From Pseudomonas mohnii (GTDB lineage Bacteria; Pseudomonadota; Gammaproteobacteria; Pseudomonadales; Pseudomonadaceae): 64,000 nt of DNA. The position numbers were made by a program, and so were the translations under genes. The stretch spans positions 2,166,001-2,230,000 of the forward strand of contig NZ_FNRV01000001.1 of the NCBI RefSeq assembly GCF_900105115.1, given 5' to 3'. The notes beneath the pieces were generated by a model. That model saw only the letters and a program-made list of their open reading frames with translations, did no database searches and was not told the DNA's origin. Positions 1 to 64,000 of the stretch are shown one piece after another (position 1 is the first letter of the stretch; the number at the start of each line of letters is the position of its first letter).

Positions 1-28
1 TCCGGCCATCCGGCACACGAAAAATAAA

Positions 29-71
29 CGGTAGAAATGACCGCCCCCCTCAGGGGCAATCGTTTCTACCG
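29..71. repeat. Inverted repeat at the window edge
   Basis: The arms CGGTAGAAA (29-37) and TTTCTACCG (63-71) are perfect complements, with an inner GCCCC/GGGGC pairing, so the segment can form a long hairpin. It lies downstream of yajQ on the minus strand. There is no clear T-run, so a terminator role is possible but not proven. Confidence 0.5.
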
Positions 72-121
72 TTGCTTGGGCCTCGGACGCCGAAAACGCC
101 GAGAGGTTCCCGCTTGCTACG

Positions 122-607
122 TCAGTCGCGGAAGTTGTTGAACTGCAGCGGCATGCCGAATTCCTTGGCCCGCAGCACTGCAATGGCCTCCTGCAGGTCA
201 TCGCGCTTCTTGCCGGTGATGCGCACTTGCTCGCCCTGAATGGCGGCCTGGACCTTGAGTTTGGCGTCTTTGACGTGAGCGACGATTTTCTTCGCCAGCT
301 CTTTGTCGATACCTTCCTTGAGGACGGCTTCCTGCTTCATCAACTTGCCCGATGCAAAGGCATCCTTGACTTCAAGGCATTGCACGTCGATCTTGCGCTT
401 GACTAGCGACAGCTTGAGGATCTCAATCATCGCTTCCAGCTGGAAATCCGCTTCGGCGGTCAGGTTGACGGTCAGGTCCTTTTCCTTGAACTCGAAGCTG
501 CCTTTGCCTTTCAGGTCATAACGACGATCGAGTTCCTTGACGGCGTTTTCGACCGCGTTGGTGACTTCGTGTTTGTCCAGTTCGGATACCACGTCGAACG
601 ACGGCAT
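122..607 (-). CDS. yajQ: YajQ family nucleotide-binding (c-di-GMP effector) protein
   Basis: The 161-residue protein begins [15 protein letters not shown], the usual YajQ N-terminus and length. I start at 607, because the 13 codons upstream in the same frame lack YajQ similarity. Known family members have two ferredoxin-like domains, bind RNA or nucleotides, and in Xanthomonas and Pseudomonas relatives bind cyclic di-GMP and act as transcriptional co-regulators; the protein is cytosolic. The [15 protein letters not shown] segment and the C-terminal [16 protein letters not shown] are well conserved. It is transcribed divergently from panE across a 134-bp gap. Confidence 0.95.
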
Positions 608-705
608 GTAATTTCTCCAATAAATGGGCGCGCCGATGAAGCACACCTGGCTTGCGGTAAAAATCCGCGCTGATTATAACGGGTCTTTCCCATCATTCAC
701 TGTGA

Positions 706-1659
<954 letters not shown>

Positions 1660-1704
1660 GCAGCGGCTACGCTGGCCACTTGTTCCTTTGCAGCGATAAA
1701 CCTG

Positions 1705-3741
1705 ATGCCATTGCGCCAGCGCCTTGAAAACCTTCCTGTCGGCCAGAAACTACTGGCCGCCCTGTTGGTGCTGTTGACCACCGTCCTGCTGGTCGCCAAC
1801 CTGACCTTTATCAGCGCCGCGTATTACATTTCCCAGGAAAGCATGGCCCCGCAGGCCCTGCAGACCATTGGTCGACTGGTGTCCAACCCGAGCCTGGTGG
1901 CCGATGCCTTGCAATCGCCACAAAACGCCGAGCGCCTGCTCAATGAACTCAACAGCTATTCCCCGCTGCGGGCAGCCGCTCTCTATGACGGCAAGGGCGT
2001 ACGTCTGGCACAGCTACAACATGGCGACCACCTGAACCTGCCCGAGCGTTACCGGCACATCGAAGCCTGGCAAGCCACCGAGTTTCGCAGCAATCAAGTG
2101 ATCACCCTGCCCCGCCCCGGGACTGACCCCGGCCACTTGCTGCTGGTGGCCAGCAGCGAACTGCCGATGGCGTTCTATACCGGCACTCTGACCGCCAGTC
2201 TCGGGATTCTGATCTTCAGCGTGCTGCTGTGGATGGTGATCGCCCGGCAAATCAAACGCCTGATTACCCGGCCGATCCACGAACTCGAAGAACTCTCCCG
2301 GCAAGTGACGCGGGAAGAGAACTACGCCTTGCGCGCCTCGCGTGGAAATCACGATGAAATCGGCAGTCTTGCCGAAGCATTCAACACCATGCTTTCGCGC
2401 ATCGAGGCCCGGGAGCAGCAACTCAAACGGGCGCGGGATGATTCTCAGGCCGCTTATGACCAGGCTCAGGGGCTGGCCGAAGAAACCCGGCACACCAACC
2501 GCAAACTGGAGCTCGAAGTCCAGGTGCGCAGCAAGATCGAGAAGAAACTCACCGGCTTTCAGAATTATCTCAACAGCATCATCGACTCCATGCCGTCGGC
2601 CCTGATCGCCCTCGACGAGCAGCTCTACGTCACGCAGTGGAACCAGGAAGCCAGCGCCCTCTCCGGCACGCGCCTCGATGAAGCCTTGAACCAGCCAATT
2701 TTTCTCGCTTTCGAACCGCTCAAGCCGTTTCTCCCACAACTCAAGCAAACCGTCGAACAACACACCGTGGCCAAGATCGAACGCGTGACCTGGGTCAAGG
2801 ACGATGAACCCAAGCACTACGCCCTGACCTTCTACCCACTGATGGGCGGCGCCGGGCGTGGGGTGGTGATCCGGATCGACGACATCACCCAGCGCCTGTC
2901 CCTGGAAGAAATGATGGTGCAGTCGGAGAAAATGCTGTCTGTCGGTGGCCTTGCCGCCGGTATGGCCCACGAGATCAACAACCCTTTGGGCGCGATCCTG
3001 CATAACGTGCAGAACATTCGTCGACGCCTGTCCCCCGATTTGCCGAAGAACCTTGAGCAGGCCGAACAGGTCGGCGTCGAACTGTCGACGGTCAATGACT
3101 ACCTGCAAGCGCGTGAAGTGCCGCAGCTGCTCGACGGTATTCAGCAAGCCGGCGCCCGAGCGGCAAAAATCGTGACCCACATGCTCAGTTTCAGTCGCCG
3201 CAGCACCCGACAAATGGCCCCTTGCGATCTACCGGCGCTGATCGATCAAGCCGTTGAAATCGCTGGTAACGACTTCGACCTGGCGATCGGTTTCGATTTC
3301 AAGGGCCAGGCAATCATTCGCCAGTTCGACCCGGCGCTGGGCCCGGTGCCCGGCACTGCCAACGAGCTGGAGCAGGTGCTGCTCAACCTGCTGAAAAACG
3401 CCGCCCAAGCCATTCACCAGCGTGAAGACGACAGCGAACCGGGGCGGATTATCCTGCGTACCAGGCTGAATCCGCCCTGGGCTGAAATCCAGGTCGAAGA
3501 CAATGGCGTCGGCATGAGCGAAAGCGTGCGCAAGCGCACGTTCGAGCCGTTCTTCACCACCAAGGAAATTGGCCAGGGCACCGGTCTCGGCTTGTCCGTC
3601 TCGTACTTCATCATCACCAACAACCATAAGGGTCAGATGGAAGTGCAATCGACCCTGGGCCAAGGCACCTGCTTCACCCTGCGCCTACCATTGGCGGGCA
3701 CCCCGCTCGTCTCTCAAGAACTCAATCAGCTATCGAGGTAA
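1705..3741 (+). CDS. Membrane sensor histidine kinase (HAMP-PAS-HisKA-HATPase)
   Basis: The 678-residue kinase has one membrane helix near residues 14-36, a periplasmic domain of about 120 residues, and a second helix near 155-178. A HAMP linker, a coiled coil, a PAS domain (about 290-400) and the kinase core follow. The phospho-acceptor is His422 in GMAHEINNPLG. The N box NLLKNAAQAI and G boxes DNGVGMSE and GQGTGLGLS show an intact ATP-binding domain. No response regulator gene lies beside it, so its partner is elsewhere. A cobalamin adenosyltransferase gene follows after 2 bp, implying co-transcription. The order matches P. aeruginosa PA4398 as I recall it; the signal is unknown. Confidence 0.9.
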   Translation: MPLRQRLENLPVGQKLLAALLVLLTTVLLVANLTFISAAYYISQESMAPQALQTIGRLVSNPSLVADALQSPQNAERLLNELNSYSPLRAAALYDGKGVRLAQLQHGDHLNLPERYRHIEAWQATEFRSNQVITLPRPGTDPGHLLLVASSELPMAFYTGTLTASLGILIFSVLLWMVIARQIKRLITRPIHELEELSRQVTREENYALRASRGNHDEIGSLAEAFNTMLSRIEAREQQLKRARDDSQAAYDQAQGLAEETRHTNRKLELEVQVRSKIEKKLTGFQNYLNSIIDSMPSALIALDEQLYVTQWNQEASALSGTRLDEALNQPIFLAFEPLKPFLPQLKQTVEQHTVAKIERVTWVKDDEPKHYALTFYPLMGGAGRGVVIRIDDITQRLSLEEMMVQSEKMLSVGGLAAGMAHEINNPLGAILHNVQNIRRRLSPDLPKNLEQAEQVGVELSTVNDYLQAREVPQLLDGIQQAGARAAKIVTHMLSFSRRSTRQMAPCDLPALIDQAVEIAGNDFDLAIGFDFKGQAIIRQFDPALGPVPGTANELEQVLLNLLKNAAQAIHQREDDSEPGRIILRTRLNPPWAEIQVEDNGVGMSESVRKRTFEPFFTTKEIGQGTGLGLSVSYFIITNNHKGQMEVQSTLGQGTCFTLRLPLAGTPLVSQELNQLSR

Positions 3742-3743
3742 CC

Positions 3744-4325
3744 ATGGGCTTTCGCTTGTCGAAGATTTACACCCGCACCGGGGACAAAGGCGAAACCGGT
3801 CTGGGCGACGGCCGCCGCGTGCCCAAGGACCATCCGCGGATAGAGGCCATTGGCGAGGTCGATACGCTTAACAGTCAGGTGGGTGTGTTACTGGCCGGAC
3901 TGGCCGCGCAAAGCGCCGAGCATCCGGGGTTGAAAGAAGTGATCGAGGTATTGGCGCCCTGCCAGCACCGATTGTTTGACCTTGGCGGCGAACTGGCAAT
4001 GCCGGAGTATCAAGCGTTGAACGCCGCAGAAATCGAACGCCTGGAAGCGGCGATCGATGTGTGGAACGAGGAGCTGGGGCCGCTGGAGAATTTCATTCTG
4101 CCGGGTGGTTCGATGCTGATTGCCCAGGCTCACGTCTGCCGCAGCCTGGCTCGCAGTGCCGAGCGCCGCTGCCAGCACTTGAACGCGATTGAACCGTTGG
4201 CCGGAGTGGGGCTCGCATACATCAATCGATTGTCGGATTTGCTGTTTGTGATGGCGCGGGTGATTGCTCGGCGTCAGGGGGTTGCGGAGATTCTTTGGCA
4301 GCCCGCGGCGAAACCTGAAGTTTAG
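3744..4325 (+). CDS. PduO-type cob(I)alamin adenosyltransferase
   Basis: The 193-residue enzyme should transfer the adenosyl group of ATP to cob(I)alamin, making adenosylcobalamin. The N-terminal motif YTRTGDKGETGLGDG (residues 9-23) is the ATP-binding signature of the PduO/MMAB family. The C-terminal helix carries CRSLARSAERR, the conserved Arg-rich corrinoid and ATP contact region. It starts 2 bp after the histidine kinase stop, so the two are probably co-transcribed. A REP pair follows the stop codon. Confidence 0.93.
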   Translation: MGFRLSKIYTRTGDKGETGLGDGRRVPKDHPRIEAIGEVDTLNSQVGVLLAGLAAQSAEHPGLKEVIEVLAPCQHRLFDLGGELAMPEYQALNAAEIERLEAAIDVWNEELGPLENFILPGGSMLIAQAHVCRSLARSAERRCQHLNAIEPLAGVGLAYINRLSDLLFVMARVIARRQGVAEILWQPAAKPEV

Positions 4326-4341
4326 TCGTCGCCTATTAGGC

Positions 4342-4437
4342 CCTCTTCGCGGGCAAGCCCGCTCCCACAGTATCGCGTCGAACACAAAATCTGTGTACAC
4401 CGCTAAACCTGTGGGAGCGGGCTTGCCCGCGAAGAGA
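4342..4437. repeat. REP pair (inverted)
   Basis: Two REP-type palindromes with GCGGGCAAGCCCGCTCCCAC-like cores face each other (4343-4370 and 4409-4436). They lie between the convergent adenosyltransferase and Nudix-ThiE genes. Such pairs (BIME-like) are common between P. fluorescens genes. Confidence 0.85.
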
Positions 4438-4457
4438 CCGGCAGCATCACTGCATAA

Positions 4458-5402
4458 TCAAGCCTCAGGCCAAAAAGCCCGAATCCCCGCCACACCCTGG
4501 GCACCTGCCGCCCAAGCCTTCTGAACCTCCGCAGGCCCAACGCCGCCCAGCAAAAACACTGGCTTGCTGAAGCCCTCGATCAAAGTCGAGGCCTGTTCCC
4601 AACCCAGCGGTTGAGCGCCCGGATGAGTGAGGGTCGGCTGCACAGGTGACAGGGTCACGAAGTCCACGCCCATCTCTTCGGCCAGCGCCAGTTCTTCGGC
4701 GTTATGGCAGGAAGCCGCCAACCAGCGCGACGCAGGCAACGGACGACCGGCCGCTGCGTATTTGCGCAGCTGTGCCGAGGTAATGTGCCAACCGGCGGAA
4801 GGGAAATCTCCCAGCCATTCGAACGGCCCCTTGATCATCAACTGCGCCTTGCCGGCGCACAGTCCCACCGCGTCCACAGCCAGATCACGATACTTGGGGT
4901 CGTAACCGTTCGGTGCGCGCAGCTGGATCAGCTTGATGCCGCCCGCGATGGCTTTCTGGATGCCCTTCAGCAGGGCCGGGGTTTCCAGATCCTCCGGGGT
5001 GATCAGGTATTGCTCGGGCAAACGGGCAGCGGCGACGATAGGCCGATTGGCCTCAGGAAACTCGTAATTCGAGAGCTCACGGGCGGTCACCCAGGCCAAA
5101 GGCTGACCTTCGGCACCATGAGGTTCGCCGGTGAACGCCGAGACTTCCCAGACATCCAGCAATACTTGCTTGTCCGGGTAGTCGTGTTGAACCTTGATCA
5201 GCGGTCGCGCGACGTCGACGACAATGCCCAGTTCTTCGTGAAGCTCGCGACCAAGCGCCGTTTCAACGGACTCGCCGGCCTCGACCTTGCCACCAGGGAA
5301 TTCCCACAGCCCCCCCTGATGCTGGGTGTCGGCACGGCGAGCGATGAGAATCTTGCCGCTGCTATCACGGATAACGGCGGCGGCTACGTGTACTCGTTTC
5401 AC
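4458..5402 (-). CDS. Nudix hydrolase (MutT-like) fused to a ThiE-like domain
   Basis: The 314-residue fusion has an N-terminal MutT-type Nudix domain with box GGKVEAGESVETALGREL followed by HEELGI, which fits GX5EX7REUXEEXGU. A C-terminal domain of about 180 residues resembles thiamine-phosphate synthase (ThiE), ending in FLLGGVGPAEVQKAWAAGAQ. The Nudix half is expected to hydrolyse 8-oxo-dGTP; the role of the ThiE-like half in such fusions is unclear. I chose the GTG start at 5402 (protein VKRVHVAAAV), because it overlaps the upstream GST stop as GTGA; a longer reading from 5453 would run well into the GST gene. The pair is translationally coupled. Confidence 0.9.
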   Translation of the reverse strand: MKRVHVAAAVIRDSSGKILIARRADTQHQGGLWEFPGGKVEAGESVETALGRELHEELGIVVDVARPLIKVQHDYPDKQVLLDVWEVSAFTGEPHGAEGQPLAWVTARELSNYEFPEANRPIVAAARLPEQYLITPEDLETPALLKGIQKAIAGGIKLIQLRAPNGYDPKYRDLAVDAVGLCAGKAQLMIKGPFEWLGDFPSAGWHITSAQLRKYAAAGRPLPASRWLAASCHNAEELALAEEMGVDFVTLSPVQPTLTHPGAQPLGWEQASTLIEGFSKPVFLLGGVGPAEVQKAWAAGAQGVAGIRAFWPEA

Positions 5403-6031
5403 CGCTTGATTTCCTCCAGTCCGGCCTTCTGCCAGGCCTTGAAGGCTGGCCATTGGTAGATGGTTTGAACATAGGCTTCGTCAGCTGCGGACAGCTTCAC
5501 CTGATAGGTGCGCAGGCGCACGGCGATGGGCGCAAAAAACGCGTCGGCCAGGGTGGCCCGGCCAAACAGGTACGGCCCGTTTTCCGTCGCGACGGCGCGG
5601 CACTCGGCCCACAACGCGGACATGCGTTCAATGTCCGCCTGCACGTCGGCCGGAACCGGCGACAGAGGTGCATCATGGCTCAGGTCGAATGGCATGTTGC
5701 CGCGCATGGCGAAGAACCCGGCATGCATCTGTGCGCACGCCGAACGCGCCTGGGCACGGGCCGCAGTGTCTTTGGGCCAGAGGCCAGCATCGGGGAATTG
5801 CTCTGCCAGGTACTCGGCAATCGCCAGCGAATCGGCGACGGTGCCGTGTTCGGTTTTCAGCAGGGGTACTTTGCCGGTCGGCGAATGCTTGAGCAGACGT
5901 TCACGGGTGTCCGGCTGGTTGAGCTTGATCAATTCTTCGGTGTAGGAGGCACCGGCCAAGTCCAGCGCCAGAGCGCCGCGCAGGGACCAGGAGGAAAACA
6001 GTTTGTCGCCGATGATCAGGTGCAGGCTCAT
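5399..6031 (-). CDS. Glutathione S-transferase family protein
   Basis: This 210-residue protein starts MSLHLIIGDKLFSSWSLRGAL, with the family's Ser in the glutathione-activating N-terminal thioredoxin fold. SPTGKVPLL carries the cis-proline, and ADSLAIAEYLAEQFP the conserved Ser that binds the gamma-glutamyl group. The C-terminal half is helical. The ATG at 6031 is used, because upstream in-frame codons translate the adjacent REP sequence. The stop overlaps the GTG start of the Nudix-ThiE gene, so the two form an operon. The substrate is not known. Confidence 0.9.
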   Translation of the reverse strand: MSLHLIIGDKLFSSWSLRGALALDLAGASYTEELIKLNQPDTRERLLKHSPTGKVPLLKTEHGTVADSLAIAEYLAEQFPDAGLWPKDTAARAQARSACAQMHAGFFAMRGNMPFDLSHDAPLSPVPADVQADIERMSALWAECRAVATENGPYLFGRATLADAFFAPIAVRLRTYQVKLSAADEAYVQTIYQWPAFKAWQKAGLEEIKR

Positions 6032-6087
6032 TTTCGGGACCTTTTGATGAAGGGGGCAGACCAGTCTAGCGAGTGACTGGCAGACCG

Positions 6088-6165
6088 CCATCGCTAGCAG
6101 GCTAGCTCCCACAGTTATTCGGTTGTACACAAACCCAATGTGGGAGCGAGCCTGCTCGCGATGGG
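6088..6165. repeat. REP pair (inverted)
   Basis: Two facing palindromic units, CGCTAGCAGGCTAGCTCCC (within 6088-6114) and GGGAGCGAGCCTGCTCGCG (within 6139-6165), lie between argJ and the GST gene. The first unit has diverged at the core (CTAG instead of CGAG). Confidence 0.8.
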
Positions 6166-6177
6166 GTCGACGCGATC

Positions 6178-7395
6178 TTAAGTACGGTATTCCGCGTTGA
6201 TCTTCACGTACTCATGCGACAGGTCGGTGGTCCAGATGGTTTCGCTGCAATCGCCACGTCCCAGTTCGATACGGATGGTGATCTCTTCCTGCTGCATCAC
6301 CGCCGCGCCCTGGGCTTCGGTATACGTCGCGGCGCGCGCGCCACGGCTGGCGATGCACACGTCGCCGAGGAACACGTCGATCTTGCTCACGTCCAGATTC
6401 GGTACACCCGCGCGGCCAACGGCGGCGAGGATACGACCCCAGTTCGGATCGGAAGCAAACAATGCAGTCTTGATCAGCGGCGAGTGGGCCACGGTGTAAC
6501 CAACGTCCAGGCACTCCTGGTGATTACCGCCGCCGTTGACTTCAACGGTGACAAACTTGGTCGCGCCTTCACCGTCGCGCACGATCGCCTGGGCCACTTC
6601 CATGCACACTTCGAACACGGCTTGTTTCAACTTGGCGAACAACTCACCTTCAGCGCGGGTGATTTCCGGCAGCGCTGCCTGACCAGTGGCGATCAGCATG
6701 CAGCAGTCGTTGGTCGAAGTGTCGCCATCGATGGTGATACGGTTGAACGACTTGTTGGCGCCGTCCAGCAACAGGTTTTGCAACACATCGCGGGAGACTT
6801 TGGCGTCGGTGGCGATGTAGCCCAGCATGGTCGCCATGTTCGGGCGGATCATGCCCGCGCCTTTGCTGATGCCGGTGACGGTGATGGTCACGCCGTCATG
6901 CTGGAACTGACGGCTGGCACCCTTGGGCAGGGTATCGGTGGTCATGATGCCGGTGGCAGCAGCTTCCCAGTTATTGACCGACAGGTCGTCGAGGGCGGCT
7001 TGCAGCGCGCCTTCGATTTTCTCGACCGGCAGTGGCTCGCCGATCACACCGGTGGAGTACGGCAGCACCAGGCTGGCATCCACACCCGCCAGCTCGGCCA
7101 GTTTGGCGCACGTGCGCTCGGCGGCGGCAAGGCCGGGTTCGCCGGTACCGGCGTTGGCATTGCCGGTGTTGGTCAACAGGTAGCGTACCGGGCCTTGCAC
7201 GCGCTGCTTGGCCAGGATCACCGGTGCCGCGCAAAAGGCGTTGAGGGTGAACACGCCGGCGACGGTCGAACCTTCGGCACAGCGCATGACCACAACATCC
7301 TTGCGCCCCGGACGCTTGATACCGGCCGAGGCAATACCGAGTTCAAAACCGGCAACCGGGTGCAACGTTGGCAAAGGACCAAGACCAACAGCCAT
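6178..7395 (-). CDS. argJ: Bifunctional glutamate N-acetyltransferase/amino-acid acetyltransferase
   Basis: The 405-residue ArgJ recycles the acetyl group from N-acetylornithine to glutamate in arginine synthesis. It is normally cleaved by itself into two chains. The autoprocessing site is visible as [17 protein letters not shown], with the nucleophilic Thr of the ATML motif near residue 190. I start at 7395 ([17 protein letters not shown]), because an AAGGAG ribosome site lies at the right distance. It lies downstream of secA on the same strand, with about 120 bp between them. Confidence 0.96.
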
Positions 7396-7455
7396 GAATG
7401 CGCTCCTTATAGATGATGTGTGCACCGCTTCAGGAAGAGCGGTGGTTTAAATGGC

Positions 7456-7488
7456 AAAACGCCGCGACGGCAGGAGCCGGTCGCGGCG
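7456..7488 (-). terminator. Probable rho-independent terminator of secA
   Basis: Arms GCCGCGAC (7461-7468) and GTCGCGGC (7480-7487) are complementary. Read on the minus strand the hairpin is followed by GTTTTG. It lies 27 bp after the secA stop and upstream of argJ. Confidence 0.6.
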
Positions 7489-7514
7489 CGGGTATTTCAG
7501 CGTTTGAAACGGGG

Positions 7515-10250
7515 TTACTGAATCTGCCCGTGGCAATGCTTGAATTTCTTGCCCGAACCGCAGTAGCACAGCTCGTTACGGCCCAGCTTCTGCTCACTGC
7601 GTACCGGTGCGGTGGCCAGGGCCACATCGACCTCTTCACCCAACGCTTCCGGCTGCTCCAGACCTGGTGCTTCTTCATGCAGGAACTGCATGCGCGCCGC
7701 CAGTGCTTCGGCCTCCTGACGCAAACGGGCTTCTTCTTCGGCCGGATCTTCGCGACGAACCTGAACGTGGGACAGCACACGGATCGAATCGCGCTTGATC
7801 GAATCGAGCAGTTCGGAGAACAGCGTGAACGACTCGCGCTTGTACTCCTGTTTCGGGTTCTTCTGGGCATAGCCACGCAGGTGGATGCCGTGACGCAGGT
7901 GATCCATGGTCGACAGGTGGTCTTTCCACAGGTCGTCCAGCACGCGCAGAACGATTTGCTTCTCGAAAGTACGCAGCGCCTCGGCGCCCGCCTGGTCTTC
8001 TTTCTCGTTATACGCCGCCACGAGTTCCTGCATCAGCTTCTCGCGCAGGGTTTCTTCGTACAGGTGATCGTCTTCGTCGAGCCATTGCTGGATCGGCAGC
8101 GCCACGCCGAAGTCGCTCTGCAAGGCGGCTTCCAGACCGGCCACGTCCCACTGCTCCGGCAGCGATTGCGGTGGAATGTGTGCGCTGACGGTGGCGTTGA
8201 GCACGTCCTGGCGGAAGTCGGCGATGGTTTCACCGATGTTGTCGGCGGCCAGCAACGTGTTACGCATGTGATAGATCACTTTACGCTGTTCGTTGTTGAC
8301 GTCGTCGAACTCGAGCAGTTGCTTGCGAATATCGAAGTTGCGACCTTCAACCTTGCGCTGCGCCTTTTCGATGGCGTTGGTCACCATGCGGTGCTCAATC
8401 GCTTCGCCAGGCTGCATGCCCAGGGCTTTCATGAAGTTTTTCACCCGGTCAGAGGCGAAGATGCGCATCAGGCTGTCTTCCAGAGACAGGTAGAAACGGC
8501 TGGAACCGGCATCACCCTGACGACCGGCACGACCACGCAACTGGTTGTCGATACGGCGCGATTCGTGACGCTCGGACGCGATCACCTGCAAACCGCCCGA
8601 CTCGAGCACTTGCTGGTGACGCTTCTGCCAGTCGGCCTTGATCTGGGCAATCTGCTCAGGGGTCGGGTCTTCCAGCGAAGCCACTTCCACTTCCCAGTTG
8701 CCGCCCAACAGGATGTCGGTACCGCGACCGGCCATGTTGGTGGCGATGGTCAGTGCGCCTGGGCGACCGGCCTGGGCGATGATCTCGGCTTCTTTTTCGT
8801 GGAACTTGGCGTTCAGAACCTTGTGTTCGATGCCTTCCTTCACGAGCAGGCTAGACATGTGCTCGGACGTTTCGATGGTCGCGGTACCCACCAGCACCGG
8901 ACGACCGGCAGCCATGCTTTCCTTGATGTCGGCGACGATTGCCGCGTATTTCTCGTCGGCGGTCAGGAACACCAGGTCGTTGTAATCCTTACGGGCCAAC
9001 GGCTTGTTCGGTGGAATGACCATGACCTGGAGGCCATAGATCTGGTGGAATTCGAACGCTTCGGTGTCGGCCGTACCGGTCATGCCGGACAGTTTGCTGT
9101 ACAGACGGAAGTAGTTCTGGAACGTGGTCGATGCCAGGGTCTGGCTTTCGGCCTGAATATTGAGGTTTTCCTTGGCTTCGATGGCCTGGTGCAGGCCCTC
9201 GGACAAACGACGGCCCGGCATGGTACGACCGGTGTGTTCGTCGACCAGGACAACCTGGCCATCCTGCACGATGTATTCGATGTTGCGATGGAACAGTTTG
9301 TGCGCACGCAGACCGGCATATACGTGAGTCAACAGGCTCAGGTTGTGCGCCGAGTACAGGCTCTCGCCTTCAGCCAGAAGGCCGATGCGGGTGAGGGTTT
9401 CTTCGACGTACTGGTGACCGGCTTCGTTGAGCTCTACCTGGCGGGTCTTCTCGTCAACGGTGTAGTGACCGGCCTTGGTGACTTCGCCTTCGACTTCCTC
9501 GACATGCAACTCCAGCTGCGGGATCAACTTGTTGATCTCGATGTACAGCCTGGAGCTGTCCTCGGCCTGACCGGAAATGATCAGCGGCGTACGGGCTTCG
9601 TCGATGAGGATGGAGTCGACTTCGTCGATCACGGCAAAGTTGAGTTCGCGCTGGAATTTTTCTTCCATGCTGAACGCCATGTTGTCGCGCAGGTAATCGA
9701 AACCGAATTCGTTGTTGGTGCCGTAGGTAATGTCGGCGGCGTAGGCGGCGCGCTTCTCTTCCGGCGGCTGGAACGGCGTGACCACGCCGACCGTCAGGCC
9801 GAGGAATTCATAAAGCGGGCGCATCCAGTTGGCGTCGCGGCGAGCCAGGTAGTCGTTCACCGTCACAACGTGCACGCCCTTGCCGGACAATGCGTTGAGG
9901 TAAACGCCCAGTGTCGCCACCAGGGTCTTGCCTTCACCGGTACGCATCTCGGCGATCTTGCCTTCATGCAAGGTCATGCCGCCGATCAGCTGGACATCGA
10001 AGTGGCGCATACCCATGACGCGCTTACCGGCTTCGCGGGCGACCGCAAAGGCTTCTGGCAGCAGCTTGTCGAGGGTTTCCCCTTTGGCGATGCGGGCCTT
10101 GAACTCATCTGTCTTGGCACGCAATTGATCGTCCGAAAGGGCCACCATTTGCTCTTCGAAGGCATTGACGAGTTGCACCGTCTTGAGCATGCGTTTGACT
10201 TCACGCTCGTTCTTGCTTCCAAAAAGTTTCTTTAACAAAGGCGCAAACAT
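7515..10250 (-). CDS. secA: Preprotein translocase ATPase SecA
   Basis: The 911-residue motor drives preproteins through SecYEG at the inner membrane. [13 protein letters not shown] is the Walker A, and [18 protein letters not shown] the DEAD-like Walker [12 protein letters not shown] belongs to the second nucleotide-binding domain. The C-terminus has a zinc-binding tail [14 protein letters not shown] for SecB and lipid contact. The ATG at 10250 ([21 protein letters not shown]) gives the normal length; 22 upstream in-frame codons are not SecA-like. A 940-codon open frame on the opposite strand is a GC-rich shadow. Confidence 0.98.
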
Positions 10251-10558
10251 ATCGGCAGGATCTTCCACACTAAAGGGATGGAGGGCGGCCCCGTGAGTCG
10301 CCCGTGCAGCCCTCATGGCCGCATGCGAACGAGCATTCTACCCGGAAACGATGGTGAGGAAAGTGGCGTTATTCCACGATGCTGGCACAGCGCTGTGACG
10401 GGGCTCACTTAAAATAGGGGCAAATGGCTGAACTTCAAGCCATAGGCGACAGAAGTTACTTGTTGATTTAATGGGCAAACCCCGCATAAAAGCAATGGGG
10501 CAGGTGCATCCGGTGCTTTCTGCTACCATGGCGGCTCTGTTACTTCAGGTGTCTGATC
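10251..10558. other. Intergenic region between divergent secA and dciA
   Basis: These 308 bp contain the 5' regions of both genes. I see no convincing ORF. The M23-family peptidase gene that I recall between secA and the DUF721 gene in other pseudomonads is not present here. Confidence 0.4.
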
Positions 10559-11014
10559 ATGGCATTTCGCCCTCTTACGGCCAGAGCACCCGCCGTCCTG
10601 CTTCGCGAAGCCAAACCGCTCAAGGCCATTCTCGGCCACGCTCAACGCCTTGGACATCTGCAGCGGCTGCTGGAAAGCCAACTGCAACCGGCCGCCCGCG
10701 AGCATTGTCATGTAGCGTCGTGGCGCGAAGGCAGTTTGTTGCTGATTGTCACCGACGGTCATTGGGCCACTCGACTGCGTTATCAACAAAAGCGCCTGCA
10801 GCGGCAATTGCAGATGTTCGACGAGTTCACCAACCTCACGCGAATCCTGTTCAAGGTGCAGCCGCCTACCGTTCAGCAAGGTGCCGCCGGGCATACCATG
10901 GATTTGTCCAACGATGCCGCCGCCACCATACAGGCGACAGCCGACGGCATCAGTGACCCGAACCTGCGGGCCGCGCTGGAACGATTGGCGGCGCACGCCA
11001 GGCCCAAGGGTTGA
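10559..11014 (+). CDS. dciA: DciA family (DUF721) replicative helicase loader
   Basis: This 151-residue protein starts MAFRPLTARAPAVLLREAKPL and contains the DUF721 core (VASWREGSLLLIVTDGHWATRLRYQ), a KH-like fold. In bacteria lacking DnaC, DciA interacts with DnaB and helps load it at the origin. The C-terminal third is low-complexity and Ala-rich, as usual for gammaproteobacterial DciA. The gene is divergent from secA and convergent with the HerA-like ATPase gene. Confidence 0.85.
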   Translation: MAFRPLTARAPAVLLREAKPLKAILGHAQRLGHLQRLLESQLQPAAREHCHVASWREGSLLLIVTDGHWATRLRYQQKRLQRQLQMFDEFTNLTRILFKVQPPTVQQGAAGHTMDLSNDAAATIQATADGISDPNLRAALERLAAHARPKG

Positions 11015-11019
11015 TAAAA

Positions 11020-11055
11020 AACCAATGTGGGAGCGAAACCGCTCCCACCGTTTTT
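11020..11055. terminator. Bidirectional terminator between dciA and the HerA-like gene
   Basis: The arms GTGGGAGC (11027-11034) and GCTCCCAC (11041-11048) flank a 6-nt loop. TTTTT follows on the plus strand, and a six-A run on the other side gives a T-run for the minus strand. It serves both convergent genes and looks REP-derived. Confidence 0.7.
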
Positions 11056-11070
11056 ACGCGCTGACTCAAA

Positions 11071-12552
11071 TCAGCGGCGTTTGCTGCCGCCTAATAATGA
11101 TCCCATCAACCCGCGCACCAGTTGCCGTCCCAACTGGTTCGCCGCCTGGCGCATCGCCGACTTCAACGCCTGCCCTGCCGCCGTGCCGAGGAATTCGCCG
11201 GCCTGTTCGGTGAAGCTTGGCTCCTGCGGAGCCGGCTTGCCGGGTACAGCTTCAGGCGCCAGGCCTTTACGCCCCATCAACACTTCATAAGCCGATTCGC
11301 GATCGATGGGTTTGTCATATCGCCCCTGCAATGGCGAGCTGGCAATCAATGCCGCACGCTCGGCTTCACTCAGCGGCCCGATCCGCGATTGCGGTGGTGC
11401 CACCAGCACCCGCTGGACCATTTCCGGCGTGCCCTTGTCCTGCAAGGTGCCGACCAGCGCCTCGCCGATCCCGAGCTCGGTCAGCACCGACAGGGCATCG
11501 AACGCCGGGTTCGGCCGGAAGCCCTCGGCCACCGCCCGCAAGGATTTCTGCTCCTTGGCGGTGAATGCGCGCAGGCCGTGCTGGATGCGCAAACCCAACT
11601 GCGCCAGTACGTCATCCGGCAGGTCACCCGGCGATTGGGTGACGAAATACACGCCGACACCTTTCGAGCGAATCAGCCGCACCACTTGTTCCAGACGATC
11701 CTGCAATGCCTTGGGCGTACCGGCGAACAACAGGTGTGCCTCGTCGAAGAACAGCGCCAGCAGCGGTTTATCCGCATCGCCGCGCTCCGGCAACTGCTCG
11801 AACAATTCAGCCAACAGCCACAACAGGAATGTCGCATAAACCTTCGGCGCTTCATGAACCAGACGACTGGCATCGAGCAAATGAATACGTCCGCGCCCAT
11901 CGGCACCCGGTTGCAGAATATCTTCGAGTTGCAGCGCCGGTTCGCCGAACAGCGCTTCGGCGCCCTGCTGTTCCAGGATCGCCAGGCGCCGCAACAGCGC
12001 CTGACTGGACCCGGTGGTCATCAACGCCGCGTCGTCGCCGAGCAAAGCCGGATTGTCCTTGAGGTGATTGAGCAGCGCCTTCAAGTCTTTCAGGTCCAGC
12101 AGCAACAGGCCTTCGCGGTCCGCGACCTTGAAGGCGGCGTACAGCGCCGACTGCTGGCTATCCGTCAATTCGAGCAAGCTTCCCAACAACAGCGGCCCCA
12201 TTTCGCTCAAGGTCGTGCGCAATGGATGACCGGACTGACCGTGGACATCCCACAGCGTTACCGGATAAGCCTGAGGCTTGTGGTTCAGCCAGGGCATGCC
12301 GGCGATCCGCTCGGCGATTTTGCCCTGGGGATTGCCGGCGGCGCCCAGACCGCACAGGTCGCCTTTGATATCGGCGGCGAATACCGCTACACCGGCGTCA
12401 CTGAAGGCTTCGGCCATGCGTTGCAAGGTAACGGTCTTGCCTGTCCCGGTGGCGCCGGCGATCAAACCGTGGCGATTGGCCAGGCGCATGGCCTGGGTGG
12501 TCGGCTGCCCCGCGGGATCGGCGCCGATAACGATTTGCAATGACTCAGACAT
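11071..12552 (-). CDS. HerA-like (DUF853) ATPase
   Basis: The 493-residue ATPase has Walker A GATGTGKT (residues 33-40) and a Walker B ending in LFFDEAHLLF. Both belong to the FtsK/HerA superfamily helicase-like proteins (DUF853, YjgR type). The Gly/Pro-rich C-terminus ends LVRGLMGSLLGGSKRR. I start at 12552 (MSESLQIVIGADPAGQ), four codons inside the longest frame. The E. coli YjgR type is a cytosolic ATPase of unproven role; a DNA-processing or secretion-coupling role is only inferred from the superfamily. No nuclease partner (NurA) lies nearby. Confidence 0.85.
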   Translation of the reverse strand: MSESLQIVIGADPAGQPTTQAMRLANRHGLIAGATGTGKTVTLQRMAEAFSDAGVAVFAADIKGDLCGLGAAGNPQGKIAERIAGMPWLNHKPQAYPVTLWDVHGQSGHPLRTTLSEMGPLLLGSLLELTDSQQSALYAAFKVADREGLLLLDLKDLKALLNHLKDNPALLGDDAALMTTGSSQALLRRLAILEQQGAEALFGEPALQLEDILQPGADGRGRIHLLDASRLVHEAPKVYATFLLWLLAELFEQLPERGDADKPLLALFFDEAHLLFAGTPKALQDRLEQVVRLIRSKGVGVYFVTQSPGDLPDDVLAQLGLRIQHGLRAFTAKEQKSLRAVAEGFRPNPAFDALSVLTELGIGEALVGTLQDKGTPEMVQRVLVAPPQSRIGPLSEAERAALIASSPLQGRYDKPIDRESAYEVLMGRKGLAPEAVPGKPAPQEPSFTEQAGEFLGTAAGQALKSAMRQAANQLGRQLVRGLMGSLLGGSKRR

Positions 12553-12567
12553 TTGGTCACCCATGGT

Positions 12568-12594
12568 TAATCTTTGGTCCTACACGGCCGATAG
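12568..12594 (+). promoter_or_regulatory. Candidate FliA (sigma-28) promoter for the chemoreceptor gene
   Basis: TAAT at 12568-12571 and GCCGATAG at 12587-12594 are separated by 15 bp. This matches the sigma-28 pattern TAAA-N15-GCCGATAA with two mismatches. It points toward the chemoreceptor gene 146 bp downstream, as expected for motility regulon members. Confidence 0.5.
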
Positions 12595-12740
12595 AAATAA
12601 CTACAAAGCACACAGACACAATCTGGTAGGACATTTCTCTAAGGAGCGGCGGAAATATCACTTGCTTTGAACCTTGCACATTTTGCGTCTCTTTATAAAA
12701 GCACGCGCTGTACATTAAGACCTTAGCGGACCTCTAAGTC

Positions 12741-14630
12741 ATGAACAAAAATCTGCGTTTCAGCCATAAAATTCTGCTTGCCGCCGCGCTCGTCGTCATT
12801 ACTGCCTTCGCCTCATTCACGCTGTACAACGACTACTTACAGCGCAACGCCATTCGAAGGGATCTGGGCAATAATCTGCAGGAGATGGGCAGAGTCACTG
12901 CCAACAACATCCAGACCTGGCTGGCCGGTCGCAGCTTGTTGATCGAAAACCTGTCGCAAACCGCCGCACTGAACCCTGATACCGCCAACGTTTCCAATCT
13001 GCTTGTGCAAAAAGCCGTGACGTCGACGTTCATGGGCGCCTATCTGGGCAACAAGGATGGTTCTTTCATGATCCGTCCGGACAGCAAGATGCCCGATGGC
13101 TATGACCCGCGCGCTCGCCCCTGGTACAAGAGTGCGCAAAGCGCGAATGGCCCTGCATTGACTGAACCGTATATTGATCTGGCCTCTGGCCAACTGGTGA
13201 TTTCCATCGTCGACAGTGTGATCAAGGACGGACAAAACATCGGTGTCGTCGGCGGCGACTTGAGCTTGCAAGTGATCGCCGACACGCTTAACGCGCTGGA
13301 CTTCGGCGGCATGGGCTACGCCTTTCTGGTCAGCTCGGACGGCAAGATCCTGGTCCACCCCGACAAATCGATGGTGATGAAATCACTCAAGGATCTTTAC
13401 CCGCAGGACACCCCTGCCATCAGCAGCGACCTGAGCGAAATCCAGGTCGATGGCAAAACCCGCATCATGACCTTCACCCCGATCAAAGGGTTATCGTCGG
13501 TGAACTGGTACATCGGTTTATCCGTGGACAAGGACAAAGCCTTTTCCACGCTCAGCGAGTTCCGCGCCTCGGCAGTCGTTGCCACCGTCATTGCCGTGGT
13601 GATCATCATCGCCCTGTTGGGCATGCTGATCCGCATCCTGATCCAGCCGTTGCACGTCATGACTCGCGCCATGGCCGATATTGCCGACGGCGAAGGTGAC
13701 CTGACCAAACGCCTGACCATTGTGAGCCACGATGAGTTCGGCATCCTTGGCACTGCTTTCAACCGTTTTGTGGAGCGCATTCACGGTTCGATCCGCGAAG
13801 TGTGTTCGGCCAGCGGGCAGGTCAACGAAGTCGCGTTGCGGGTCGTCGCGGCCTCGAACTCCTCGATGTACAACTCCGACCAGCAGGCTTCACGCACCAA
13901 CAGTGTGGCGGCAGCCATCAATCAGCTCGGCGCCGCCGCCCAGGAGATCGCCCGCAACGCCGCACAAGCATCGACCCAGGCCAGCGATGCCCGCAGCCTG
14001 GCCGAAGACGGCCAGCACGTGGTCGATCGCAGCATTGCCGCGATGAATCAGCTATCGAGCATGCTCAGCGCCTCCAGCAGCAACATCGAGTCGCTCAACA
14101 GCAAAACCGTGAACATCGGGCAGATTCTCGAAGTGATCACCAGCATCTCCCAGCAAACCAACCTGCTGGCCCTCAACGCCGCCATCGAAGCCGCACGAGC
14201 GGGTGAAGCCGGACGCGGGTTTGCCGTGGTCGCCGACGAAGTTCGCAACCTGGCTCACCGCACCCAGGAGTCGGCGCAACAGGTACAGACCATGATCGAG
14301 GAGCTGCAAGTCGGCGCGCGCGAATCCGTCAGTACCATGAGCGACAGCCAGCGCCACAGCCAGGACAGCGTGGAAATCGCCAACCTGGCGGGCGAACGCC
14401 TGAGCAGCGTGACCCAGCGCATCGGCGAAATCGACGGCATGAACCAGTCGGTGGCCACAGCGACCGAAGAGCAGACGGCCGTGGTCGAGTCGATCAACGT
14501 CGACATCACCGAAATCAACACCCTCAATCAAGAAGGTGTGGAAAACCTGCAAGCGACCTTGCGTGCCTGTGCCGATCTGGAACAGCAGGCGGCGCGACTG
14601 CAGCACCTGGTTGGCAGTTTCCGAATCTAG
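12741..14630 (+). CDS. Methyl-accepting chemotaxis protein, PctA/PctB-type amino-acid receptor
   Basis: This 629-residue receptor has a membrane helix near residues 10-32, a periplasmic dCache domain, a second helix near 278-300, HAMP, and a signalling domain. The hairpin tip reads [17 protein letters not shown]. The residues that bind the amino-acid backbone in PctA are all in register: Arg126, Trp128, Tyr129, Tyr144, Asp146 and Asp173. Length equals P. aeruginosa PctA, so L-amino acids are the likely ligands. No C-terminal CheR-binding pentapeptide is obvious. Candidate FliA promoter upstream. Which paralogue (CtaA/B/C-like) it corresponds to cannot be decided here. Confidence 0.93.
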
Positions 14631-14645
14631 CGTCTGATCCCCCCC

Positions 14646-14675
14646 TGTGGCGAGGGAGCAACCTCCCTCGCCACA
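14646..14675. repeat. REP-like palindrome
   Basis: TGTGGCGAGGGAG and its complement CTCCCTCGCCACA flank a 4-nt loop, 15 bp after the chemoreceptor stop. This is the GGCGAGGGAG class of P. fluorescens intergenic palindromes. Confidence 0.75.
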
Positions 14676-14768
14676 ACATCGCCGTAACCTCTGCCCTCGC
14701 CCACAAATCCGCAACCGAACAACTATTCTTCATTAAGGTCAACCAAGGGAGAGCAACGGACCGGAGGG

Positions 14769-15890
14769 ATGTTGATCGTGCACATAGCCGACATAACCAT
14801 GTTCTACGCCCCCGCCAGCGGTGGCGTGCGCACTTATCTGGATGCCAAACACCGTCGCCTGTGCAATCGGCCGGGTATCCGCCACAGTTTGTTGATTCCT
14901 GGCGCCTCTTTTAGCGAACGTGATGGCATTTACACCGTTCCAGCGCCCGCCCTGCCCTTCGGCAAGGGTTATCGTTTCCCTCTCCGTCTCGCGCCCTGGC
15001 GCAATGTCCTGCACGATTTGCAACCGGACCTGATCGAGGTTGGCGACCCTTACCTCACCGCCTGGGCCGCCCTGGATGCCCGACGGCAACTGGACGTGCC
15101 GGTCATTGGTTTTTATCACTCGGACCTGCCGCTGCTGATCAGCAACCGGATGGGCAATTGGGTCACCCCCAACATCGAGGCTTATGTCAGGAAGCTCTAC
15201 GGCAATTTCGACCGAGTGCTGGCGCCCAGTCGGGTCATGGCTGAAAAACTGACAGGCCTGGGGGTGAAGAACGTTTTCGTGCAGCCTTTGGGCGTCGACT
15301 TGCAGACCTTCCACCCCGACGCCCGTGATCCGGGGCTGCGAGCCGAACTGGGCATTGATGAAAACACCCATCTGCTGATCTTTGCCGGGCGCGGTTCCAA
15401 AGAAAAAAACCTGCCTGTGCTGCTTGAGTGCATGAAGCGCCTGGGCCGGCGCTTTCACTTGCTGCTGGTGGGCTCTTCGATGCCGGCTGCGGTGCCGGAT
15501 AATGTCACTGTCGTCGACGAATTCTGCCCCGCCGCGCAAGTCGCCCGCCTGATGGCCAGTGCCGATGCGCTGCTGCATGCCGGTGATCAGGAGACCTTTG
15601 GTCTGGTGATCCTCGAAGCCATGGCCAGCGGAATTCCGGTGGTGGCCGCGGCGGCCGGGGCCTTTGAGGAAATTGTCACCCGTCAATGCGGCTTGCTCTG
15701 TACGCCCAACGATCCGCAAGCGATGGCCAATGCGGTGCACGAACTGTTCAATCAGGGCTGCGCCGCCCTTGGCCAACAAGCGCGGCGCCATGTCGAACGA
15801 CATTACTCTTGGGACACCGTGGTCAATAGCCTGCTCGGTCACTATCACGCCGTGCTCGGCAGCCAATGGCCGCGGGTGGCCAATGGCTGA
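14769..15890 (+). CDS. Glycosyltransferase family 4 protein
   Basis: The 373-residue protein has the two-domain GT-B layout. The N-terminal domain begins VHIADITMFYAPASGGVRTYL; the Gly-rich loop GGV contacts donor sugar in related enzymes. The C-terminal nucleotide-sugar domain has FAGRGSKEKNLPVLLECM and the E-x7-E motif in ETFGLVILEAMASGIPVVA. Donor and acceptor are unknown. It overlaps the deacetylase gene by 8 bp, the first of three coupled genes. Linkage to a deacetylase and a flippase-like membrane protein suggests a surface glycan or glycolipid pathway. Confidence 0.9.
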   Translation: MLIVHIADITMFYAPASGGVRTYLDAKHRRLCNRPGIRHSLLIPGASFSERDGIYTVPAPALPFGKGYRFPLRLAPWRNVLHDLQPDLIEVGDPYLTAWAALDARRQLDVPVIGFYHSDLPLLISNRMGNWVTPNIEAYVRKLYGNFDRVLAPSRVMAEKLTGLGVKNVFVQPLGVDLQTFHPDARDPGLRAELGIDENTHLLIFAGRGSKEKNLPVLLECMKRLGRRFHLLLVGSSMPAAVPDNVTVVDEFCPAAQVARLMASADALLHAGDQETFGLVILEAMASGIPVVAAAAGAFEEIVTRQCGLLCTPNDPQAMANAVHELFNQGCAALGQQARRHVERHYSWDTVVNSLLGHYHAVLGSQWPRVANG

Positions 15891-16659
15891 GCCCATCGCA
15901 CCGCCCAGCCTGTTGTTGGTGCTGCACGACGTCGCACCACACACCTGGGCCGATTATCAGCCCTTTGTCGAAGCCGTCGATGCATTGGGCAACGTGCCGA
16001 TGACCTGGCTGGTGGTGCCGAACTTCCACAAACACTATGAGCTGGAGGCCCATCCGGGATTCCGTCGCCTGCTCAGCGGAAGACTCGCTCGCGGTGATGA
16101 GCTGGCGTTGCACGGTTATTTCCATTGCGACGACGGACCTATGATGAGCAATCCCCGAGACTGGTTCATGCGCCGCGTCTACACCCACGAAGGCGAGTTC
16201 TACAGCCTGACCCGGGAAGCGGCCCTCACCCGCCTGCACGCCGGCATCGAAATGTTTCAGCGTTACCGTTGGCCACTGCATGGCTTCGTCGCTCCGGCGT
16301 GGCTGATGAGCGAAGGGACGCGCCAGGCCCTGCGTCAATTGCCGCTGAGTTACACCAGCGACCCGCAACACCTCTATCGACTGCCGGATTTTGCCGTCAT
16401 CGATGCCCCGGGACTGGTCTGGAGTGCGCGCAGTGCCTGGCGCCGGGGAATATCGAAGCTGGTCAGTGATCAACGCGAACAACGCTGGCGACAAGCACCG
16501 GTGATTCGACTCGGCCTGCACCCGGTGGACATGCGCCATGAGTTCTCGCGAAGCTACTGGCTGCAAACCCTCAAGCGCCTGATCGCCGAGGGTCGAGTAC
16601 CGATGACCAAGGCAGCCTGGCTGGCACGACACTGCGAGCGCATGGGTCGTGCCGCATGA
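15883..16659 (+). CDS. DUF2334-type polysaccharide deacetylase family protein
   Basis: The 258-residue protein starts at the ATG at 15883 (MAEPIAPPSLLLVLHDV); longer in-frame readings fall inside the glycosyltransferase gene. LHDVAP carries the HD metal motif of NodB-like deacetylases, and LALHGYFHCD a second His-rich motif. There is no signal peptide, so it is cytosolic, and the substrate may be a cytoplasmic lipid-linked sugar. It overlaps both neighbours (8 bp upstream, ATGA downstream), so the three products are probably made together. Confidence 0.87.
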   Translation: MAEPIAPPSLLLVLHDVAPHTWADYQPFVEAVDALGNVPMTWLVVPNFHKHYELEAHPGFRRLLSGRLARGDELALHGYFHCDDGPMMSNPRDWFMRRVYTHEGEFYSLTREAALTRLHAGIEMFQRYRWPLHGFVAPAWLMSEGTRQALRQLPLSYTSDPQHLYRLPDFAVIDAPGLVWSARSAWRRGISKLVSDQREQRWRQAPVIRLGLHPVDMRHEFSRSYWLQTLKRLIAEGRVPMTKAAWLARHCERMGRAA

Positions 16660-17651
16660 GTCGCGGCTTTCTGCTGTTCCTCGGCCTGCTCGCGGCGGTG
16701 CTGATCCCTTGGCTATTGGGCGGAAGCGAGACCTGGTCGCGATTGCAGAGTTTTCCGTTGAGCGAATTGTTGATCATGTTCGGCATGATCCTGTTGTGCT
16801 GGCTGATTAATACGCTGCGTTTGCGCCTGTTGCTGGGAGATCAACGCGATAAGGTGAGCCCGGTCAAAAGCCTCGGGGTGGTGATGGCCGCCGAATTCGC
16901 CTACTGCGCCACGCCGGGCGGCAGCGGCGGGCCACTGACGATCATGGCGCTGCTGGCTCGCAACGGCGTGCGGCCAGCGAGAGGCAGCGCGGTGTTCGCC
17001 ATGGACCAGCTCAGTGACTTGCTGTTCTTTCTCTGCGCGCTGAGCGGGATTCTGATTTATGCCCTGTTCCAGCACTTGAGCCAGCGCATGGAATGGTTGC
17101 TGACCGTCAGCGCGATCTCGATGTTCGGCGGATTGATCAGTTGCATCGTCGTGGCTCGCTATCATCGCGGGCTGATTCGCCTGACCGGCCGTTTGCTGGC
17201 TCGTCTCAATGTCAAAGCCAGCACCCGGGTTCGCTGGGCCCGCAAGCTGCTGCATTTCCTTGCAGCCTTTACCGACACCCTGAAGCTGCCCTTTCAGACA
17301 TTGATCACGGTGTTTGCCCTGACCTGCCTGCATTGGGTCTTGCGTTACAGCGTGTTGTACCTGGCACTGCGCGGGCTCGGCGCGGACTTGCAGTGGGCCT
17401 GGAGTTTTCTGATCCAGATGCTGTCATTGAGTGCAGGGCAATTCAGTCTGTTGCCGGGGGGCGCGGGGGCGGCGGAATTGACGTCGGCGGCGCTGTTGGC
17501 GCCCATGGTGGGGAAATCCACGGCAGCAGCGGCGATCCTGATCTGGCGGGCGGTGACTTACTACTTCTATCTGGTGGTGGGTGGCCCGGTATTTCTATTG
17601 ATGCTTGGCCGACCCTTGCTCAAGAAGCTGATGAACTTCAAGCAGGCTTAG
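16656..17651 (+). CDS. Lysylphosphatidylglycerol synthase transmembrane-region (UPF0104) family protein
   Basis: The 331-residue protein has about eight hydrophobic helices, the first at LLFLGLLAAVLIPWLLGG. The motif EFAYCATPGGSGGPLTIMALL and LSLSAGQFSLLPGGAGAAE fit the AglD/MprF N-terminal membrane domain family (UPF0104). It lacks the MprF catalytic domain. Relatives are flippase-like. Its start overlaps the deacetylase stop as ATGA. Its 3' end overlaps the end of a small minus-strand gene by 14 bp. Confidence 0.88.
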   Translation: MSRGFLLFLGLLAAVLIPWLLGGSETWSRLQSFPLSELLIMFGMILLCWLINTLRLRLLLGDQRDKVSPVKSLGVVMAAEFAYCATPGGSGGPLTIMALLARNGVRPARGSAVFAMDQLSDLLFFLCALSGILIYALFQHLSQRMEWLLTVSAISMFGGLISCIVVARYHRGLIRLTGRLLARLNVKASTRVRWARKLLHFLAAFTDTLKLPFQTLITVFALTCLHWVLRYSVLYLALRGLGADLQWAWSFLIQMLSLSAGQFSLLPGGAGAAELTSAALLAPMVGKSTAAAAILIWRAVTYYFYLVVGGPVFLLMLGRPLLKKLMNFKQA

Positions 17652-17814
17652 GCGGTTTTTCGGGCGGCTCCTGCAATTGCTCCCACAATTGGGCCGCGCC
17701 GGGAAACTCCGTGCCGTCCTCCGGGCTCATGTCATCCGGGTCATAACGACTCAAACAGCCTTCCCCCAGCGTGGCGGGTGCCCTGGAAGTGGCTTTATCC
17801 AGTGGATCGGCCAT
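17638..17814 (-). CDS. Small conserved hypothetical protein (58 aa)
   Basis: The predicted peptide begins MADPLDKATSRAPATLGEGC and is acidic and Pro-rich, with no membrane segment. I choose the ATG at 17814, because GAGGA lies 8 bp upstream; an ATG 6 bp earlier would sit against that site. I recall similar short proteins next to purU in other Pseudomonas. Function unknown. It overlaps the UPF0104 gene convergently. Confidence 0.6.
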   Translation of the reverse strand: MADPLDKATSRAPATLGEGCLSRYDPDDMSPEDGTEFPGAAQLWEQLQEPPEKPPKPA

Positions 17815-17840
17815 AGACATATCCTCAGTGTAGAAACGGC

Positions 17841-17875
17841 GGAGGGCCTGAAGCGATTGAACGCCCAGGCCCTCC
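17841..17875 (-). terminator. Hairpin downstream of purU
   Basis: GGAGGGCCT (17841-17849) and AGGCCCTCC (17867-17875) form a 9-bp stem, 29 bp past the purU stop. The following T content is modest (GTTTCTA on the minus strand). Confidence 0.5.
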
Positions 17876-17903
17876 GAATTTCAACCGTGTCGTGTGGCGA
17901 CGG

Positions 17904-18752
17904 TCAGAACACCACGGTTTTATTGCCGTGCACCAGCACCCGGTCTTCCAGGTGATAACGCAGACCGCGGGCCAGCACCATTTTCTCGACGTCACGACCG
18001 AAACGCACCATGTCTTCGATGCTGTCGCTGTGGCTGACGCGCACCACGTCCTGCTCGATGATCGGCCCGGCGTCCAGCTCTTCGGTCACATAGTGGCAAG
18101 TCGCACCGATCAGTTTCACACCACGCAGGGAAGCCTGGTGGTAAGGCTTGGCACCGACGAACGATGGCAGGAAGCTGTGGTGAATGTTGATGACCTTGTG
18201 CGCATATTCGCGGCACAGTTCCGGCGGCAGGATCTGCATGTAGCGGGCCAGTACGACCACTTCGGCATCGTGCTGTTTGACCAGGCGCGAGACTTCGGCG
18301 AACGCCGGCTCCTTGTCCTGTGGATTGACCGGCACGTGGTAGTAAGGAATGCCGTGCCATTCGACCATGCTGCGCAGGTCGTCGTGGTTGGAAATCACAC
18401 AGGCGATTTCACAGTCCAGTTCGTCGCTGTGCCAGCGATGCAGCAAATCAGCCAGGCAATGGGACTCGCGGCTGGCCATCAGGACCACGCGCTTCTTCTG
18501 CTCGGTATCGGTGATGCGCCAGTCCATCGAGAATTCTTCGGCAATCGGCGCAAAGGCTTCGCGCAAGGCTTCGATACCGAAAGGCAGCGAGTCGGCACGA
18601 ATTTCGTGACGCATGAAGAACCAGCCACTGAGATTGTCCGAGTGATGACTCGCTTCAGTGATCCAGCCATTATGGGACGCCAGAAAATTACTGACTTTGG
18701 CAACGATGCCGACGCGGTCCGGGCAAGAAATCACCAGCCGAAAAGTGCGCAT
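17904..18752 (-). CDS. purU: Formyltetrahydrofolate deformylase
   Basis: The 282-residue enzyme hydrolyses 10-formyltetrahydrofolate to formate and tetrahydrofolate, balancing one-carbon pools. An N-terminal ACT domain (MRTFRLVISCPDRVGIVAKV, residues 1-80) precedes a formyltransferase-like domain. That domain has the catalytic HHSFLPSFVGAKPYHQA (His) and GATCHYVTEELDAGPIIEQD (Asp) motifs. It is divergent from mvaT across 338 bp. The order purU-mvaT-sbcB matches P. aeruginosa PA4314-PA4316 as I recall it. Confidence 0.96.
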   Translation of the reverse strand: MRTFRLVISCPDRVGIVAKVSNFLASHNGWITEASHHSDNLSGWFFMRHEIRADSLPFGIEALREAFAPIAEEFSMDWRITDTEQKKRVVLMASRESHCLADLLHRWHSDELDCEIACVISNHDDLRSMVEWHGIPYYHVPVNPQDKEPAFAEVSRLVKQHDAEVVVLARYMQILPPELCREYAHKVINIHHSFLPSFVGAKPYHQASLRGVKLIGATCHYVTEELDAGPIIEQDVVRVSHSDSIEDMVRFGRDVEKMVLARGLRYHLEDRVLVHGNKTVVF

Positions 18753-19090
18753 GAGGGGAAACTCCAGAACTTCGCAAAGGCGGGCATTCTAACGATTGCG
18801 CAGCAAAACTGCAGTATTGATGACGCAGCACCTTGCCCGAGCGTCAGCGACAGGACCGTTGCCGCCGTCGGCAACCGGCGGTAACAGCAGCGTAGTTAAA
18901 CATCTACAAGCATACAATTGTGAATATCCGCGCCGGTGTATCGCACTATTTAACCGCACCTCCATTGTGCGGCGAATTTCATCGCTACTAAATTAAATAA
19001 AACGCCCTTTAATGTTTACTTGATGAAACACCCTGACTATTATTGCGGCACTGTTCCCTGCCATCCTATGACCTGCATAAGGTAGTCATC
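18753..19090. other. Intergenic control region between purU and mvaT
   Basis: The 338-bp region becomes AT-rich toward mvaT. It holds an inverted repeat CCGCAC/GTGCGG (18954-18959 and 18967-18972) about 43 bp before the predicted mvaT -35 box. No ORF is supported. Confidence 0.5.
19015..19043 (+). promoter_or_regulatory. Candidate sigma-70 promoter of mvaT
   Basis: TTTACT (19015-19020) and TATTAT (19038-19043) are separated by 17 bp, giving a leader of about 40 nt before the ATG at 19091. Confidence 0.55.
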
Positions 19091-19468
19091 ATGTCCCTGA
19101 TCAACGAATATCGTGCCACCGAAGAAGCTATCAAAGAGCTGCAAGCCCGTTTGAAGAACCTGTCCCAAGACGACAAACTGCAAACCGAGCTGGAATTCGA
19201 AGGCAAACTGCGCACCCTGATGGGCGAATACTCCAAGTCCCTGCGCGACATCATCGCGTTGCTGGATCCAGAATCCAAAACCAAAGCGCCACGCGGCGGC
19301 GCAGTAAAAACTACCGGCACCAAGCGTGCTCGCAAAGTTAAACAATACAAAAACCCGCACAACGGCGAAGTCATCGAAACCAAAGGTGGCAACCACAAGA
19401 CTCTGAAAGAGTGGAAAGCCAAGTGGGGCGGTGACGTGGTCGAAGGCTGGGCTACCCTGCTGGGCTAA
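19091..19468 (+). CDS. mvaT: H-NS-like nucleoid protein of the MvaT family
   Basis: The 125-residue protein starts MSLINEYRATEEAIKELQAR, the usual MvaT N-terminus, and forms a coiled-coil oligomerisation region to about residue 60. The C-terminal DNA-binding domain contains NPHNGEVIETKGGNHKTL and KEWKAKWGGDVVEGWATLLG, the AT-hook-like K-G-G-N loop. MvaT silences AT-rich, often acquired DNA. The ATG at 19091 is chosen over a 16-codon longer frame with no MvaT similarity. A strong terminator follows. Confidence 0.96.
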   Translation: MSLINEYRATEEAIKELQARLKNLSQDDKLQTELEFEGKLRTLMGEYSKSLRDIIALLDPESKTKAPRGGAVKTTGTKRARKVKQYKNPHNGEVIETKGGNHKTLKEWKAKWGGDVVEGWATLLG

Positions 19469-19505
19469 GCCGCGGTGCTTGTCGCGAAATGAACTGCGAA
19501 AAAAG

Positions 19506-19533
19506 AACGCCAGCATACGCTGGCGTTTTTTTA
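19506..19533 (+). terminator. Rho-independent terminator of mvaT
   Basis: Complementary arms ACGCCAGC and GCTGGCGT around a short loop are followed by a T-run, 38 bp past the mvaT stop. Confidence 0.88.
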
Positions 19534-19566
19534 TGCCCGGAGTTCAGGCTTCGGGGATTTTCGTTT

Positions 19567-20997
19567 TCAAAGACTCAAACGTTTACGCAACCCCTGGACA
19601 TATTCTTGCCATTCATTCAGCACCGATTTTTGAAACGGTGTCGCAGTAACATTCAGTTGGGCTGCGGTCTGTACGAAACTTTCCAGGGTATTGGGCGCGC
19701 CCCACTCAGGCACTGACAAACGTTTCTGACAGAATAATCGCCAGCGTTCTTGCTCGTCGAAATTCAACGTATCGGGAAAGTTACGTGCGCGATATCGAAA
19801 CAATAATTCCGGCAAACGCTCATCATCGAACGGCCATTGCGCTTGCGCTAATTGTGCCGGATCGGCCATTCGCACTTGTTCGCACAGGCGTCGATCGCGA
19901 TCACCGATAAAACCGTCGTATAACTGTTGTTCCGGGTCCTGACTCGCGGAGAAATCCTCGCGGGCGTATATCGCCGAAACTTTATCCTGCCAAACTTTTT
20001 GCGCATCGTTTAGCCGCAGCGCACGCTGCTGATAAAGCGCCATATCCAGCCCCAGCCGCTGCTGATCTTCCGGGCGAAGTACCGACATCGGCGCCACCAC
20101 CGGGCATTTATTGATGTGAATGAGCTTGAGTGGAACCGGCAACTCACCTTCGGCCAGATCTTCGCGACGGGTATACAACCGCTGTCGCAATGTCTCGGCG
20201 TCCAGGTCGAGCAGACCCTGAGGATCCAGCTGCAGATCACAGACGATCAAGGCGTTCTTGTTACGCGGGTGCCAGGCCAGGGGCAACACCACACCGACGT
20301 AATTGCGCGCCGCGGAAAAGCGCCCGGAGACATGCACCATCGGCTGCAGCAATCGAATCTGATCCAACACCTTTTGCTTACTGCGCAGATTAAACAGCCA
20401 GTCGTACAGCTTCGGTTGCTTTTCCCGGATCAGCCGCGCCAGCGCGATGGTGGCGCGAACGTCCGACAGCGCTTCGTGGGCGTTGCCATGGTCGATGCCA
20501 TTGGCGGCGGTCAAACGTTCGAGCTTGAGCGTCACCCGGCCTTCTTCATCGATCGGCCAGACGATGCCATCGGGGCGCAAGGCATAGGCCGCGCGCACCA
20601 CATCGATCAGATCCCAGCGACTGTTACCCCCCTGCCACTCCCGCGCGTACGGGTCGAAAAAGTTGCGATAGAGGCTGTATCGAGTCATTTCGTCGTCGAA
20701 ACGCAAGGTGTTGTAACCCGCACCGCAAGTACCGGGCGCCGCGAGTTGGGCATGCACCCGGGTCATGAAGTCAGCTTCACTCAGGCCATGCTCGGCCAAT
20801 TGACCCGGGGTTATGCCGGTGATCGCGCAGGCCGCCGGATGCGGCAGGATGTCGTCACTGGGCTGACAATAGAGATTGACCGGCTCGTCTATTTCATTGA
20901 GATCGAAGTCGGTACGCAGTCCCGCCATTTGCAGTGGGCGATCGCAACGGGGGTTGATGCCCGTCGTTTCATAGTCGTACCAGAAGATGGAGGTCAC
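19567..20997 (-). CDS. sbcB: Exodeoxyribonuclease I
   Basis: The 476-residue enzyme digests single-stranded DNA 3' to 5' in mismatch repair and recombination. The DEDDh motifs are visible: FWYDYETTGINP (Asp, Glu near residues 8-10), YNTLRFDDEMTRY, and HEALSDVRATIALARL with the catalytic His and Asp. The C-terminal SH3-like and helical domains are full length. It is convergent with mvaT. Confidence 0.96.
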   Translation of the reverse strand: MTSIFWYDYETTGINPRCDRPLQMAGLRTDFDLNEIDEPVNLYCQPSDDILPHPAACAITGITPGQLAEHGLSEADFMTRVHAQLAAPGTCGAGYNTLRFDDEMTRYSLYRNFFDPYAREWQGGNSRWDLIDVVRAAYALRPDGIVWPIDEEGRVTLKLERLTAANGIDHGNAHEALSDVRATIALARLIREKQPKLYDWLFNLRSKQKVLDQIRLLQPMVHVSGRFSAARNYVGVVLPLAWHPRNKNALIVCDLQLDPQGLLDLDAETLRQRLYTRREDLAEGELPVPLKLIHINKCPVVAPMSVLRPEDQQRLGLDMALYQQRALRLNDAQKVWQDKVSAIYAREDFSASQDPEQQLYDGFIGDRDRRLCEQVRMADPAQLAQAQWPFDDERLPELLFRYRARNFPDTLNFDEQERWRLFCQKRLSVPEWGAPNTLESFVQTAAQLNVTATPFQKSVLNEWQEYVQGLRKRLSL

Positions 20998-21181
20998 GGG
21001 CTATTCCTGAACTGAAGATCGGCGAAGTCTAGGCGTTCATATCCCGCCCCGGCCAGCAAACTTGTCATTGAATCATCTCTGCTTGTTTAACGTGCAGTAC
21101 ATGTTGTGTCGTATTCCCCGGCGAGGCTGCTAGCATCCGTAGGACAGTCCATCCCGATCAGGCCACATCATCAGGTAGCCC

Positions 21182-21907
21182 ATGCTCGAGACTACAGCAC
21201 TGCCAAGGAAAGCAACGCTGTCCCTGCCACTGGATACGCGGTATCAAGTCGAAACGCCGGAAGGCATCGATTTGCCATTGCGCCCGGCCGGGCTGATGGT
21301 CCGTGCGCTGGCGTTCACCATCGACCTGATGCTGCGCGGGTTGATCCTCGGCTCGCTGTTCATTGTTTTGGCGATGCTCGGAAAACTGGGCGCCGGACTG
21401 GGCTCACTGCTGATCTTCGCGGTGAACTGGTGGTATATGGTGCTGTTCGAAGTCCTCAACCAGGGATGTTCACCGGGCAAACAGTGGATGGGCCTGCGCG
21501 TGGTGCAGGACGACGGCACCCCCATTGGCTGGTCGGCATCGTTGCTGCGTAACCTGTTGCGATGTGTCGACCTGTTGCCGTTCGGTTACTTCCTCGGTGC
21601 CATCAGTTGCTTGCAACATCCCGGATTCAAACGCCTCGGTGACATTGCCGCCGGCACCCTGGTCATCTACCGCGAACAACCACTGAGCCGGCCGCAGCTG
21701 CCGCCCGCCGAACCCCGCCGCCCTGCATTTCCCCTGACACTGACCGAGCAAAGGGCCATCATCGGCTTCGCCGAGCGCCAGAGTGAACTCTCTGCCGCCA
21801 GGGTCAACGAACTCGCGTCCATCCTCGCCCAACCACTGCAGATTCGGCCGCCACAGGCGGTGGCCGAGCTCAACGGCATCGCCCGTGGTTTGTTGGGGTC
21901 GGCATGA
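21182..21907 (+). CDS. RDD family membrane protein
   Basis: The 241-residue protein has the RDD domain: PLRPAGLMVRALAFTIDLML with the Arg-Asp pair in the first helix, and further helices. GCSPGKQWMGLRVV is the conserved loop. The C-terminal 60 residues are soluble and helical. The ATG at 21182 is the first of a coupled operon with an ATGA overlap to the next gene. RDD proteins are poorly defined; some are proposed transporters. Here the context ties it to a MoxR-DUF58 type system. Confidence 0.85.
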   Translation: MLETTALPRKATLSLPLDTRYQVETPEGIDLPLRPAGLMVRALAFTIDLMLRGLILGSLFIVLAMLGKLGAGLGSLLIFAVNWWYMVLFEVLNQGCSPGKQWMGLRVVQDDGTPIGWSASLLRNLLRCVDLLPFGYFLGAISCLQHPGFKRLGDIAAGTLVIYREQPLSRPQLPPAEPRRPAFPLTLTEQRAIIGFAERQSELSAARVNELASILAQPLQIRPPQAVAELNGIARGLLGSA

Positions 21908-22881
21908 AGCAAAGTCTTTTCGAACATCGGCACATGGCCGAATGGGAGCAGTTTTCCCGTACGCTAGACAGTCTGGAGGGGGACAAGAACGCCGTCGGCG
22001 TCGAAAACTTCCCCAGCGATTATCGCCGTCTCTGCCAGCACTTGGCATTGGCACGGGAGCGTGGCTACAGCAGTTTTCTCATCGACTCGTTGCAGCAACA
22101 AGCACTGCGCGGGCATCAACAGCTTTATCGCCACCGCAGCCGACTCGGCCCCCGTGTGTTGAGTTTCATCCTGGCGGACTTCCCTCGGCTGGTACGCGAG
22201 CAATGGCGTTTCGTGCTGGCTGCCTGCCTGATGTTTTTTGGCAGTCTGATCGGCTTCGCGCTATTGGTGTACCTGTACCCGGAACTGATCTACAGCCTGA
22301 TTCCAGCCGAACAGGTGAGTGAGATGCAGAGCATGTACGATCCTGACGCCGGTCACCTGGGGCGCTTGGCGGAACGCGCGGCCAGTGATGACTGGGCGAT
22401 GTTCGGCTACTACATCATGCACAACATCGGGATCGCCTTTCAGACCTTCGCCAGCGGTTTGCTGTTTGGCCTGGGCAGCGCATTCTTCCTGATTTTCAAC
22501 GGCCTGATGATCGGTGCGGTAGCCGGGCATCTGACCCGGATTGGCTTTGGGCAAACCTTCTGGTCATTCGTGATCGGCCATGGTGCCTTCGAACTGACGG
22601 CCATCGCCCTGGCCGGAGCCGCCGGCCTGCAACTGGGCTGGGCATTGATTGCACCAGGGCGCCAGCCCCGTGGGGAGGCCTTGCTGGTGGCGGCGCGCAA
22701 GAGCGTGTTACTGATTTGCGGGGTCATGCTGTTTCTGCTGGTTGCGGCTTTTATCGAAGCCTACTGGTCGTCGATGACGGCGCCCTCGCCCCTGATCAAA
22801 TACCTGGTCGGTGCGGCGCTATGGATGTTGATGGCGGCGTATTTGCTGTTTGCCGGACGGAGCCGCCATGCGCCTGAGTGA
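21904..22881 (+). CDS. Stage II sporulation protein M (SpoIIM)-like membrane protein
   Basis: The 325-residue protein has a soluble N-terminal helical region, then about five membrane helices. The motif NIGIAFQTFASGLLFGLGSA and the final HGAFELTAIALAGAAGLQLG match the SpoIIM/DUF95 family. This is a non-sporulating organism, so it is not a sporulation protein; such homologues are common beside RDD, DUF4129 and MoxR genes. It overlaps RDD by 4 bp (ATGA) and the next gene by 14 bp. Confidence 0.85.
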   Translation: MKQSLFEHRHMAEWEQFSRTLDSLEGDKNAVGVENFPSDYRRLCQHLALARERGYSSFLIDSLQQQALRGHQQLYRHRSRLGPRVLSFILADFPRLVREQWRFVLAACLMFFGSLIGFALLVYLYPELIYSLIPAEQVSEMQSMYDPDAGHLGRLAERAASDDWAMFGYYIMHNIGIAFQTFASGLLFGLGSAFFLIFNGLMIGAVAGHLTRIGFGQTFWSFVIGHGAFELTAIALAGAAGLQLGWALIAPGRQPRGEALLVAARKSVLLICGVMLFLLVAAFIEAYWSSMTAPSPLIKYLVGAALWMLMAAYLLFAGRSRHAPE

Positions 22882-24412
22882 CGCCAGCGTGGTGATCCGT
22901 CCGCGTCCGACCTGGGAAGCCATGGACCTCGGCGTGTTGTTGAGCCAACGCCACCGGCGCCTGCTGATGACCAGTTGGGCCATCGTCACCTTGCCGGTTT
23001 TCGTGCTGCTCAGCGCGGTCTTCTGGACATCGCCGTCTCTCGCGATATTCCTTTTCTGGTGGCTGAAACCGGCCTTCGAACGCCTGCCGCTGTTCATTCT
23101 GTCCAAAGCCATGTTCGGTGAAACGCCCACACTGAAACAGGCACTTTTCCAATGGCCGCGACTGCTCCAGCCCCAATTGCTGGCCAGCCTGACCTGGCGA
23201 AGACTGAGCCTGAGCCGCAGTTTTCTATTGCCAGTGGTGCAGCTCGAAGGCCTGGGCGCAGAGGCGCGACAGCAGCGCATACAGGTGTTGTTACAGCGCG
23301 ACGCCGCCGCGGCGCGGTGGCTGACGGTAATAGGCGCGCATCTGGAAACAGCGCTGTGGATCGGCATGATGGTGCTGTTCTACCTGCTCTTGCCACAACA
23401 GGTTGCACTGGACTGGAACTGGCAGTCGCTGATTGCTGCCGGCACTCAGGATTGGCAATGGCTGGAACACCTGACCAATGCCTTCTATGTCCTGGTGCTG
23501 ATCGTTTGGGAGCCCATCTACGTTGCCTGCGGTTTCAGCCTGTACCTGAACCGGCGCACCGTGCTGGAAGCCTGGGACATCGAACGGGTATTCCGCCAGC
23601 TCCGCAAGCGTTTGAACGGTGCATCGGTTGCGTTGCTCCTGACGATAATGCTGTCGATGCCGAACGCGCAGCACGCCTGGGCAGCCGAGTCAGCCATGAC
23701 ACCTGACAGCCCGCGTTTGCTGGAACAACCACTGACCAGCCAGGCGTCCCGCGACAGCATCAAGGCAATCCTCGAGCAGCCCCCCTTCAAGAACAGGGAA
23801 ACCGTAACCCGTTATCGCTTTGGCGAGGAGCAAGCGACCCGCGAAAGCCAGAGCGACGACCGCACTCCCGAGTGGCTCAAAGCGCTGTTGAAGCTGTTTG
23901 ACAGCCAGCGCTTCAGTGCATTGGCCACGCTGATCGAAGTGGTGTTGTGGGGGACGGTGATGGCGGCCATCGGCGGGTTGATCTGGCGTTATCGTGACGG
24001 GTTGCAGGCTTTCTTCAGCCGTCGCCCGAGGCCGCGCGAAAAAGCCGCGCGACCGTTACCGCAGCAGGCTTTCGGCCTGGACCTGAGTCCTGACACGCTC
24101 CCCCACGACATCGCCGCCAGCGCCGAAAACCTCTGGCAGACCCACCCTCGGGAAGCGCTGGGATTGCTCTATCGCGCGCTGCTCAGCCACTTGCTGCACG
24201 ACTTCAACATCGCGCTGAAAGCTGCCGACACCGAAGGTCAAGTTCTGGAGCGTGTCGAACAATTGCAACAACCGGCCCTGTCGGCTTACAGCAGAAACCT
24301 CACAGGACACTGGCAGAACATGGCCTACGGTCATCGACCGCCACCGGCACATGTGCGACAGCAATTGTGCGATGGCTGGCGCAGCTTGTTCGGCCCGGAG
24401 GCAGTCCATTGA
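22868..24412 (+). CDS. DUF4129 domain membrane protein
   Basis: The 514-residue protein starts MRLSDASVVIRPRPTWEAMD. It has hydrophobic helices near residues 35-65 and 165-225, a longer extracytoplasmic region, a helix near 355-375, then a cytosolic C-terminal DUF4129 domain (ESLWQ-like AENLWQTHPREALGLLYRAL). DUF4129 also occurs in the transglutaminase TgpA family. It is embedded in the operon with overlaps at both ends. Confidence 0.82.
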   Translation: MRLSDASVVIRPRPTWEAMDLGVLLSQRHRRLLMTSWAIVTLPVFVLLSAVFWTSPSLAIFLFWWLKPAFERLPLFILSKAMFGETPTLKQALFQWPRLLQPQLLASLTWRRLSLSRSFLLPVVQLEGLGAEARQQRIQVLLQRDAAAARWLTVIGAHLETALWIGMMVLFYLLLPQQVALDWNWQSLIAAGTQDWQWLEHLTNAFYVLVLIVWEPIYVACGFSLYLNRRTVLEAWDIERVFRQLRKRLNGASVALLLTIMLSMPNAQHAWAAESAMTPDSPRLLEQPLTSQASRDSIKAILEQPPFKNRETVTRYRFGEEQATRESQSDDRTPEWLKALLKLFDSQRFSALATLIEVVLWGTVMAAIGGLIWRYRDGLQAFFSRRPRPREKAARPLPQQAFGLDLSPDTLPHDIAASAENLWQTHPREALGLLYRALLSHLLHDFNIALKAADTEGQVLERVEQLQQPALSAYSRNLTGHWQNMAYGHRPPPAHVRQQLCDGWRSLFGPEAVH

Positions 24413-25572
24413 TCCGGCGTGCCTGGCTAATGGTTGGCTTAGTCATTGCCATGTTGCTGGGCGCACTGAGTATTTATCTGTACCTCAAGGCAATACCCTA
24501 TCCGGCGGAAATCGACCACGGACCCTCGCCCGAAGCCCAGGCCAATCCCTACCTGGCCGCCGAACATTTCCTGCGCAAACAGGGCCTGACCGTCAGCCAT
24601 GCCAACCGCTTCGATGTCCTGCCCAGCCTGGAGCCACGTCACCATAGCCTGCTGTTGCTCGGCGACCGCTACAACATGACACCCCGGCAAATTGACCAGC
24701 TGATGAGCTGGACCCGGGCCGGCGGGCGCCTGTTGTTCGTCGCTCAGTCGCTGTGGGATGAGAAGACCGGGCAAAGCAACGATCTGTTGCTGGACCGGGT
24801 CCAGTTGCACCAATCCTTGAGCAAAGACCTCAAGGACCCACCGCCCGTCATCAGCGATGACCCCTATCCCACACTCACCAAGCTCTATCTGGAAAACGAA
24901 CACGCGCCGGCCTACGCCAGCTTCGACACCGCGTTCCATCTCGAAGACCCGAACAACCTCGCCCAGTCCTGGGCCAACAGCGCCAAGGCCACGCACATGA
25001 TGCAGCTCAACCATGGGCTGGGCTCGATCATTGTGGTGACCGACGCCGACCTGTGGAAAACCCCCGCTATCGAGCAATACGACAACGCCTGGCTGCTCTG
25101 GTACCTGACCGCGGACACGGACGTGACCCTGCTGTTCAACACCGATCACGACAGCCTGTGGACCTTGTTGTTGCGTTATTTCCCCCAGGCGCTGGTTGCC
25201 CTGATCGCCCTGATCGGCCTGGGTTTCTGGCACGTCGGCGTGCGCCACGGCCCGCTACTGAAGCCGGCGGCGAAGGCTCGTCGCCAATGGCAGGAGCACT
25301 TGCATGCCAGTGCCGATTTCATGCTGCGCCGCAGCGGTCAGGGCCGTCTGTTGGAAGCCTTGCAGCAGGACATCCTGCGTCGTATGCGACGGCGCCACCC
25401 GGGTTATGAACAACTCGGCGTCACCGAACAATGGCAGGTGCTCGCACACCTGACCGGCCAACCCATACACGCTATTAGCCAGGCCATGAGCCCGCGACCG
25501 AAACAACGGCTTTCCAGTGGCGAATTCAGCCGCCTGGTCGCTCACCTGCAAACCCTGAGGAACGCCTTGTGA
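24409..25572 (+). CDS. DUF4350 domain protein, TTG start
   Basis: The 387-residue protein most likely starts with TTG at 24409, giving a TTGA overlap with the upstream stop; GGAGG lies 8 bp before it. It has an N-terminal helix (residues 5-27), a DUF4350 domain typical of beta/alpha type (RGGRLLFVAQS-like region near 105), and a second helix near 265-285. The C-terminal cytosolic helical part ends AHLQTLRNAL. In the usual order a MoxR ATPase gene would follow at once; here 8.1 kb of other genes intervene. Confidence 0.8.
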   Translation: MIRRAWLMVGLVIAMLLGALSIYLYLKAIPYPAEIDHGPSPEAQANPYLAAEHFLRKQGLTVSHANRFDVLPSLEPRHHSLLLLGDRYNMTPRQIDQLMSWTRAGGRLLFVAQSLWDEKTGQSNDLLLDRVQLHQSLSKDLKDPPPVISDDPYPTLTKLYLENEHAPAYASFDTAFHLEDPNNLAQSWANSAKATHMMQLNHGLGSIIVVTDADLWKTPAIEQYDNAWLLWYLTADTDVTLLFNTDHDSLWTLLLRYFPQALVALIALIGLGFWHVGVRHGPLLKPAAKARRQWQEHLHASADFMLRRSGQGRLLEALQQDILRRMRRRHPGYEQLGVTEQWQVLAHLTGQPIHAISQAMSPRPKQRLSSGEFSRLVAHLQTLRNAL

Positions 25573-25788
25573 TCTGCCACCTGAAAAGCGCTGGATTCCC
25601 GTGCAAATAGAAACAGACACGTGGAAGCTCAGGTGCTTTAGGGTCTATTCAATGCTTTAACTGGTCAGAGCAGACAAAGTGATTGGGTTTCTGATTAGCG
25701 CAGAGGGCGCCAGATGGAGTACCTGGAGCCGCGACTATGGATCATTGCAACGATCATGAAGTGTGGTGCTCCCCTCACCTCACCTCAC
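25573..25788. other. Left junction of the inserted sugar-uptake cassette
   Basis: These 216 bp hold no supported ORF. They lie between the DUF4350 stop and the end of the LuxR-type regulator gene. I see no transposase, direct repeat or tRNA that would explain an insertion. Confidence 0.4.
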
Positions 25789-26532
25789 TTACACATTGAA
25801 ATAGTCATGCAACGGATCCTTTAGCCATTCCTGCAGTTCTGCTTCGGCCTGTTCCAGCGCGGTGCGATTGAGCAGTTTGCGCAATAGGGCAATGTTCACC
25901 GCGCGGGCCCGGAGGTTGAAGGCCGAACTGCGTTCGCCGGTTTGGGACGGTTGATAGATACCAAGCTTTTCGTACAGCTGCTGCAAGCGGTTCTGCACGC
26001 TGCGCAACGACAGGCTGCGGCGGTTGGCGATGGTGCGGTCGGTCAGCCCCAAGGCGATGTCTTGCAACACTTCGTATTCCGCATCGGTAAGGCCCAGCGA
26101 CTGGTCCTGGGCCTTTTGCTGGACGCCGCGAATCTCGCGGTCGATCACGCATTGCTGCTCGATGAACAGGCTGCGCAGCGCCAGGCGCAGGCGTTCTTCG
26201 GACGCAGTCTTGAGGATGTAGCCGTAGGCCGCCCCTTGCGGAACGATGCGCGCAATGCCGCGTACATAGGCTTCATCGGCATAGTTGGACCAGAACAGAA
26301 TCGAGGTCTCGGGACGCTCCTTCCAGATCGTCTTGGCCGCCTCGACGCCAGTTCGCCTGGGCATTTGCAGATCCATCACCACACACGCCACTTGATGCTC
26401 GTGGGCCAGACGCTCGCCGATCTGGCCGTCGTCGGCCTCCAGCAGGCGCGAGCATTCGGGCATGGCGGCTTCTATGACTTCTTTGAGGAAGGCGCGGTGC
26501 ACCGGATCGTCTTCTATTAACAGAACGTCCAT
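25789..26532 (-). CDS. Response regulator, receiver plus LuxR-type HTH
   Basis: The 247-residue protein has a receiver domain with Asp8, Asp9 and phospho-acceptor Asp54 (VVMDLQMPRRTG), and a switch Lys in YILKTASEERL. The C-terminal HTH of NarL/FixJ type reads LTDAEYEVLQDIALGLTDRT with RRSLSLRSVQNRLQQLYEKLG. An extra 40-residue tail follows the HTH. It starts with ATG at 26532, coupled TGATG with the kinase stop. It is the obvious partner of that kinase and the candidate regulator of the divergent sugar transporter genes. Confidence 0.88.
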   Translation of the reverse strand: MDVLLIEDDPVHRAFLKEVIEAAMPECSRLLEADDGQIGERLAHEHQVACVVMDLQMPRRTGVEAAKTIWKERPETSILFWSNYADEAYVRGIARIVPQGAAYGYILKTASEERLRLALRSLFIEQQCVIDREIRGVQQKAQDQSLGLTDAEYEVLQDIALGLTDRTIANRRSLSLRSVQNRLQQLYEKLGIYQPSQTGERSSAFNLRARAVNIALLRKLLNRTALEQAEAELQEWLKDPLHDYFNV

Positions 26533-27920
26533 CAAATCTCCGGATCGCTAGTCAGGTGGTATTCGTCCAGGGGCAACCTTATGCACACCCGTGTGCCCTT
26601 GCCCTGTTCGCCACGGTCGATTTGCACCTTGGCACCCAGCAACTGGGCGCGGATCTGCATGTTTTTGATGCCGCCGGTATCCAGGCGATTGCTGCAATCA
26701 AGGCCCAGGCCATCGTCGATGATGGTCAGGTTCAGATGGCGCCGCGAGCGGCTGATGTCGATGGCAATCGAGTCCGGCGAAGCGTGTTTGATCGCATTGT
26801 TGACCGCTTCCTGAATGATGCGGAACAAAGCGATTTTTTGCGGCTCGGCCAGGCGATTGGCTTGGCCCAAGGTGTTGTCGCGCAGGTGCGTGGCAATTTC
26901 CAGCCCGCTATTGCGCACGCTGCGCAGAAGCAAGTCCTCCAGGCCTTCTTCGAAACCGAACAGCTGCAACACCGTGGGTTTGACCGCATCAATGATAGAG
27001 CGCAGCTCTTGCATGCTCTCCTGCAAGGCCTGGCTGATGGGACGCAATGTCTCGCCGCTCAGGCTGTCTTGCAGTTGCAGGCGGGCGAGGCGTCGATGCA
27101 GGCGGGTCATGTCGGCCAGGGTCTGGTCGTGCAAGTCCATGCCGATGCGCTGGCGTTCGTTTTCCAGCTCTTCGGTCAGGCGCAAGGCCCCGAGGCGCAA
27201 GCCTTCTTCCCGGGCGCGGGTCTGGGCCTGGGCGATGGCCAGTTCCTTGGCCTGGTCGGTCTGGCGCAGGGCGTATAGATAAGAGGCGAGCAGGTCGGCG
27301 ACGTGTTGGGCATGGTGCACATCGTCCAGGGTGTAGTAATTGGCCGAGTGCATGGAGCAGCTCAAGGCGCCGATCACTTCGTTTCGCACCCGCAACGGCA
27401 CATGCAATCGACTGCGCAGTTGGGCATCGAAAATCGGCCGGTTGAACGCACCGGGAAACTGAAAACGCGGGTCATTCATCGCGTCATCACTGAGGATGAA
27501 TGGCGCTTCCCCCAGCAACAAAATGCGCAACGGGCTTTGCGACACTGGCAACGGCTGCTTGGCAAAACCGCTCCATGAGGTATGAACACCGGCCTCGTAG
27601 GCAGTGTGCAGATGGTTTTCGGCATTGAGCAGCAACAGGCTCACGTCGAGGTGATCGTGGGGCAGGATGAAGCGGATCTGCTCGGAGACCGCATTGATCA
27701 TCGACTGGAAGTCCAGCAAGCCAGCCAGGGCCCTGGAGATGCCGAGAAAGTGTTTGAGCACTTCTTCGGCCTGAATGTGTGGTCGTAGCACGATGGTTTC
27801 GGCTCTGATTTTGTCCGGTTCACCATACGCCGTGTGCGGTGTGTCCACCACGCCAAGCAGGCGGGCGAGTGAAGGTTTGCGGTGTCGCGCGGGTTTTGTG
27901 CGGGATCCCGCAGCCATCAT
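26532..27920 (-). CDS. Soluble GAF-domain histidine kinase (HisKA_3)
   Basis: The 462-residue kinase has no membrane helix. A GAF domain spans about residues 60-215 (DHLDVSLLLLNAENHLHTAYE; LHVPLRVRNEVIGALSCSMH). A coiled coil and a HisKA_3 dimerisation domain with His264 (GMDLHDQTLADMTRL) follow, then a NarX-type ATPase domain (IIQEAVNNAIKHA; DDGLGLD). The signal must be cytosolic, perhaps a metabolite of the imported sugar. Transcription starts 140 bp from the divergent transporter operon, with a perfect 9-bp inverted repeat between them. Confidence 0.88.
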   Translation of the reverse strand: MMAAGSRTKPARHRKPSLARLLGVVDTPHTAYGEPDKIRAETIVLRPHIQAEEVLKHFLGISRALAGLLDFQSMINAVSEQIRFILPHDHLDVSLLLLNAENHLHTAYEAGVHTSWSGFAKQPLPVSQSPLRILLLGEAPFILSDDAMNDPRFQFPGAFNRPIFDAQLRSRLHVPLRVRNEVIGALSCSMHSANYYTLDDVHHAQHVADLLASYLYALRQTDQAKELAIAQAQTRAREEGLRLGALRLTEELENERQRIGMDLHDQTLADMTRLHRRLARLQLQDSLSGETLRPISQALQESMQELRSIIDAVKPTVLQLFGFEEGLEDLLLRSVRNSGLEIATHLRDNTLGQANRLAEPQKIALFRIIQEAVNNAIKHASPDSIAIDISRSRRHLNLTIIDDGLGLDCSNRLDTGGIKNMQIRAQLLGAKVQIDRGEQGKGTRVCIRLPLDEYHLTSDPEI

Positions 27921-27937
27921 GCGTGTATCCGCCGAAA

Positions 27938-27983
27938 GTCTGCACCTATAGCCACAGACACCGCCTGCTCAGGGGGTGCAGAC
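27938..27983. promoter_or_regulatory. Candidate operator between the kinase gene and the sugar ABC operon
   Basis: GTCTGCACC (27938-27946) and GGTGCAGAC (27975-27983) are a perfect 9-bp inverted repeat with centres 37 bp apart. The site lies 18 bp from the kinase start and 78 bp before the binding-protein start, a good place for a LuxR-type regulator to act on both. Confidence 0.5.
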
Positions 27984-28039
27984 TGGCCCCGAATGCGTAG
28001 TAACACCGGTCAGTTGTTCGCCTGCTGCCGAAAGCCCAC

Positions 28040-28047
28040 AACAATAA
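28040..28047 (+). promoter_or_regulatory. Crc/Hfq-type CA motif before the sugar-binding protein gene
   Basis: AACAATAA fits AANAANAA and lies directly before AAGGG and the ATG at 28061. In Pseudomonas, Hfq with Crc blocks translation at such sites under catabolite repression. Confidence 0.55.
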
Positions 28048-28060
28048 CAAGGGTCACACT

Positions 28061-29083
28061 ATGAAATTCCAACCATTGCGCTGTGCGCTGCTGTCCAGTG
28101 CACTGATTCTGCTGCCAAGCTTCGCCGCTCTGGCCGATACCTCCGATAAAACGATTGCCTTGTCCAACAACTATGCGGGTAACTCCTGGCGTCAGGGCAT
28201 GCTTGCCAGTTGGCAACAAACCACGGAAAAAGCCGTCAAGGACGGGTTGATCGCCGGTGCCGATTCGTTCACCACGGGTGAGAACCAAGCCACGGAACAA
28301 GCGGCGCAAATCCAGAACCTGATCCTGCAGGGTTACAACGCCATCGTCATTGATGCTGCGTCGCCCACCGCCCTCAACGGCGCAGTGAAGCAGGCGTGTG
28401 ACGCAGGCATCATCGTCGTTTCCTTTGACGGCGTGGTCACCGAGCCTTGCGCCTACCGCATCTCCATGGACTTCAAGCAAAGCGGCATCGCCCAGATGGA
28501 CTATCTGGCCGAGCGTTACCCCGACGGTGCCAATGTGCTGGAGGTGCGCGGCTTGGCCGGGGTCTCTGTGGATGAGCTGATTCACTCCGGAATTGTGGCC
28601 GGCGCGCAGAAGCATCCCAAGCTCAAACTGGTCGGTTCGGTGAATGGCAACTGGTCCCAGACCGCCGCGCAAAAAGCGGTGGCCGGGGTGCTGCCCAGCT
28701 TGCCGAAAATCGACGCGGTGGTGGCCCAGGGTGATGATGGTTACGGCGTGGCCCAGGCGTTTACCGCGGCGGGGCGACCGATCCCAACCATCATGTTCGG
28801 CAACCGCGAGGAAGAGCTGTCGTGGTGGAAGAAACAGAAAGACGCCAATGGTTACCAGTCCTTCTCCATCTCCAGCGCACCGAGCATTTCCAGCCTGGCG
28901 TTCTACGTCGCCCAACAACTGCTGGATGGCAAAGAACTGCCCCACGACTTGCTCTCGCCAGCGCTCAGCGTGACCCAGGACACCCTGGAATCCTCCCTCA
29001 AGGGCGTTGAGAAGGGCGGGATTGTCAGTCAGGTCTACAGCATCGAAGACGTCGCGGGCCTGAAAACCTCATCCGCCCAATAA
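28061..29083 (+). CDS. Periplasmic sugar-binding protein of an RbsB-like ABC importer
   Basis: The 340-residue protein has a Sec signal peptide MKFQPLRCALLSSALILLPS ending FAALA, with cleavage near residue 26. The mature part is a Peripla_BP_4 fold: SNNYAGNSWRQGMLASWQQT, then the hinge region YNAIVIDAASPTALNGAVKQ. These proteins bind pentoses, hexoses or related polyols. The exact sugar cannot be read. It is the first gene of an operon with ATPase, two permeases and an SMP-30 lactonase; the lactonase suggests an aldose that is oxidised to a lactone. Confidence 0.9.
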   Translation: MKFQPLRCALLSSALILLPSFAALADTSDKTIALSNNYAGNSWRQGMLASWQQTTEKAVKDGLIAGADSFTTGENQATEQAAQIQNLILQGYNAIVIDAASPTALNGAVKQACDAGIIVVSFDGVVTEPCAYRISMDFKQSGIAQMDYLAERYPDGANVLEVRGLAGVSVDELIHSGIVAGAQKHPKLKLVGSVNGNWSQTAAQKAVAGVLPSLPKIDAVVAQGDDGYGVAQAFTAAGRPIPTIMFGNREEELSWWKKQKDANGYQSFSISSAPSISSLAFYVAQQLLDGKELPHDLLSPALSVTQDTLESSLKGVEKGGIVSQVYSIEDVAGLKTSSAQ

Positions 29084-29143
29084 CCAACGCACATCGCGTC
29101 GCGGTGTTTGGCTGAGCGGCGTGGCATTGTCGAGGAGGCTGTT

Positions 29144-30598
29144 ATGACTTTCCCCTACCCTGCGTTGGTGACCTTTACGGGCACTGGCAAGTCGTTCGGC
29201 GCGGTGCGTGCGCTGAGCGAGGTCAATCTGAGTATTCACCAGGGTGAATGCCTGGGCCTGATCGGTCACAACGGCGCCGGTAAATCCACCCTGATGCAGG
29301 TGCTGGCCGGTACCCTGAGTGCCGATTGCGGCGTGTTGCACCTGGCCAGGCATGAAGTGCGCAGCAGTTACAACGTGCAGATGGCCCGCCAGCACGGCAT
29401 TCGCTGCGTGTTTCAGGAACTGTCTTTGTGCCCGAACCTGAGCGTTGCCGAGAACCTGCGGCTGATGTCGCCAGCGATTCGTGGCTGGGGTTGGCGCCGA
29501 CAGGCCAAGGCGCTGATCGACGCCAGCCTTGATGAGATTTTTCCCGGCCATGGTATTGCAGCCGACGACATCGTCGCCGAGCTGCCGATTGGCAAGCGGC
29601 AGATGGTTGAGATTGCCCGTGCTTTTGTCCAAGTGGATGAGCGCCTGGAACTGGTGATTCTCGACGAGCCCACCTCTTCGCTGGACGCCCGGGTGGCCGA
29701 GCAATTGCTGGGTTTCGTCCGGCGCTTCGTGGCCGGTGGCGGCAGCGTGGTGCTGATCAGCCATATCCTCGGTGAGATGCTCGCCACCTGCGACCGCATT
29801 GCGGTGATGCGCGATGGCCGCATCGTGGAGATTCGCCCAGCGGGGGATTTCAGTCACGTCTCGCTGGTGGAATGCATGGGCAGCGCGGCCAAGGAGGCAG
29901 TACAGCAGCAGGCGTTTGTCTCCCGTCGTGAAGGCAAGGCCGCAGTGGTCGAACAGCGGCCGGCGCGCCAGGTCGATGGCCAGACGGTCAAGGCCCATAC
30001 CGGTGAAATCGTCGGTCTGGCGGGCCTGGCCGGGCATGGTCAGAGCCAACTGCTGATTCAAGTGTTGCGCCAACGCATCACCCGCGGCCAGGGGGCGGCG
30101 CTGGTGGCCGGTGATCGGCAGACCGATGGCGTTTTCCCGCTGTGGTCGATTGCCGAAAACATCACCATCAGTTCCCTGGCGGACCTCAAGCGCGGCGCCT
30201 TGATCGATCCACAAGCCGAGCGCGCCATGGCCGGGCAATGGCAGGCCCGCATGGGCATTCGTACGCCGGACATGGACAACCCGATTCTTTCATTGTCCGG
30301 CGGAAACCAGCAAAAGGCCCTGTTCGCCCGAGCCTTGGCCTCGCGTAATGACCTGATCCTGATGGACGACCCCATGCGCGGCGTCGATGTGGGCACCAAA
30401 CGCGAGGTGTATTCGATCATCGCCCAAGAGGCCGCCAAAGGCCGGACCTTTATCTGGTACACCACCGAACTGGAAGAGCTCGACTACTGCGATCACATCT
30501 ATGTGTTTCGCGACGGTCAGGTGGTGTTGGATCTACCCCGCAACGAATTGAGCGAGGAGCAGATCTTGCGTTGCTCCTTCGAGGAACAACCGGCATGA
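29144..30598 (+). CDS. Sugar ABC transporter ATP-binding protein (RbsA-like, two cassettes)
   Basis: The 484-residue protein contains two ABC domains. The first has Walker A GHNGAGKST and the atypical signature LPIGKRQMVEIARA of sugar ATPases, with ILDEPTSSLD. The second has a degenerate Walker A (GLAGHGQSQLL) but a normal signature LSGGNQQKALFARAL and LMDDPMRGVD. This asymmetry is usual in the RbsA/MglA family. I use ATG 29144, which has GAGGAGG upstream, rather than the frame opening at 29108. It overlaps the permease start as ATGA. Confidence 0.92.
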   Translation: MTFPYPALVTFTGTGKSFGAVRALSEVNLSIHQGECLGLIGHNGAGKSTLMQVLAGTLSADCGVLHLARHEVRSSYNVQMARQHGIRCVFQELSLCPNLSVAENLRLMSPAIRGWGWRRQAKALIDASLDEIFPGHGIAADDIVAELPIGKRQMVEIARAFVQVDERLELVILDEPTSSLDARVAEQLLGFVRRFVAGGGSVVLISHILGEMLATCDRIAVMRDGRIVEIRPAGDFSHVSLVECMGSAAKEAVQQQAFVSRREGKAAVVEQRPARQVDGQTVKAHTGEIVGLAGLAGHGQSQLLIQVLRQRITRGQGAALVAGDRQTDGVFPLWSIAENITISSLADLKRGALIDPQAERAMAGQWQARMGIRTPDMDNPILSLSGGNQQKALFARALASRNDLILMDDPMRGVDVGTKREVYSIIAQEAAKGRTFIWYTTELEELDYCDHIYVFRDGQVVLDLPRNELSEEQILRCSFEEQPA

Positions 30599-31575
30599 AC
30601 CCATCCCTTTCCTTGAGCGCGCAAGCGCTGAAAAAACCGCAGATCAATCGTGCGCGGCTACTACGCAGCGCCTTGCCTGGCTTGTCGCTGGCGTTGCTGC
30701 TGGTGGCGATTTTCATCATTCAGCCACGGGCCATAAGCTACATGGGCATGAACCTGATGCTCAACCTCGCGGTGCCGATTGCCTTGGCAACCATCGCGCA
30801 GATGCTGATCATCACGGTCAATGACCTGGACCTGTCCCTGGGCAGTTTCATCAGTTTCGTTGCCTGCGTCGCGGCCACGTTGCTCAACGAGCATCCGCTG
30901 CTCGGTTGCCTCGCATTGCTGGCCTGTATCGCGGTGTACGCGCTGATTGGGGCGTTGATCCATACCCGCAATTTGCCGTCGATCGTAGTGACGTTGGGCA
31001 TGTCGTTTATCTGGATGGGCGGTGCCGTGTTGCTGCTACCCGCGCCCGGCGGCAGCGCGCCGCACTGGCTGCAAAGCCTGGTGCGGATCAAGACACCCTG
31101 GCTGCCGTTCGCAATCATCGTCTGCATCGTACTGGCATTGCTGGTGCATGCCTTCCTCATGCGTTCGCCCCTCGGCGTGGTGTTGCGCGGGGCGGGCGGC
31201 AACCCGCTGGCAGTGGCCAAGGCCGGTTGGTCGCTGCTGCGCATCAAGGTCTCGCTCTATGCCCTGGCCGGCAGTTTCGGCGTATTGGCCGGATTGTTCC
31301 TGGTGGGCCTGACCACCTCGGCGGACGCCACCATCGCCCTGCGCTACACCTTGCTGTCGATTGCCGGGGTGATCCTCGGTGGCGGCGAATTTGTCGGCGG
31401 TCGGGTGTCACCGATTGGCGCGGTACTGGGCGCCTTGACCCTGGTGCTGGCCGGCTCGTTGTTGTCATTCATGCGCATTTCCCCTGACTGGCAGATCGGT
31501 GCCCAGGGCGCAATCCTGATTCTGGTGCTGGCCCTGCGTGCCGCCGTCAATCGCCTGGAGACCCGGCCCCTATGA
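30595..31575 (+). CDS. Sugar ABC transporter permease 1 (RbsC-like)
   Basis: The 326-residue membrane protein has about eight to ten helices of the BPD_transp_2 family. NDLDLSLGSFISFVACVAAT and TSADATIALRYTLLSIAGVILGG are typical of RbsC. I start at 30595 (MNPSLSLSAQALKK), overlapping the ATPase stop. A second, different permease follows immediately, so the channel is probably a heterodimer. Confidence 0.9.
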   Translation: MNPSLSLSAQALKKPQINRARLLRSALPGLSLALLLVAIFIIQPRAISYMGMNLMLNLAVPIALATIAQMLIITVNDLDLSLGSFISFVACVAATLLNEHPLLGCLALLACIAVYALIGALIHTRNLPSIVVTLGMSFIWMGGAVLLLPAPGGSAPHWLQSLVRIKTPWLPFAIIVCIVLALLVHAFLMRSPLGVVLRGAGGNPLAVAKAGWSLLRIKVSLYALAGSFGVLAGLFLVGLTTSADATIALRYTLLSIAGVILGGGEFVGGRVSPIGAVLGALTLVLAGSLLSFMRISPDWQIGAQGAILILVLALRAAVNRLETRPL

Positions 31576-32534
31576 ACCCTCGTGCTTCGTTGTCCACGCT
31601 GACGCGCAAACCCTGGTTATGGTCGTTTTTGGCGGCATTGCTGATCTGGCTGGCGACCATCGCCTTTACCGGTGGAGCGGGCGCCGGTTCGCTGCTGTCG
31701 GGCGCCCTGAGTTTTTCGGCGTTTTTCGTCATCGTCGGCATCGGCCAGATGTTCGTCATCACAACCGGTCCCGGCAATATCGACCTGTCGATCCCGGCCA
31801 ATATCGCCTTGAGCGGCGCCATCGGCATGAAGTTGATGAACGGCGATCCGGGGCTGATTTGGCTCGGTGTGCTGGGCGTGTTCTGCAGCGGTCTGTTGGT
31901 GGGCTGTAGCAATTACGCGTTGATTCGCTTGCTGCGCATTCCGCCGATCATCGCCACCCTGTCCGCCAGTTTCCTGTTGCAGTCGATGGCCATCGCTTAC
32001 GGCCGTAGCGTGCGGGTGCAACCGCCGGAAATCTTCTATCAGTTCTGCACCGGCAACCTGTGGGGCGTGCCGTACCTGGCGATCAGCGTTGTCGTGCTCG
32101 CGGTGCTAATGGCGGTGGTGCTCAACCGCACGCTTTACGGGCGTTGGGTCATCGCCATCGGCCAGAACCCGCGAGCCGCCGAACTGGCGGGTGGCCGTAT
32201 CGGGCGTGTGCGATTTGCCACCTATGTGCTCAGCGCGTTGCTGGCCTCCTTGTGCGGATTGCTGCTGGCGGGCTTCTCCGGCGGCGCGTCCTTGAGCATG
32301 GGCGATGAATACCTGTTGGCCTCGATTGCCGTGGTGGTGATCGGCGGCACCTCGGTGGCAGGGGGCTTTTCCAACGTGCCAGGGATCTGGGGCGCATCGC
32401 TGTTTCTGTATTTGCTGGTGAGCATGCTCAACACCTTCGGCACCAGCGCCGGGGTACGGATGATCCTCACAGGGTTAATCATCATCGCGGTGATTACCGC
32501 CGTCAGCGGCCGCAGATCGGCTCGCTCCGTTTGA
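31572..32534 (+). CDS. Sugar ABC transporter permease 2 (RbsC-like)
   Basis: This 320-residue permease has the same fold, with GPGNIDLSIPANIALSGAIG and the conserved IAVVVIGGTSVAGGFSNVPG loop. The ATGA overlap with permease 1 indicates coupled translation. Two unlike permeases with one fused ATPase is a common arrangement in this family. Confidence 0.9.
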   Translation: MNPRASLSTLTRKPWLWSFLAALLIWLATIAFTGGAGAGSLLSGALSFSAFFVIVGIGQMFVITTGPGNIDLSIPANIALSGAIGMKLMNGDPGLIWLGVLGVFCSGLLVGCSNYALIRLLRIPPIIATLSASFLLQSMAIAYGRSVRVQPPEIFYQFCTGNLWGVPYLAISVVVLAVLMAVVLNRTLYGRWVIAIGQNPRAAELAGGRIGRVRFATYVLSALLASLCGLLLAGFSGGASLSMGDEYLLASIAVVVIGGTSVAGGFSNVPGIWGASLFLYLLVSMLNTFGTSAGVRMILTGLIIIAVITAVSGRRSARSV

Positions 32535-32549
32535 ATCTTGGGTACTGAC

Positions 32550-33461
32550 ATGTCCGAACCTGTTTACGAATACCTCGACCCGCGCTTTCGCGCGCTGACG
32601 TTGCCCAACACCCAGTTGGAGCGGCTGTACGACCAATGCCGCTGGGCCGAAGGTCCGGTGTGGTTCAACGATGGCGGCTACCTGCTCTGGAGCGACATTC
32701 CGAACCAGCGCATCTTGCGCTGGACCCCGGAGCAGGGCGTCTCGGTCTATCGCCACGCCTCGAACTTCGCCAATGGCAACACCCGCGATGTGCAGGGGCG
32801 CTTGATCACCTGTGAGCACGGCACCCGCCGCGTGACCCGCACCGAGCCGGATGGCTCGATCACTGTGCTGGCCGAGCGCTTTGAAGGACGACGCCTTAAT
32901 TCGCCGAACGATGTCGTGGTGCATCGCGATGGCGGCATCTGGTTCACCGACCCGACCTACGGAATCCTCAGCGACTACGAGGGCTTTAAGGCTGACCCTG
33001 AGCAGGCGAGTCGCAATGTCTACCGCATTGACCCGCGTAGCGGCGAGTTGAGCTGTGTCGCCGACGACTTTGTGCAGCCCAATGGCCTGGCTTTTTCGCC
33101 GGACGGCAGCACCCTCTACGTCGCCGATTCGGCGCGCACCCACGACCCCGATGCACCGCATCACATTCGTGCCCTGACGGTGCTGGACAATTGCCGGCTT
33201 GGCGCTTCGCGGGTGCTGGCGCAGATTGAGCCGGGGATTCCCGATGGGCTACGGGTCGACGTGCAGGGCAATATCTGGACCAGCGCCGGGGACGGCATTC
33301 AGTGTTTCGCGCCGTGTGGCACATTGCTGGGCAAGATCCTGCTGCCGGAGAAAGTCGCCAACCTGACGTTTGGCGGGCCACGGCGCAATCGGTTATTCAT
33401 TACCGCGAACACTTCGCTGTACATGATTCATGTGGCGGTGGCAGGGGCGCAAATGCCTTGA
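32550..33461 (+). CDS. SMP-30/gluconolactonase/LRE-like lactonase
   Basis: The 303-residue protein is a six-bladed beta-propeller lactonase. The metal ligands are in RWAEGPVWFNDGGYLLWSD (Glu), NSPNDVVVHRDGGIWFTD (Asn, Asp) and QPNGLAFSPDGSTLYVADS (Asn and Asp). No signal peptide is seen, so it is cytosolic. It would hydrolyse a sugar lactone, made by a dehydrogenase encoded elsewhere. ATG 32550 is preferred to a TTG 12 bp earlier. It sits 15 bp after permease 2. Confidence 0.9.
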   Translation: MSEPVYEYLDPRFRALTLPNTQLERLYDQCRWAEGPVWFNDGGYLLWSDIPNQRILRWTPEQGVSVYRHASNFANGNTRDVQGRLITCEHGTRRVTRTEPDGSITVLAERFEGRRLNSPNDVVVHRDGGIWFTDPTYGILSDYEGFKADPEQASRNVYRIDPRSGELSCVADDFVQPNGLAFSPDGSTLYVADSARTHDPDAPHHIRALTVLDNCRLGASRVLAQIEPGIPDGLRVDVQGNIWTSAGDGIQCFAPCGTLLGKILLPEKVANLTFGGPRRNRLFITANTSLYMIHVAVAGAQMP

Positions 33462-33680
33462 AACATTGCGCACCGGTCCCTCGATCCCGACAAGAGCGAC
33501 CAAGCGGGTAGATAACTTCCTGAGCTGATTCGCGATGTCGCGCCCGTGATGGCCTAACCTCCACTTCAGACAACTCAAAACGAGAGGTCACCCTGGAATT
33601 GCAATCGTGCAGATTGGCAGCCAATCACAGGTTACGCACATCAAAAAATGAAAAAACCAGATTAGGTAAGTGACTGATTT
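33462..33680. other. Right junction of the cassette, upstream of MoxR
   Basis: These 219 bp have no supported ORF. The segment would have to supply a promoter for MoxR and DUF58, cut off from their original operon. I see no convincing -35/-10 pair. Confidence 0.4.
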
Positions 33681-34730
33681 ATGGAAGATAAACCACAGGT
33701 GACAGTCACCAGCGCTGCGCAAGTCGTGACGAGTGAACAGATCGAGCCCGGCACACCTGGCCATGCCGAGCAGCAACGCCTGCGCGCCAGCCAACTGGCC
33801 CAAGCGATACGCAACGAGCTGCAAAAAGTCGTGATCGGCCAGGGCAGCGTGATCGACGACGTTCTCACCGCACTGATTGCCGGCGGCCACGTATTGCTCG
33901 AAGGCGTGCCGGGGCTGGGCAAGACTTTGCTGGTGCGCGCGCTGGCGCGTTGCTTCGGCGGTGAATTCGCCCGTATTCAGTTCACCCCGGACCTGATGCC
34001 CAGCGATGTCACCGGGCATGCGGTGTACGACCTGCAAACCGAGCAATTCAAACTGCGCAAAGGCCCGCTGTTCACCCACCTGTTACTGGCCGACGAGATC
34101 AACCGTGCCCCGGCGAAAACCCAGGCCGCCTTGCTCGAAGCCATGCAGGAGCGGCAAGTCACCCTGGAAGGTCGCGCCCTGCCGATCGCGCAGCCCTTCA
34201 TGGTGCTCGCCACACAGAACCCCATCGAACAGGAAGGCACTTATCCACTGCCGGAAGCCGAGCTGGATCGCTTCATGCTCAAGGTGCGCATGGACTACCC
34301 GGACGCCGGGCAGGAGCTGGACATGGTGCGTCAAGTCTGCCGCTCTACCCGCGCCGACATGCTCGACGTGCAACCATTGCGCACCCTCCTGCAGGCCAAA
34401 GACGTGCTGGTCCTGCAACGTATCGCCAGCGAACTGCCCCTGGATGATCAGGTGCTCGACTACGCCGTGCGTCTGGCCCGTACCACCCGCGGCTGGCCGG
34501 GACTGACACTCGGCGCCGGGCCCAGAGCCTCCATAGCCCTGGTGCGTTGCGCCAGGGCGCGGGCCCTGTTGCGCGGTGGCGAGTTCGTGATTCCGGACGA
34601 CATCAAGGGCTGCGCGCTGGCCGTGCTGCGCCATCGGGTGCGCATCTCGCCAGAGCTGGACATCGAAGGGCTGGATGTCGATCACGTGCTACGGCAATTG
34701 CTCGATCAAGTACCGGCGCCACGCCTGTGA
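33681..34730 (+). CDS. MoxR family AAA+ ATPase
   Basis: The 349-residue reading has Walker A GVPGLGKT and Walker B LLADEIN. FTPDLMPSDVTGHAVYDLQT and the sensor-1 ATQNPIEQEGTYPLPEAELD are classic MoxR. MoxR proteins act as chaperone-like partners of vWA/DUF58 proteins. The first 15 codons (MEDKPQVTVTSAAQV) do not look like family sequence; MoxR similarity begins about TSEQIEPGTPGHAEQQRLRA. A GTG at 33726 could be the start, but neither start has a clear ribosome site. The DUF58 gene follows with a GTGA overlap. Confidence 0.88.
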   Translation: MEDKPQVTVTSAAQVVTSEQIEPGTPGHAEQQRLRASQLAQAIRNELQKVVIGQGSVIDDVLTALIAGGHVLLEGVPGLGKTLLVRALARCFGGEFARIQFTPDLMPSDVTGHAVYDLQTEQFKLRKGPLFTHLLLADEINRAPAKTQAALLEAMQERQVTLEGRALPIAQPFMVLATQNPIEQEGTYPLPEAELDRFMLKVRMDYPDAGQELDMVRQVCRSTRADMLDVQPLRTLLQAKDVLVLQRIASELPLDDQVLDYAVRLARTTRGWPGLTLGAGPRASIALVRCARARALLRGGEFVIPDDIKGCALAVLRHRVRISPELDIEGLDVDHVLRQLLDQVPAPRL

Positions 34731-36058
34731 AACCGACCCGCCTGCTGTTGCTCTGGCTCGCCTTGCTGCTGGCCGTCGGCATCGTGCTGGGCACTGTGCG
34801 GGCATTGGGAATCGACGTTGCACCGAGCCTGCTACGAATCAACTGGGCGTTGCTGCTGGCGTTGCTGGTATTGGCTGCTCTGGACATCGTGCTGGTCAAA
34901 CGCCTGCCATCCCCGAGGGTTACCCGACGCCTGTCCGGCAGTCTGGCGCTGGGTCGATGGAGCGAAGCCAACCTGGAGGTCGAGCATGATTTTTCCCAAT
35001 CACTGAACGTCCAGCTCTTCGACCACGTACCGGATGGGCTGAACTTTGAAAACCTGCCCCTGACGGTGGAGCTTCAGCCCGGCCAACGCAGCCTGATCGG
35101 CTATCGTCTGCGCCCGCTCAAACGTGGTCACTTCAGCTTCGAACACTGCGAAGTCAGCCTGCCTGGCCCATTGGGCTTGTGGTCCGACAAACGCCTGCTG
35201 ACCGTTGCGGACCAGACCCGTGTCTATCCGGATTTCGCCCGCCTCTACGGCGGCCGGTTACTGGCTGTGGATAACTGGCTCAGCCAGCTCGGCGTACGCC
35301 AACACCAACGCCGTGGCCAGGGGCAGGAGTTTCATCAATTGCGCGAATTTCGCGAGGGCGACAGCCTGCGGCAAATCGACTGGAAGGCCACCGCCCGCCA
35401 ACGCACGCCGATTGCCCGGGAGTATCAGGACGAGCGTGACCAGCAGATAATCTTCCTGCTCGACTGCGGACGCCGCATGCGCAGTCAGGACGGCGAGCTG
35501 TCGCATTTCGACCATGCGCTCAATGCCTGCCTACTGCTGAGTTACGTCGCACTACGCCAGGGCGACGCGGTGGGATTCAGCACCTTTGCGAGCGAGCAAG
35601 CTCGCTACCTCGCCCCAGTCAAAGGCACCGGGCAACTCAACGCTTTGCTCAATACGGTCTACGACCTGTACAGCAGTCAACATAGCGCTGACTATCAAAC
35701 CGCCATCACCCAACTTTTGGCCCGACAAAAACGTCGAGCGCTGGTGGTGTTGATGACCAATCTGCGCGATGAAGATGATGAGGAACTGCTCACGGCCGTC
35801 AAACGAATGGGCAAACAGCATCAAGTGATCGTCGCCAGCATGAGGGAAGACGTACTCGACCGCATTCGCCAAGCCCCCGTGCAAACCTTGTCCGAGGCAC
35901 TGGCCTACTGCGGGGCGATGGATTACCTCAATGCACGGACCAAACTCCACGAGAAACTGGACGCTCATGGGATATCAGCAATAAATGTCTTGCCCCGGGA
36001 ATTGGGTGTGGACTTGTTAACGCGTTATCTGAACTGGAAAAAAAACGGTACGTTGTAG
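34727..36058 (+). CDS. DUF58 domain protein, GTG start
   Basis: The 443-residue protein starts GTG at 34727 (VKPTRLLLLWLALLLAVG), overlapping the MoxR stop. Two membrane helices lie in the first 60 residues. The DUF58 signature GQEFHQLREFREGDSLRQID plus WKATARQRTPIAREYQDERD is clear near residue 210. A vWA-like part follows (IIFLLDCGRRM). DUF58 proteins partner MoxR ATPases at the membrane; the substrate is unknown. It is the last gene of the interrupted operon. Confidence 0.88.
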   Translation: MKPTRLLLLWLALLLAVGIVLGTVRALGIDVAPSLLRINWALLLALLVLAALDIVLVKRLPSPRVTRRLSGSLALGRWSEANLEVEHDFSQSLNVQLFDHVPDGLNFENLPLTVELQPGQRSLIGYRLRPLKRGHFSFEHCEVSLPGPLGLWSDKRLLTVADQTRVYPDFARLYGGRLLAVDNWLSQLGVRQHQRRGQGQEFHQLREFREGDSLRQIDWKATARQRTPIAREYQDERDQQIIFLLDCGRRMRSQDGELSHFDHALNACLLLSYVALRQGDAVGFSTFASEQARYLAPVKGTGQLNALLNTVYDLYSSQHSADYQTAITQLLARQKRRALVVLMTNLRDEDDEELLTAVKRMGKQHQVIVASMREDVLDRIRQAPVQTLSEALAYCGAMDYLNARTKLHEKLDAHGISAINVLPRELGVDLLTRYLNWKKNGTL

Positions 36059-36417
36059 GGGGGGTGGCATCAGGCGCAATAAAACATTCCCGCTCCAAAA
36101 AACATAAATCGCCTTACCAACAACGAACGCCCCAAAAAACACATCTAATTGCGCAATGTAAAATTCAACCGCCCATCTGCAACACCCACCTAAAAAAGAC
36201 AACCCCATACAAAACGACAACACCAACCCTCCCCCCAATAAAAACTGACGGCAGCATTTTCAAAATCAATAACAAGAAGAAATCCATCAAACACTTTGAA
36301 GTACTGCCGCCCCTCGACCAGAAGCCATTTCACACTGACGCGTTTAGAGGTTTAGCACGACCACTAACAAAACAGACAGCACGACGACTCAGCACGAAGA
36401 AGTTAAAGGTGTTTTAC
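36059..36417. other. AT-rich gene-poor stretch
   Basis: The composition shifts sharply to A/C-rich on the plus strand after a 7-G run at 36058-36064. Apparent plus-strand ORFs have low-complexity Lys/Thr/Pro content. The minus strand holds a hydrophobic frame (36017-36238) that overlaps the DUF58 3' end and is not convincing. Confidence 0.5.
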
Positions 36418-36918
36418 TTATCGCGGAATCAAATCAACCACATTCCCCCAACTATCGCGCTCACCCACGCCATTATTGGTTCCGTCATACTCGATTCGAA
36501 TTTTAAAACCCGCTCTGAACACGGGGTCATGAACGACGTTCAGGCCCACGTTATAGGCATGCCACTGCGCGTTTTGGCTCATCGTGTCGGGTGAGTTCAC
36601 ACGCTGTGAGCCATAACTTTCAAGTTGCACATCAATATTGGCGCGATACCAATACTTATTACTCGGCCGACTGGTCAAAAAGTACCTCAATGTCCGCACA
36701 TACACTCGACCACTATCAAATTTATATTGATATTCCACCTGCCCCGTCAACTCCGGAACTCTTAAATGCCGATGATGATAAGTTAAAACCTCCACACCTT
36801 CCCAAAAACTATCGAAAAGCGCTTCACCTTCACCGCGTTCTACAAATGAACCATCTTTAAAGTCATCAGCCAGCACGTATTTCACCACAAGATTTTCTTT
36901 ATCAGCTTTACCATTCAT
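36418..36918 (-). CDS. Hypothetical protein in an AT-rich island
   Basis: The 166-residue protein starts MNGKADKENLVVKYVLADDF. A GGAGG ribosome site lies 6 bp before the ATG, and the frame is open throughout, which supports a real gene. No signal peptide or membrane segment. Alternating polar and aromatic residues (VEYQYKFDSGRVYVRTLRYF; FKIRIEYDG) suggest a beta-rich soluble protein. I recognise no family. Base composition and codon use are far more AT-rich than the flanking genes, which suggests acquisition from outside. Confidence 0.65.
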   Translation of the reverse strand: MNGKADKENLVVKYVLADDFKDGSFVERGEGEALFDSFWEGVEVLTYHHRHLRVPELTGQVEYQYKFDSGRVYVRTLRYFLTSRPSNKYWYRANIDVQLESYGSQRVNSPDTMSQNAQWHAYNVGLNVVHDPVFRAGFKIRIEYDGTNNGVGERDSWGNVVDLIPR

Positions 36919-37250
36919 CTGCCACCTCCACAAAGACACTAATAGACTGCCCAGAAAAAATAACTCAATCGCCTATTCATTTACTACTGTCAGAACTGAC
37001 AGTTATGAAGACACAAATGGAATAATCAATATGACTTTTTATTTCCAAACCAGAAATATTAATGCCAGGTTCATTGACGTTAGACTGTGCCCTGGAGAGC
37101 AACGACCTTCCTCGCAACAATCTCACGCCCATGACCAAACACGCTGGGCTCTTGTAAGCGGTGCCGCTCAATAGCGCGCATTTGACAAGCCTGGGATGCT
37201 TCAACGGAAGCACACACGCTGAGGGTAGTCAGCCTGTGATCATTTGCCCC
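36919..37250. other. Intergenic region, AT-rich then mixed
   Basis: The 332 bp upstream of the orphan gene has no supported ORF. The AT-rich part next to the gene start is a plausible promoter region and MvaT target; nothing else was recognised. Confidence 0.4.
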
Positions 37251-37610
37251 TCACGCCGAAGCCGGCAACGTATGAAAACTGAAGTACTGCTTCAACGCCT
37301 CTACCAGTTGCCCATACTCCGGCGGCGGCCGTTGCAAGCTGAACCCGGCGTCATAGTGCTGAGGGGTTGCGTCTTCGTGGCACCACAGGCAACACGCCCG
37401 CAGGTCGATGACCTGCTGGCAACCATCGCTGGCGGGGATCTTCAGGCGCAAATCGAAGTCCGCGCCGATCATCAGGGGCAACTGACTGATCAGCATCAGC
37501 CCGTCCTCGGACACATTGCCCAGAAAGCCAATGGGTTTGTCGGTGATGCTGTTGAACACTCTCAGAAAATACGGCAGTTGATGCCGCTCGATCCGGCGGT
37601 CAGTGAACAT
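37251..37610 (-). CDS. PilZ domain protein
   Basis: The 119-residue protein starts MFTDRRIERHQLPYFLRVFN. RRIERHQLP fits the PilZ RxxxR motif, and IGFLGNVSEDGLMLISQ fits the (D/N)xSxxG motif. Both are needed to bind cyclic di-GMP. No membrane segment. The ATG at 37610 gives the usual length; the open frame extends 51 codons upstream without PilZ similarity and the Shine-Dalgarno is weak. A membrane diguanylate cyclase gene lies 4 kb away. Confidence 0.82.
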   Translation of the reverse strand: MFTDRRIERHQLPYFLRVFNSITDKPIGFLGNVSEDGLMLISQLPLMIGADFDLRLKIPASDGCQQVIDLRACCLWCHEDATPQHYDAGFSLQRPPPEYGQLVEALKQYFSFHTLPASA

Positions 37611-37859
37611 GCTGAATTCGCTATGCAAGGCCCTTAAGCAGGGCCGCACTAATGCTTCGGAACAGACCTGCCTGGTGTGGTTTGACAGCCACGGGCGGCC
37701 CGCTCTCCCCGATCCCGGTGCGACAGTCGCCGAAAACCGCTGCCGCTTACCTCTGCCGATCACAGGTGTTACCTCGGTTTAGAGGCCAGGCTCTAAAACC
37801 GGTCTAATCGACTATAGCTCACCACCGCCGGTAGGCCAGCCATCAGATGACCACTGACA

Positions 37860-38234
37860 TCAGAACCGGGTCGGGCGCACCACCGCCGCACTGCGAGTCG
37901 GGTAGTGGCCCAGGCTCTGCAGGGTTTCCAGGCGGGCGCGGGCGCGGTAGGCGTACTCGCTCTGCGGATAGGTCGCGATAATGAATTGGTAAGTCTGAGC
38001 CGCATCGATAAACATCTTCTGCCGTTCCAGGCACTGACCGCGCATCATCGAGACTTCCGGCCACACGTAAGGTCGCGCCCGACTATCACGCTCGACCTTG
38101 GACAATTCAAGCATCACCTGCTCGCAATTACCCCGGTCATAGGCGCTATAGGCATTGTTCAAATGATGGTTCATCGCAAAACGAACGCAACCCGTGGCGC
38201 TGAGGGCAAGGGCGGCAATGAGCATGAATCGCAT
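37860..38234 (-). CDS. Tetratricopeptide-like lipoprotein
   Basis: The 124-residue protein has a lipobox: the signal MRFMLIAALALSATGC ends in Leu-Ser-Ala-Thr-Gly-Cys, with lipid attachment at Cys16. The rest is helical with TPR character (QTYQFIIATYPQSEYAYRAR). It probably sits in the outer membrane; function unknown. It is divergent from pykA across 171 bp. Confidence 0.8.
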   Translation of the reverse strand: MRFMLIAALALSATGCVRFAMNHHLNNAYSAYDRGNCEQVMLELSKVERDSRARPYVWPEVSMMRGQCLERQKMFIDAAQTYQFIIATYPQSEYAYRARARLETLQSLGHYPTRSAAVVRPTRF

Positions 38235-38405
38235 GGGGGATCTCCTGTCTTGAACGCTGTATCGACCCGCGAGCGGAAATCTTCAGGCCGCCGGGCGCAA
38301 AGTTGCCAGGTTCAATAAAGAAAGCAATAAGTAGTGCTTACGAACAATGACTACAACTTCGGACCATAGTAGCCTCACTCAGCGCTTGAACTCAGGAGTC
38401 TTTGC

Positions 38406-39857
38406 ATGTCCGTCCGTCGTACCAAAATCGTTGCCACCCTTGGCCCGGCCAGTAACTCGCCGGAAGTTCTCGAACAGCTGATTCTGGCTGGCCTGGACGT
38501 CGCCCGTCTGAACTTCTCCCACGGCACCCCCGACGAGCATAAGGCTCGCGCCAAGCTGGTGCGTGATCTCGCTGCCAAGCATGGCCGCTTCGTGGCCCTG
38601 CTGGGTGACCTGCAAGGCCCGAAAATCCGTATCGCCAAATTCGCCAACAAGCGCATCGAGCTGAAGATCGGTGATCAATTCACCTTCTCCACCAGCCATC
38701 CGCTGACCGAAGGCAACCAGCAAGTGGTCGGCATCGATTACCCGGATCTGGTCAAGGACTGCGGCGTGGGCGACGAGCTGCTGCTCGACGACGGTCGCGT
38801 CGTGATGCGTGTCGATACCGCCACCGCCACCGAACTGCACTGCACCGTGACCATCGGCGGTCCGCTGTCGGACCACAAAGGCATCAACCGTCGCGGTGGT
38901 GGCCTGACCGCACCGGCCCTGACCGAAAAAGACAAGGCTGACATCAAGCTCGCCGCCGAAATGCAGGTCGACTACCTCGCCGTATCGTTCCCGCGTGACG
39001 CTGCCGACATGGAATACGCCCGTCAACTGCGCGACGAAGCTGGCGGCACCGCCTGGCTGGTGGCGAAGATCGAACGCGCCGAAGCCGTGGCCGATGACGA
39101 AACCCTCGACGGCCTGATCCAGGCATCCGACGCGGTGATGGTGGCCCGTGGTGACCTGGGCGTGGAAATCGGCGACGCCGAGCTGGTGGGCATCCAGAAG
39201 AAAATCATTCTGCATGCACGCCGCCACAACAAGGCCGTGATCGTGGCGACCCAGATGATGGAGTCGATGATCCAGAACCCGATGCCGACCCGTGCTGAAG
39301 TGTCCGACGTGGCGAACGCCGTGCTCGACTACACCGACGCCGTGATGCTTTCTGCGGAAAGTGCCGCCGGTCTGTATCCGCTGGAGGCCGTGCAGGCCAT
39401 GGCACGCATCTGTGTCGGCGCCGAAAAGCACCCGACCAGCAAGACGTCCAGCCACCGCATCGGCAAGGAATTCACGCGTTGCGACGAGAGCATTGCCCTG
39501 GCGACCATGTACACCGCCAACCACTTCCCGGGCGTGAAGGCGATCATCGCCCTGACCGAAAGTGGCTACACCCCGCTGATCATGTCGCGCATCCGTTCCT
39601 CGGTGCCGATCTACGCGTTCACCCCGCACCGTGAAGCCCAGGCTCGCGCGGCGCTGTTCCGTGGCGTGTACACGATTCCGTTCGATCCGGCTTCGCTGGC
39701 GCCGAACGAAGTCAGCCAGAAGGCGATCGACGAGCTGGTCAAGCGCGGCATCGTGGTGAAAGGCGACTGGGTCATCCTGACCAAGGGCGACAGCTACCAC
39801 ACCACCGGTGGCACCAACGGCATGAAAATCCTGCACGTTGGCGACCCGATGGTCTGA
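38406..39857 (+). CDS. pykA: Pyruvate kinase
   Basis: The 483-residue enzyme converts phosphoenolpyruvate and ADP to pyruvate and ATP. The start MSVRRTKIVATLGPAS and the active-site region VAKIERAEAVADDETLDGLI are typical. PTRAEVSDVANAVLDYTDAV and MLSAESAAGLYPLEAV match the K+/Mg2+ site and C-terminal interface. Length fits the Pseudomonas type II (AMP/ribose-5-phosphate-regulated) kinase. A strong terminator follows. Confidence 0.97.
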   Translation: MSVRRTKIVATLGPASNSPEVLEQLILAGLDVARLNFSHGTPDEHKARAKLVRDLAAKHGRFVALLGDLQGPKIRIAKFANKRIELKIGDQFTFSTSHPLTEGNQQVVGIDYPDLVKDCGVGDELLLDDGRVVMRVDTATATELHCTVTIGGPLSDHKGINRRGGGLTAPALTEKDKADIKLAAEMQVDYLAVSFPRDAADMEYARQLRDEAGGTAWLVAKIERAEAVADDETLDGLIQASDAVMVARGDLGVEIGDAELVGIQKKIILHARRHNKAVIVATQMMESMIQNPMPTRAEVSDVANAVLDYTDAVMLSAESAAGLYPLEAVQAMARICVGAEKHPTSKTSSHRIGKEFTRCDESIALATMYTANHFPGVKAIIALTESGYTPLIMSRIRSSVPIYAFTPHREAQARAALFRGVYTIPFDPASLAPNEVSQKAIDELVKRGIVVKGDWVILTKGDSYHTTGGTNGMKILHVGDPMV

Positions 39858-39883
39858 GTGACCGAGCGCTGAAAAACAAAAGC

Positions 39884-39912
39884 CCCGCCATGTGAATGCC
39901 GGGGCTTTTTTT
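39884..39912 (+). terminator. Rho-independent terminator of pykA
   Basis: AAAGCCCCG and CGGGGCTTT pair around a short loop and run into T8, 27 bp after the stop codon. Confidence 0.92.
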
Positions 39913-39940
39913 TCTGATTCGACAGGTGTGTTGTCTGATC

Positions 39941-40046
39941 CGGCCTCTTCGCGGGCAAGCCCGCTCCCACAGTAGCCGGTGTCGTTCACATAACCTGTAC
40001 CGAACACAAAATCCTGTGGGAGCGGGCTTGCCCGCGATGGGGCCGG
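39941..40046. repeat. REP pair (inverted)
   Basis: Facing GCGGGCAAGCCCGCTCCCAC-type units lie at 39941-39972 and 40013-40046, between the convergent pykA and enoyl-CoA hydratase genes. Confidence 0.85.
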
Positions 40047-40062
40047 CCCTGACACCGCAAGT

Positions 40063-40812
40063 TCAATGCCTGTTGATAAACCCTGCCAACGCCGCCATCG
40101 CTTCCGGCGAACGCAGCCGCTGGGTAAACAGCGCACCCTCTTCTTCTATGACCTTGCGCAACATCTCCCGATCCGGCGCCCTCATCAATTGCTTGCTGAT
40201 ACGCACCGCTTCCGGCGGCAGCGACTCAAAACGCAGCGCCATTTCCCGTGCCTTGGCCAACGTCTCTTCGCCACTGCCCAAGGCTTCGCAGGCAATGCCC
40301 CATACGGCAGCTTGTTCACCGCTGAAACCCTCACCGAGCAACAGCAACTCCGCCGCCTTGGCCTGCCCGAGCAAGCGCGGCAGGATCAGGCTGGAACCGA
40401 ATTCCGGGCACAAACCAAGGTTGACGAATGGCATGCGCAAACGCGCATCGCGGCTGACATACACCAGATCACAATGCAGCAACAGGGTCGTACCAATGCC
40501 CACCGCCGCACCCGCCACCGCCGCGATCACCGGCTTGCGGCATTCAAGCAGGTTGAGCATGAACTGGAACACCGGGCTGTCGAGGCCGCTCGGCGGTTGC
40601 TGGATGAAATCGGCGATGTCGTTGCCGGCGGTGAAGCACTCACTGGAACCCGTGATCAGTACGGCATGGATTTCAGGGTCGTGGTCGGCCAGTTTCAGCG
40701 CTTCGGCCAAGTGGCTGTACATGGCGCGGGTCAGGGCGTTTTTCTTGTCGGGACGATTCAGCCGCAGGGTCAACAGGCCCCGTTCGCGTTCAACTTGGAT
40801 GGCATCGGTCAT
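40063..40812 (-). CDS. Enoyl-CoA hydratase/isomerase family protein
   Basis: The 249-residue crotonase-fold protein starts MTDAIQVERERGLLTLRLN. The oxyanion-hole motif is GSSECFTAGNDIADF and the second segment has ARLRMPFVNLGLCPEFGSSL, with a Glu at the place of catalytic Glu164. Probable roles are beta-oxidation hydration or isomerisation. It lies 29 bp after the ferredoxin reductase gene on the same strand. The start excludes 68 upstream codons of another frame's shadow. Confidence 0.9.
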   Translation of the reverse strand: MTDAIQVERERGLLTLRLNRPDKKNALTRAMYSHLAEALKLADHDPEIHAVLITGSSECFTAGNDIADFIQQPPSGLDSPVFQFMLNLLECRKPVIAAVAGAAVGIGTTLLLHCDLVYVSRDARLRMPFVNLGLCPEFGSSLILPRLLGQAKAAELLLLGEGFSGEQAAVWGIACEALGSGEETLAKAREMALRFESLPPEAVRISKQLMRAPDREMLRKVIEEEGALFTQRLRSPEAMAALAGFINRH

Positions 40813-40841
40813 GGCAGGTCTCGCGTCTGAAAGATCAGCGC

Positions 40842-41777
40842 TCAACCACGGGGCAGGAAGACGTCGGCCAGCAGTTGATTGCGCGGCAATCCCGCCAGGT
40901 ACAGGCGTCTGGCAAAGGCGTCGATGCTGTCGGGGGCTCCGCAGAGTAAGGCCTGGGTTTGCCGGGAAACAAGCCGCAGTTGCGCCAAAGCCGCCGGCAA
41001 CTCGGCCGCGGTCCACAGCTCGATACTCAGGTTCGACCGGTTCGCCGCCAGGGCTTGCAGGGGTTTGGCCAGATAATGCTCATTGGCATCATGGGCCAGG
41101 TGAATGACACGAATCGCACCCTGGTGATCCTGGCGCAACGCTTCGCGCAACACACCGAACAGCGGCCCCAATCCGGTGCCCGCAGCCATCAGCCACAGCG
41201 GGCGCTCGTGCCAGTCCGGGTCGTAATGCAAGGCCCCGCCACGCAACTCGCCGAGACGGATCCCGTCGCCGATCTTCAGTTGACGCGCCGCGTCGCTGAA
41301 TTGCCCGGGCTGTCGACAATCGAGGTGAAACTCCAGAAAACGGTCATCTTGCGGCAGGCTGGCGAGGGAGTAAGGCCGCGCCACATTGCCCGCCCACAAC
41401 ACCAGATGCTGGCCGGCGCTGTAGCGCAATGGCCGCTGCGGGGTCAGGCGCAAACGCAACACGCTGGCGCTCAGCCAATCGACGGCGGCGACCTCGGCCG
41501 GCTGGCCATCCCGCTGCGGGTCGAAGGTGTGCACCTGCAGGTCCTCGATCACCTGGCACTGACAGGCCAGGCGCCAGCCTTGCTGACGCTGCTCGGCGCT
41601 CAATGCATCGGGACGGCTGTCGCTCGGCAGGCCTCGCACACATTGCACCAGGCAGGCATGGCAACTGCCGGCGCGACAGCTGTAGGGCACCGGCACGCCG
41701 TTCTGATTCAGGGCATCCAGCAAATTACTGCCCGCCGCCACCGACCATAAACGGTCGCCAACACGTAATTCAGGCAT
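40842..41777 (-). CDS. 2Fe-2S ferredoxin/FAD-dependent oxidoreductase
   Basis: The 311-residue protein has an N-terminal plant-type ferredoxin domain with Cys ligands in PYSCRAGSCHACLVQC and a fourth Cys in LACQCQV. An FAD domain (RPYSLASLP) and an NAD domain (LMAAGTGLGPLFGVLREAL) follow. This is the electron-transfer component type used by oxygenases. No oxygenase lies nearby. The start overlaps the GGDEF gene end by 8 bp. Confidence 0.9.
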   Translation of the reverse strand: MPELRVGDRLWSVAAGSNLLDALNQNGVPVPYSCRAGSCHACLVQCVRGLPSDSRPDALSAEQRQQGWRLACQCQVIEDLQVHTFDPQRDGQPAEVAAVDWLSASVLRLRLTPQRPLRYSAGQHLVLWAGNVARPYSLASLPQDDRFLEFHLDCRQPGQFSDAARQLKIGDGIRLGELRGGALHYDPDWHERPLWLMAAGTGLGPLFGVLREALRQDHQGAIRVIHLAHDANEHYLAKPLQALAANRSNLSIELWTAAELPAALAQLRLVSRQTQALLCGAPDSIDAFARRLYLAGLPRNQLLADVFLPRG

Positions 41778-42888
41778 CGACGTTTTCCCAGGCCGCCGCG
41801 CAACGGTTGCGGCCGTCGCGTTTGGCGCGATAAAGCGCCTGGTCGGCGCGCTGCAAGGCATCGTCGAGATCATCACCGAGTTCCAGCAGGGTCATGCCGG
41901 CGGACAGGCTGAGGTTGCGCACATTCAGGCCAATCAATTCGACATCGGTAAAGGCGATGCGCAGCCGCTCGCAACAGGAGGTCAAGCTCTCGGGATCGCA
42001 ATCGGGCAGCAGCACCACGAACTCCTCGCCGCCATAACGGGCCAGGACATCACCCTCGCGCAGACAGGCCGAGGCCACGCCGGCAAAGGCTTGCAACACC
42101 TGGTCGCCTGCCGCGTGGCCGTGCAGATCGTTGATGCGTTTGAAATGGTCGAGATCGATCAGTGCCAGGCCATGCACGACACCCACCTCCATGGCGTTCA
42201 ACTCGCGGGAGGCCAGGCGCAGGAAATGCCGACGATTGAACAACCCGGTCAACTCATCAGTGGCCACCAGGTCCTCGAGCTGACGCATCATCCCGCGCAG
42301 CGTGTCCTGGTGCGCCTGCAAGGCAAATCGCCGCTGACGCATGCGGTGTCGCGAAGCCTGGACATAACCGGCATAGAGCACCAGCCACACCAGCACGATC
42401 AACAGCACGCACACCTGCAACGCCGCCAATGCCGGGTCAGGCAACTGGAAGTGGTAGCCCTCCCACAGCGTGATCGCGCTGAAACTGAAAAACACCAGCG
42501 AGGCACAACGCACAAATGAGCGACGGGACAGATGGAACAGCCCGAACAGCAGAATCAGTACGTAAAAAACCAGAAACGCCCCACGGGCATCCCCCAGGTG
42601 TGCGATCAGCCAGGTCTGCCACCCCAGCCCCAGCAAGACTTGGGCCTCGGTCAGGCTGGGGTCGGCAAAGCGCAGGTTGAGGCCCGAATAGAACAGTGCA
42701 AACAGCGTCGCCTGACTGATGACCACCAGTGCGCTGCCAATGGCAACGCCGGAGAGCGACTCTTCAAAGTGCCCGGTAAAAAACGCCAGCCACAGCAATA
42801 CCAATGCCAGGGCATAGGTGCCGGCCGCAAGGGCGAAACGCTTGAGCAACAGTCGCTGGATGGTGTTATGGGTCAATCGTTGACTCAC
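41770..42888 (-). CDS. Membrane diguanylate cyclase (GGDEF), SadC-like position
   Basis: The 372-residue protein has about six hydrophobic helices in the first 190 residues, then a GGDEF domain. The active site is GGEEF near residue 285. An RxxD inhibitory site (REGD) lies five residues before it, so product inhibition is likely. It should make cyclic di-GMP at the inner membrane. The gene position, upstream of a ferredoxin reductase and divergent from fumarase, corresponds to P. aeruginosa SadC as I recall it, but the protein here is shorter. Confidence 0.88.
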   Translation of the reverse strand: MSQRLTHNTIQRLLLKRFALAAGTYALALVLLWLAFFTGHFEESLSGVAIGSALVVISQATLFALFYSGLNLRFADPSLTEAQVLLGLGWQTWLIAHLGDARGAFLVFYVLILLFGLFHLSRRSFVRCASLVFFSFSAITLWEGYHFQLPDPALAALQVCVLLIVLVWLVLYAGYVQASRHRMRQRRFALQAHQDTLRGMMRQLEDLVATDELTGLFNRRHFLRLASRELNAMEVGVVHGLALIDLDHFKRINDLHGHAAGDQVLQAFAGVASACLREGDVLARYGGEEFVVLLPDCDPESLTSCCERLRIAFTDVELIGLNVRNLSLSAGMTLLELGDDLDDALQRADQALYRAKRDGRNRCAAAWENVDA

Positions 42889-43257
42889 CGAATGAAAGGA
42901 GACTGACAGAGCGTCCTACTCTACAGACCGTATGTCACTTTAGTGGCGTGGCCAATAAATGACCATCCTATTTTCAAGGGTGGATAACAGGAATACACGC
43001 GGCTCTACGGGAGCAAGCTCCCTCGCCACAAAAGCAATATGCCTTTATCTGCCCGTTTCAAACTTGCTGCAGCCTATATGCGACCAACGATTGATTACCG
43101 GCGGGTGTTTACGGAACCGAGGCGCGTTATACTGCCGCGCCTTTTTAGCGTCGCGCCAGCATGCCCGGCGTGCCTTGAAAGGTGCTTGCAACCGACCGAT
43201 GCACCCAAGCTGCAAGCACCTTATTGAATGTTCCCGTCTTTTAGAGGAGCGCGACTC
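42889..43257. other. Intergenic region upstream of fumarase
   Basis: The 369 bp contain a degenerate REP core (43006-43030), a possible promoter (GTTTAC 43107-43112, TATACT 43128-43133, spacer 15 bp) and a 12-bp inverted repeat listed separately. Short ORFs here are not supported. Confidence 0.5.
43179..43222 (+). promoter_or_regulatory. Hairpin in the predicted fumarase 5' leader
   Basis: AAGGTGCTTGCA (43179-43190) and TGCAAGCACCTT (43211-43222) are perfect 12-bp complements with a 20-nt loop, ending 35 bp before the ATG. No run of T follows directly. Confidence 0.6.
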
Positions 43258-44781
43258 ATGACCGTGATCAAGCAAGACGACCTGATTCAGAGCGTTGCCG
43301 ACGCCCTGCAGTTCATTTCCTACTACCACCCCGTGGATTTCATCCAGGCGATGCACGAGGCCTACCTGCGTGAAGAATCGCCGGCAGCCCGTGACTCCAT
43401 CGCTCAAATCCTGATCAACTCGCGCATGTGCGCCACCGGCCATCGTCCGATCTGCCAGGACACCGGCATCGTGACCGTGTTTGTCCGCGTGGGCATGGAC
43501 GTACGTTGGGATGGCGCCACCATGGGCCTGGACGACATGATCAACGAAGGCGTGCGTCGCGCCTACAACCTGCCGGAAAACGTCCTGCGTGCCTCGATCC
43601 TTGCCGACCCGGCAGGCGCTCGCAAGAACACCAAGGACAACACCCCAGCCGTTATCCACTACTCCATCGTTCCGGGTAACACCGTGGAAGTGGACGTGGC
43701 GGCCAAGGGCGGCGGTTCCGAGAACAAATCGAAAATGGCCATGCTCAACCCGTCCGACTCGATCGTCGACTGGGTGCTCAAGACCGTTCCGACCATGGGC
43801 GCCGGCTGGTGCCCACCGGGTATGCTCGGCATCGGCATCGGCGGCACCGCCGAGAAAGCCGCGGTGATGGCCAAGGAAGTGTTGATGGAATCCATCGACA
43901 TCCACGAACTGAAGGCCCGTGGCCCACAGAACCGCATCGAAGAAATGCGTCTGGAACTGTTCGAGAAGGTCAACCAGTTGGGCATCGGCGCCCAGGGCCT
44001 GGGCGGCCTGACCACCGTGCTCGACGTGAAGATCATGGATTACCCGACTCACGCCGCTTCGTTGCCGGTGTGCATGATCCCGAACTGCGCCGCCACCCGC
44101 CACGCACACTTCGTGCTCGACGGCTCCGGCCCGGCGTCCCTGGAAGCGCCACCGCTGGACGCCTACCCGGAAATCGTCTGGGAAGCAGGTCCTTCGGCCC
44201 GCCGCGTCAACCTCGACACCCTGACCCCGGAAGAAGTGCAGAGCTGGAAGCCGGGCGAAACCATCCTGCTCAACGGCAAGATGCTCACCGGTCGCGACGC
44301 CGCGCACAAGCGCATGGTCGAGATGCTGAACAAGGGTGAAACCCTGCCGGTAGACTTGAAGGGCCGCTTCATCTACTACGTCGGCCCGGTCGATCCGGTC
44401 CGTGAAGAAGTGGTTGGTCCGGCTGGCCCGACCACCGCGACGCGGATGGACAAGTTCACCCGCCAGATCCTCGAGCAAACCGGCCTGCTGGGCATGATCG
44501 GCAAATCCGAGCGCGGCCCGACCGCCATCGAGGCGATCAAGGACTACAAGGCCGTTTACCTGATGGCTGTCGGCGGCGCGGCTTACCTGGTGGCGCAAGC
44601 CATCAAGAAATCCCGCGTGGTGGCTTTCGCCGAACTGGGCATGGAAGCGATCTACGAGTTCGACGTGAAAGACATGCCGGTCACTGTTGCAGTCGACAGC
44701 AACGGCGAGTCGGTACACATCACCGGTCCTGCCATCTGGCAGAAAAAGATCAGTGACAGCCTGGCGGTGGAAGTGCAGTAA
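43258..44781 (+). CDS. Class I fumarate hydratase (iron-sulfur)
   Basis: The 507-residue enzyme hydrates fumarate to malate in the TCA cycle. The start MTVIKQDDLIQSVADALQFI is typical, and the Cys ligands for the [4Fe-4S] cluster are in ATGHRPICQDTGIVTVF and LPVCMIPNCAATRHAHF. The C-terminal half (VGPAGPTTATRMDKFTRQIL) is complete. Homologue of E. coli FumA/FumB; P. aeruginosa PA4333 as I recall it. A terminator follows. Confidence 0.95.
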   Translation: MTVIKQDDLIQSVADALQFISYYHPVDFIQAMHEAYLREESPAARDSIAQILINSRMCATGHRPICQDTGIVTVFVRVGMDVRWDGATMGLDDMINEGVRRAYNLPENVLRASILADPAGARKNTKDNTPAVIHYSIVPGNTVEVDVAAKGGGSENKSKMAMLNPSDSIVDWVLKTVPTMGAGWCPPGMLGIGIGGTAEKAAVMAKEVLMESIDIHELKARGPQNRIEEMRLELFEKVNQLGIGAQGLGGLTTVLDVKIMDYPTHAASLPVCMIPNCAATRHAHFVLDGSGPASLEAPPLDAYPEIVWEAGPSARRVNLDTLTPEEVQSWKPGETILLNGKMLTGRDAAHKRMVEMLNKGETLPVDLKGRFIYYVGPVDPVREEVVGPAGPTTATRMDKFTRQILEQTGLLGMIGKSERGPTAIEAIKDYKAVYLMAVGGAAYLVAQAIKKSRVVAFAELGMEAIYEFDVKDMPVTVAVDSNGESVHITGPAIWQKKISDSLAVEVQ

Positions 44782-44801
44782 GTATTTCGACTGACCACTG
44801 A

Positions 44802-44836
44802 AAAAGGCGACAGGGCTACCCCTGTCGCCTTTTTTA
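44802..44836 (+). terminator. Rho-independent terminator of fumarase
   Basis: GCGACAGGG (44807-44815) and CCCTGTCGC (44820-44828) form a stem with a 4-nt loop, followed by six Ts. Confidence 0.92.
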
Positions 44837-44857
44837 TTGCCAGATGCGTCCCCTTTA

Positions 44858-44955
44858 CGAGCGAGCCTGCTCGCGATGGACGCATGGACAACACGGTTTG
44901 TCTGTTGCCCCGCGTTATCGTTGACGACCATCGCGAGCAGGCTCGCTCCTACAAG
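44858..44955. repeat. REP pair (inverted)
   Basis: Facing GCGAGCAGGCTCGC-type units at 44858-44879 and 44928-44955 lie between the fumarase terminator and the sensor kinase gene. Confidence 0.82.
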
Positions 44956-45011
44956 GGTCAAGCGCCGCATGTTATGGTGCGCGCCCTCTGTACCTGTGTG
45001 TCATACCCAGC

Positions 45012-46778
45012 ATGTTCGAGTTATCTCGCCCCTTGCGCCTGGCGCTCTACACCCTGGTGATCATCGCCGGTGCCGCCATCGCCGCCACCCTGGCGATGCG
45101 CCACACCGTACGCCAGTCCATGGTCGAAGACGCCGCCCGGGCCAATCAGCAATTGGCGCTGTACGCCACGTCGCTGCATACCCTGATCGAGCGTTACCGT
45201 GCCCTGCCCTCCGTGCTGGCATTGGACCCGCAATTACGCGGAGCACTCAATGGCCCGGTAAGCCCCGAGCAACAGGACGTGCTGAACCGCAAGCTGGAAA
45301 AAATCAACGGCGCCGCCGAGTCCTCGACCCTGGAATTGCTTGATCGCACCGGCCTGGCCGTGGCGGCGAGTAACTGGCGCCTGCCCAGCAGCTACGTCGG
45401 GCACAACTACGGCTTCCGCCCATACTTCAGTCAGACGCGCACCCAGGGCACCGGGCGTTTTTACGCCGTGGGCGTGACCAGTGGGATACCGGGTTACTTC
45501 CTGTCCAGCGCCGTCAGCGATGACGATGGGCAGTTTCTCGGCGCGATGGTGGTCAAACTGGAATTTCCGGAACTGGAACGGGAGTGGCGTCAGGGCAGCG
45601 ACACACTGCTGGTCAGCGATGCCCGTGGGATCATCTTCATCGCCAACCAGCCGGGCTGGCGCTATCGGCTGCTGAAACCGCTCGATGACAACGATCACGC
45701 CGAACTCAAGGCCACACGGCAATACGATAAGCAGCCCCTGACACTGCTGGATCATCAAACGCTGCGACGCTTCGATGACAACAGCGAGCTGGCGCGGGTC
45801 GATGGCCCGGACGGTCAATCTGATTACCTATGGGAGTCCCTTCCGCTTCCCGCCGAAGGCTGGACCCTGCACCTGCTACGCCGCCCGCAGGTCGCGTTCG
45901 AGGACAGTCGCAACGCTGCGCTCGCCGCTGCCGGCCTTTGGTTGACCCTGGTGTTTCTACTGCTGTTCCTCAACCAGCGCTGGCGTCTGGCGAAAATGCG
46001 CCAGCGCAGCCGCGAGGAGCTTGAACAGTTGGTGGAAGAGCGCACCCGCGACTTGCGCACCGCCCAGGAAGGCCTGGTGCAATCGGCCAAACTCGCGGCC
46101 CTCGGGCAGATGTCCGCCGCCCTCGCCCATGAGATCAATCAGCCGTTGACTGCCCAGCGCATGCAGCTTGCCACGCTGCGGTTGCTGCTCGACCACGGCC
46201 GCATCGACGACGCCTACAAAGCGCTCAAACCGCTGGACGAGATGCTCACGCGCATGGCGGCGCTCACCGGACACCTGAAAACCTTCGCCCGCAAAAGTCC
46301 TGGCGGCTTGCGCGAACGCCTGGATCTGGCCACCGTGGTGGATCAGTCAATGCAACTGCTCGACACCCGATTGCGCGATGAGCAAGTCAGCACGGTGTTG
46401 CATCTGACGCGTCCGGCCTGGGTGCGCGGCGATGCGATTCGTCTGGAACAAGTGCTGATCAACCTGCTGCGCAATGCCCTGGACGCAATGCAGGACAAAC
46501 CCTGCAAGCGCCTGGAAATCCGTCTCGAAGCCGATGAACAATTGTGGCGCCTGAGCGTCATTGATAACGGTGGCGGCATTGCCGAAGAGAACCTGGCCAA
46601 AGTGTTCGACCCGTTCTTCACCACCAAACCGGTCGGCGATGGACTGGGCATCGGACTGGCGGTTTCCTTTGCAATCGCTCACGAGTCGGGCGGGCGCCTG
46701 ACGGCCGGCAATCGCGACAACGGCGCCGTGTTCTCCCTCACCCTGCCCATCGACCTGGAGGCCCATGGCTCATGCTGA
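45012..46778 (+). CDS. Membrane sensor histidine kinase (MifS/DctB-like)
   Basis: The 588-residue kinase has a membrane helix near residues 10-30, a periplasmic double-Cache-like sensor region of about 260 residues (NYGFRPYFSQTRTQGTGRFY is typical of dicarboxylate sensors), and a second helix near 300-320. A coiled coil, His373 (ALAHEINQPLTAQRMQ) and an intact ATPase domain (NLLRNALDAM; DNGGGI; GDGLGIGLAV) follow. The gene overlaps the sigma-54 regulator by 7 bp. Because the adjacent transporter is KgtP-like, alpha-ketoglutarate is a likely signal, as for P. aeruginosa MifSR. Confidence 0.88.
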   Translation: MFELSRPLRLALYTLVIIAGAAIAATLAMRHTVRQSMVEDAARANQQLALYATSLHTLIERYRALPSVLALDPQLRGALNGPVSPEQQDVLNRKLEKINGAAESSTLELLDRTGLAVAASNWRLPSSYVGHNYGFRPYFSQTRTQGTGRFYAVGVTSGIPGYFLSSAVSDDDGQFLGAMVVKLEFPELEREWRQGSDTLLVSDARGIIFIANQPGWRYRLLKPLDDNDHAELKATRQYDKQPLTLLDHQTLRRFDDNSELARVDGPDGQSDYLWESLPLPAEGWTLHLLRRPQVAFEDSRNAALAAAGLWLTLVFLLLFLNQRWRLAKMRQRSREELEQLVEERTRDLRTAQEGLVQSAKLAALGQMSAALAHEINQPLTAQRMQLATLRLLLDHGRIDDAYKALKPLDEMLTRMAALTGHLKTFARKSPGGLRERLDLATVVDQSMQLLDTRLRDEQVSTVLHLTRPAWVRGDAIRLEQVLINLLRNALDAMQDKPCKRLEIRLEADEQLWRLSVIDNGGGIAEENLAKVFDPFFTTKPVGDGLGIGLAVSFAIAHESGGRLTAGNRDNGAVFSLTLPIDLEAHGSC

Positions 46779-48106
46779 ATTCCGTGATGGTGGTCGACGA
46801 CGAAAGCAGCATCCGCAGCGCCGTCGAACAATGGTTGAGCCTGTCGGGTTTCGACGTGCAGTTGTTCAGCCGTGCGGACGAGTGCCTGGCGCAGTTGCCG
46901 AAACACTTTGCCGGGGTGATTCTCAGCGATGTGCGCATGCCCGGCATGAGCGGCCTGGAACTGCTGGCCGAAGTGCAGCAGCGCGATGCCGAGCTGCCGG
47001 TGATCCTGCTGACCGGTCACGGCGACGTGCCGATGGCAGTGGATGCGATGCGCGACGGCGCCTACGACTTTCTGGAGAAACCCTTCAGCCCCGAAGCCCT
47101 GCTCGGCAGCCTGCGCCGCGCGCTGGACAAGCGCCGGCTGGTGCTGGAGAACCGTGCCCTGCATGAACAGGCGGACAACCGCGCCAAACTCGATGCCACG
47201 CTGCTGGGCGTATCCCGTGGCTTGCAGACATTGCGCCGTCAGGTGCTGGAGCTAGCTGCATTGCCGGTCAATGTGCTGATCCGTGGCGAAACCGGCAGCG
47301 GCAAGGAACTGGTTGCCCGCTGCCTGCACGACTTCGGCCCGCGGGCGGATAAACCTTTTGTGGCGTTGAACTGCGCAGCCATCCCCGAGCAACTGTTTGA
47401 AGCCGAGCTGTTCGGTCATGAGAGCGGTGCGTTTACCGGCGCCCAGGGCAAACGCATCGGCAAACTCGAATACGCCGACGGCGGCACGCTGTTTCTCGAT
47501 GAGATTGAAAGCATGCCCTTGGCGCAGCAGGTGAAGCTGCTGCGCGTGTTGCAGGAACAGAAACTGGAACGCCTGGGCTCGAACCAGAGTATCCGCGTGG
47601 ATCTACGGATCATTGCCGCGACCAAGCCGGACTTGCTCGACGAAGCACGGGCCGGGCGTTTTCGGGAGGACCTGGCTTATCGTTTGAACGTCGCCGAGCT
47701 GCGTCTGCCGCCGTTGCGCGATCGCCGCGAAGACATTCCGTTGTTGTACGAATCGTTCGCCCGCCATGCCGCCGAACGCCTCGGGCGCACCTTCGCGCCG
47801 CTGAGCGGCCCGCAGTTGAGCCACCTGCTGAGCCACGACTGGCCAGGCAATGTGCGTGAACTGGCGAATGCCGCCGAACGTCAGGTGCTGGGGCTTGGCG
47901 AACCTGTTCCTGCTGGCATCGACCCTGGGCAGTCACTGGCGGCCCAGCAGGAAGCCTTTGAGGCGCAGTGCTTGCGCGCGGCGCTGACCCGACACAAGGG
48001 TGACGTCAAGGCCGTGCTTGAAGAGCTGCAACTGCCACGCCGTACGTTCAACGAAAAGATGCAGCGTCATGGCCTGAGTCGAGAGATGTTCCTGCAAGAA
48101 AACTGA
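46772..48106 (+). CDS. Sigma-54-dependent response regulator (MifR/DctD-like)
   Basis: The 444-residue protein has a receiver domain with Asp9, Asp10 and Asp53 (VILSDVRMPGMSG). The AAA+ domain has Walker A GETGSGKE, the sigma-54 contact motif GAFTGA, and Walker B GTLFLDEI. A Fis-type HTH is at the C-terminus (PRRTFNEKMQRHGLSREMF). It activates sigma-54 promoters from enhancer sites; two matching 18-bp palindromes lie right after this gene, in front of the transporter gene. Confidence 0.92.
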   Translation: MLNSVMVVDDESSIRSAVEQWLSLSGFDVQLFSRADECLAQLPKHFAGVILSDVRMPGMSGLELLAEVQQRDAELPVILLTGHGDVPMAVDAMRDGAYDFLEKPFSPEALLGSLRRALDKRRLVLENRALHEQADNRAKLDATLLGVSRGLQTLRRQVLELAALPVNVLIRGETGSGKELVARCLHDFGPRADKPFVALNCAAIPEQLFEAELFGHESGAFTGAQGKRIGKLEYADGGTLFLDEIESMPLAQQVKLLRVLQEQKLERLGSNQSIRVDLRIIAATKPDLLDEARAGRFREDLAYRLNVAELRLPPLRDRREDIPLLYESFARHAAERLGRTFAPLSGPQLSHLLSHDWPGNVRELANAAERQVLGLGEPVPAGIDPGQSLAAQQEAFEAQCLRAALTRHKGDVKAVLEELQLPRRTFNEKMQRHGLSREMFLQEN

Positions 48107-48125
48107 ATGCTCCAGCGCCTTTAAT

Positions 48126-48156
48126 GGCCTCTTCGCGGGCTTGCCCGCGAAGAGGC
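48126..48156. repeat. REP palindrome
   Basis: A single unit, GCCTCTTCGCGGGC followed by its complement, starts 19 bp after the regulator stop. It may act as a terminator-like hairpin before the enhancer sites. Confidence 0.8.
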
Positions 48157-48177
48157 TGGTCCAGGCAACATCCCCCA

Positions 48178-48227
48178 TGAGCAATTTTTCGCTCACACCC
48201 AACTTTTCATGAGCGGATTTCCGCTCA
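48178..48227. promoter_or_regulatory. Two candidate enhancer sites for the sigma-54 regulator
   Basis: Site 1 TGAGCAATTTTTCGCTCA (48178-48195) and site 2 TGAGCGGATTTCCGCTCA (48210-48227) share TGAGC-N8-GCTCA. Their centres are 32 bp apart, about three helical turns, which favours cooperative binding. They lie about 55-90 bp upstream of the -12 element, typical of enhancer sites. Confidence 0.75.
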
Positions 48228-48267
48228 CAAGATCGCTCCAACCCCTCTAAAACGGCACTCTCCACCT

Positions 48268-48284
48268 TGGCACACCTCCTGCTA
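48268..48284 (+). promoter_or_regulatory. Sigma-54 promoter of the alpha-ketoglutarate permease gene
   Basis: TGGCACACCTCCTGCTA carries the -24 GG (48269-48270) and -12 GC (48281-48282) with the exact required spacing. Transcription should start near 48294, giving a leader of about 53 nt. Confidence 0.85.
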
Positions 48285-48319
48285 TAGCCCCCGCAGGCTG
48301 CGTTAACGCGCGCTCCACA

Positions 48320-48327
48320 AACAATAA
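48320..48327 (+). promoter_or_regulatory. Crc/Hfq-type CA motif in the permease leader
   Basis: AACAATAA fits AANAANAA and lies about 10 bp before the AAGGA ribosome site. It predicts catabolite repression of translation. Confidence 0.55.
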
Positions 48328-48346
48328 TTAGACGAAGGATCCTTCA

Positions 48347-49666
48347 ATGGATAACTCCAATACCCTGCCCCGTGGGTCGGCTACCGTGCCGACAAGAGAA
48401 CGCACCACCTCCAGCCGTATCAAGTCGATCTTCAGCGGCTCGGTCGGCAACATGGTCGAGTGGTATGACTGGTACGTCTACGCCGCTTTCTCCCTGTACT
48501 TCGCCAAGACCTTTTTCCCGAAAGGCGACACCACCGCACAACTGCTGAACACCGCTGCGATCTTCGCCGTGGGCTTCCTGATGCGCCCGATCGGTGGCTG
48601 GCTGATGGGCCTGTATGCCGACAAGGTCGGGCGCAAAAAGGCCCTGATGGCCTCGGTGTACCTGATGTGCTTCGGCTCGCTGCTGATCGCCCTGAGCCCG
48701 GGCTATGAAATCATTGGCATCGGCGCGCCGATCCTGCTGGTGTTCGCCCGCTTGCTACAGGGCCTGTCGGTCGGTGGCGAGTACGGCACCTCGGCCACTT
48801 ACCTGAGTGAGATGGCGACCAAGGAACGCCGCGGTTTCTACTCCAGTTTCCAGTACGTGACCCTGATCTCCGGCCAGCTCATCGCGTTGGCCGTGTTGAT
48901 CGTATTGCAACAATTGCTGACCACCGAGGAGCTGTACGCCTGGGGCTGGCGCATTCCGTTCGCCATCGGCGCACTCTGCGCCATCGTTGCGCTGTACCTG
49001 CGTCGCGGCATGGAAGAAACCGAATCGTTCACCAAGAAGGAAAAGGCCAAGGAAAGCGCGATGCGCACCTTGCTGCGTCATCCAAAGGAACTGATGACCG
49101 TGGTCGGCCTGACCATGGGTGGCACCCTGGCGTTCTACACCTACACCACGTACATGCAGAAATACCTGGTGAACACCGTCGGCATGAGCATTTCCGACTC
49201 CACCACCATTTCCGCCGCCACGCTGTTCCTGTTCATGTGCCTGCAACCGATCATCGGCGGCCTGTCGGATAAAATCGGTCGTCGGCCGATCCTGATCGCC
49301 TTCGGCATCCTGGGCACCCTGTTCACCGTGCCGATCCTCACCACCCTGCACACCATCCAGACCTGGTGGGGCGCGTTCTTCCTGATCATGGCGGCGCTGA
49401 TCATTGTCAGCGGCTACACCTCGATCAACGCGGTAGTCAAAGCCGAACTGTTCCCGACCGAAATCCGCGCCCTGGGTGTTGGCCTGCCCTACGCGCTGAC
49501 CGTGTCGATTTTCGGTGGCACCGCTGAATACATCGCACTGTGGTTCAAGAGCATCGGCATGGAGACCGGATACTACTGGTATGTCACTGCCTGTATTGCC
49601 GTATCGCTGCTGGTGTACATCACCATGAAAGACACCCGCAAACACTCGCGGATCCTCACGGACTGA
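48347..49666 (+). CDS. kgtP: Alpha-ketoglutarate/dicarboxylate MFS permease
   Basis: The 439-residue transporter has 12 membrane helices and the metabolite:H+ symporter signatures NMVEWYDWYVYAAFSLYFAK, LMRPIGGWLMGLYADKVGRK and LLQGLSVGGEYGTSATYLSE. It is closely similar to E. coli KgtP over its length as I recall that sequence (for example TYTTYMQKYLVNT and ALGVGLPYAL). It imports alpha-ketoglutarate with protons. Its promoter and the enhancer palindromes indicate control by the adjacent sigma-54 two-component system. A terminator follows. Confidence 0.93.
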   Translation: MDNSNTLPRGSATVPTRERTTSSRIKSIFSGSVGNMVEWYDWYVYAAFSLYFAKTFFPKGDTTAQLLNTAAIFAVGFLMRPIGGWLMGLYADKVGRKKALMASVYLMCFGSLLIALSPGYEIIGIGAPILLVFARLLQGLSVGGEYGTSATYLSEMATKERRGFYSSFQYVTLISGQLIALAVLIVLQQLLTTEELYAWGWRIPFAIGALCAIVALYLRRGMEETESFTKKEKAKESAMRTLLRHPKELMTVVGLTMGGTLAFYTYTTYMQKYLVNTVGMSISDSTTISAATLFLFMCLQPIIGGLSDKIGRRPILIAFGILGTLFTVPILTTLHTIQTWWGAFFLIMAALIIVSGYTSINAVVKAELFPTEIRALGVGLPYALTVSIFGGTAEYIALWFKSIGMETGYYWYVTACIAVSLLVYITMKDTRKHSRILTD

Positions 49667-49980
49667 GTCCAGCGGCATCACATAAAAAGGGGCGGACCGT
49701 CGGGGTCCGCCCCTTTTTTGTTTGGCATGGCATGAAAAAACCTTCACCCCCGTGAGAGCCGGATTAATCACGAGTTAATGCTTAACCACCACCCTGAACC
49801 TGCCTGATCGATAAACGCTGATGCACTCACTCAGACCTTGAAAGCAAAAATATCTGCGGGCCTTAACATCTATTTAATCGATTGTTTCTAGCATTTATTT
49901 GCGCTTTTTAATCAGTTTAATTGGCGTAGCATGAGACCCATGCCCAAGACACAACCGCCAACGAATCTGGAGAAATGAAG
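49667..49980. other. Intergenic region between kgtP and the repeat-protein gene
   Basis: After the kgtP terminator the remaining 260 bp are unusually AT-rich (TTTTTAATCAGTTTAATTGG near 49906), compatible with a promoter for the repeat gene. TAGCAT at 49927-49932 might be a -10 box. No ORF is supported. Confidence 0.4.
49684..49719 (+). terminator. Rho-independent terminator of kgtP
   Basis: AAGGGGCGGACC and GGTCCGCCCCTT pair around a 4-5 nt loop followed by T6, 18 bp after the stop. Confidence 0.92.
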
Positions 49981-50313
49981 ATGAAAACCAAACTGTTCCT
50001 CGCCCTGGCCCTCACCGTACTGACCGCCAACACCTTCGCCGCCGACGGTTTTGACCGTACCGGCTCCGCCGTTGCAGCAGACGGCTATGACCGCACTGGC
50101 TCGGCCACCGTTGCCGCTGATGGCTACGACCGCACCGGTTCCGCCACCGTTGCCGAAGACGGCTACGACCGCACGGGCGGCGCCACCGTTGCCGAAGACG
50201 GCTACGACCGCACAGGCGGCGCCACCGTTGCCGAAGACGGCTACGACCGCACAGGCGGCGCCACCGTCGCCGAAGACGGCTACGACCGCACGGGCGGCGC
50301 TACCATCAGCTGA
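49981..50313 (+). CDS. Secreted tandem-repeat protein (seven DGYDRTG units)
   Basis: The 110-residue protein has a Sec signal peptide MKTKLFLALALTVLTANTFA, cleaved after residue 20. The entire mature part is seven head-to-tail repeats: one of 12 residues (ADGFDRTGSAVA), two of ADGYDRTGSATVA, then four of EDGYDRTGGATVA, the last ending ATIS. At the DNA level the unit is 39 bp and nearly identical in the last four copies. I start at 49981 (GGAG at good spacing) rather than 49975. Related Pseudomonas proteins are, I recall, annotated only as hypothetical or phage infection protein. Function unknown. Confidence 0.85.
   Translation: MKTKLFLALALTVLTANTFAADGFDRTGSAVAADGYDRTGSATVAADGYDRTGSATVAEDGYDRTGGATVAEDGYDRTGGATVAEDGYDRTGGATVAEDGYDRTGGATIS
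50095..50310 (+). repeat. 39-bp coding tandem repeat
   Basis: Units of 39 bp encode (A/E)DGYDRTG(S/G)ATVA. The last four copies differ at very few bases (for example CACGGG versus CACAGG, GTTGCC versus GTCGCC), a sign of recent duplication. Copy number is a likely variable between strains. Confidence 0.8.
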
Positions 50314-50332
50314 TCCGCAATCGCGGCACCAC

Positions 50333-50352
50333 AGCCCGGCTTCGGCCGGGCT
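50333..50352 (+). terminator. Stem-loop after the repeat-protein gene
   Basis: AGCCCGGC and GCCGGGCT close a TTCG tetraloop, 20 bp after the stop codon. There is no strong T-run. Confidence 0.6.
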
Positions 50353-50377
50353 TAGTCATTTCTGGAGAACAGTAAAA

Positions 50378-50434
50378 ATGACAACCGCACAAAACCTGTG
50401 GGTCCCCATAGAAGCCCCCAACCCTTGCGATTGA
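50378..50434 (+). CDS. Possible 18-residue small ORF
   Basis: An ATG at 50378, 10 bp after GGAG, opens a short frame encoding MTTAQNLWVPIEAPNPCD. It lies between the repeat-protein terminator hairpin and the flavin reductase gene. Nothing else supports it, so treat it as a candidate. Confidence 0.2.
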   Translation: MTTAQNLWVPIEAPNPCD

Positions 50435-50495
50435 CTGGAAATTAGTCATCGTCGCCAGCAATATGACCCTCTCTCGAAAAACCCAGGTTTACCCG

Positions 50496-51125
50496 ATGCC
50501 CGACGATATCCACTATTACGAACCTGCCAACGGCCATGGCCTGCCCCACGATCCGTTCAACGCAATCGTCGGCCCACGCCCTATTGGCTGGATTTCCTCC
50601 CAGGATGCCGATGGCCATTTGAATCTGGCGCCTTACAGCTTTTTCACGGCCTTCAATTACATTCCGCCGATCATTGGTTTTTCCAGCATCGGGCGCAAAG
50701 ACAGCCTGAATAATATCGAACAGACCGGTGAGTTCGCGTGGAACCTGGCGACCCGGCCATTGGCCGAACAGATGAACCAGAGCTGCGCCATGGTTGGCCC
50801 AGAGGTGAATGAATTCGAGCTGTCCGGGCTGACCACCGTTGCCTCGAAAGTCATTTCAGTGCCACGGGTGGCCGAAAGCCCGGTGTCCTTCGAGTGCAAG
50901 GTCACGCAGATCATTCAGTTGCAACGGGCAGACGGGAATGTGGTGCCGAGCTGGCTGATTCTGGGCGAAGTGGTCGCCGTGCATATCGCCAGGAAACTGT
51001 TGAAGGACGGTGTATACGACACCGCCGCGGCAGAGCCGATTCTGCGCGGCGGCGGACCGGCGGACTACTTCCAGTTGGGGCCTGAGGCCTTGTTCAAGAT
51101 GTATCGCCCGGGGGCGGTCAGGTAG
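50496..51125 (+). CDS. Flavin reductase-like FMN-binding protein
   Basis: The 209-residue protein has the flavin reductase-like split barrel: FNAIVGPRPIGWISSQDADG, NLAPYSFFTAFNYIPPIIGF and SIGRKDSLNNIEQTGEF. ATG 50496 (MPDDIHYYEPANGHGLPHD) is preferred to 50463, though both have weak ribosome sites. It may reduce free FMN for a partner oxygenase or bind FMN in another role. Its stop abuts the stop of the next minus-strand gene. Confidence 0.88.
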   Translation: MPDDIHYYEPANGHGLPHDPFNAIVGPRPIGWISSQDADGHLNLAPYSFFTAFNYIPPIIGFSSIGRKDSLNNIEQTGEFAWNLATRPLAEQMNQSCAMVGPEVNEFELSGLTTVASKVISVPRVAESPVSFECKVTQIIQLQRADGNVVPSWLILGEVVAVHIARKLLKDGVYDTAAAEPILRGGGPADYFQLGPEALFKMYRPGAVR

Positions 51126-51356
51126 TTACCAGATCAGGGCGCCGTCTTCGCTGACACCCTTGAGGTGGGTCAACTGCAGAGCGGCCGCTTCGTCCGCTTC
51201 TTTGGCGGTCTTGAACGTCTGCTCTTCCAGCAGCTTATTGAAGCGAGGCGCCCCCGAGCCACCGATGGTTTTAGTGGCGATTGCGGCGTAATACCCGCCT
51301 TCACGGGGAACGACCGCCGATACTGCTTCGAAGGTTTCAAAGGCTTTGCGTGCCAT
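51126..51356 (-). CDS. Small conserved hypothetical protein (76 aa)
   Basis: The protein begins MARKAFETFEAVSAVVPREG and contains a FKTAKEADEAAALQLTHL helix. It is soluble with no signal. I use the ATG at 51356, which has AGGA 7 bp upstream, not one 9 bp earlier. I cannot assign a family. The gene ends directly against the flavin reductase stop. Confidence 0.6.
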   Translation of the reverse strand: MARKAFETFEAVSAVVPREGGYYAAIATKTIGGSGAPRFNKLLEEQTFKTAKEADEAAALQLTHLKGVSEDGALIW

Positions 51357-51397
51357 GTCGCGCATCCTGTCTGGTTGAGAATAGTGCCATTAAACCC

Positions 51398-51751
51398 TCA
51401 ACCAGCCAGTTTGTGTACCGCAGCCCCGGACTGGCGGAGGGCCTGCGCCGCCGACACATCCCTGAAGGTGTGAAAATCCAGGCTATTGACCACCAGTTCC
51501 TGGATCAGCTCGGCGAAGATCTCCATGGCCGGGGTGCTGAAGTACGCGGTCATCGCCTGTTGGTTAGTCCAGAAACCGGAGACCAGCCACAACTCAGGGT
51601 CACATTGCGAATGCTGCAAGGCAAAGCTCAGGCAGCCTGGCGCGGCGCGAGACGGCTCGATCAATGCGCTCAAGCGCACACCCAGCTCCTGCGAACGTCC
51701 GGCGCGGGCTCGAACAAAGGCCATATGACTGACGGGGATCTGCTTAGACAT
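51398..51751 (-). CDS. Antibiotic biosynthesis monooxygenase (ABM)-like protein
   Basis: The 117-residue protein begins MSKQIPVSHMAFVRARAGRS. It has the short alpha-beta barrel pattern of ABM domains: LIEPSRAAPGCLSFALQHSQ and WLVSGFWTNQQAMTAYFSTP. GGGAGG lies at good spacing before the ATG at 51751. Such proteins are often small quinol or heme-like monooxygenases or stress proteins; the substrate is unknown. It is divergent from an AraC regulator gene. Confidence 0.82.
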   Translation of the reverse strand: MSKQIPVSHMAFVRARAGRSQELGVRLSALIEPSRAAPGCLSFALQHSQCDPELWLVSGFWTNQQAMTAYFSTPAMEIFAELIQELVVNSLDFHTFRDVSAAQALRQSGAAVHKLAG

Positions 51752-52086
51752 GTTCAACCCTCCCAGGGAGTCGTGTGGCAGCCAGGGACGGGCTGCGACA
51801 GGATCAAAGGTTAAGGGTTGGCGCGCGTGGCTCGTTAGTCGATTTCTGCCGGGACGTTGCACAATCCTGCGAGCGTGCATGGACTGGCTGTAACAATGTG
51901 TAAAACACTGTCACGGTTCTGCCCTGCGAGTTTCAAGCAAGTTTTGCCGTCTCTGTCCGGTCTTGTCGGGGTAAAAAGCAACGCCCATGCAGAATCAGGC
52001 AAGCATCCGGCAGGATGTGTCTACCGCCGTGACTTGCACAAACTTATGCTCTGCCCGTCAACCCAACCTTGCCGAGGATGCCTCGC
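51752..52086. other. Divergent control region between the ABM and AraC genes
   Basis: The 335 bp contain GTGTAAAACAC at 51898-51908, an inverted repeat with a three-base centre that could be an operator. No ORF is supported. Confidence 0.4.
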
Positions 52087-53016
52087 ATGTCGTCGCTCGA
52101 TCACTTTCAAGCCCCGCTGGACGCCGACATGGAGAAACAGCGCGCGGAACTGGCGGCGATCATTCGTCGCAACACCGCCGAAGATGGCAGTTATGCCACC
52201 GCTGTCGACTCGCTGCTCATGTCGCGCCACAGCCAAAACCACGACTTCGCCCCGGTGCTGGCGCAACCGGCACTGTGCATCATGGCCCAGGGGCGCAAGG
52301 AAGTTCGGCTCGCCGATGAGTTCTTCAATTACGACCCGCTCAATTACCTGGTCGTCTCCGTCTCGATGCCACTGAGCGGCCGGGTTGTGAATGTCACGTC
52401 GCAGGAACCGATCCTGGCATTGCGGCTGGACATCGACCCAGCGGAAATCACCGCCTTGATCGCCGACGCGGGTCCGCTTGGTGTGCCCACCCGGCCGACC
52501 GGGCGCGGGCTGTATGTCGAACGGCTCGACAGCGCGATGCTCGATGCAGTGCTGCGACTGGCACGGTTGCTCGACACTCCGAAAGACATTGCCATGCTCG
52601 CGCCACTGATTCGCCGGGAAATTCTCTATCGGTTGCTGCGCAGCAAACAGGGCCACCGGTTGTACGAAATCGCCATCGCCAACAGCCAGAGCCATCGCAT
52701 CAGCCAGGCGATCAAATGGCTCAACAGCAACTATGAACAGCCGCTGCGCATCGATGATCTGGCGAAGGAAGTGAACCTGAGCGTGTCGACGCTGCATCAT
52801 CGTTTCAAGGCGATGACGGCGATGAGCCCGTTGCAGTATCAGAAGCAACTGCGGTTGCAGGAGGCGCGACGCTTGATGCTGGCCGAAGGACTGGAAGCTT
52901 CAGCGGCGGGATATCGGGTCGGGTATGAAAGCCCCTCGCAGTTCAGCCGCGAGTACAGCCGTTTGTTCGGCGCGCCGCCGTTGCGGGATCTGGCGCGGTT
53001 GCGGTTGAGCGTTTAG
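52087..53016 (+). CDS. AraC family transcriptional regulator
   Basis: The 309-residue protein has an AraC N-terminal (type 1 cupin-like) domain (HDFAPVLAQPALCIMAQGRK) and two HTH motifs at the C-terminus: LRIDDLAKEVNLSVSTLHHR and LEASAAGYRVGYESPSQFSR. ATG 52087 (MSSLDHFQAPLDADME) has GAGG 9 bp upstream. It is divergent from the ABM monooxygenase gene, its likely target. The inducer is unknown. Confidence 0.9.
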   Translation: MSSLDHFQAPLDADMEKQRAELAAIIRRNTAEDGSYATAVDSLLMSRHSQNHDFAPVLAQPALCIMAQGRKEVRLADEFFNYDPLNYLVVSVSMPLSGRVVNVTSQEPILALRLDIDPAEITALIADAGPLGVPTRPTGRGLYVERLDSAMLDAVLRLARLLDTPKDIAMLAPLIRREILYRLLRSKQGHRLYEIAIANSQSHRISQAIKWLNSNYEQPLRIDDLAKEVNLSVSTLHHRFKAMTAMSPLQYQKQLRLQEARRLMLAEGLEASAAGYRVGYESPSQFSREYSRLFGAPPLRDLARLRLSV

Positions 53017-53039
53017 CCAGGATTTGTGCAGTGAGTACC

Positions 53040-53075
53040 GGCCCCATCGCGAGCCAGCTTGCTCGCGATGGGGCC
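53040..53075. repeat. REP palindrome
   Basis: GGCCCCATCGCGAG and CTCGCGATGGGGCC pair around a short loop, between the AraC gene and the end of the convergent ABC ATPase gene. Confidence 0.82.
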
Positions 53076-53099
53076 AGAGAGGCCAAGATCCAATCCGGA

Positions 53100-54155
53100 T
53101 CAGGCTCCCAATACCCTGCACGCCTCGGCAGGAAGGGTCACCGACACCGGGTGCCCGACGCTCAAGCCAAAGCCCTGACACGGCGTGCTCAGCGCCGTGA
53201 ATGTAACCCCGGAACATTCGACCGTGGTTTCGATGGTCGCGCCGATATCCCGTACGAACGTCACCTTGCCCAACAACCGATTGCCCGCCGTCGCCTGCGG
53301 CGCCGACAGTTGCAAGTCTTCCGGGCGAATCAGCATCTTCACTTTCTCACCGACCACAATGCTGCTGCAGATCGGCACTTGCAGCGCATCACCGCCCGGC
53401 AGACTGATCTTGCCGTTGCCCAGCGCCGTGGCCGGGAAGATGTTGCCCGAACCGATAAAGTCTGCGACGAATTCGTTGGCCGGGTGCCGGTAGATTTCGA
53501 TCGGCGTACCGACCTGCTGCACCCGATGCTCACCCAACACGACGACAATATCCGCCATGGTCATGGCCTCACGCTGGTCGTGAGTCACCATGATGGTGGT
53601 GATGTTCAGGCGTTGTTGCAGCTGACGGATCTCCACCTGCATCGACTCGCGCAGCTTGGCATCCAGCGCCGACAGCGGTTCGTCGAGCAACAGGATTTTC
53701 GGGTGACTGGCAATCGCCCGGGCAATCGCCACGCGCTGACGCTGCCCGCCGGAGAGTTTGGCCACCGGGCGATCAATCATCTGTTGCAGCTGGATCAATT
53801 CCAGCAACTCCACCACCCGCGCCTGCTGGTCAGCCTTGCTGACCCCGCGCAGTTTCAGCGGGTAAGCAATGTTCTCCCCCACCGTCATGTGCGGGAACAG
53901 GGCCAGGGACTGGAACACCATGCCGAAATTGCGCAAGTGCGCCGGGGTTTGGCCGATGTCTTCGCCGTCCAGGCGAATCTCACCGCCGGTCAGGGTTTCC
54001 AGGCCGGCGATCATCCGCAGCAACGTGGTTTTGCCGCAACCCGACGGGCCAAGGAAACACACCAGCTTGCCCTCGGGCAAATGCAGGTTTACATCCTTTA
54101 CCGCGCAGGCCGAGCCGTAGTGTTTCTCGACGTTTTCCAGAATCAGACCAGACAT
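53100..54155 (-). CDS. Polyamine-type ABC transporter ATP-binding protein (PotA-like)
   Basis: The 351-residue ATPase has Walker A GPSGCGKTT, signature LSGGQRQRVAIARAI, Walker B LLLDEPLSALDAK, and the C-terminal TOBE domain (VGEKVKMLIRPEDLQLS). This architecture belongs to putrescine, spermidine or related importers. It is the last gene of the operon, separated from the second permease by a 158-bp gap with a long imperfect palindrome. Substrate inferred from the adjacent catabolic genes. Confidence 0.92.
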   Translation of the reverse strand: MSGLILENVEKHYGSACAVKDVNLHLPEGKLVCFLGPSGCGKTTLLRMIAGLETLTGGEIRLDGEDIGQTPAHLRNFGMVFQSLALFPHMTVGENIAYPLKLRGVSKADQQARVVELLELIQLQQMIDRPVAKLSGGQRQRVAIARAIASHPKILLLDEPLSALDAKLRESMQVEIRQLQQRLNITTIMVTHDQREAMTMADIVVVLGEHRVQQVGTPIEIYRHPANEFVADFIGSGNIFPATALGNGKISLPGGDALQVPICSSIVVGEKVKMLIRPEDLQLSAPQATAGNRLLGKVTFVRDIGATIETTVECSGVTFTALSTPCQGFGLSVGHPVSVTLPAEACRVLGA

Positions 54156-54177
54156 AAATCACCTCAAGAAATCAGGG

Positions 54178-54320
54178 GTTCTGGCTGGAGGTCGCCGAGC
54201 GATGATCAGGCAAGGCAAAAGTCTGCGAAGAAGCGGAGTTGACTTTAGTCAATGAGCATTCTGAGCTGACTTTTAACGCAGCATGATCGAGCGCAGGCAC
54301 CTCCAGGCAGGAGCTAGAAC
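54178..54320. repeat. Long imperfect palindrome inside the ABC operon
   Basis: GTTCTGGCTGGAGGT (54178-54192) pairs imperfectly with the right end (54299-54320, including CTAGAAC). AAAAGTCTGC (54217-54226) pairs with GCTGACTTTT (54265-54274), and TTGACTTTAGTCAA (54239-54252) is a perfect central hairpin. The core (GAAGAAGCGGAGTTGAC) resembles a repeat I recall from many Pseudomonas genomes. It overlaps the permease stop codon. Confidence 0.6.
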
Positions 54321-55162
54321 GAAACGCCACCCTCGCCAACCAGCTTCTCCAGCGCCCAGATGAGGACGAAGTCGATCAGCACGATCAGCACGGCAAACGA
54401 AAATACGGTTGGGTCGAGCGAAGACACGGTGCGGCTGTACATCCAGATCGGCACGGTCATGACGTCGATGGTGTAGAGGAAATAGGTCACGGTGAATTCG
54501 TTGAACGAGACGATGAACGCCAGCAGCATGCCCGCCAGAATCCCCGACTTCATCAACGGCACCACCACATCGACGATCGCCCGCAGCGGAGAAGCGCCAA
54601 GCATTTGCGCAGCCTCTTCGACTTCGCTGCCGATGGAGAGCATGGCGGCGGTGCAGTTCTTCACCACGAACGGCAACGCCAGGATCACGTGGGCAATCAC
54701 CAGGCGCGAGGTGGTCATCTGGAACGGCAGGCTGTCGAACACCAGCAGCAACGCCAGGCCCAACACCACCATCGGGAACACCAGCGGCAGCGACATCAAT
54801 TGCAGCGCCACGGCTTTGCCGCGGAATTCGCAACGGGTCAGTGCGTACGCCGCCGGCACCGCGATCAGCGTCGCGAAGACCATGGTCAGACACGCCACCA
54901 TCAGGCTGGTGGTCATGGCTTTGCCCAGGCTCAGCACGTCGCTGGCGTCCGGCGAAACGAAGGTGTGCCAGGCGGCCTTGTACCATTGCAGGCTGTAGCT
55001 GCTCGGCGGGAAGTCGAGGTTCGACGCGCCACTGAAGGACATGACGATCATGGTCAGGATCGGCAACACCGCCAGCAACAGGATGAAGCCGGACAGTATG
55101 CCTGCGAACTTGCCGGTCTCTCCCGGCAACAGCGACTGGCGCTTTTTGATCAGGGTACTCAT
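54314..55162 (-). CDS. ABC transporter permease 2 (PotC-like)
   Basis: The 282-residue protein starts MSTLIKKRQSLLPGETGKFA and has six membrane helices. The binding-protein-dependent transport motif is around EEAAQMLGASPLRAIVDVVV (EAA loop). It overlaps permease 1 by 4 bp (ATGA) on the minus strand. Confidence 0.92.
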   Translation of the reverse strand: MSTLIKKRQSLLPGETGKFAGILSGFILLLAVLPILTMIVMSFSGASNLDFPPSSYSLQWYKAAWHTFVSPDASDVLSLGKAMTTSLMVACLTMVFATLIAVPAAYALTRCEFRGKAVALQLMSLPLVFPMVVLGLALLLVFDSLPFQMTTSRLVIAHVILALPFVVKNCTAAMLSIGSEVEEAAQMLGASPLRAIVDVVVPLMKSGILAGMLLAFIVSFNEFTVTYFLYTIDVMTVPIWMYSRTVSSLDPTVFSFAVLIVLIDFVLIWALEKLVGEGGVSF

Positions 55163-56067
55163 TGCGAAGCCTCCAGCATGCGCCGACGACGGCCAGTGAT
55201 GTATTCGGATAGCGTCATGATCGCGAGCGTGGTGACGATCAGCACCACACCGGCAGCGGACGCGGCGGGCCAGTTCATCAGCGGCGCGATCTGGTCATGC
55301 ACCATCACCGCCAGCATCGGCACGCGACGGCCACCGAGCAGCAGCGGCACCACGAAGCTGCTGGCGTTATAGGCAAACACCAGGGTCGCACCGGTGATGA
55401 TCCCCGGCAGGCTCATCGGCAACACCACTTGGCGGAACACTTGAAAACGACTGGCGCCAAGGGTGGCGGCGGCCTCTTCGTAACTGCGGGCAACGCCGCG
55501 CATGGCGCTGGCGATCGGCAGCACGGCCAGCGGGAAGGCGGTTTGCACCAGGCCCATCAACACGCCGTTCTGGTTGTAGAGCAGCATGATCGGACGCTTG
55601 ATCAGGCCCAGGCCCATCAACGTCTGGTTGAGCATCCCGCCCGGGCCGAGAATGACCAGCCAGCCGTAGCTTTGCAGCAGCAGGTTGACCAGCAAGGGCA
55701 GCAGCACCGCCGCGAGGAAAATCCGGCGCACGAACGGCGAGGTCAGGCGCGACATGGTGTAAGCCACCGGGATCGCCAGCACGACCGCGATCACCGCACT
55801 GATCAGCGCCAGGCGCAGGGTCAGCAGCAGGGATTTGAGGTAGTAGGGTTCCAGTAATTGCGCGTAGCTGGCCAGGCTGAACCCGCTCCATTCCGCGCCC
55901 TTGGTGCCCACGCTCATGCGCAGGACCAACAGGCTGGCGGCAATCAGTACGCCCAGAAACAGCATCGACGGCGAAAGAAACAGCCAGGCACGCGTCGTCG
56001 GCGAAACACCCCGATCAGTGCGCGCGGGAGCGGCACTCACCGGATGGGTCAGAGGTTGGTGTTCCAT
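55159..56067 (-). CDS. ABC transporter permease 1 (PotB-like)
   Basis: The 302-residue protein starts MEHQPLTHPVSAAPARTDRG and has six helices. The EAA loop reads EEAAATLGASRFQVFRQVVL. It pairs with permease 2 as the heterodimeric channel. A REP pair separates it from the binding-protein gene upstream in the operon. Confidence 0.92.
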   Translation of the reverse strand: MEHQPLTHPVSAAPARTDRGVSPTTRAWLFLSPSMLFLGVLIAASLLVLRMSVGTKGAEWSGFSLASYAQLLEPYYLKSLLLTLRLALISAVIAVVLAIPVAYTMSRLTSPFVRRIFLAAVLLPLLVNLLLQSYGWLVILGPGGMLNQTLMGLGLIKRPIMLLYNQNGVLMGLVQTAFPLAVLPIASAMRGVARSYEEAAATLGASRFQVFRQVVLPMSLPGIITGATLVFAYNASSFVVPLLLGGRRVPMLAVMVHDQIAPLMNWPAASAAGVVLIVTTLAIMTLSEYITGRRRRMLEASQ

Positions 56068-56129
56068 AGCAAAGGTCTCGTCAATGGAAGATCAGTGGCA
56101 CACGGAAGCGGGGTATCAACCCCGATCCC

Positions 56130-56232
56130 CTGTAGGAGCGAGCTCGCTCGCGATGGACGTTAACGATAACGCGGAGCATCAGACAGCCCGTGTCGACCAT
56201 GCGTCCTTCGCGAGCAAGCTCGCTCCTACAGA
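56130..56232. repeat. REP pair inside the ABC operon
   Basis: Facing GCGAGCTCGCTCGCG-type units (56130-56157 and 56205-56231) lie between the binding-protein stop and the first permease start. Such elements often stabilise the upstream mRNA portion, favouring binding protein over permease. Confidence 0.82.
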
Positions 56233-57336
56233 TCAGGAAGAAAAGATTTCCGTGTAACGACGAATCCATTGGTCATGCACGGTGGCCAGGAAGGCGTTGT
56301 CGTGCATGATCGCCTTCTCGGCAATCTGCTCCGGCGTAAGGATGTACGGGCTCTTGCGCGCTTCGGCGGAGATGATCGCCTTGGCGTTGACCGGGCCGTT
56401 GTAGATGTCTTCGGCCATCTTGCCCTGTACCAGCGGGTCCAGAGAATGGTTGATGAAGGCGTAGGCCAGGTCGGTGTCGCCCGGACGATTCTTTGGCATC
56501 ACCGAAAGCATCAGGTCGGTGTAGAAACCTTCCTTCATGCCGAAGGTGGCGCCCAGGCCGTAGTTCGGATCGCGGATCTGTTTCGGGAAAAACGCCGGCG
56601 CGTACAGGCCCCCCATGTCCAGCGAACCGGTGCGGAACAGTTCGGCGATCTGGTTCGGGTTTTCACCCAGGGTCACCACACGGTCCTTGAGCTCGGCGAG
56701 TTTCTTGAAGCCCGGCTCGATGTTGTGTTCGTCACCACCGGCCAGTTTGGCGGCGATGATGATCAGGTCCATGGCCTCGGTCCAGTTCGGCGGCGGCAGG
56801 AAGATGTTCGGTGCCAGCTCGGCATCCCACAGGGCGGCGTAGCTGGCCGGAGCTTCCTTCTGCGTGCGAGTGCTGTAGACCAGGCTATTGCACCAGAGCA
56901 GGTAACCGATACCGTGGCCATTGGCGCCGGTGCGATACTTTTCCGGTACATCGACAATGTTGGGAATGCGGTTGAGGTCGGGTTTTTCCAGCAGGTTGGC
57001 AGCGGCCAGACCTTCGGCGCCGACGCCTGCCAGGGTGATGATGTCGTATTGCGGACGATCACCGCCGGCCTTGAGTTTGGCGACCATTTCCGAGGTACTG
57101 CCGGTGCGGTCAGCGATGACCTTGACGCCGTATTTGTCCTCGAACGTCGCGGCGATGTTGCGCAGTGCGGCCAGGCCTGTGTCGTCGGACCAGGTCAACA
57201 GACGCAGGGTCTTGCCCTGGAAACGGGTATCACTGGCATTGGCCTTGACGAACGGCAGGCTCATGGCCGCCGCAGCAACCGAGGCTACGCCCACGGTCTT
57301 GATGAATTGACGTCTGTTCAGATCATGCTCGCCCAT
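56233..57336 (-). CDS. Polyamine-type periplasmic binding protein with Tat signal
   Basis: The 367-residue protein begins MGEHDLNRRQFIKTVGVASV, a twin-arginine signal (NRRQFIK), with cleavage near residue 34 (FVKANA). The mature part is a solute-binding fold (TLRLLTWSDDTGLAALRNIA) of the PotD/SBP type. Together with the PotABC-like genes downstream and the AruI-like decarboxylase and aldehyde dehydrogenase genes upstream, it suggests uptake of a polyamine or guanidino compound. It is the first transporter gene of the operon. Confidence 0.9.
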   Translation of the reverse strand: MGEHDLNRRQFIKTVGVASVAAAAMSLPFVKANASDTRFQGKTLRLLTWSDDTGLAALRNIAATFEDKYGVKVIADRTGSTSEMVAKLKAGGDRPQYDIITLAGVGAEGLAAANLLEKPDLNRIPNIVDVPEKYRTGANGHGIGYLLWCNSLVYSTRTQKEAPASYAALWDAELAPNIFLPPPNWTEAMDLIIIAAKLAGGDEHNIEPGFKKLAELKDRVVTLGENPNQIAELFRTGSLDMGGLYAPAFFPKQIRDPNYGLGATFGMKEGFYTDLMLSVMPKNRPGDTDLAYAFINHSLDPLVQGKMAEDIYNGPVNAKAIISAEARKSPYILTPEQIAEKAIMHDNAFLATVHDQWIRRYTEIFSS

Positions 57337-57348
57337 TACGGACTCCCT

Positions 57349-57356
57349 TTGTTTTT
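57349..57356 (-). promoter_or_regulatory. Crc/Hfq-type CA motif before the binding-protein gene
   Basis: Read on the minus strand, AAAAACAA fits AANAANAA and runs directly into AGGGAG, the ribosome-binding site of the gene starting at 57336. Confidence 0.5.
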
Positions 57357-57520
57357 TTAGGTATAAGGCAGGTCGAAGCTATTGCATCCGCGCGACTGGA
57401 TCAGCGTTTTCCCCTCTATTTTCGGGGGGTTGGTTGAACCAGTGAGTTCATCCTGAGGTTGTGTAAAACCGCTGACTATCGATAAAAACTCATTGAAGCC
57501 ATGACGCCAGCACATGCCTC

Positions 57521-57621
57521 ATGTAGGAGCGAGTTTGCTCGCGATAGGTGCGCGGGCGGCGCGTAAACTCAGGCGCTCCGCGTCATCCTTGACGTCCATC
57601 GCGAGCAGGCTCGCTCCCACA
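57521..57621. repeat. REP pair (inverted)
   Basis: Facing units with GCGAGTTTGCTCGCG and GCGAGCAGGCTCGC cores at 57521-57547 and 57596-57621. Confidence 0.82.
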
Positions 57622-57631
57622 ATAATCGTCG

Positions 57632-59092
57632 TCAGACGGCTCGAATCACGTGCTTGATTTCCTGGAAAGCCTGCAAGCCCCACGGGCCCAATTCACGACC
57701 GATGCTGCTCTGTTTGTAGCCACCCCAAGCGGTCTGCGGGAAGATCACCTGTGGCGCGTTGATCCACACAAGCCCCGCTTGCAAAGCGTTGGCGACGCGA
57801 TCCGCCGTCTCGGCATTGCGCGTCACCACGCTGGCGACCAGACCGAACTGACTGTCATTGGCCAGGGCAATCGCTTCGGCTTCGCTGGCAAAGCTGCGCA
57901 CGCAAATCACCGGGCCGAATATCTCTTCACACCACAGCGCACTGTCGAGGGGCACTTCGGTGAAGATTGTCGGCTGCAAAAAATATCCGCGCGGCAGATC
58001 CGCCGGGCGATTGCCGCCGCAAATCAGCTTGGCACCGGTACTCAAACCGCGGTCGATGTGGCCGAGCACGCGCTGGTATTGCGCTTGATTGACCAGCGCG
58101 CCCATTTCCACGTTCGGATCGAACGGGTCTGCCACGCGAATCGCTTCGGCACGGCTCTTCAATCGAATCAGGAATTCATCGGCCAGTTCGTCGGCGACCA
58201 GCACGCGGCTGGTGGCCGAGCACATTTGCCCGGCGTTGAAGAAACCGCCGCCACAGGCGACTTCCACGGCCAGGTCGATATCGGCATCGGCCAGCACCAG
58301 CAACGAGGATTTGCCGCCCAGCTCCAGGCTCACGCCTTTGACGGTTTCTGCCGCACGTTGCATGACCTGTACGCCTACCGCGTTACTGCCAGTAAACGAC
58401 ACCTTGGCGATGCGCGGGTCCGCCGACAGCGGCGCGCCAACCGCCAGCCCCGTGCCGCACACCAGGTTGAACACACCGGCGGGCAAGCCGGCTTCGGCAA
58501 TGATTGCCGCCAGTTCCAGCTCCGGCAAAGGCGTCACTTCCGAAGGCTTGAGCACCACGCAGCAACCGGCAGCCAGGGCCGGGGCCAGTTTCCAGGCCGT
58601 GGTGACCATCGGGAAATTCCACGGCACGATCAGGCCGACCACGCCGCAAGGTTCGCGGCGCAGACGAGCGCGGAAATCTTCGCTCGGCAGTTCAACGGCG
58701 CTGTCCTGTTTTGCGTCGAGGCCTTCGGCCAGACCGGCGTAATACTCGAACGTGGCGATCACGTCATCGACGTCGATGGCCGCTTCGAACTGTGGCTTGC
58801 CGTTGTTGAGGGACTGCAAATGCATCAAGTGCTCACGACCGGCCTGCACGCCGGCGGCGATTTTGCGCAGGATCGCGCCGCGCTCGGCACCGGTGGTTTT
58901 CGACCAATCGGCGAAAGCCCTGGTCGCGGCGCTGACGGCTTGTTCGACAGCGCGCTCGTCACCGCCCTTCACCGTGGTCAACAGAGCTTCGGTTGCCGGG
59001 TTGATCACCCGCAGGTGTTCGCTGCTGGCGGACCATTGGCCGTCGATGAACAGGCCGTCCAACGTGGTGGGTAACGTCAAGGCCGCGCTCAT
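57632..59092 (-). CDS. NAD-dependent aldehyde dehydrogenase (betaine/guanidino-aldehyde type)
   Basis: The 486-residue enzyme has the conserved VPWNFPMVTTAWKLAPAL, a general-base Glu in VSLELGGKSSLLV (near residue 250) and the catalytic Cys in FNAGQMCSATSRV (near residue 285). It probably oxidises the aldehyde made by the upstream decarboxylase (4-guanidinobutyraldehyde if that is AruI-like). It starts overlapping the decarboxylase stop as ATGA, so the two are coupled. Confidence 0.92.
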   Translation of the reverse strand: MSAALTLPTTLDGLFIDGQWSASSEHLRVINPATEALLTTVKGGDERAVEQAVSAATRAFADWSKTTGAERGAILRKIAAGVQAGREHLMHLQSLNNGKPQFEAAIDVDDVIATFEYYAGLAEGLDAKQDSAVELPSEDFRARLRREPCGVVGLIVPWNFPMVTTAWKLAPALAAGCCVVLKPSEVTPLPELELAAIIAEAGLPAGVFNLVCGTGLAVGAPLSADPRIAKVSFTGSNAVGVQVMQRAAETVKGVSLELGGKSSLLVLADADIDLAVEVACGGGFFNAGQMCSATSRVLVADELADEFLIRLKSRAEAIRVADPFDPNVEMGALVNQAQYQRVLGHIDRGLSTGAKLICGGNRPADLPRGYFLQPTIFTEVPLDSALWCEEIFGPVICVRSFASEAEAIALANDSQFGLVASVVTRNAETADRVANALQAGLVWINAPQVIFPQTAWGGYKQSSIGRELGPWGLQAFQEIKHVIRAV

Positions 59093-60726
59093 TTCGACAC
59101 CGCCTTGGTCCAGGCAGTCTGATCGATTTCGATCAGGGTCGGGCCTTGACGATCCGAGGCTGCGCGCAAGGCGCCACGCAGTTGCTCGACGCCGCTGACT
59201 GCTTCGGCGGCACAGCCCAGGGCCTTGGCCACCGCGATAAAGTCCGGGGTGTAGATGTCCACGCCGACCGGCTCGATGGCGCGGTTGACCATATATTTCT
59301 TGATCTCTTCGTAGCCCTGGTTATTCCACAGCAGCACGATCACCGGGGTGCGCGCTTCAACGGCGCTGGCCAGTTCCGGCAGGGTGAATTGCAGGCCACC
59401 GTCACCGATCAGGCACACCACCGGCGGACGTACGCCACCTTCGATACTGCCGCCCAACCAAGCGCCAATCGCCGCCGGCAAGGCGTAACCGAGGGTGCCG
59501 TAACCGGTGGACGAGTTGAACCAGCGACGCGGGCGCTGCGGGTTGAACGTCAGGTTGCCGGTGTACACCGGTTGAGTCGAATCGCCGACGAACACCGCGT
59601 TCGGCAATTCGTGCAAAACGGTTTCGAGGAAACGGGTCTGGGCCAGAGTCGGCGCATCCCAAGAGGCCGCCAGTTCTTCGCGCAGGCGGGCGGCACGCAC
59701 CTGGCCCCAATCGTTGCGGCGCTCGGCCAGGGACTTGTACGACAGCGCGCTCAACAGGGCTTGCGCGGCGTTGCGCGAGTCGGACACAAGGGCCATGTGC
59801 GGCGGGTAGTTGCGCACGGTCTGGTCCGGGTCGATGTCAACACGCAGCAGCTTGCCGGGAATGTCGAAGCCACCGGCGAAGGTAACGTCGTAGTCGGTCT
59901 CGGCCAATTCAGTTCCGATGGCCAGTACGACATCGGCCTCGGCAACCAGCGCGCGAGTGGCGACCAGGCTTTGGGTCGAACCGATCAGCAGCGGGTGACC
60001 GGATTCCAGCATGCCCTTGGCATTAATGGTCAGGGCGACGGGCGCGTCCAGCAGCTCAGCCAGTTCAGTCAGCTCGGCGGCGGCGTCGATGGCGCCGCCA
60101 CCGGCGAGAATCAGCGGACGCTTGGCGCCCGCCAGCAGTTCGGTCATGCGCGACACCGCAGTCGGCGATGCCCCGGCGCGGTCGATGTTCACCGGGACGC
60201 TGGCGAGCAGGTCGTCGGCTTCTTCCACCAGAACATCCAGCGGAATTTCAATGTGCACCGGGCGCGGACGGCCGGCCTGGAACAGCGCAAACGCCCGGGC
60301 CAGAACACCTGGCAATTCCGAGGCCGACATCAGGGTGTGGGAGAACGCCGCGACACCGGCGCACAATGCGCTCTGGTTCGGCAGCTCATGCAGCTTGCCG
60401 CGACCGCCGCCCAACTGGTTGCGCGATTGCACGCTGGAGATCACCAGCATCGGGATCGAGTCGGCATAGGCCTGGCCCATCGCGGTGGTGATGTTGGTCA
60501 TGCCAGGGCCGGTGATGATGAAGCACACGCCCGGTTTGCCGCGGGTGCGGGCATAGCCGTCGGCCATGAAACCGGCGCCCTGTTCGTGACGCGGCGTGAC
60601 GTGGTTGATGCTCGAACGGGCCAGCCCGCGATACAGCTCCACGGTATGAACCCCGGGGATGCCGAACACCTGCTCCACCCCGTAACCTTCGAGTAACTTG
60701 ACCAGTACTTCGCCACACGTCGCCAT
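59089..60726 (-). CDS. aruI: ThDP-dependent decarboxylase, probable 5-guanidino-2-oxopentanoate decarboxylase
   Basis: The 545-residue protein starts MATCGEVLVKLLEGYGVEQV, with the acetolactate synthase-like fold. The catalytic Glu lies in PRHEQGAGFMADGYARTRGK, and the ThDP motif is GDGGLQFTLPELASAVEA ending in NN. It is closest, by my memory of the family, to AruI, which decarboxylates 2-ketoarginine to 4-guanidinobutyraldehyde in the arginine transaminase pathway. No aruH transaminase gene is adjacent, so another 2-oxo acid is possible. It is divergent from a LysR gene. Confidence 0.75.
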   Translation of the reverse strand: MATCGEVLVKLLEGYGVEQVFGIPGVHTVELYRGLARSSINHVTPRHEQGAGFMADGYARTRGKPGVCFIITGPGMTNITTAMGQAYADSIPMLVISSVQSRNQLGGGRGKLHELPNQSALCAGVAAFSHTLMSASELPGVLARAFALFQAGRPRPVHIEIPLDVLVEEADDLLASVPVNIDRAGASPTAVSRMTELLAGAKRPLILAGGGAIDAAAELTELAELLDAPVALTINAKGMLESGHPLLIGSTQSLVATRALVAEADVVLAIGTELAETDYDVTFAGGFDIPGKLLRVDIDPDQTVRNYPPHMALVSDSRNAAQALLSALSYKSLAERRNDWGQVRAARLREELAASWDAPTLAQTRFLETVLHELPNAVFVGDSTQPVYTGNLTFNPQRPRRWFNSSTGYGTLGYALPAAIGAWLGGSIEGGVRPPVVCLIGDGGLQFTLPELASAVEARTPVIVLLWNNQGYEEIKKYMVNRAIEPVGVDIYTPDFIAVAKALGCAAEAVSGVEQLRGALRAASDRQGPTLIEIDQTAWTKAVSK

Positions 60727-60736
60727 GTCATTGCCC

Positions 60737-60744
60737 TTTTTATT
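60737..60744 (-). promoter_or_regulatory. Crc/Hfq-type CA motif before aruI
   Basis: Read on the minus strand, AATAAAAA fits AANAANAA and runs into GGG, about 10 bp before the aruI start. Confidence 0.5.
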
Positions 60745-60885
60745 CGATTGAGACGCCGGGCCTGCGCAGTGTTTATGATGGATTCGCAGGTCCAGGGATG
60801 GCCTCATTGGAACGGGCGACACATAGCCGCAACAATGGATAAAAAATCATACTAGCCATGTCCTCACGTCATACCTTGGATCCGA

Positions 60886-61767
60886 ATGAAACGACTGCCT
60901 CCCCTGCCGGCGCTGTACACATTTTTGATTACCGCGCAGTGCTGCAACTTCACCCGGGCCGCCGAGCAACTGCACATCACTCAGGGCGCAGTGAGCCGGC
61001 AGATTGCCGGGCTGGAGGATCACCTGGGTTATGAACTGTTCATCCGCCAGGCCCGCGGCCTCGACCTCACCGCCGAGGGACGGGAATGGCTGCCACGTGT
61101 CCGGCAGATTTTCGGCCTGATCGATGAAGCGGTGGAGCAGATCGGCGAGAAGCGCGAAACCCTGCGACTCAAGGCCCCGACCTGCGTCATGCGCTGGCTG
61201 TTGCCACGGCTGTTGCAGTGGCAGAAAGAACGCCCGGACGTGCCGGTCGAACTGACCACCACGGTCAAGCACGGCGTGGATTTCCATCGCGAGCAATTCG
61301 ACGCGGCCGTGATGTATGGCGCGCCGCCGGAGGCTTCGCTGGTGTCGCAACGCCTGTTCGAAGAACGACTGACACCGGTGTGCTCCAAGCCATTGCTCGA
61401 AGGCCCAGTACCGTTGCACACGCCGAAGGATCTGGAGCAGCACATGCTGCTGCACCCGACCCGGGATGAACGGGACTGGAAGGCCTGGCTGGCCTCGGCG
61501 GATGTTCGCTTGAGTAATGTGAGCAAGGGTCAGCATTTCGAAACGCTGGACCTGGCGATGTCGATGGCGTCACAGGGCACCGGTGTAGCGATCGGCGACT
61601 GGTCGCTGATTGGTGATGACCTGAGCGCCGGGCGGCTGGTCATGCCTTTCGATCTGATCGTAAAGACAGGCTTGGCGTATTACCTGGTTTCCCCCGAAAA
61701 ACCCGGACCTTCGGCGAAATTACGCGAGCTGACGGGGTGGTTGGTGGAGCAAGCGCAGAGTCGCTGA
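60886..61767 (+). CDS. LysR family regulator (GcvA-like)
   Basis: The 293-residue protein begins MKRLPPLPALYTFLITAQCC. Its HTH reads FTRAAEQLHITQGAVSRQIA followed by GLEDHLGYELFIRQ, the GcvA subgroup pattern. A substrate-binding domain fills the rest. It is divergent from the decarboxylase-dehydrogenase genes, its likely targets, with 159 bp between. Confidence 0.92.
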   Translation: MKRLPPLPALYTFLITAQCCNFTRAAEQLHITQGAVSRQIAGLEDHLGYELFIRQARGLDLTAEGREWLPRVRQIFGLIDEAVEQIGEKRETLRLKAPTCVMRWLLPRLLQWQKERPDVPVELTTTVKHGVDFHREQFDAAVMYGAPPEASLVSQRLFEERLTPVCSKPLLEGPVPLHTPKDLEQHMLLHPTRDERDWKAWLASADVRLSNVSKGQHFETLDLAMSMASQGTGVAIGDWSLIGDDLSAGRLVMPFDLIVKTGLAYYLVSPEKPGPSAKLRELTGWLVEQAQSR

Positions 61768-61792
61768 AAGCCAGGAGTCCTGGCGTGATACC

Positions 61793-61824
61793 CCTGTGGG
61801 AGTGAGCTTGCTCGCTCCCACAGA
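61793..61824. repeat. REP palindrome
   Basis: CTGTGGGAGTGAGC and GCTCGCTCCCACAG pair around a short loop, between convergent LysR and oxidoreductase genes. Confidence 0.8.
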
Positions 61825-61834
61825 GACAGTCAGT

Positions 61835-62449
61835 TCAATACCCGACGGTAAACCGCTGGCGAATGTGCTTCGGCGCTTCCACTTCATCCAGCATTGCGAT
61901 GGCAAAGTCAGCGAACGTGATCCAGCTGCGCCCTTCGCTGCTCACCAGCAAATCATCCTTGCCGATCCGGAATTTTCCCGTGCGTTGACCTTCGACAAAC
62001 TCTGCCGACGGCGACAAAAAGGTCCAGTCCAGATCCCGTTCCTGACGCAGGTTTTCCAGAAACTCGGCACCCGCCCCGGCTTCTGCCTTGTACTCGGCCG
62101 GGAAGCCTGGGCTATCGATCACCCGGGTGCCATCCGGCAACAACAAAGACCCGGCACCGCCCACCACCAACAGGCGATTGACCCCGGCCTTTTTCACCGG
62201 TCCGATGACGGCACTGGCCGGCAGCGTGGCGAAATGCGCGGCGCTGATCACCAGGTCATGACCCGCCACTGCGGCTTGCAACGCAGCACTGTCGAGGGCA
62301 TCGACATTCTGACTGACCACGCCGGTACGCTGGCCGATCTTCGAGGTATCGCGGGCGATGGCGGTGACACTGTGACCACGGCGCAGGGCTTCTTCCAACA
62401 GCTGGCTACCGGCACGACCGGTGGCACCGATGATTGCGATTTTGCTCAT
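61835..62449 (-). CDS. NAD(P)H-binding oxidoreductase (atypical SDR)
   Basis: The 204-residue protein begins MSKIAIIGATGRAGSQLLEE, with the GATGRAG nucleotide-binding loop of atypical short-chain dehydrogenases (NmrA/YwnB-like). No full catalytic Tyr-x3-Lys motif is visible. It may be a quinone or flavin-type reductase or a redox sensor. It lies 70 bp after the MBL-fold gene on the same strand. Confidence 0.87.
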   Translation of the reverse strand: MSKIAIIGATGRAGSQLLEEALRRGHSVTAIARDTSKIGQRTGVVSQNVDALDSAALQAAVAGHDLVISAAHFATLPASAVIGPVKKAGVNRLLVVGGAGSLLLPDGTRVIDSPGFPAEYKAEAGAGAEFLENLRQERDLDWTFLSPSAEFVEGQRTGKFRIGKDDLLVSSEGRSWITFADFAIAMLDEVEAPKHIRQRFTVGY

Positions 62450-62519
62450 GACGTTCTCCAGTTGGCTTGAGGTGTATCTGTAGCAACAAAAATGTTTATG
62501 TGGCGGTCATCACAAAAAC

Positions 62520-63404
62520 TCATTCACCCCACTTCATCTCGCCCTTGGCGACCTTGGCGCTCAGCTCCAGGGAGCTTTCGTCACCCAGTGTCGAGAAGCG
62601 TTTTTTCATCGCGACGATCAGTGCGGCCGCATCCTTGGCCCTGGCGGTTTCCTCGTCGAAGGCCTTGATGTAATCGGCGGTGAATTGCACCGCCGCCAGG
62701 GAGCGGGCGCTGTCCCCGAGGTAATGACCCGGGATGACGGTTTTCGGTTTCAGGGTTTCGATCGAGTGCAGCGTAGTCAACCAATCGGCATGGGACTTCG
62801 GGGTTTGGGTGTCAGCCATCCACAGGTGAATGTTTTCTGCCACGACCACGCCACCGACCACGGCCTTGATCGATGGAATCCACACGAAGCTGCGATCCGG
62901 TTGCTTGCCCTCAAGACCGACCACCTGCAGTTTCTGCCCTTCGAGCATCAGGCTGTCGCCCTTCAGCACCTCCGGCACGATGGTTTTAGCCGGTACGTCG
63001 GCGCCCATTTTCGGACCCCAGAACGCCAGTTTGCCGTCGACGGTGTGCTTGATGTGATCAACGGTCGGCCGGGAAGCGAGCACCTTGGCGTTGGGGAATG
63101 CAGCCGTCAGGGTGTCGAGGCCGAAGTAATAGTCCGGGTCGCCGTGACTGATGTAGATGGTGGTCAGTTGCTTGCCGCTGGCGCGGATTTTTTCCACCAC
63201 CTGTTCGGCCTGGGACTTGCCGAATTGGGCGTCCACCAGAATGGCCTCTTTCTCACCGCTGACCAGTACCGATGTCACCGGAAAAATGGCCTTTTCGCCG
63301 GGGTTGTAGACATCCAGGGTCAATGTCGACGCGGCGGCGTGAGCGGCGAAACCGAGAGCGGTGGTCGCCAGCAAAACGCGTTTGAGAGTGGTGAAACCGA
63401 TCAT
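62520..63404 (-). CDS. Periplasmic MBL-fold metallo-hydrolase
   Basis: The 294-residue protein has a signal peptide MIGFTTLKRVLLATTALGFA ending HAAA. The MBL motif is SHGDPDYYFG: His and Asp are present, but the usual second His of HxHxDH is Asp and the third is Tyr, so metal binding may be altered. IPGHYLGDS keeps a later His. I use ATG 63404 (GGAG at good spacing). Divergent from a LysR gene, its probable regulator. Confidence 0.85.
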   Translation of the reverse strand: MIGFTTLKRVLLATTALGFAAHAAASTLTLDVYNPGEKAIFPVTSVLVSGEKEAILVDAQFGKSQAEQVVEKIRASGKQLTTIYISHGDPDYYFGLDTLTAAFPNAKVLASRPTVDHIKHTVDGKLAFWGPKMGADVPAKTIVPEVLKGDSLMLEGQKLQVVGLEGKQPDRSFVWIPSIKAVVGGVVVAENIHLWMADTQTPKSHADWLTTLHSIETLKPKTVIPGHYLGDSARSLAAVQFTADYIKAFDEETARAKDAAALIVAMKKRFSTLGDESSLELSAKVAKGEMKWGE

Positions 63405-63435
63405 CTGTTGCTCCGTATCCAATGGCTGTGGTGGT

Positions 63436-63470
63436 CCCTTGCAGGGGCGAGCAAGCTCGCTCCTACAGGG
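63436..63470. repeat. REP palindrome
   Basis: CCCTTGCAGGGGCGAGC and GCTCGCTCCTACAGGG pair with mismatches, in the divergent MBL/LysR region. Confidence 0.72.
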
Positions 63471-63546
63471 AACAGAGCTTAGTTGCCTGGTTCAGTACAA
63501 AAAATGCGATGCTGGAACATAGTTTGTTTCTGAAATCGGGCAAATC

Positions 63547-64000
63547 ATGGATCGTCTACAAGCAATGCGGGTGTTCGTTACGGTGGTCGACCTCGGTAGC
63601 CAGTCGGCCGCCGCCGATCATCTGGAGCTTTCCCGGCCGGTGGTTTCCCGGTATCTGGCCGAGCTGGAAGACTGGGTCGGCGCGCGCTTGATGCACCGCA
63701 CCACACGCAAGTTGAGCCTGACCGCCGCCGGCAGCGAAATCCTGCCGCGCTGCCGGCAAATGCTCGACTTGTCCAGCGACATGCAAGCCGCCGTCAGCGA
63801 ACCGGACGAAGCACCGCGCGGCCTGCTGCGAGTCAGCGTCAGTACTTCATTCGGTCAGGCGCAACTGGCCGATGCCATGGCGGCGTACGTCAAGCGCTAC
63901 CCCGGCGTGAGCATCGACATGCAGATGCTTGATCGCACGGTGAACCTGGTCGATGAGCGCATCGATCTGGCGATTCGCACCAGCAATGACCTGGACCCCA
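63547..64000 (+). CDS. LysR family regulator, 3' end beyond the window
   Basis: The frame begins MDRLQAMRVFVTVVDLGSQS and its HTH reads SAAADHLELSRPVVSRYLAE. It is open to the last base shown, about 151 codons, including the start of the effector domain (LLRVSVSTSFGQAQLADAMA). It is divergent from the MBL hydrolase gene, which with the oxidoreductase gene is the likely target. Confidence 0.9.
   Translation, partial: MDRLQAMRVFVTVVDLGSQSAAADHLELSRPVVSRYLAELEDWVGARLMHRTTRKLSLTAAGSEILPRCRQMLDLSSDMQAAVSEPDEAPRGLLRVSVSTSFGQAQLADAMAAYVKRYPGVSIDMQMLDRTVNLVDERIDLAIRTSNDLDP

Follow-up and report, generated by a model that had tools for sequence, protein, structure and literature searches.

The repeat gene at 49981-50313 of the window (the whole 64,000-nucleotide stretch of Pseudomonas mohnii DNA that was analysed) is near certainly a member of a Pseudomonas-restricted multigene family of repeat proteins that carry a signal peptide. 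Its closest known relative appears to be PA4881 of P. aeruginosa, judging from layout, promoter, core motif, profile searches and intermediate sequences, and the promoter sequence predicts MexT, or else a close MexT paralogue, as its probable regulator. PA4881 is already known as a gene and is uncharacterised; the subfamily of the window differs from it in unit length, unit sequence, locus and box. For the genus-wide family no published description was found in the open-licence literature, which is no proof of absence.

The gene, its product and its surroundings

The open reading frame is intact. Its product is a Sec-type signal peptide plus seven units of 12-13 residues, with no other part; an earlier note on this DNA had likewise described the mature sequence as repeats only. 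The features of the gene and its surroundings are:

48347..49666, + strand: MFS metabolite/H+ symporter, upstream neighbour (Pfam/NCBIfam; kept beside orthologues)
49969..49972, + strand: Shine-Dalgarno sequence GGAG, 8 nt before the ATG at 49981 (kept in aligned upstream regions)
49981..50040, + strand: Sec-type signal peptide MKTKLFLALALTVLTANTFA (by eye; predicted cleavage before ADGFD)
50041..50310, + strand: mature protein of 90 residues, seven units ADG[FY]DRTG..., pI 4.05
50333..50352, + strand: hairpin 3' of the stop codon, possible transcript end (folding z -3.0)
50463..51125, + strand: flavin-reductase-like protein, downstream neighbour (Pfam; kept beside orthologues)

An alternative in-frame ATG is present upstream, at 49975, only 2 nt from the GGAG. 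The ATG at 49981 is the likelier start, because the GGAG lies 8 nt upstream of it and because most homologues begin with MKTK, MKNK or MKSK. The units of the protein are of the types ADGYDRTGSATVA and EDGYDRTGGATVA, spaced by 12, 13, 13, 13, 13 and 13 residues and followed directly by the stop codon. Tandem Repeats Finder describes the array as 6.3 copies of period 39 (88% matches, score 348), with one further array in the 64-kb window (score 58). The near-identity of the last four units in the DNA, from which unit expansion had been proposed, was confirmed in the sequence, and the number of units ranges from 5 to 11 across 23 syntenic genes (that of the window included). In draft genomes such arrays may include stretches that were left unread, as in L191 and L192. 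Long open reading frames also run in another frame or on the opposite strand of such arrays (window 50051-50434 and L010:4470-5213), and these are probably by-products of a stop-free period divisible by three.

The upstream region and the stem-loop that had been ascribed to the gene both held up, the former being conserved in the aligned upstream regions. The hairpin at 50333-50352 folds with -24.2 kcal/mol for a 59-nt stretch (z -3.0), with 3 out of 200 shuffles folding equally well; it lacks a T-run, and a terminator scan gave no entry for it.

The mature chain (90 residues, 8.9 kDa) has a pI of 4.05, a net charge of -11 and 20% glycine, and is devoid of Cys, Met, Trp and His; the GRAVY of the protein is -0.67. 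The signal peptides of this protein and its relatives were judged by eye. Structure prediction, which had been proposed as a check, gave no confident fold: in the AlphaFold2 model (30-row alignment) the mean pLDDT is 46.7, with values of 40-46 from residue 31 on, and the helix at residues 5-18 (the signal) is the sole secondary structure, it being understood that the alignment of repeats is shallow and that low pLDDT on such an alignment is weak evidence for disorder. On a charge-hydropathy plot the protein falls on the disordered side, while 6 out of 37 distinct family rows fall slightly on the folded side. A disordered mature chain would fit both the model and the charge-hydropathy result, short of proof.

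No Pfam or NCBIfam family scored above its cut-off with the protein, and a search of solved structures (PDB) gave no relative. The match to Phage_zn_bind_6 (16.5 bits versus a cut-off of 27) was taken as a chance match, and a metal or enzyme domain was rejected since the Pfam, NCBIfam and solved-structure searches all stayed below cut-off. Pfam, NCBIfam and inspection of the sequence likewise gave no anchor, lipobox or autotransporter domain, in agreement with the earlier statement that there is no lipobox, enzyme motif or anchoring domain.

At 29 further loci (L014-L042, about 1.5 kb per side) the MFS neighbour is found in 21, the flavin reductase in 22 and both in 20, while in six a DUF2790 gene stands upstream instead, as it does at a paralogue in the window's own genome (L009). 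It follows from the kept context of MFS transporter and flavin reductase that these are true in-place orthologues, with a sister group beside DUF2790.

A genus-wide family with a high turnover of units

A protein search gave 181 relatives at E<=0.01 among 8000 candidates scored, and 140 of 149 Pseudomonas genomes carry a match to the protein, so that the gene belongs to a genus-wide multigene family, which the earlier note had missed. One of the nine genomes without a match (G135) does match the profile of the other subfamilies. Across the order, that profile hits 9 of 244 genomes; these fall into 2 of 112 genera, both of them members of the bacterial family to which the window belongs. Species genomes contain at least 594 matching stretches, at least 395 encoding relatives; among the best 80 of these at least 395 relatives, 78 carry Pseudomonas names and 2 are MAGs labelled Gammaproteobacteria, with no P. 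aeruginosa among them. A mobile or phage origin was rejected, with zero matches in phage records and a single one in plasmid records (P. asturiensis).

Relatives are named in their sources as 'hypothetical', 'heme utilization protein', 'phage infection protein' and, in one case, 'Large exoproteins involved in ...'. The second and third of these names have spread without basis, there being no supporting Pfam or NCBIfam domain in the protein of the window and no match in phage records. The complete family genes examined are short (71-175 residues). One stretch (G028:C5:121609-123213) shows family matches in open frames as long as 333-334 residues, which may be extended arrays or adjoining copies.

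The window's own genome has 12 matching stretches at eight loci, and six genes were read there besides that of the window: one with DGYDRTGSATVAA units (L009), four beginning with MKRQ and built of VAADGSDRLQGNT units (one in L010 and three in L011), and one with DGSDRTPGQTLAA units (L012). The eighth place holds a two-unit protein (L013). The six paralogues have the same type of signal peptide, the same repeat-only layout and homologous upstream regions, but differ from the window gene in their unit types (DGYDRTGSATVAA, DGSDRLQGNTVAA, EGGSDRLIESRVA, DGSDRTPGQTLAA) and in their neighbours (DUF2790, GST or AsmA).

Some details of these loci may be recorded here. The three repeat genes at L011:3604-4044, 5330-5809 and 10573-11013 are near-identical and lie within 7.4 kb with unrelated genes between them, the first two having an upstream stretch in common nearly base for base; this triple is a recent dispersed duplication. 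The gene of the two-unit protein (AEDGYNRTPQGQ; L013:2826-7024) is flanked by a DUF2790 gene on one side and a DsbD/thioredoxin-like gene on the other, and is divergent from the genes of a response regulator and a histidine kinase. Nine DUF2790 genes score over the cut-off in this genome, at least two of which adjoin repeat-protein genes (L009 and L013).

Among orthologues even closely similar genes differ in unit number, the four that begin with MKMKTK having 7, 7, 5 and 5 units (window, L014, L020 and L022). In 96 units of 13 codons from the syntenic orthologues, cut by a pattern that fixed A1, D3 and G4, the T of the DRTG motif is kept in all 96, the R in 95 and the D in 90, while the following G is kept in just 71, which corrects the invariance claimed for DRTG. 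Cutting by fixed steps gave 131 units (some out of register), with D3 in 115, G4 in 117, D6 in 110, R7 in 114 and T8 in 116.

A comparison of copy number and of dN/dS within repeats, suggested earlier as a check, could be made on the same units. Over its whole length the window gene differs from its orthologue in L014 with pS 0.381 and pN 0.042 (pN/pS 0.11). Comparing the 96 units gives a pN/pS of 0.15 inside single genes and of 0.36 across genomes; for positions 6-13, which were left free by the cutting pattern, it is 0.21 and 0.52, respectively; for the fixed-step units, some of which are out of register, it is 0.48 and 0.54. The repeat units evolve under purifying selection, and they are more similar within a gene than between genomes. 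In one orthologue (L021:1501-1833) a unit of the EGGRDRLEEKG kind, typical of another subfamily, stands inside a DGFDRTG array, and a hybrid array with such a unit among DGYDRTG units is also seen in protein P0050, which indicates exchange between paralogues. Frames are not commonly broken across homologues, a point on which the function of the protein had been made to depend: among the matches listed across the genus seven have a stop codon, and two of these (L022 and L025) are shorter intact genes.

The promoter and the probable relation to PA4881

Upstream of the gene three elements can be distinguished:

49868..49882, + strand: nod-box-like LysR-type site ATCTATTTAATCGAT (T-N11-A), with 7 of the 8 fixed positions of the MexT nod box
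49898..49914, + strand: conserved promoter core TTTGCGCTTTTTAATCA (upstream alignment and genus pattern search)
49927..49932, + strand: probable -10 hexamer TAGCAT within the conserved block GGCGTAGCATG (the block is conserved; its reading as a -10 element is putative)

A sigma-70 scan lists nothing at this promoter. In the alignment of 36 upstream regions the majority have the order ATCGATTTAATCGAT, TTTGCGCTTTTTAATCA, GGCGTAGCAT, or the variant found before the MKRQ genes; the element is absent from L040, where a DUF2790 gene runs, and has a diverged form in L026. The pattern GAT-N15-TTTGCGCTTTTTAATCA occurs at 48 sites in 47 of the 149 genomes and at none in the control. All 30 of the pattern loci that were read have a family open reading frame 60-68 bases downstream, a figure that measures specificity (GAT and the 17-base core being fixed by the pattern), conservation being measured by the 36-region alignment. 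Of the other 18 sites, 15 coincide by eye with family places, which leaves those in G029, G036 and G097. As a sequence the exact pattern thus appears close to private to the family, and it picks out just one genome in three. Within the genome of the window it hits the window gene alone; even a looser and longer pattern of the window type (up to 3 mismatches) finds nothing else there, not even the paralogue at L009.

Before other subfamilies (L010, L012, L055-L064 and L072) boxes of an ATCA type are found. With the two promoter types set in box register, their identity is 43.7% over 85 bases, versus 22-31% at 24 other offsets, the second set consisting of 13 rows of which four were chosen by eye and one (L011b) is one base off register. 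This peak at the box register points to one ancestral promoter with two box variants. The form ATYA-N7-YGAT has been given for the MexT nod box (PMC11432991). Scored against it, the 30 promoters of the window type (in which GAT is fixed by construction) have 8 of 8 positions in four cases, 7 in 24 and 6 in two, while each of the 12 rows of the second type has all 8 (nine of them by construction). The spacing of the window box to the core is that of the promoters with a MexT nod box.

A long sequence consensus for MexT has been searched for as well. It reportedly reads ATCA-N5-GTCGAT-N4-ACYAT (Tian, 2009), and in this form it occurs at 61 sites, spread over 44 of the 148 family genomes, versus 1 control site. 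Among 31 such loci that were read, 10 sites front a family gene (L051 included), 15 lie in a pair of ArsR-like and acyl-carrier-phosphodiesterase-like genes (which we take to be of the PA4354/PA4353 kind) and 5 front neither; one locus (L058) is cut by a contig end. The window box does not fit this long consensus, which in the window's own genome fits two places, a family paralogue and L046:1501-1524. At the latter an exact long box stands between an HlyD-like gene and a lipoprotein-like gene without repeats (labels by eye), and the box in L050 precedes the same lipoprotein-like product, whose gene is a candidate member of the regulon.

PA4881 is described in part of PMC3557286 as a tandem repeat protein under MexT, its gene being also bound by PA2206 and 7.7-fold up with PA2206; according to the same part, sensitivity to hydrogen peroxide on disks is not raised in the mutant. 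In a mexT deletion it shows the largest fall (log2 -6.5), listed before mexF and mexE (Table 1 of PMC12607905). A parS/parR table has it at -10.68 and -9.13 (a section of PMC3848899), and it is induced by an enynone (a section of PMC10848761). The absence of an established role, as stated earlier, is therefore true of function, while regulation has been published for this relative.

The product of the adjacent gene PA4880 is the protein of PDB entry 8w1d (as stated in part of PMC11150526). In one genome (G270) a ferritin-like gene is 99% identical to PA4880, and the next gene (locus L214) encodes a 113-residue protein of a signal peptide and repeats (AAFAADGASRTVDRLH...), with a box (two mismatches to the long consensus) and the family spacing. 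By its position beside the PA4880-like gene this protein was taken for PA4881; in another genome (G297) no PA4880-like gene was found in the 6 kb read. A molybdopterin oxidoreductase (PF00174; L214:2726-3520) lies on its far side. In genus g9 a repeat gene (L072) also stands beside a ferritin-like gene, one that matches PDB 8w1d.

With BLASTP no alignment is obtained between the protein of the window and that at the PA4881 position, for which reason the membership of PA4881 rests on layout, promoter, core and intermediates. One family profile (A2) aligns to it by hhalign over the signal peptide and the first core (29 columns, 55% identity, probability 88), another (A1) over the signal peptide alone (probability 43). 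Profile A1 finds the window gene at 1e-25 and, in genus g9, repeat genes with values from 1e-7 to 1e-11, and the protein of L072 in turn matches that of L214 at 6e-26. The core A-[EDAG]-[DGN]-G-x-[DES]-[RKHQ]-[TLS] is present in the units of the window. Like the window protein, the one at the PA4881 position has a signal peptide ending in AFA|ADG (AAFAADGASRT at the junction with the repeats) and a mature part of repeats only, with a core A-[DG]-[GN]-G-x-R-T, a nod box and the spacing to the promoter core seen in the window family. It differs in that its units span some 22 residues and have IDRLHKDMSQAEARL between cores, in its ferritin-like and molybdopterin-oxidoreductase neighbours, and in a nod box with 8 instead of 7 of the 8 positions. 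Because of these long units, its pI of 6.07 and its 5% glycine, 'acidic polymer' is not an apt term for the whole family.

What the proteins may do

For the window gene itself the reading that we tentatively prefer is that of a disordered acidic polymer, induced by stress and exported, that would buffer or shield the envelope, with a probability of about 0.47 for the whole chain of steps. The family and promoter parts of this chain are near certain; regulator, export and disorder we infer, and the buffering or shielding role is a guess. Under its own LysR-type promoter of the MexT nod-box kind, the gene would probably be induced strongly by redox, electrophile or envelope-drug stress, a response published for PA4881. 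Guided by the signal peptide, the product would reach the periplasm or a place further out, and the chain of 9 kDa left after cleavage would remain unfolded there. Such a chain would act by amount and charge and not through a folded site, i.e. as a sacrificial, water-holding, cation-binding acidic polymer, and its capacity would be set by the number of units rather than by their sequence. The latter agrees with arrays whose units are gained, lost and made uniform but which retain the core A-[EDA]-[DGN]-G-x-[DES]-R-[TLS]. A bulk property is suggested because a stress-type LysR promoter, a signal peptide, the lack of Cys, the lack of a fold, a free unit number and an acidic core with a glycine turn come together.

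Two known kinds of protein invite comparison. Hydrophilins are defined by glycine above 6% and a hydrophilicity index above 1. The window protein resembles these and LEA-like proteins in being glycine-rich (20%), hydrophilic, devoid of a predicted fold and probably stress-induced, but its GRAVY of -0.67 misses the index cut-off, it is predicted to be exported and it has no relation to them in Pfam. Within the family GRAVY is below -1 in 8 out of 37 distinct rows, with one more at -1.00 (the mature chain having been cut two residues late in many rows). RTX proteins are rich in Asp and Gly and carry the nonapeptide GGxGxDxUx. The window protein shares with them the Asp/Gly-rich tandem repeats, but has a Sec signal, no such nonapeptide and no match to the haemolysin-type repeat of Pfam.

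The best rival, in itself unlikely, is that the repeats bind metal (Ca, Fe, Cu or a lanthanide), the ED/AD-G-x-D turns supplying carboxylates to a periplasmic metal sponge. Asp occupies positions 3 and 6 in 115 and 110 of the 131 fixed-step units (some out of register), the PA4881-type locus adjoins the PA4880 ferritin gene, and some paralogues lie beside DUF2790 genes, which are described as lanthanide-responsive in P. alloputida KT2440 (an excerpt of PMC11520305). The window protein, however, lacks Cys and His, has no predicted fold and is without relatives in the PDB, and units of the PA4881 kind (DNGSE or GNGSE) offer different side chains. A specific metal or ligand contact, as had been suggested for Asp-Gly-x-Asp, finds no support in these results; the linker, too, varies between lineages. 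It is rather improbable that the protein works past the outer membrane, as a surface or biofilm-matrix protein with the repeat chain as an adhesive or spacer; a Sec signal before a repetitive hydrophilic chain and the one source name 'Large exoproteins involved in ...' would suit this, but there is no anchor, lipobox or autotransporter domain, the complete genes are short (71-175 residues) and no domain backs the source names.

In the case of a multi-copy peptide precursor, the chain would repeat the signal-peptide junction at each unit boundary (TFA|ADG, TVA|ADG and RFA|EDG), and a protease in the periplasm or outside would free many copies of a 13-residue peptide. On inspection, unit boundaries in the subfamilies with 13- and 14-residue units do carry the junction motif again, and the greater likeness of units within a gene than between genomes is what a species-specific signal would lead one to expect. 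The same likeness can, however, reflect the first duplication of the array. Arg at -3 is poor for signal peptidase I, and boundaries such as QRFA|EDG place it there; PA4881-like units (RLADNG) are without the junction motif, and no protease or receptor was seen among the immediate neighbours. Such a precursor accordingly seems improbable, and slightly more so in its specific form, a species-specific acidic peptide precursor under MexT-type stress control that is kept uniform within species by gene conversion. If true, repeated pheromone precursors would have a bacterial analogue here, one that spans a genus. Least credible, and disfavoured here, is a minisatellite in a dispensable frame, with repeats made by slippage and without a selected role: the 5-11 near-identical DNA units and a fixed-step pN/pS of about 0.5 would be in keeping with it, but pN/pS is 0.11 for the whole gene against L014 and 0.15-0.21 within genes, most frames are intact, and both promoter and locus are conserved.

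Whichever role applies, the family bears on a gene that shows the largest fall in the mexT deletion, slightly beyond that of the efflux pump genes (Table 1 of PMC12607905), and has had no function attached to it. The orphan PA4881 thereby acquires a comparative handle, namely a fast-turnover multigene family present in 140 of 149 genomes, together with a promoter pattern that finds its genes. If the products are indeed exported stress buffers, part of the work of MexT-type regulators would lie in the envelope, beyond efflux.
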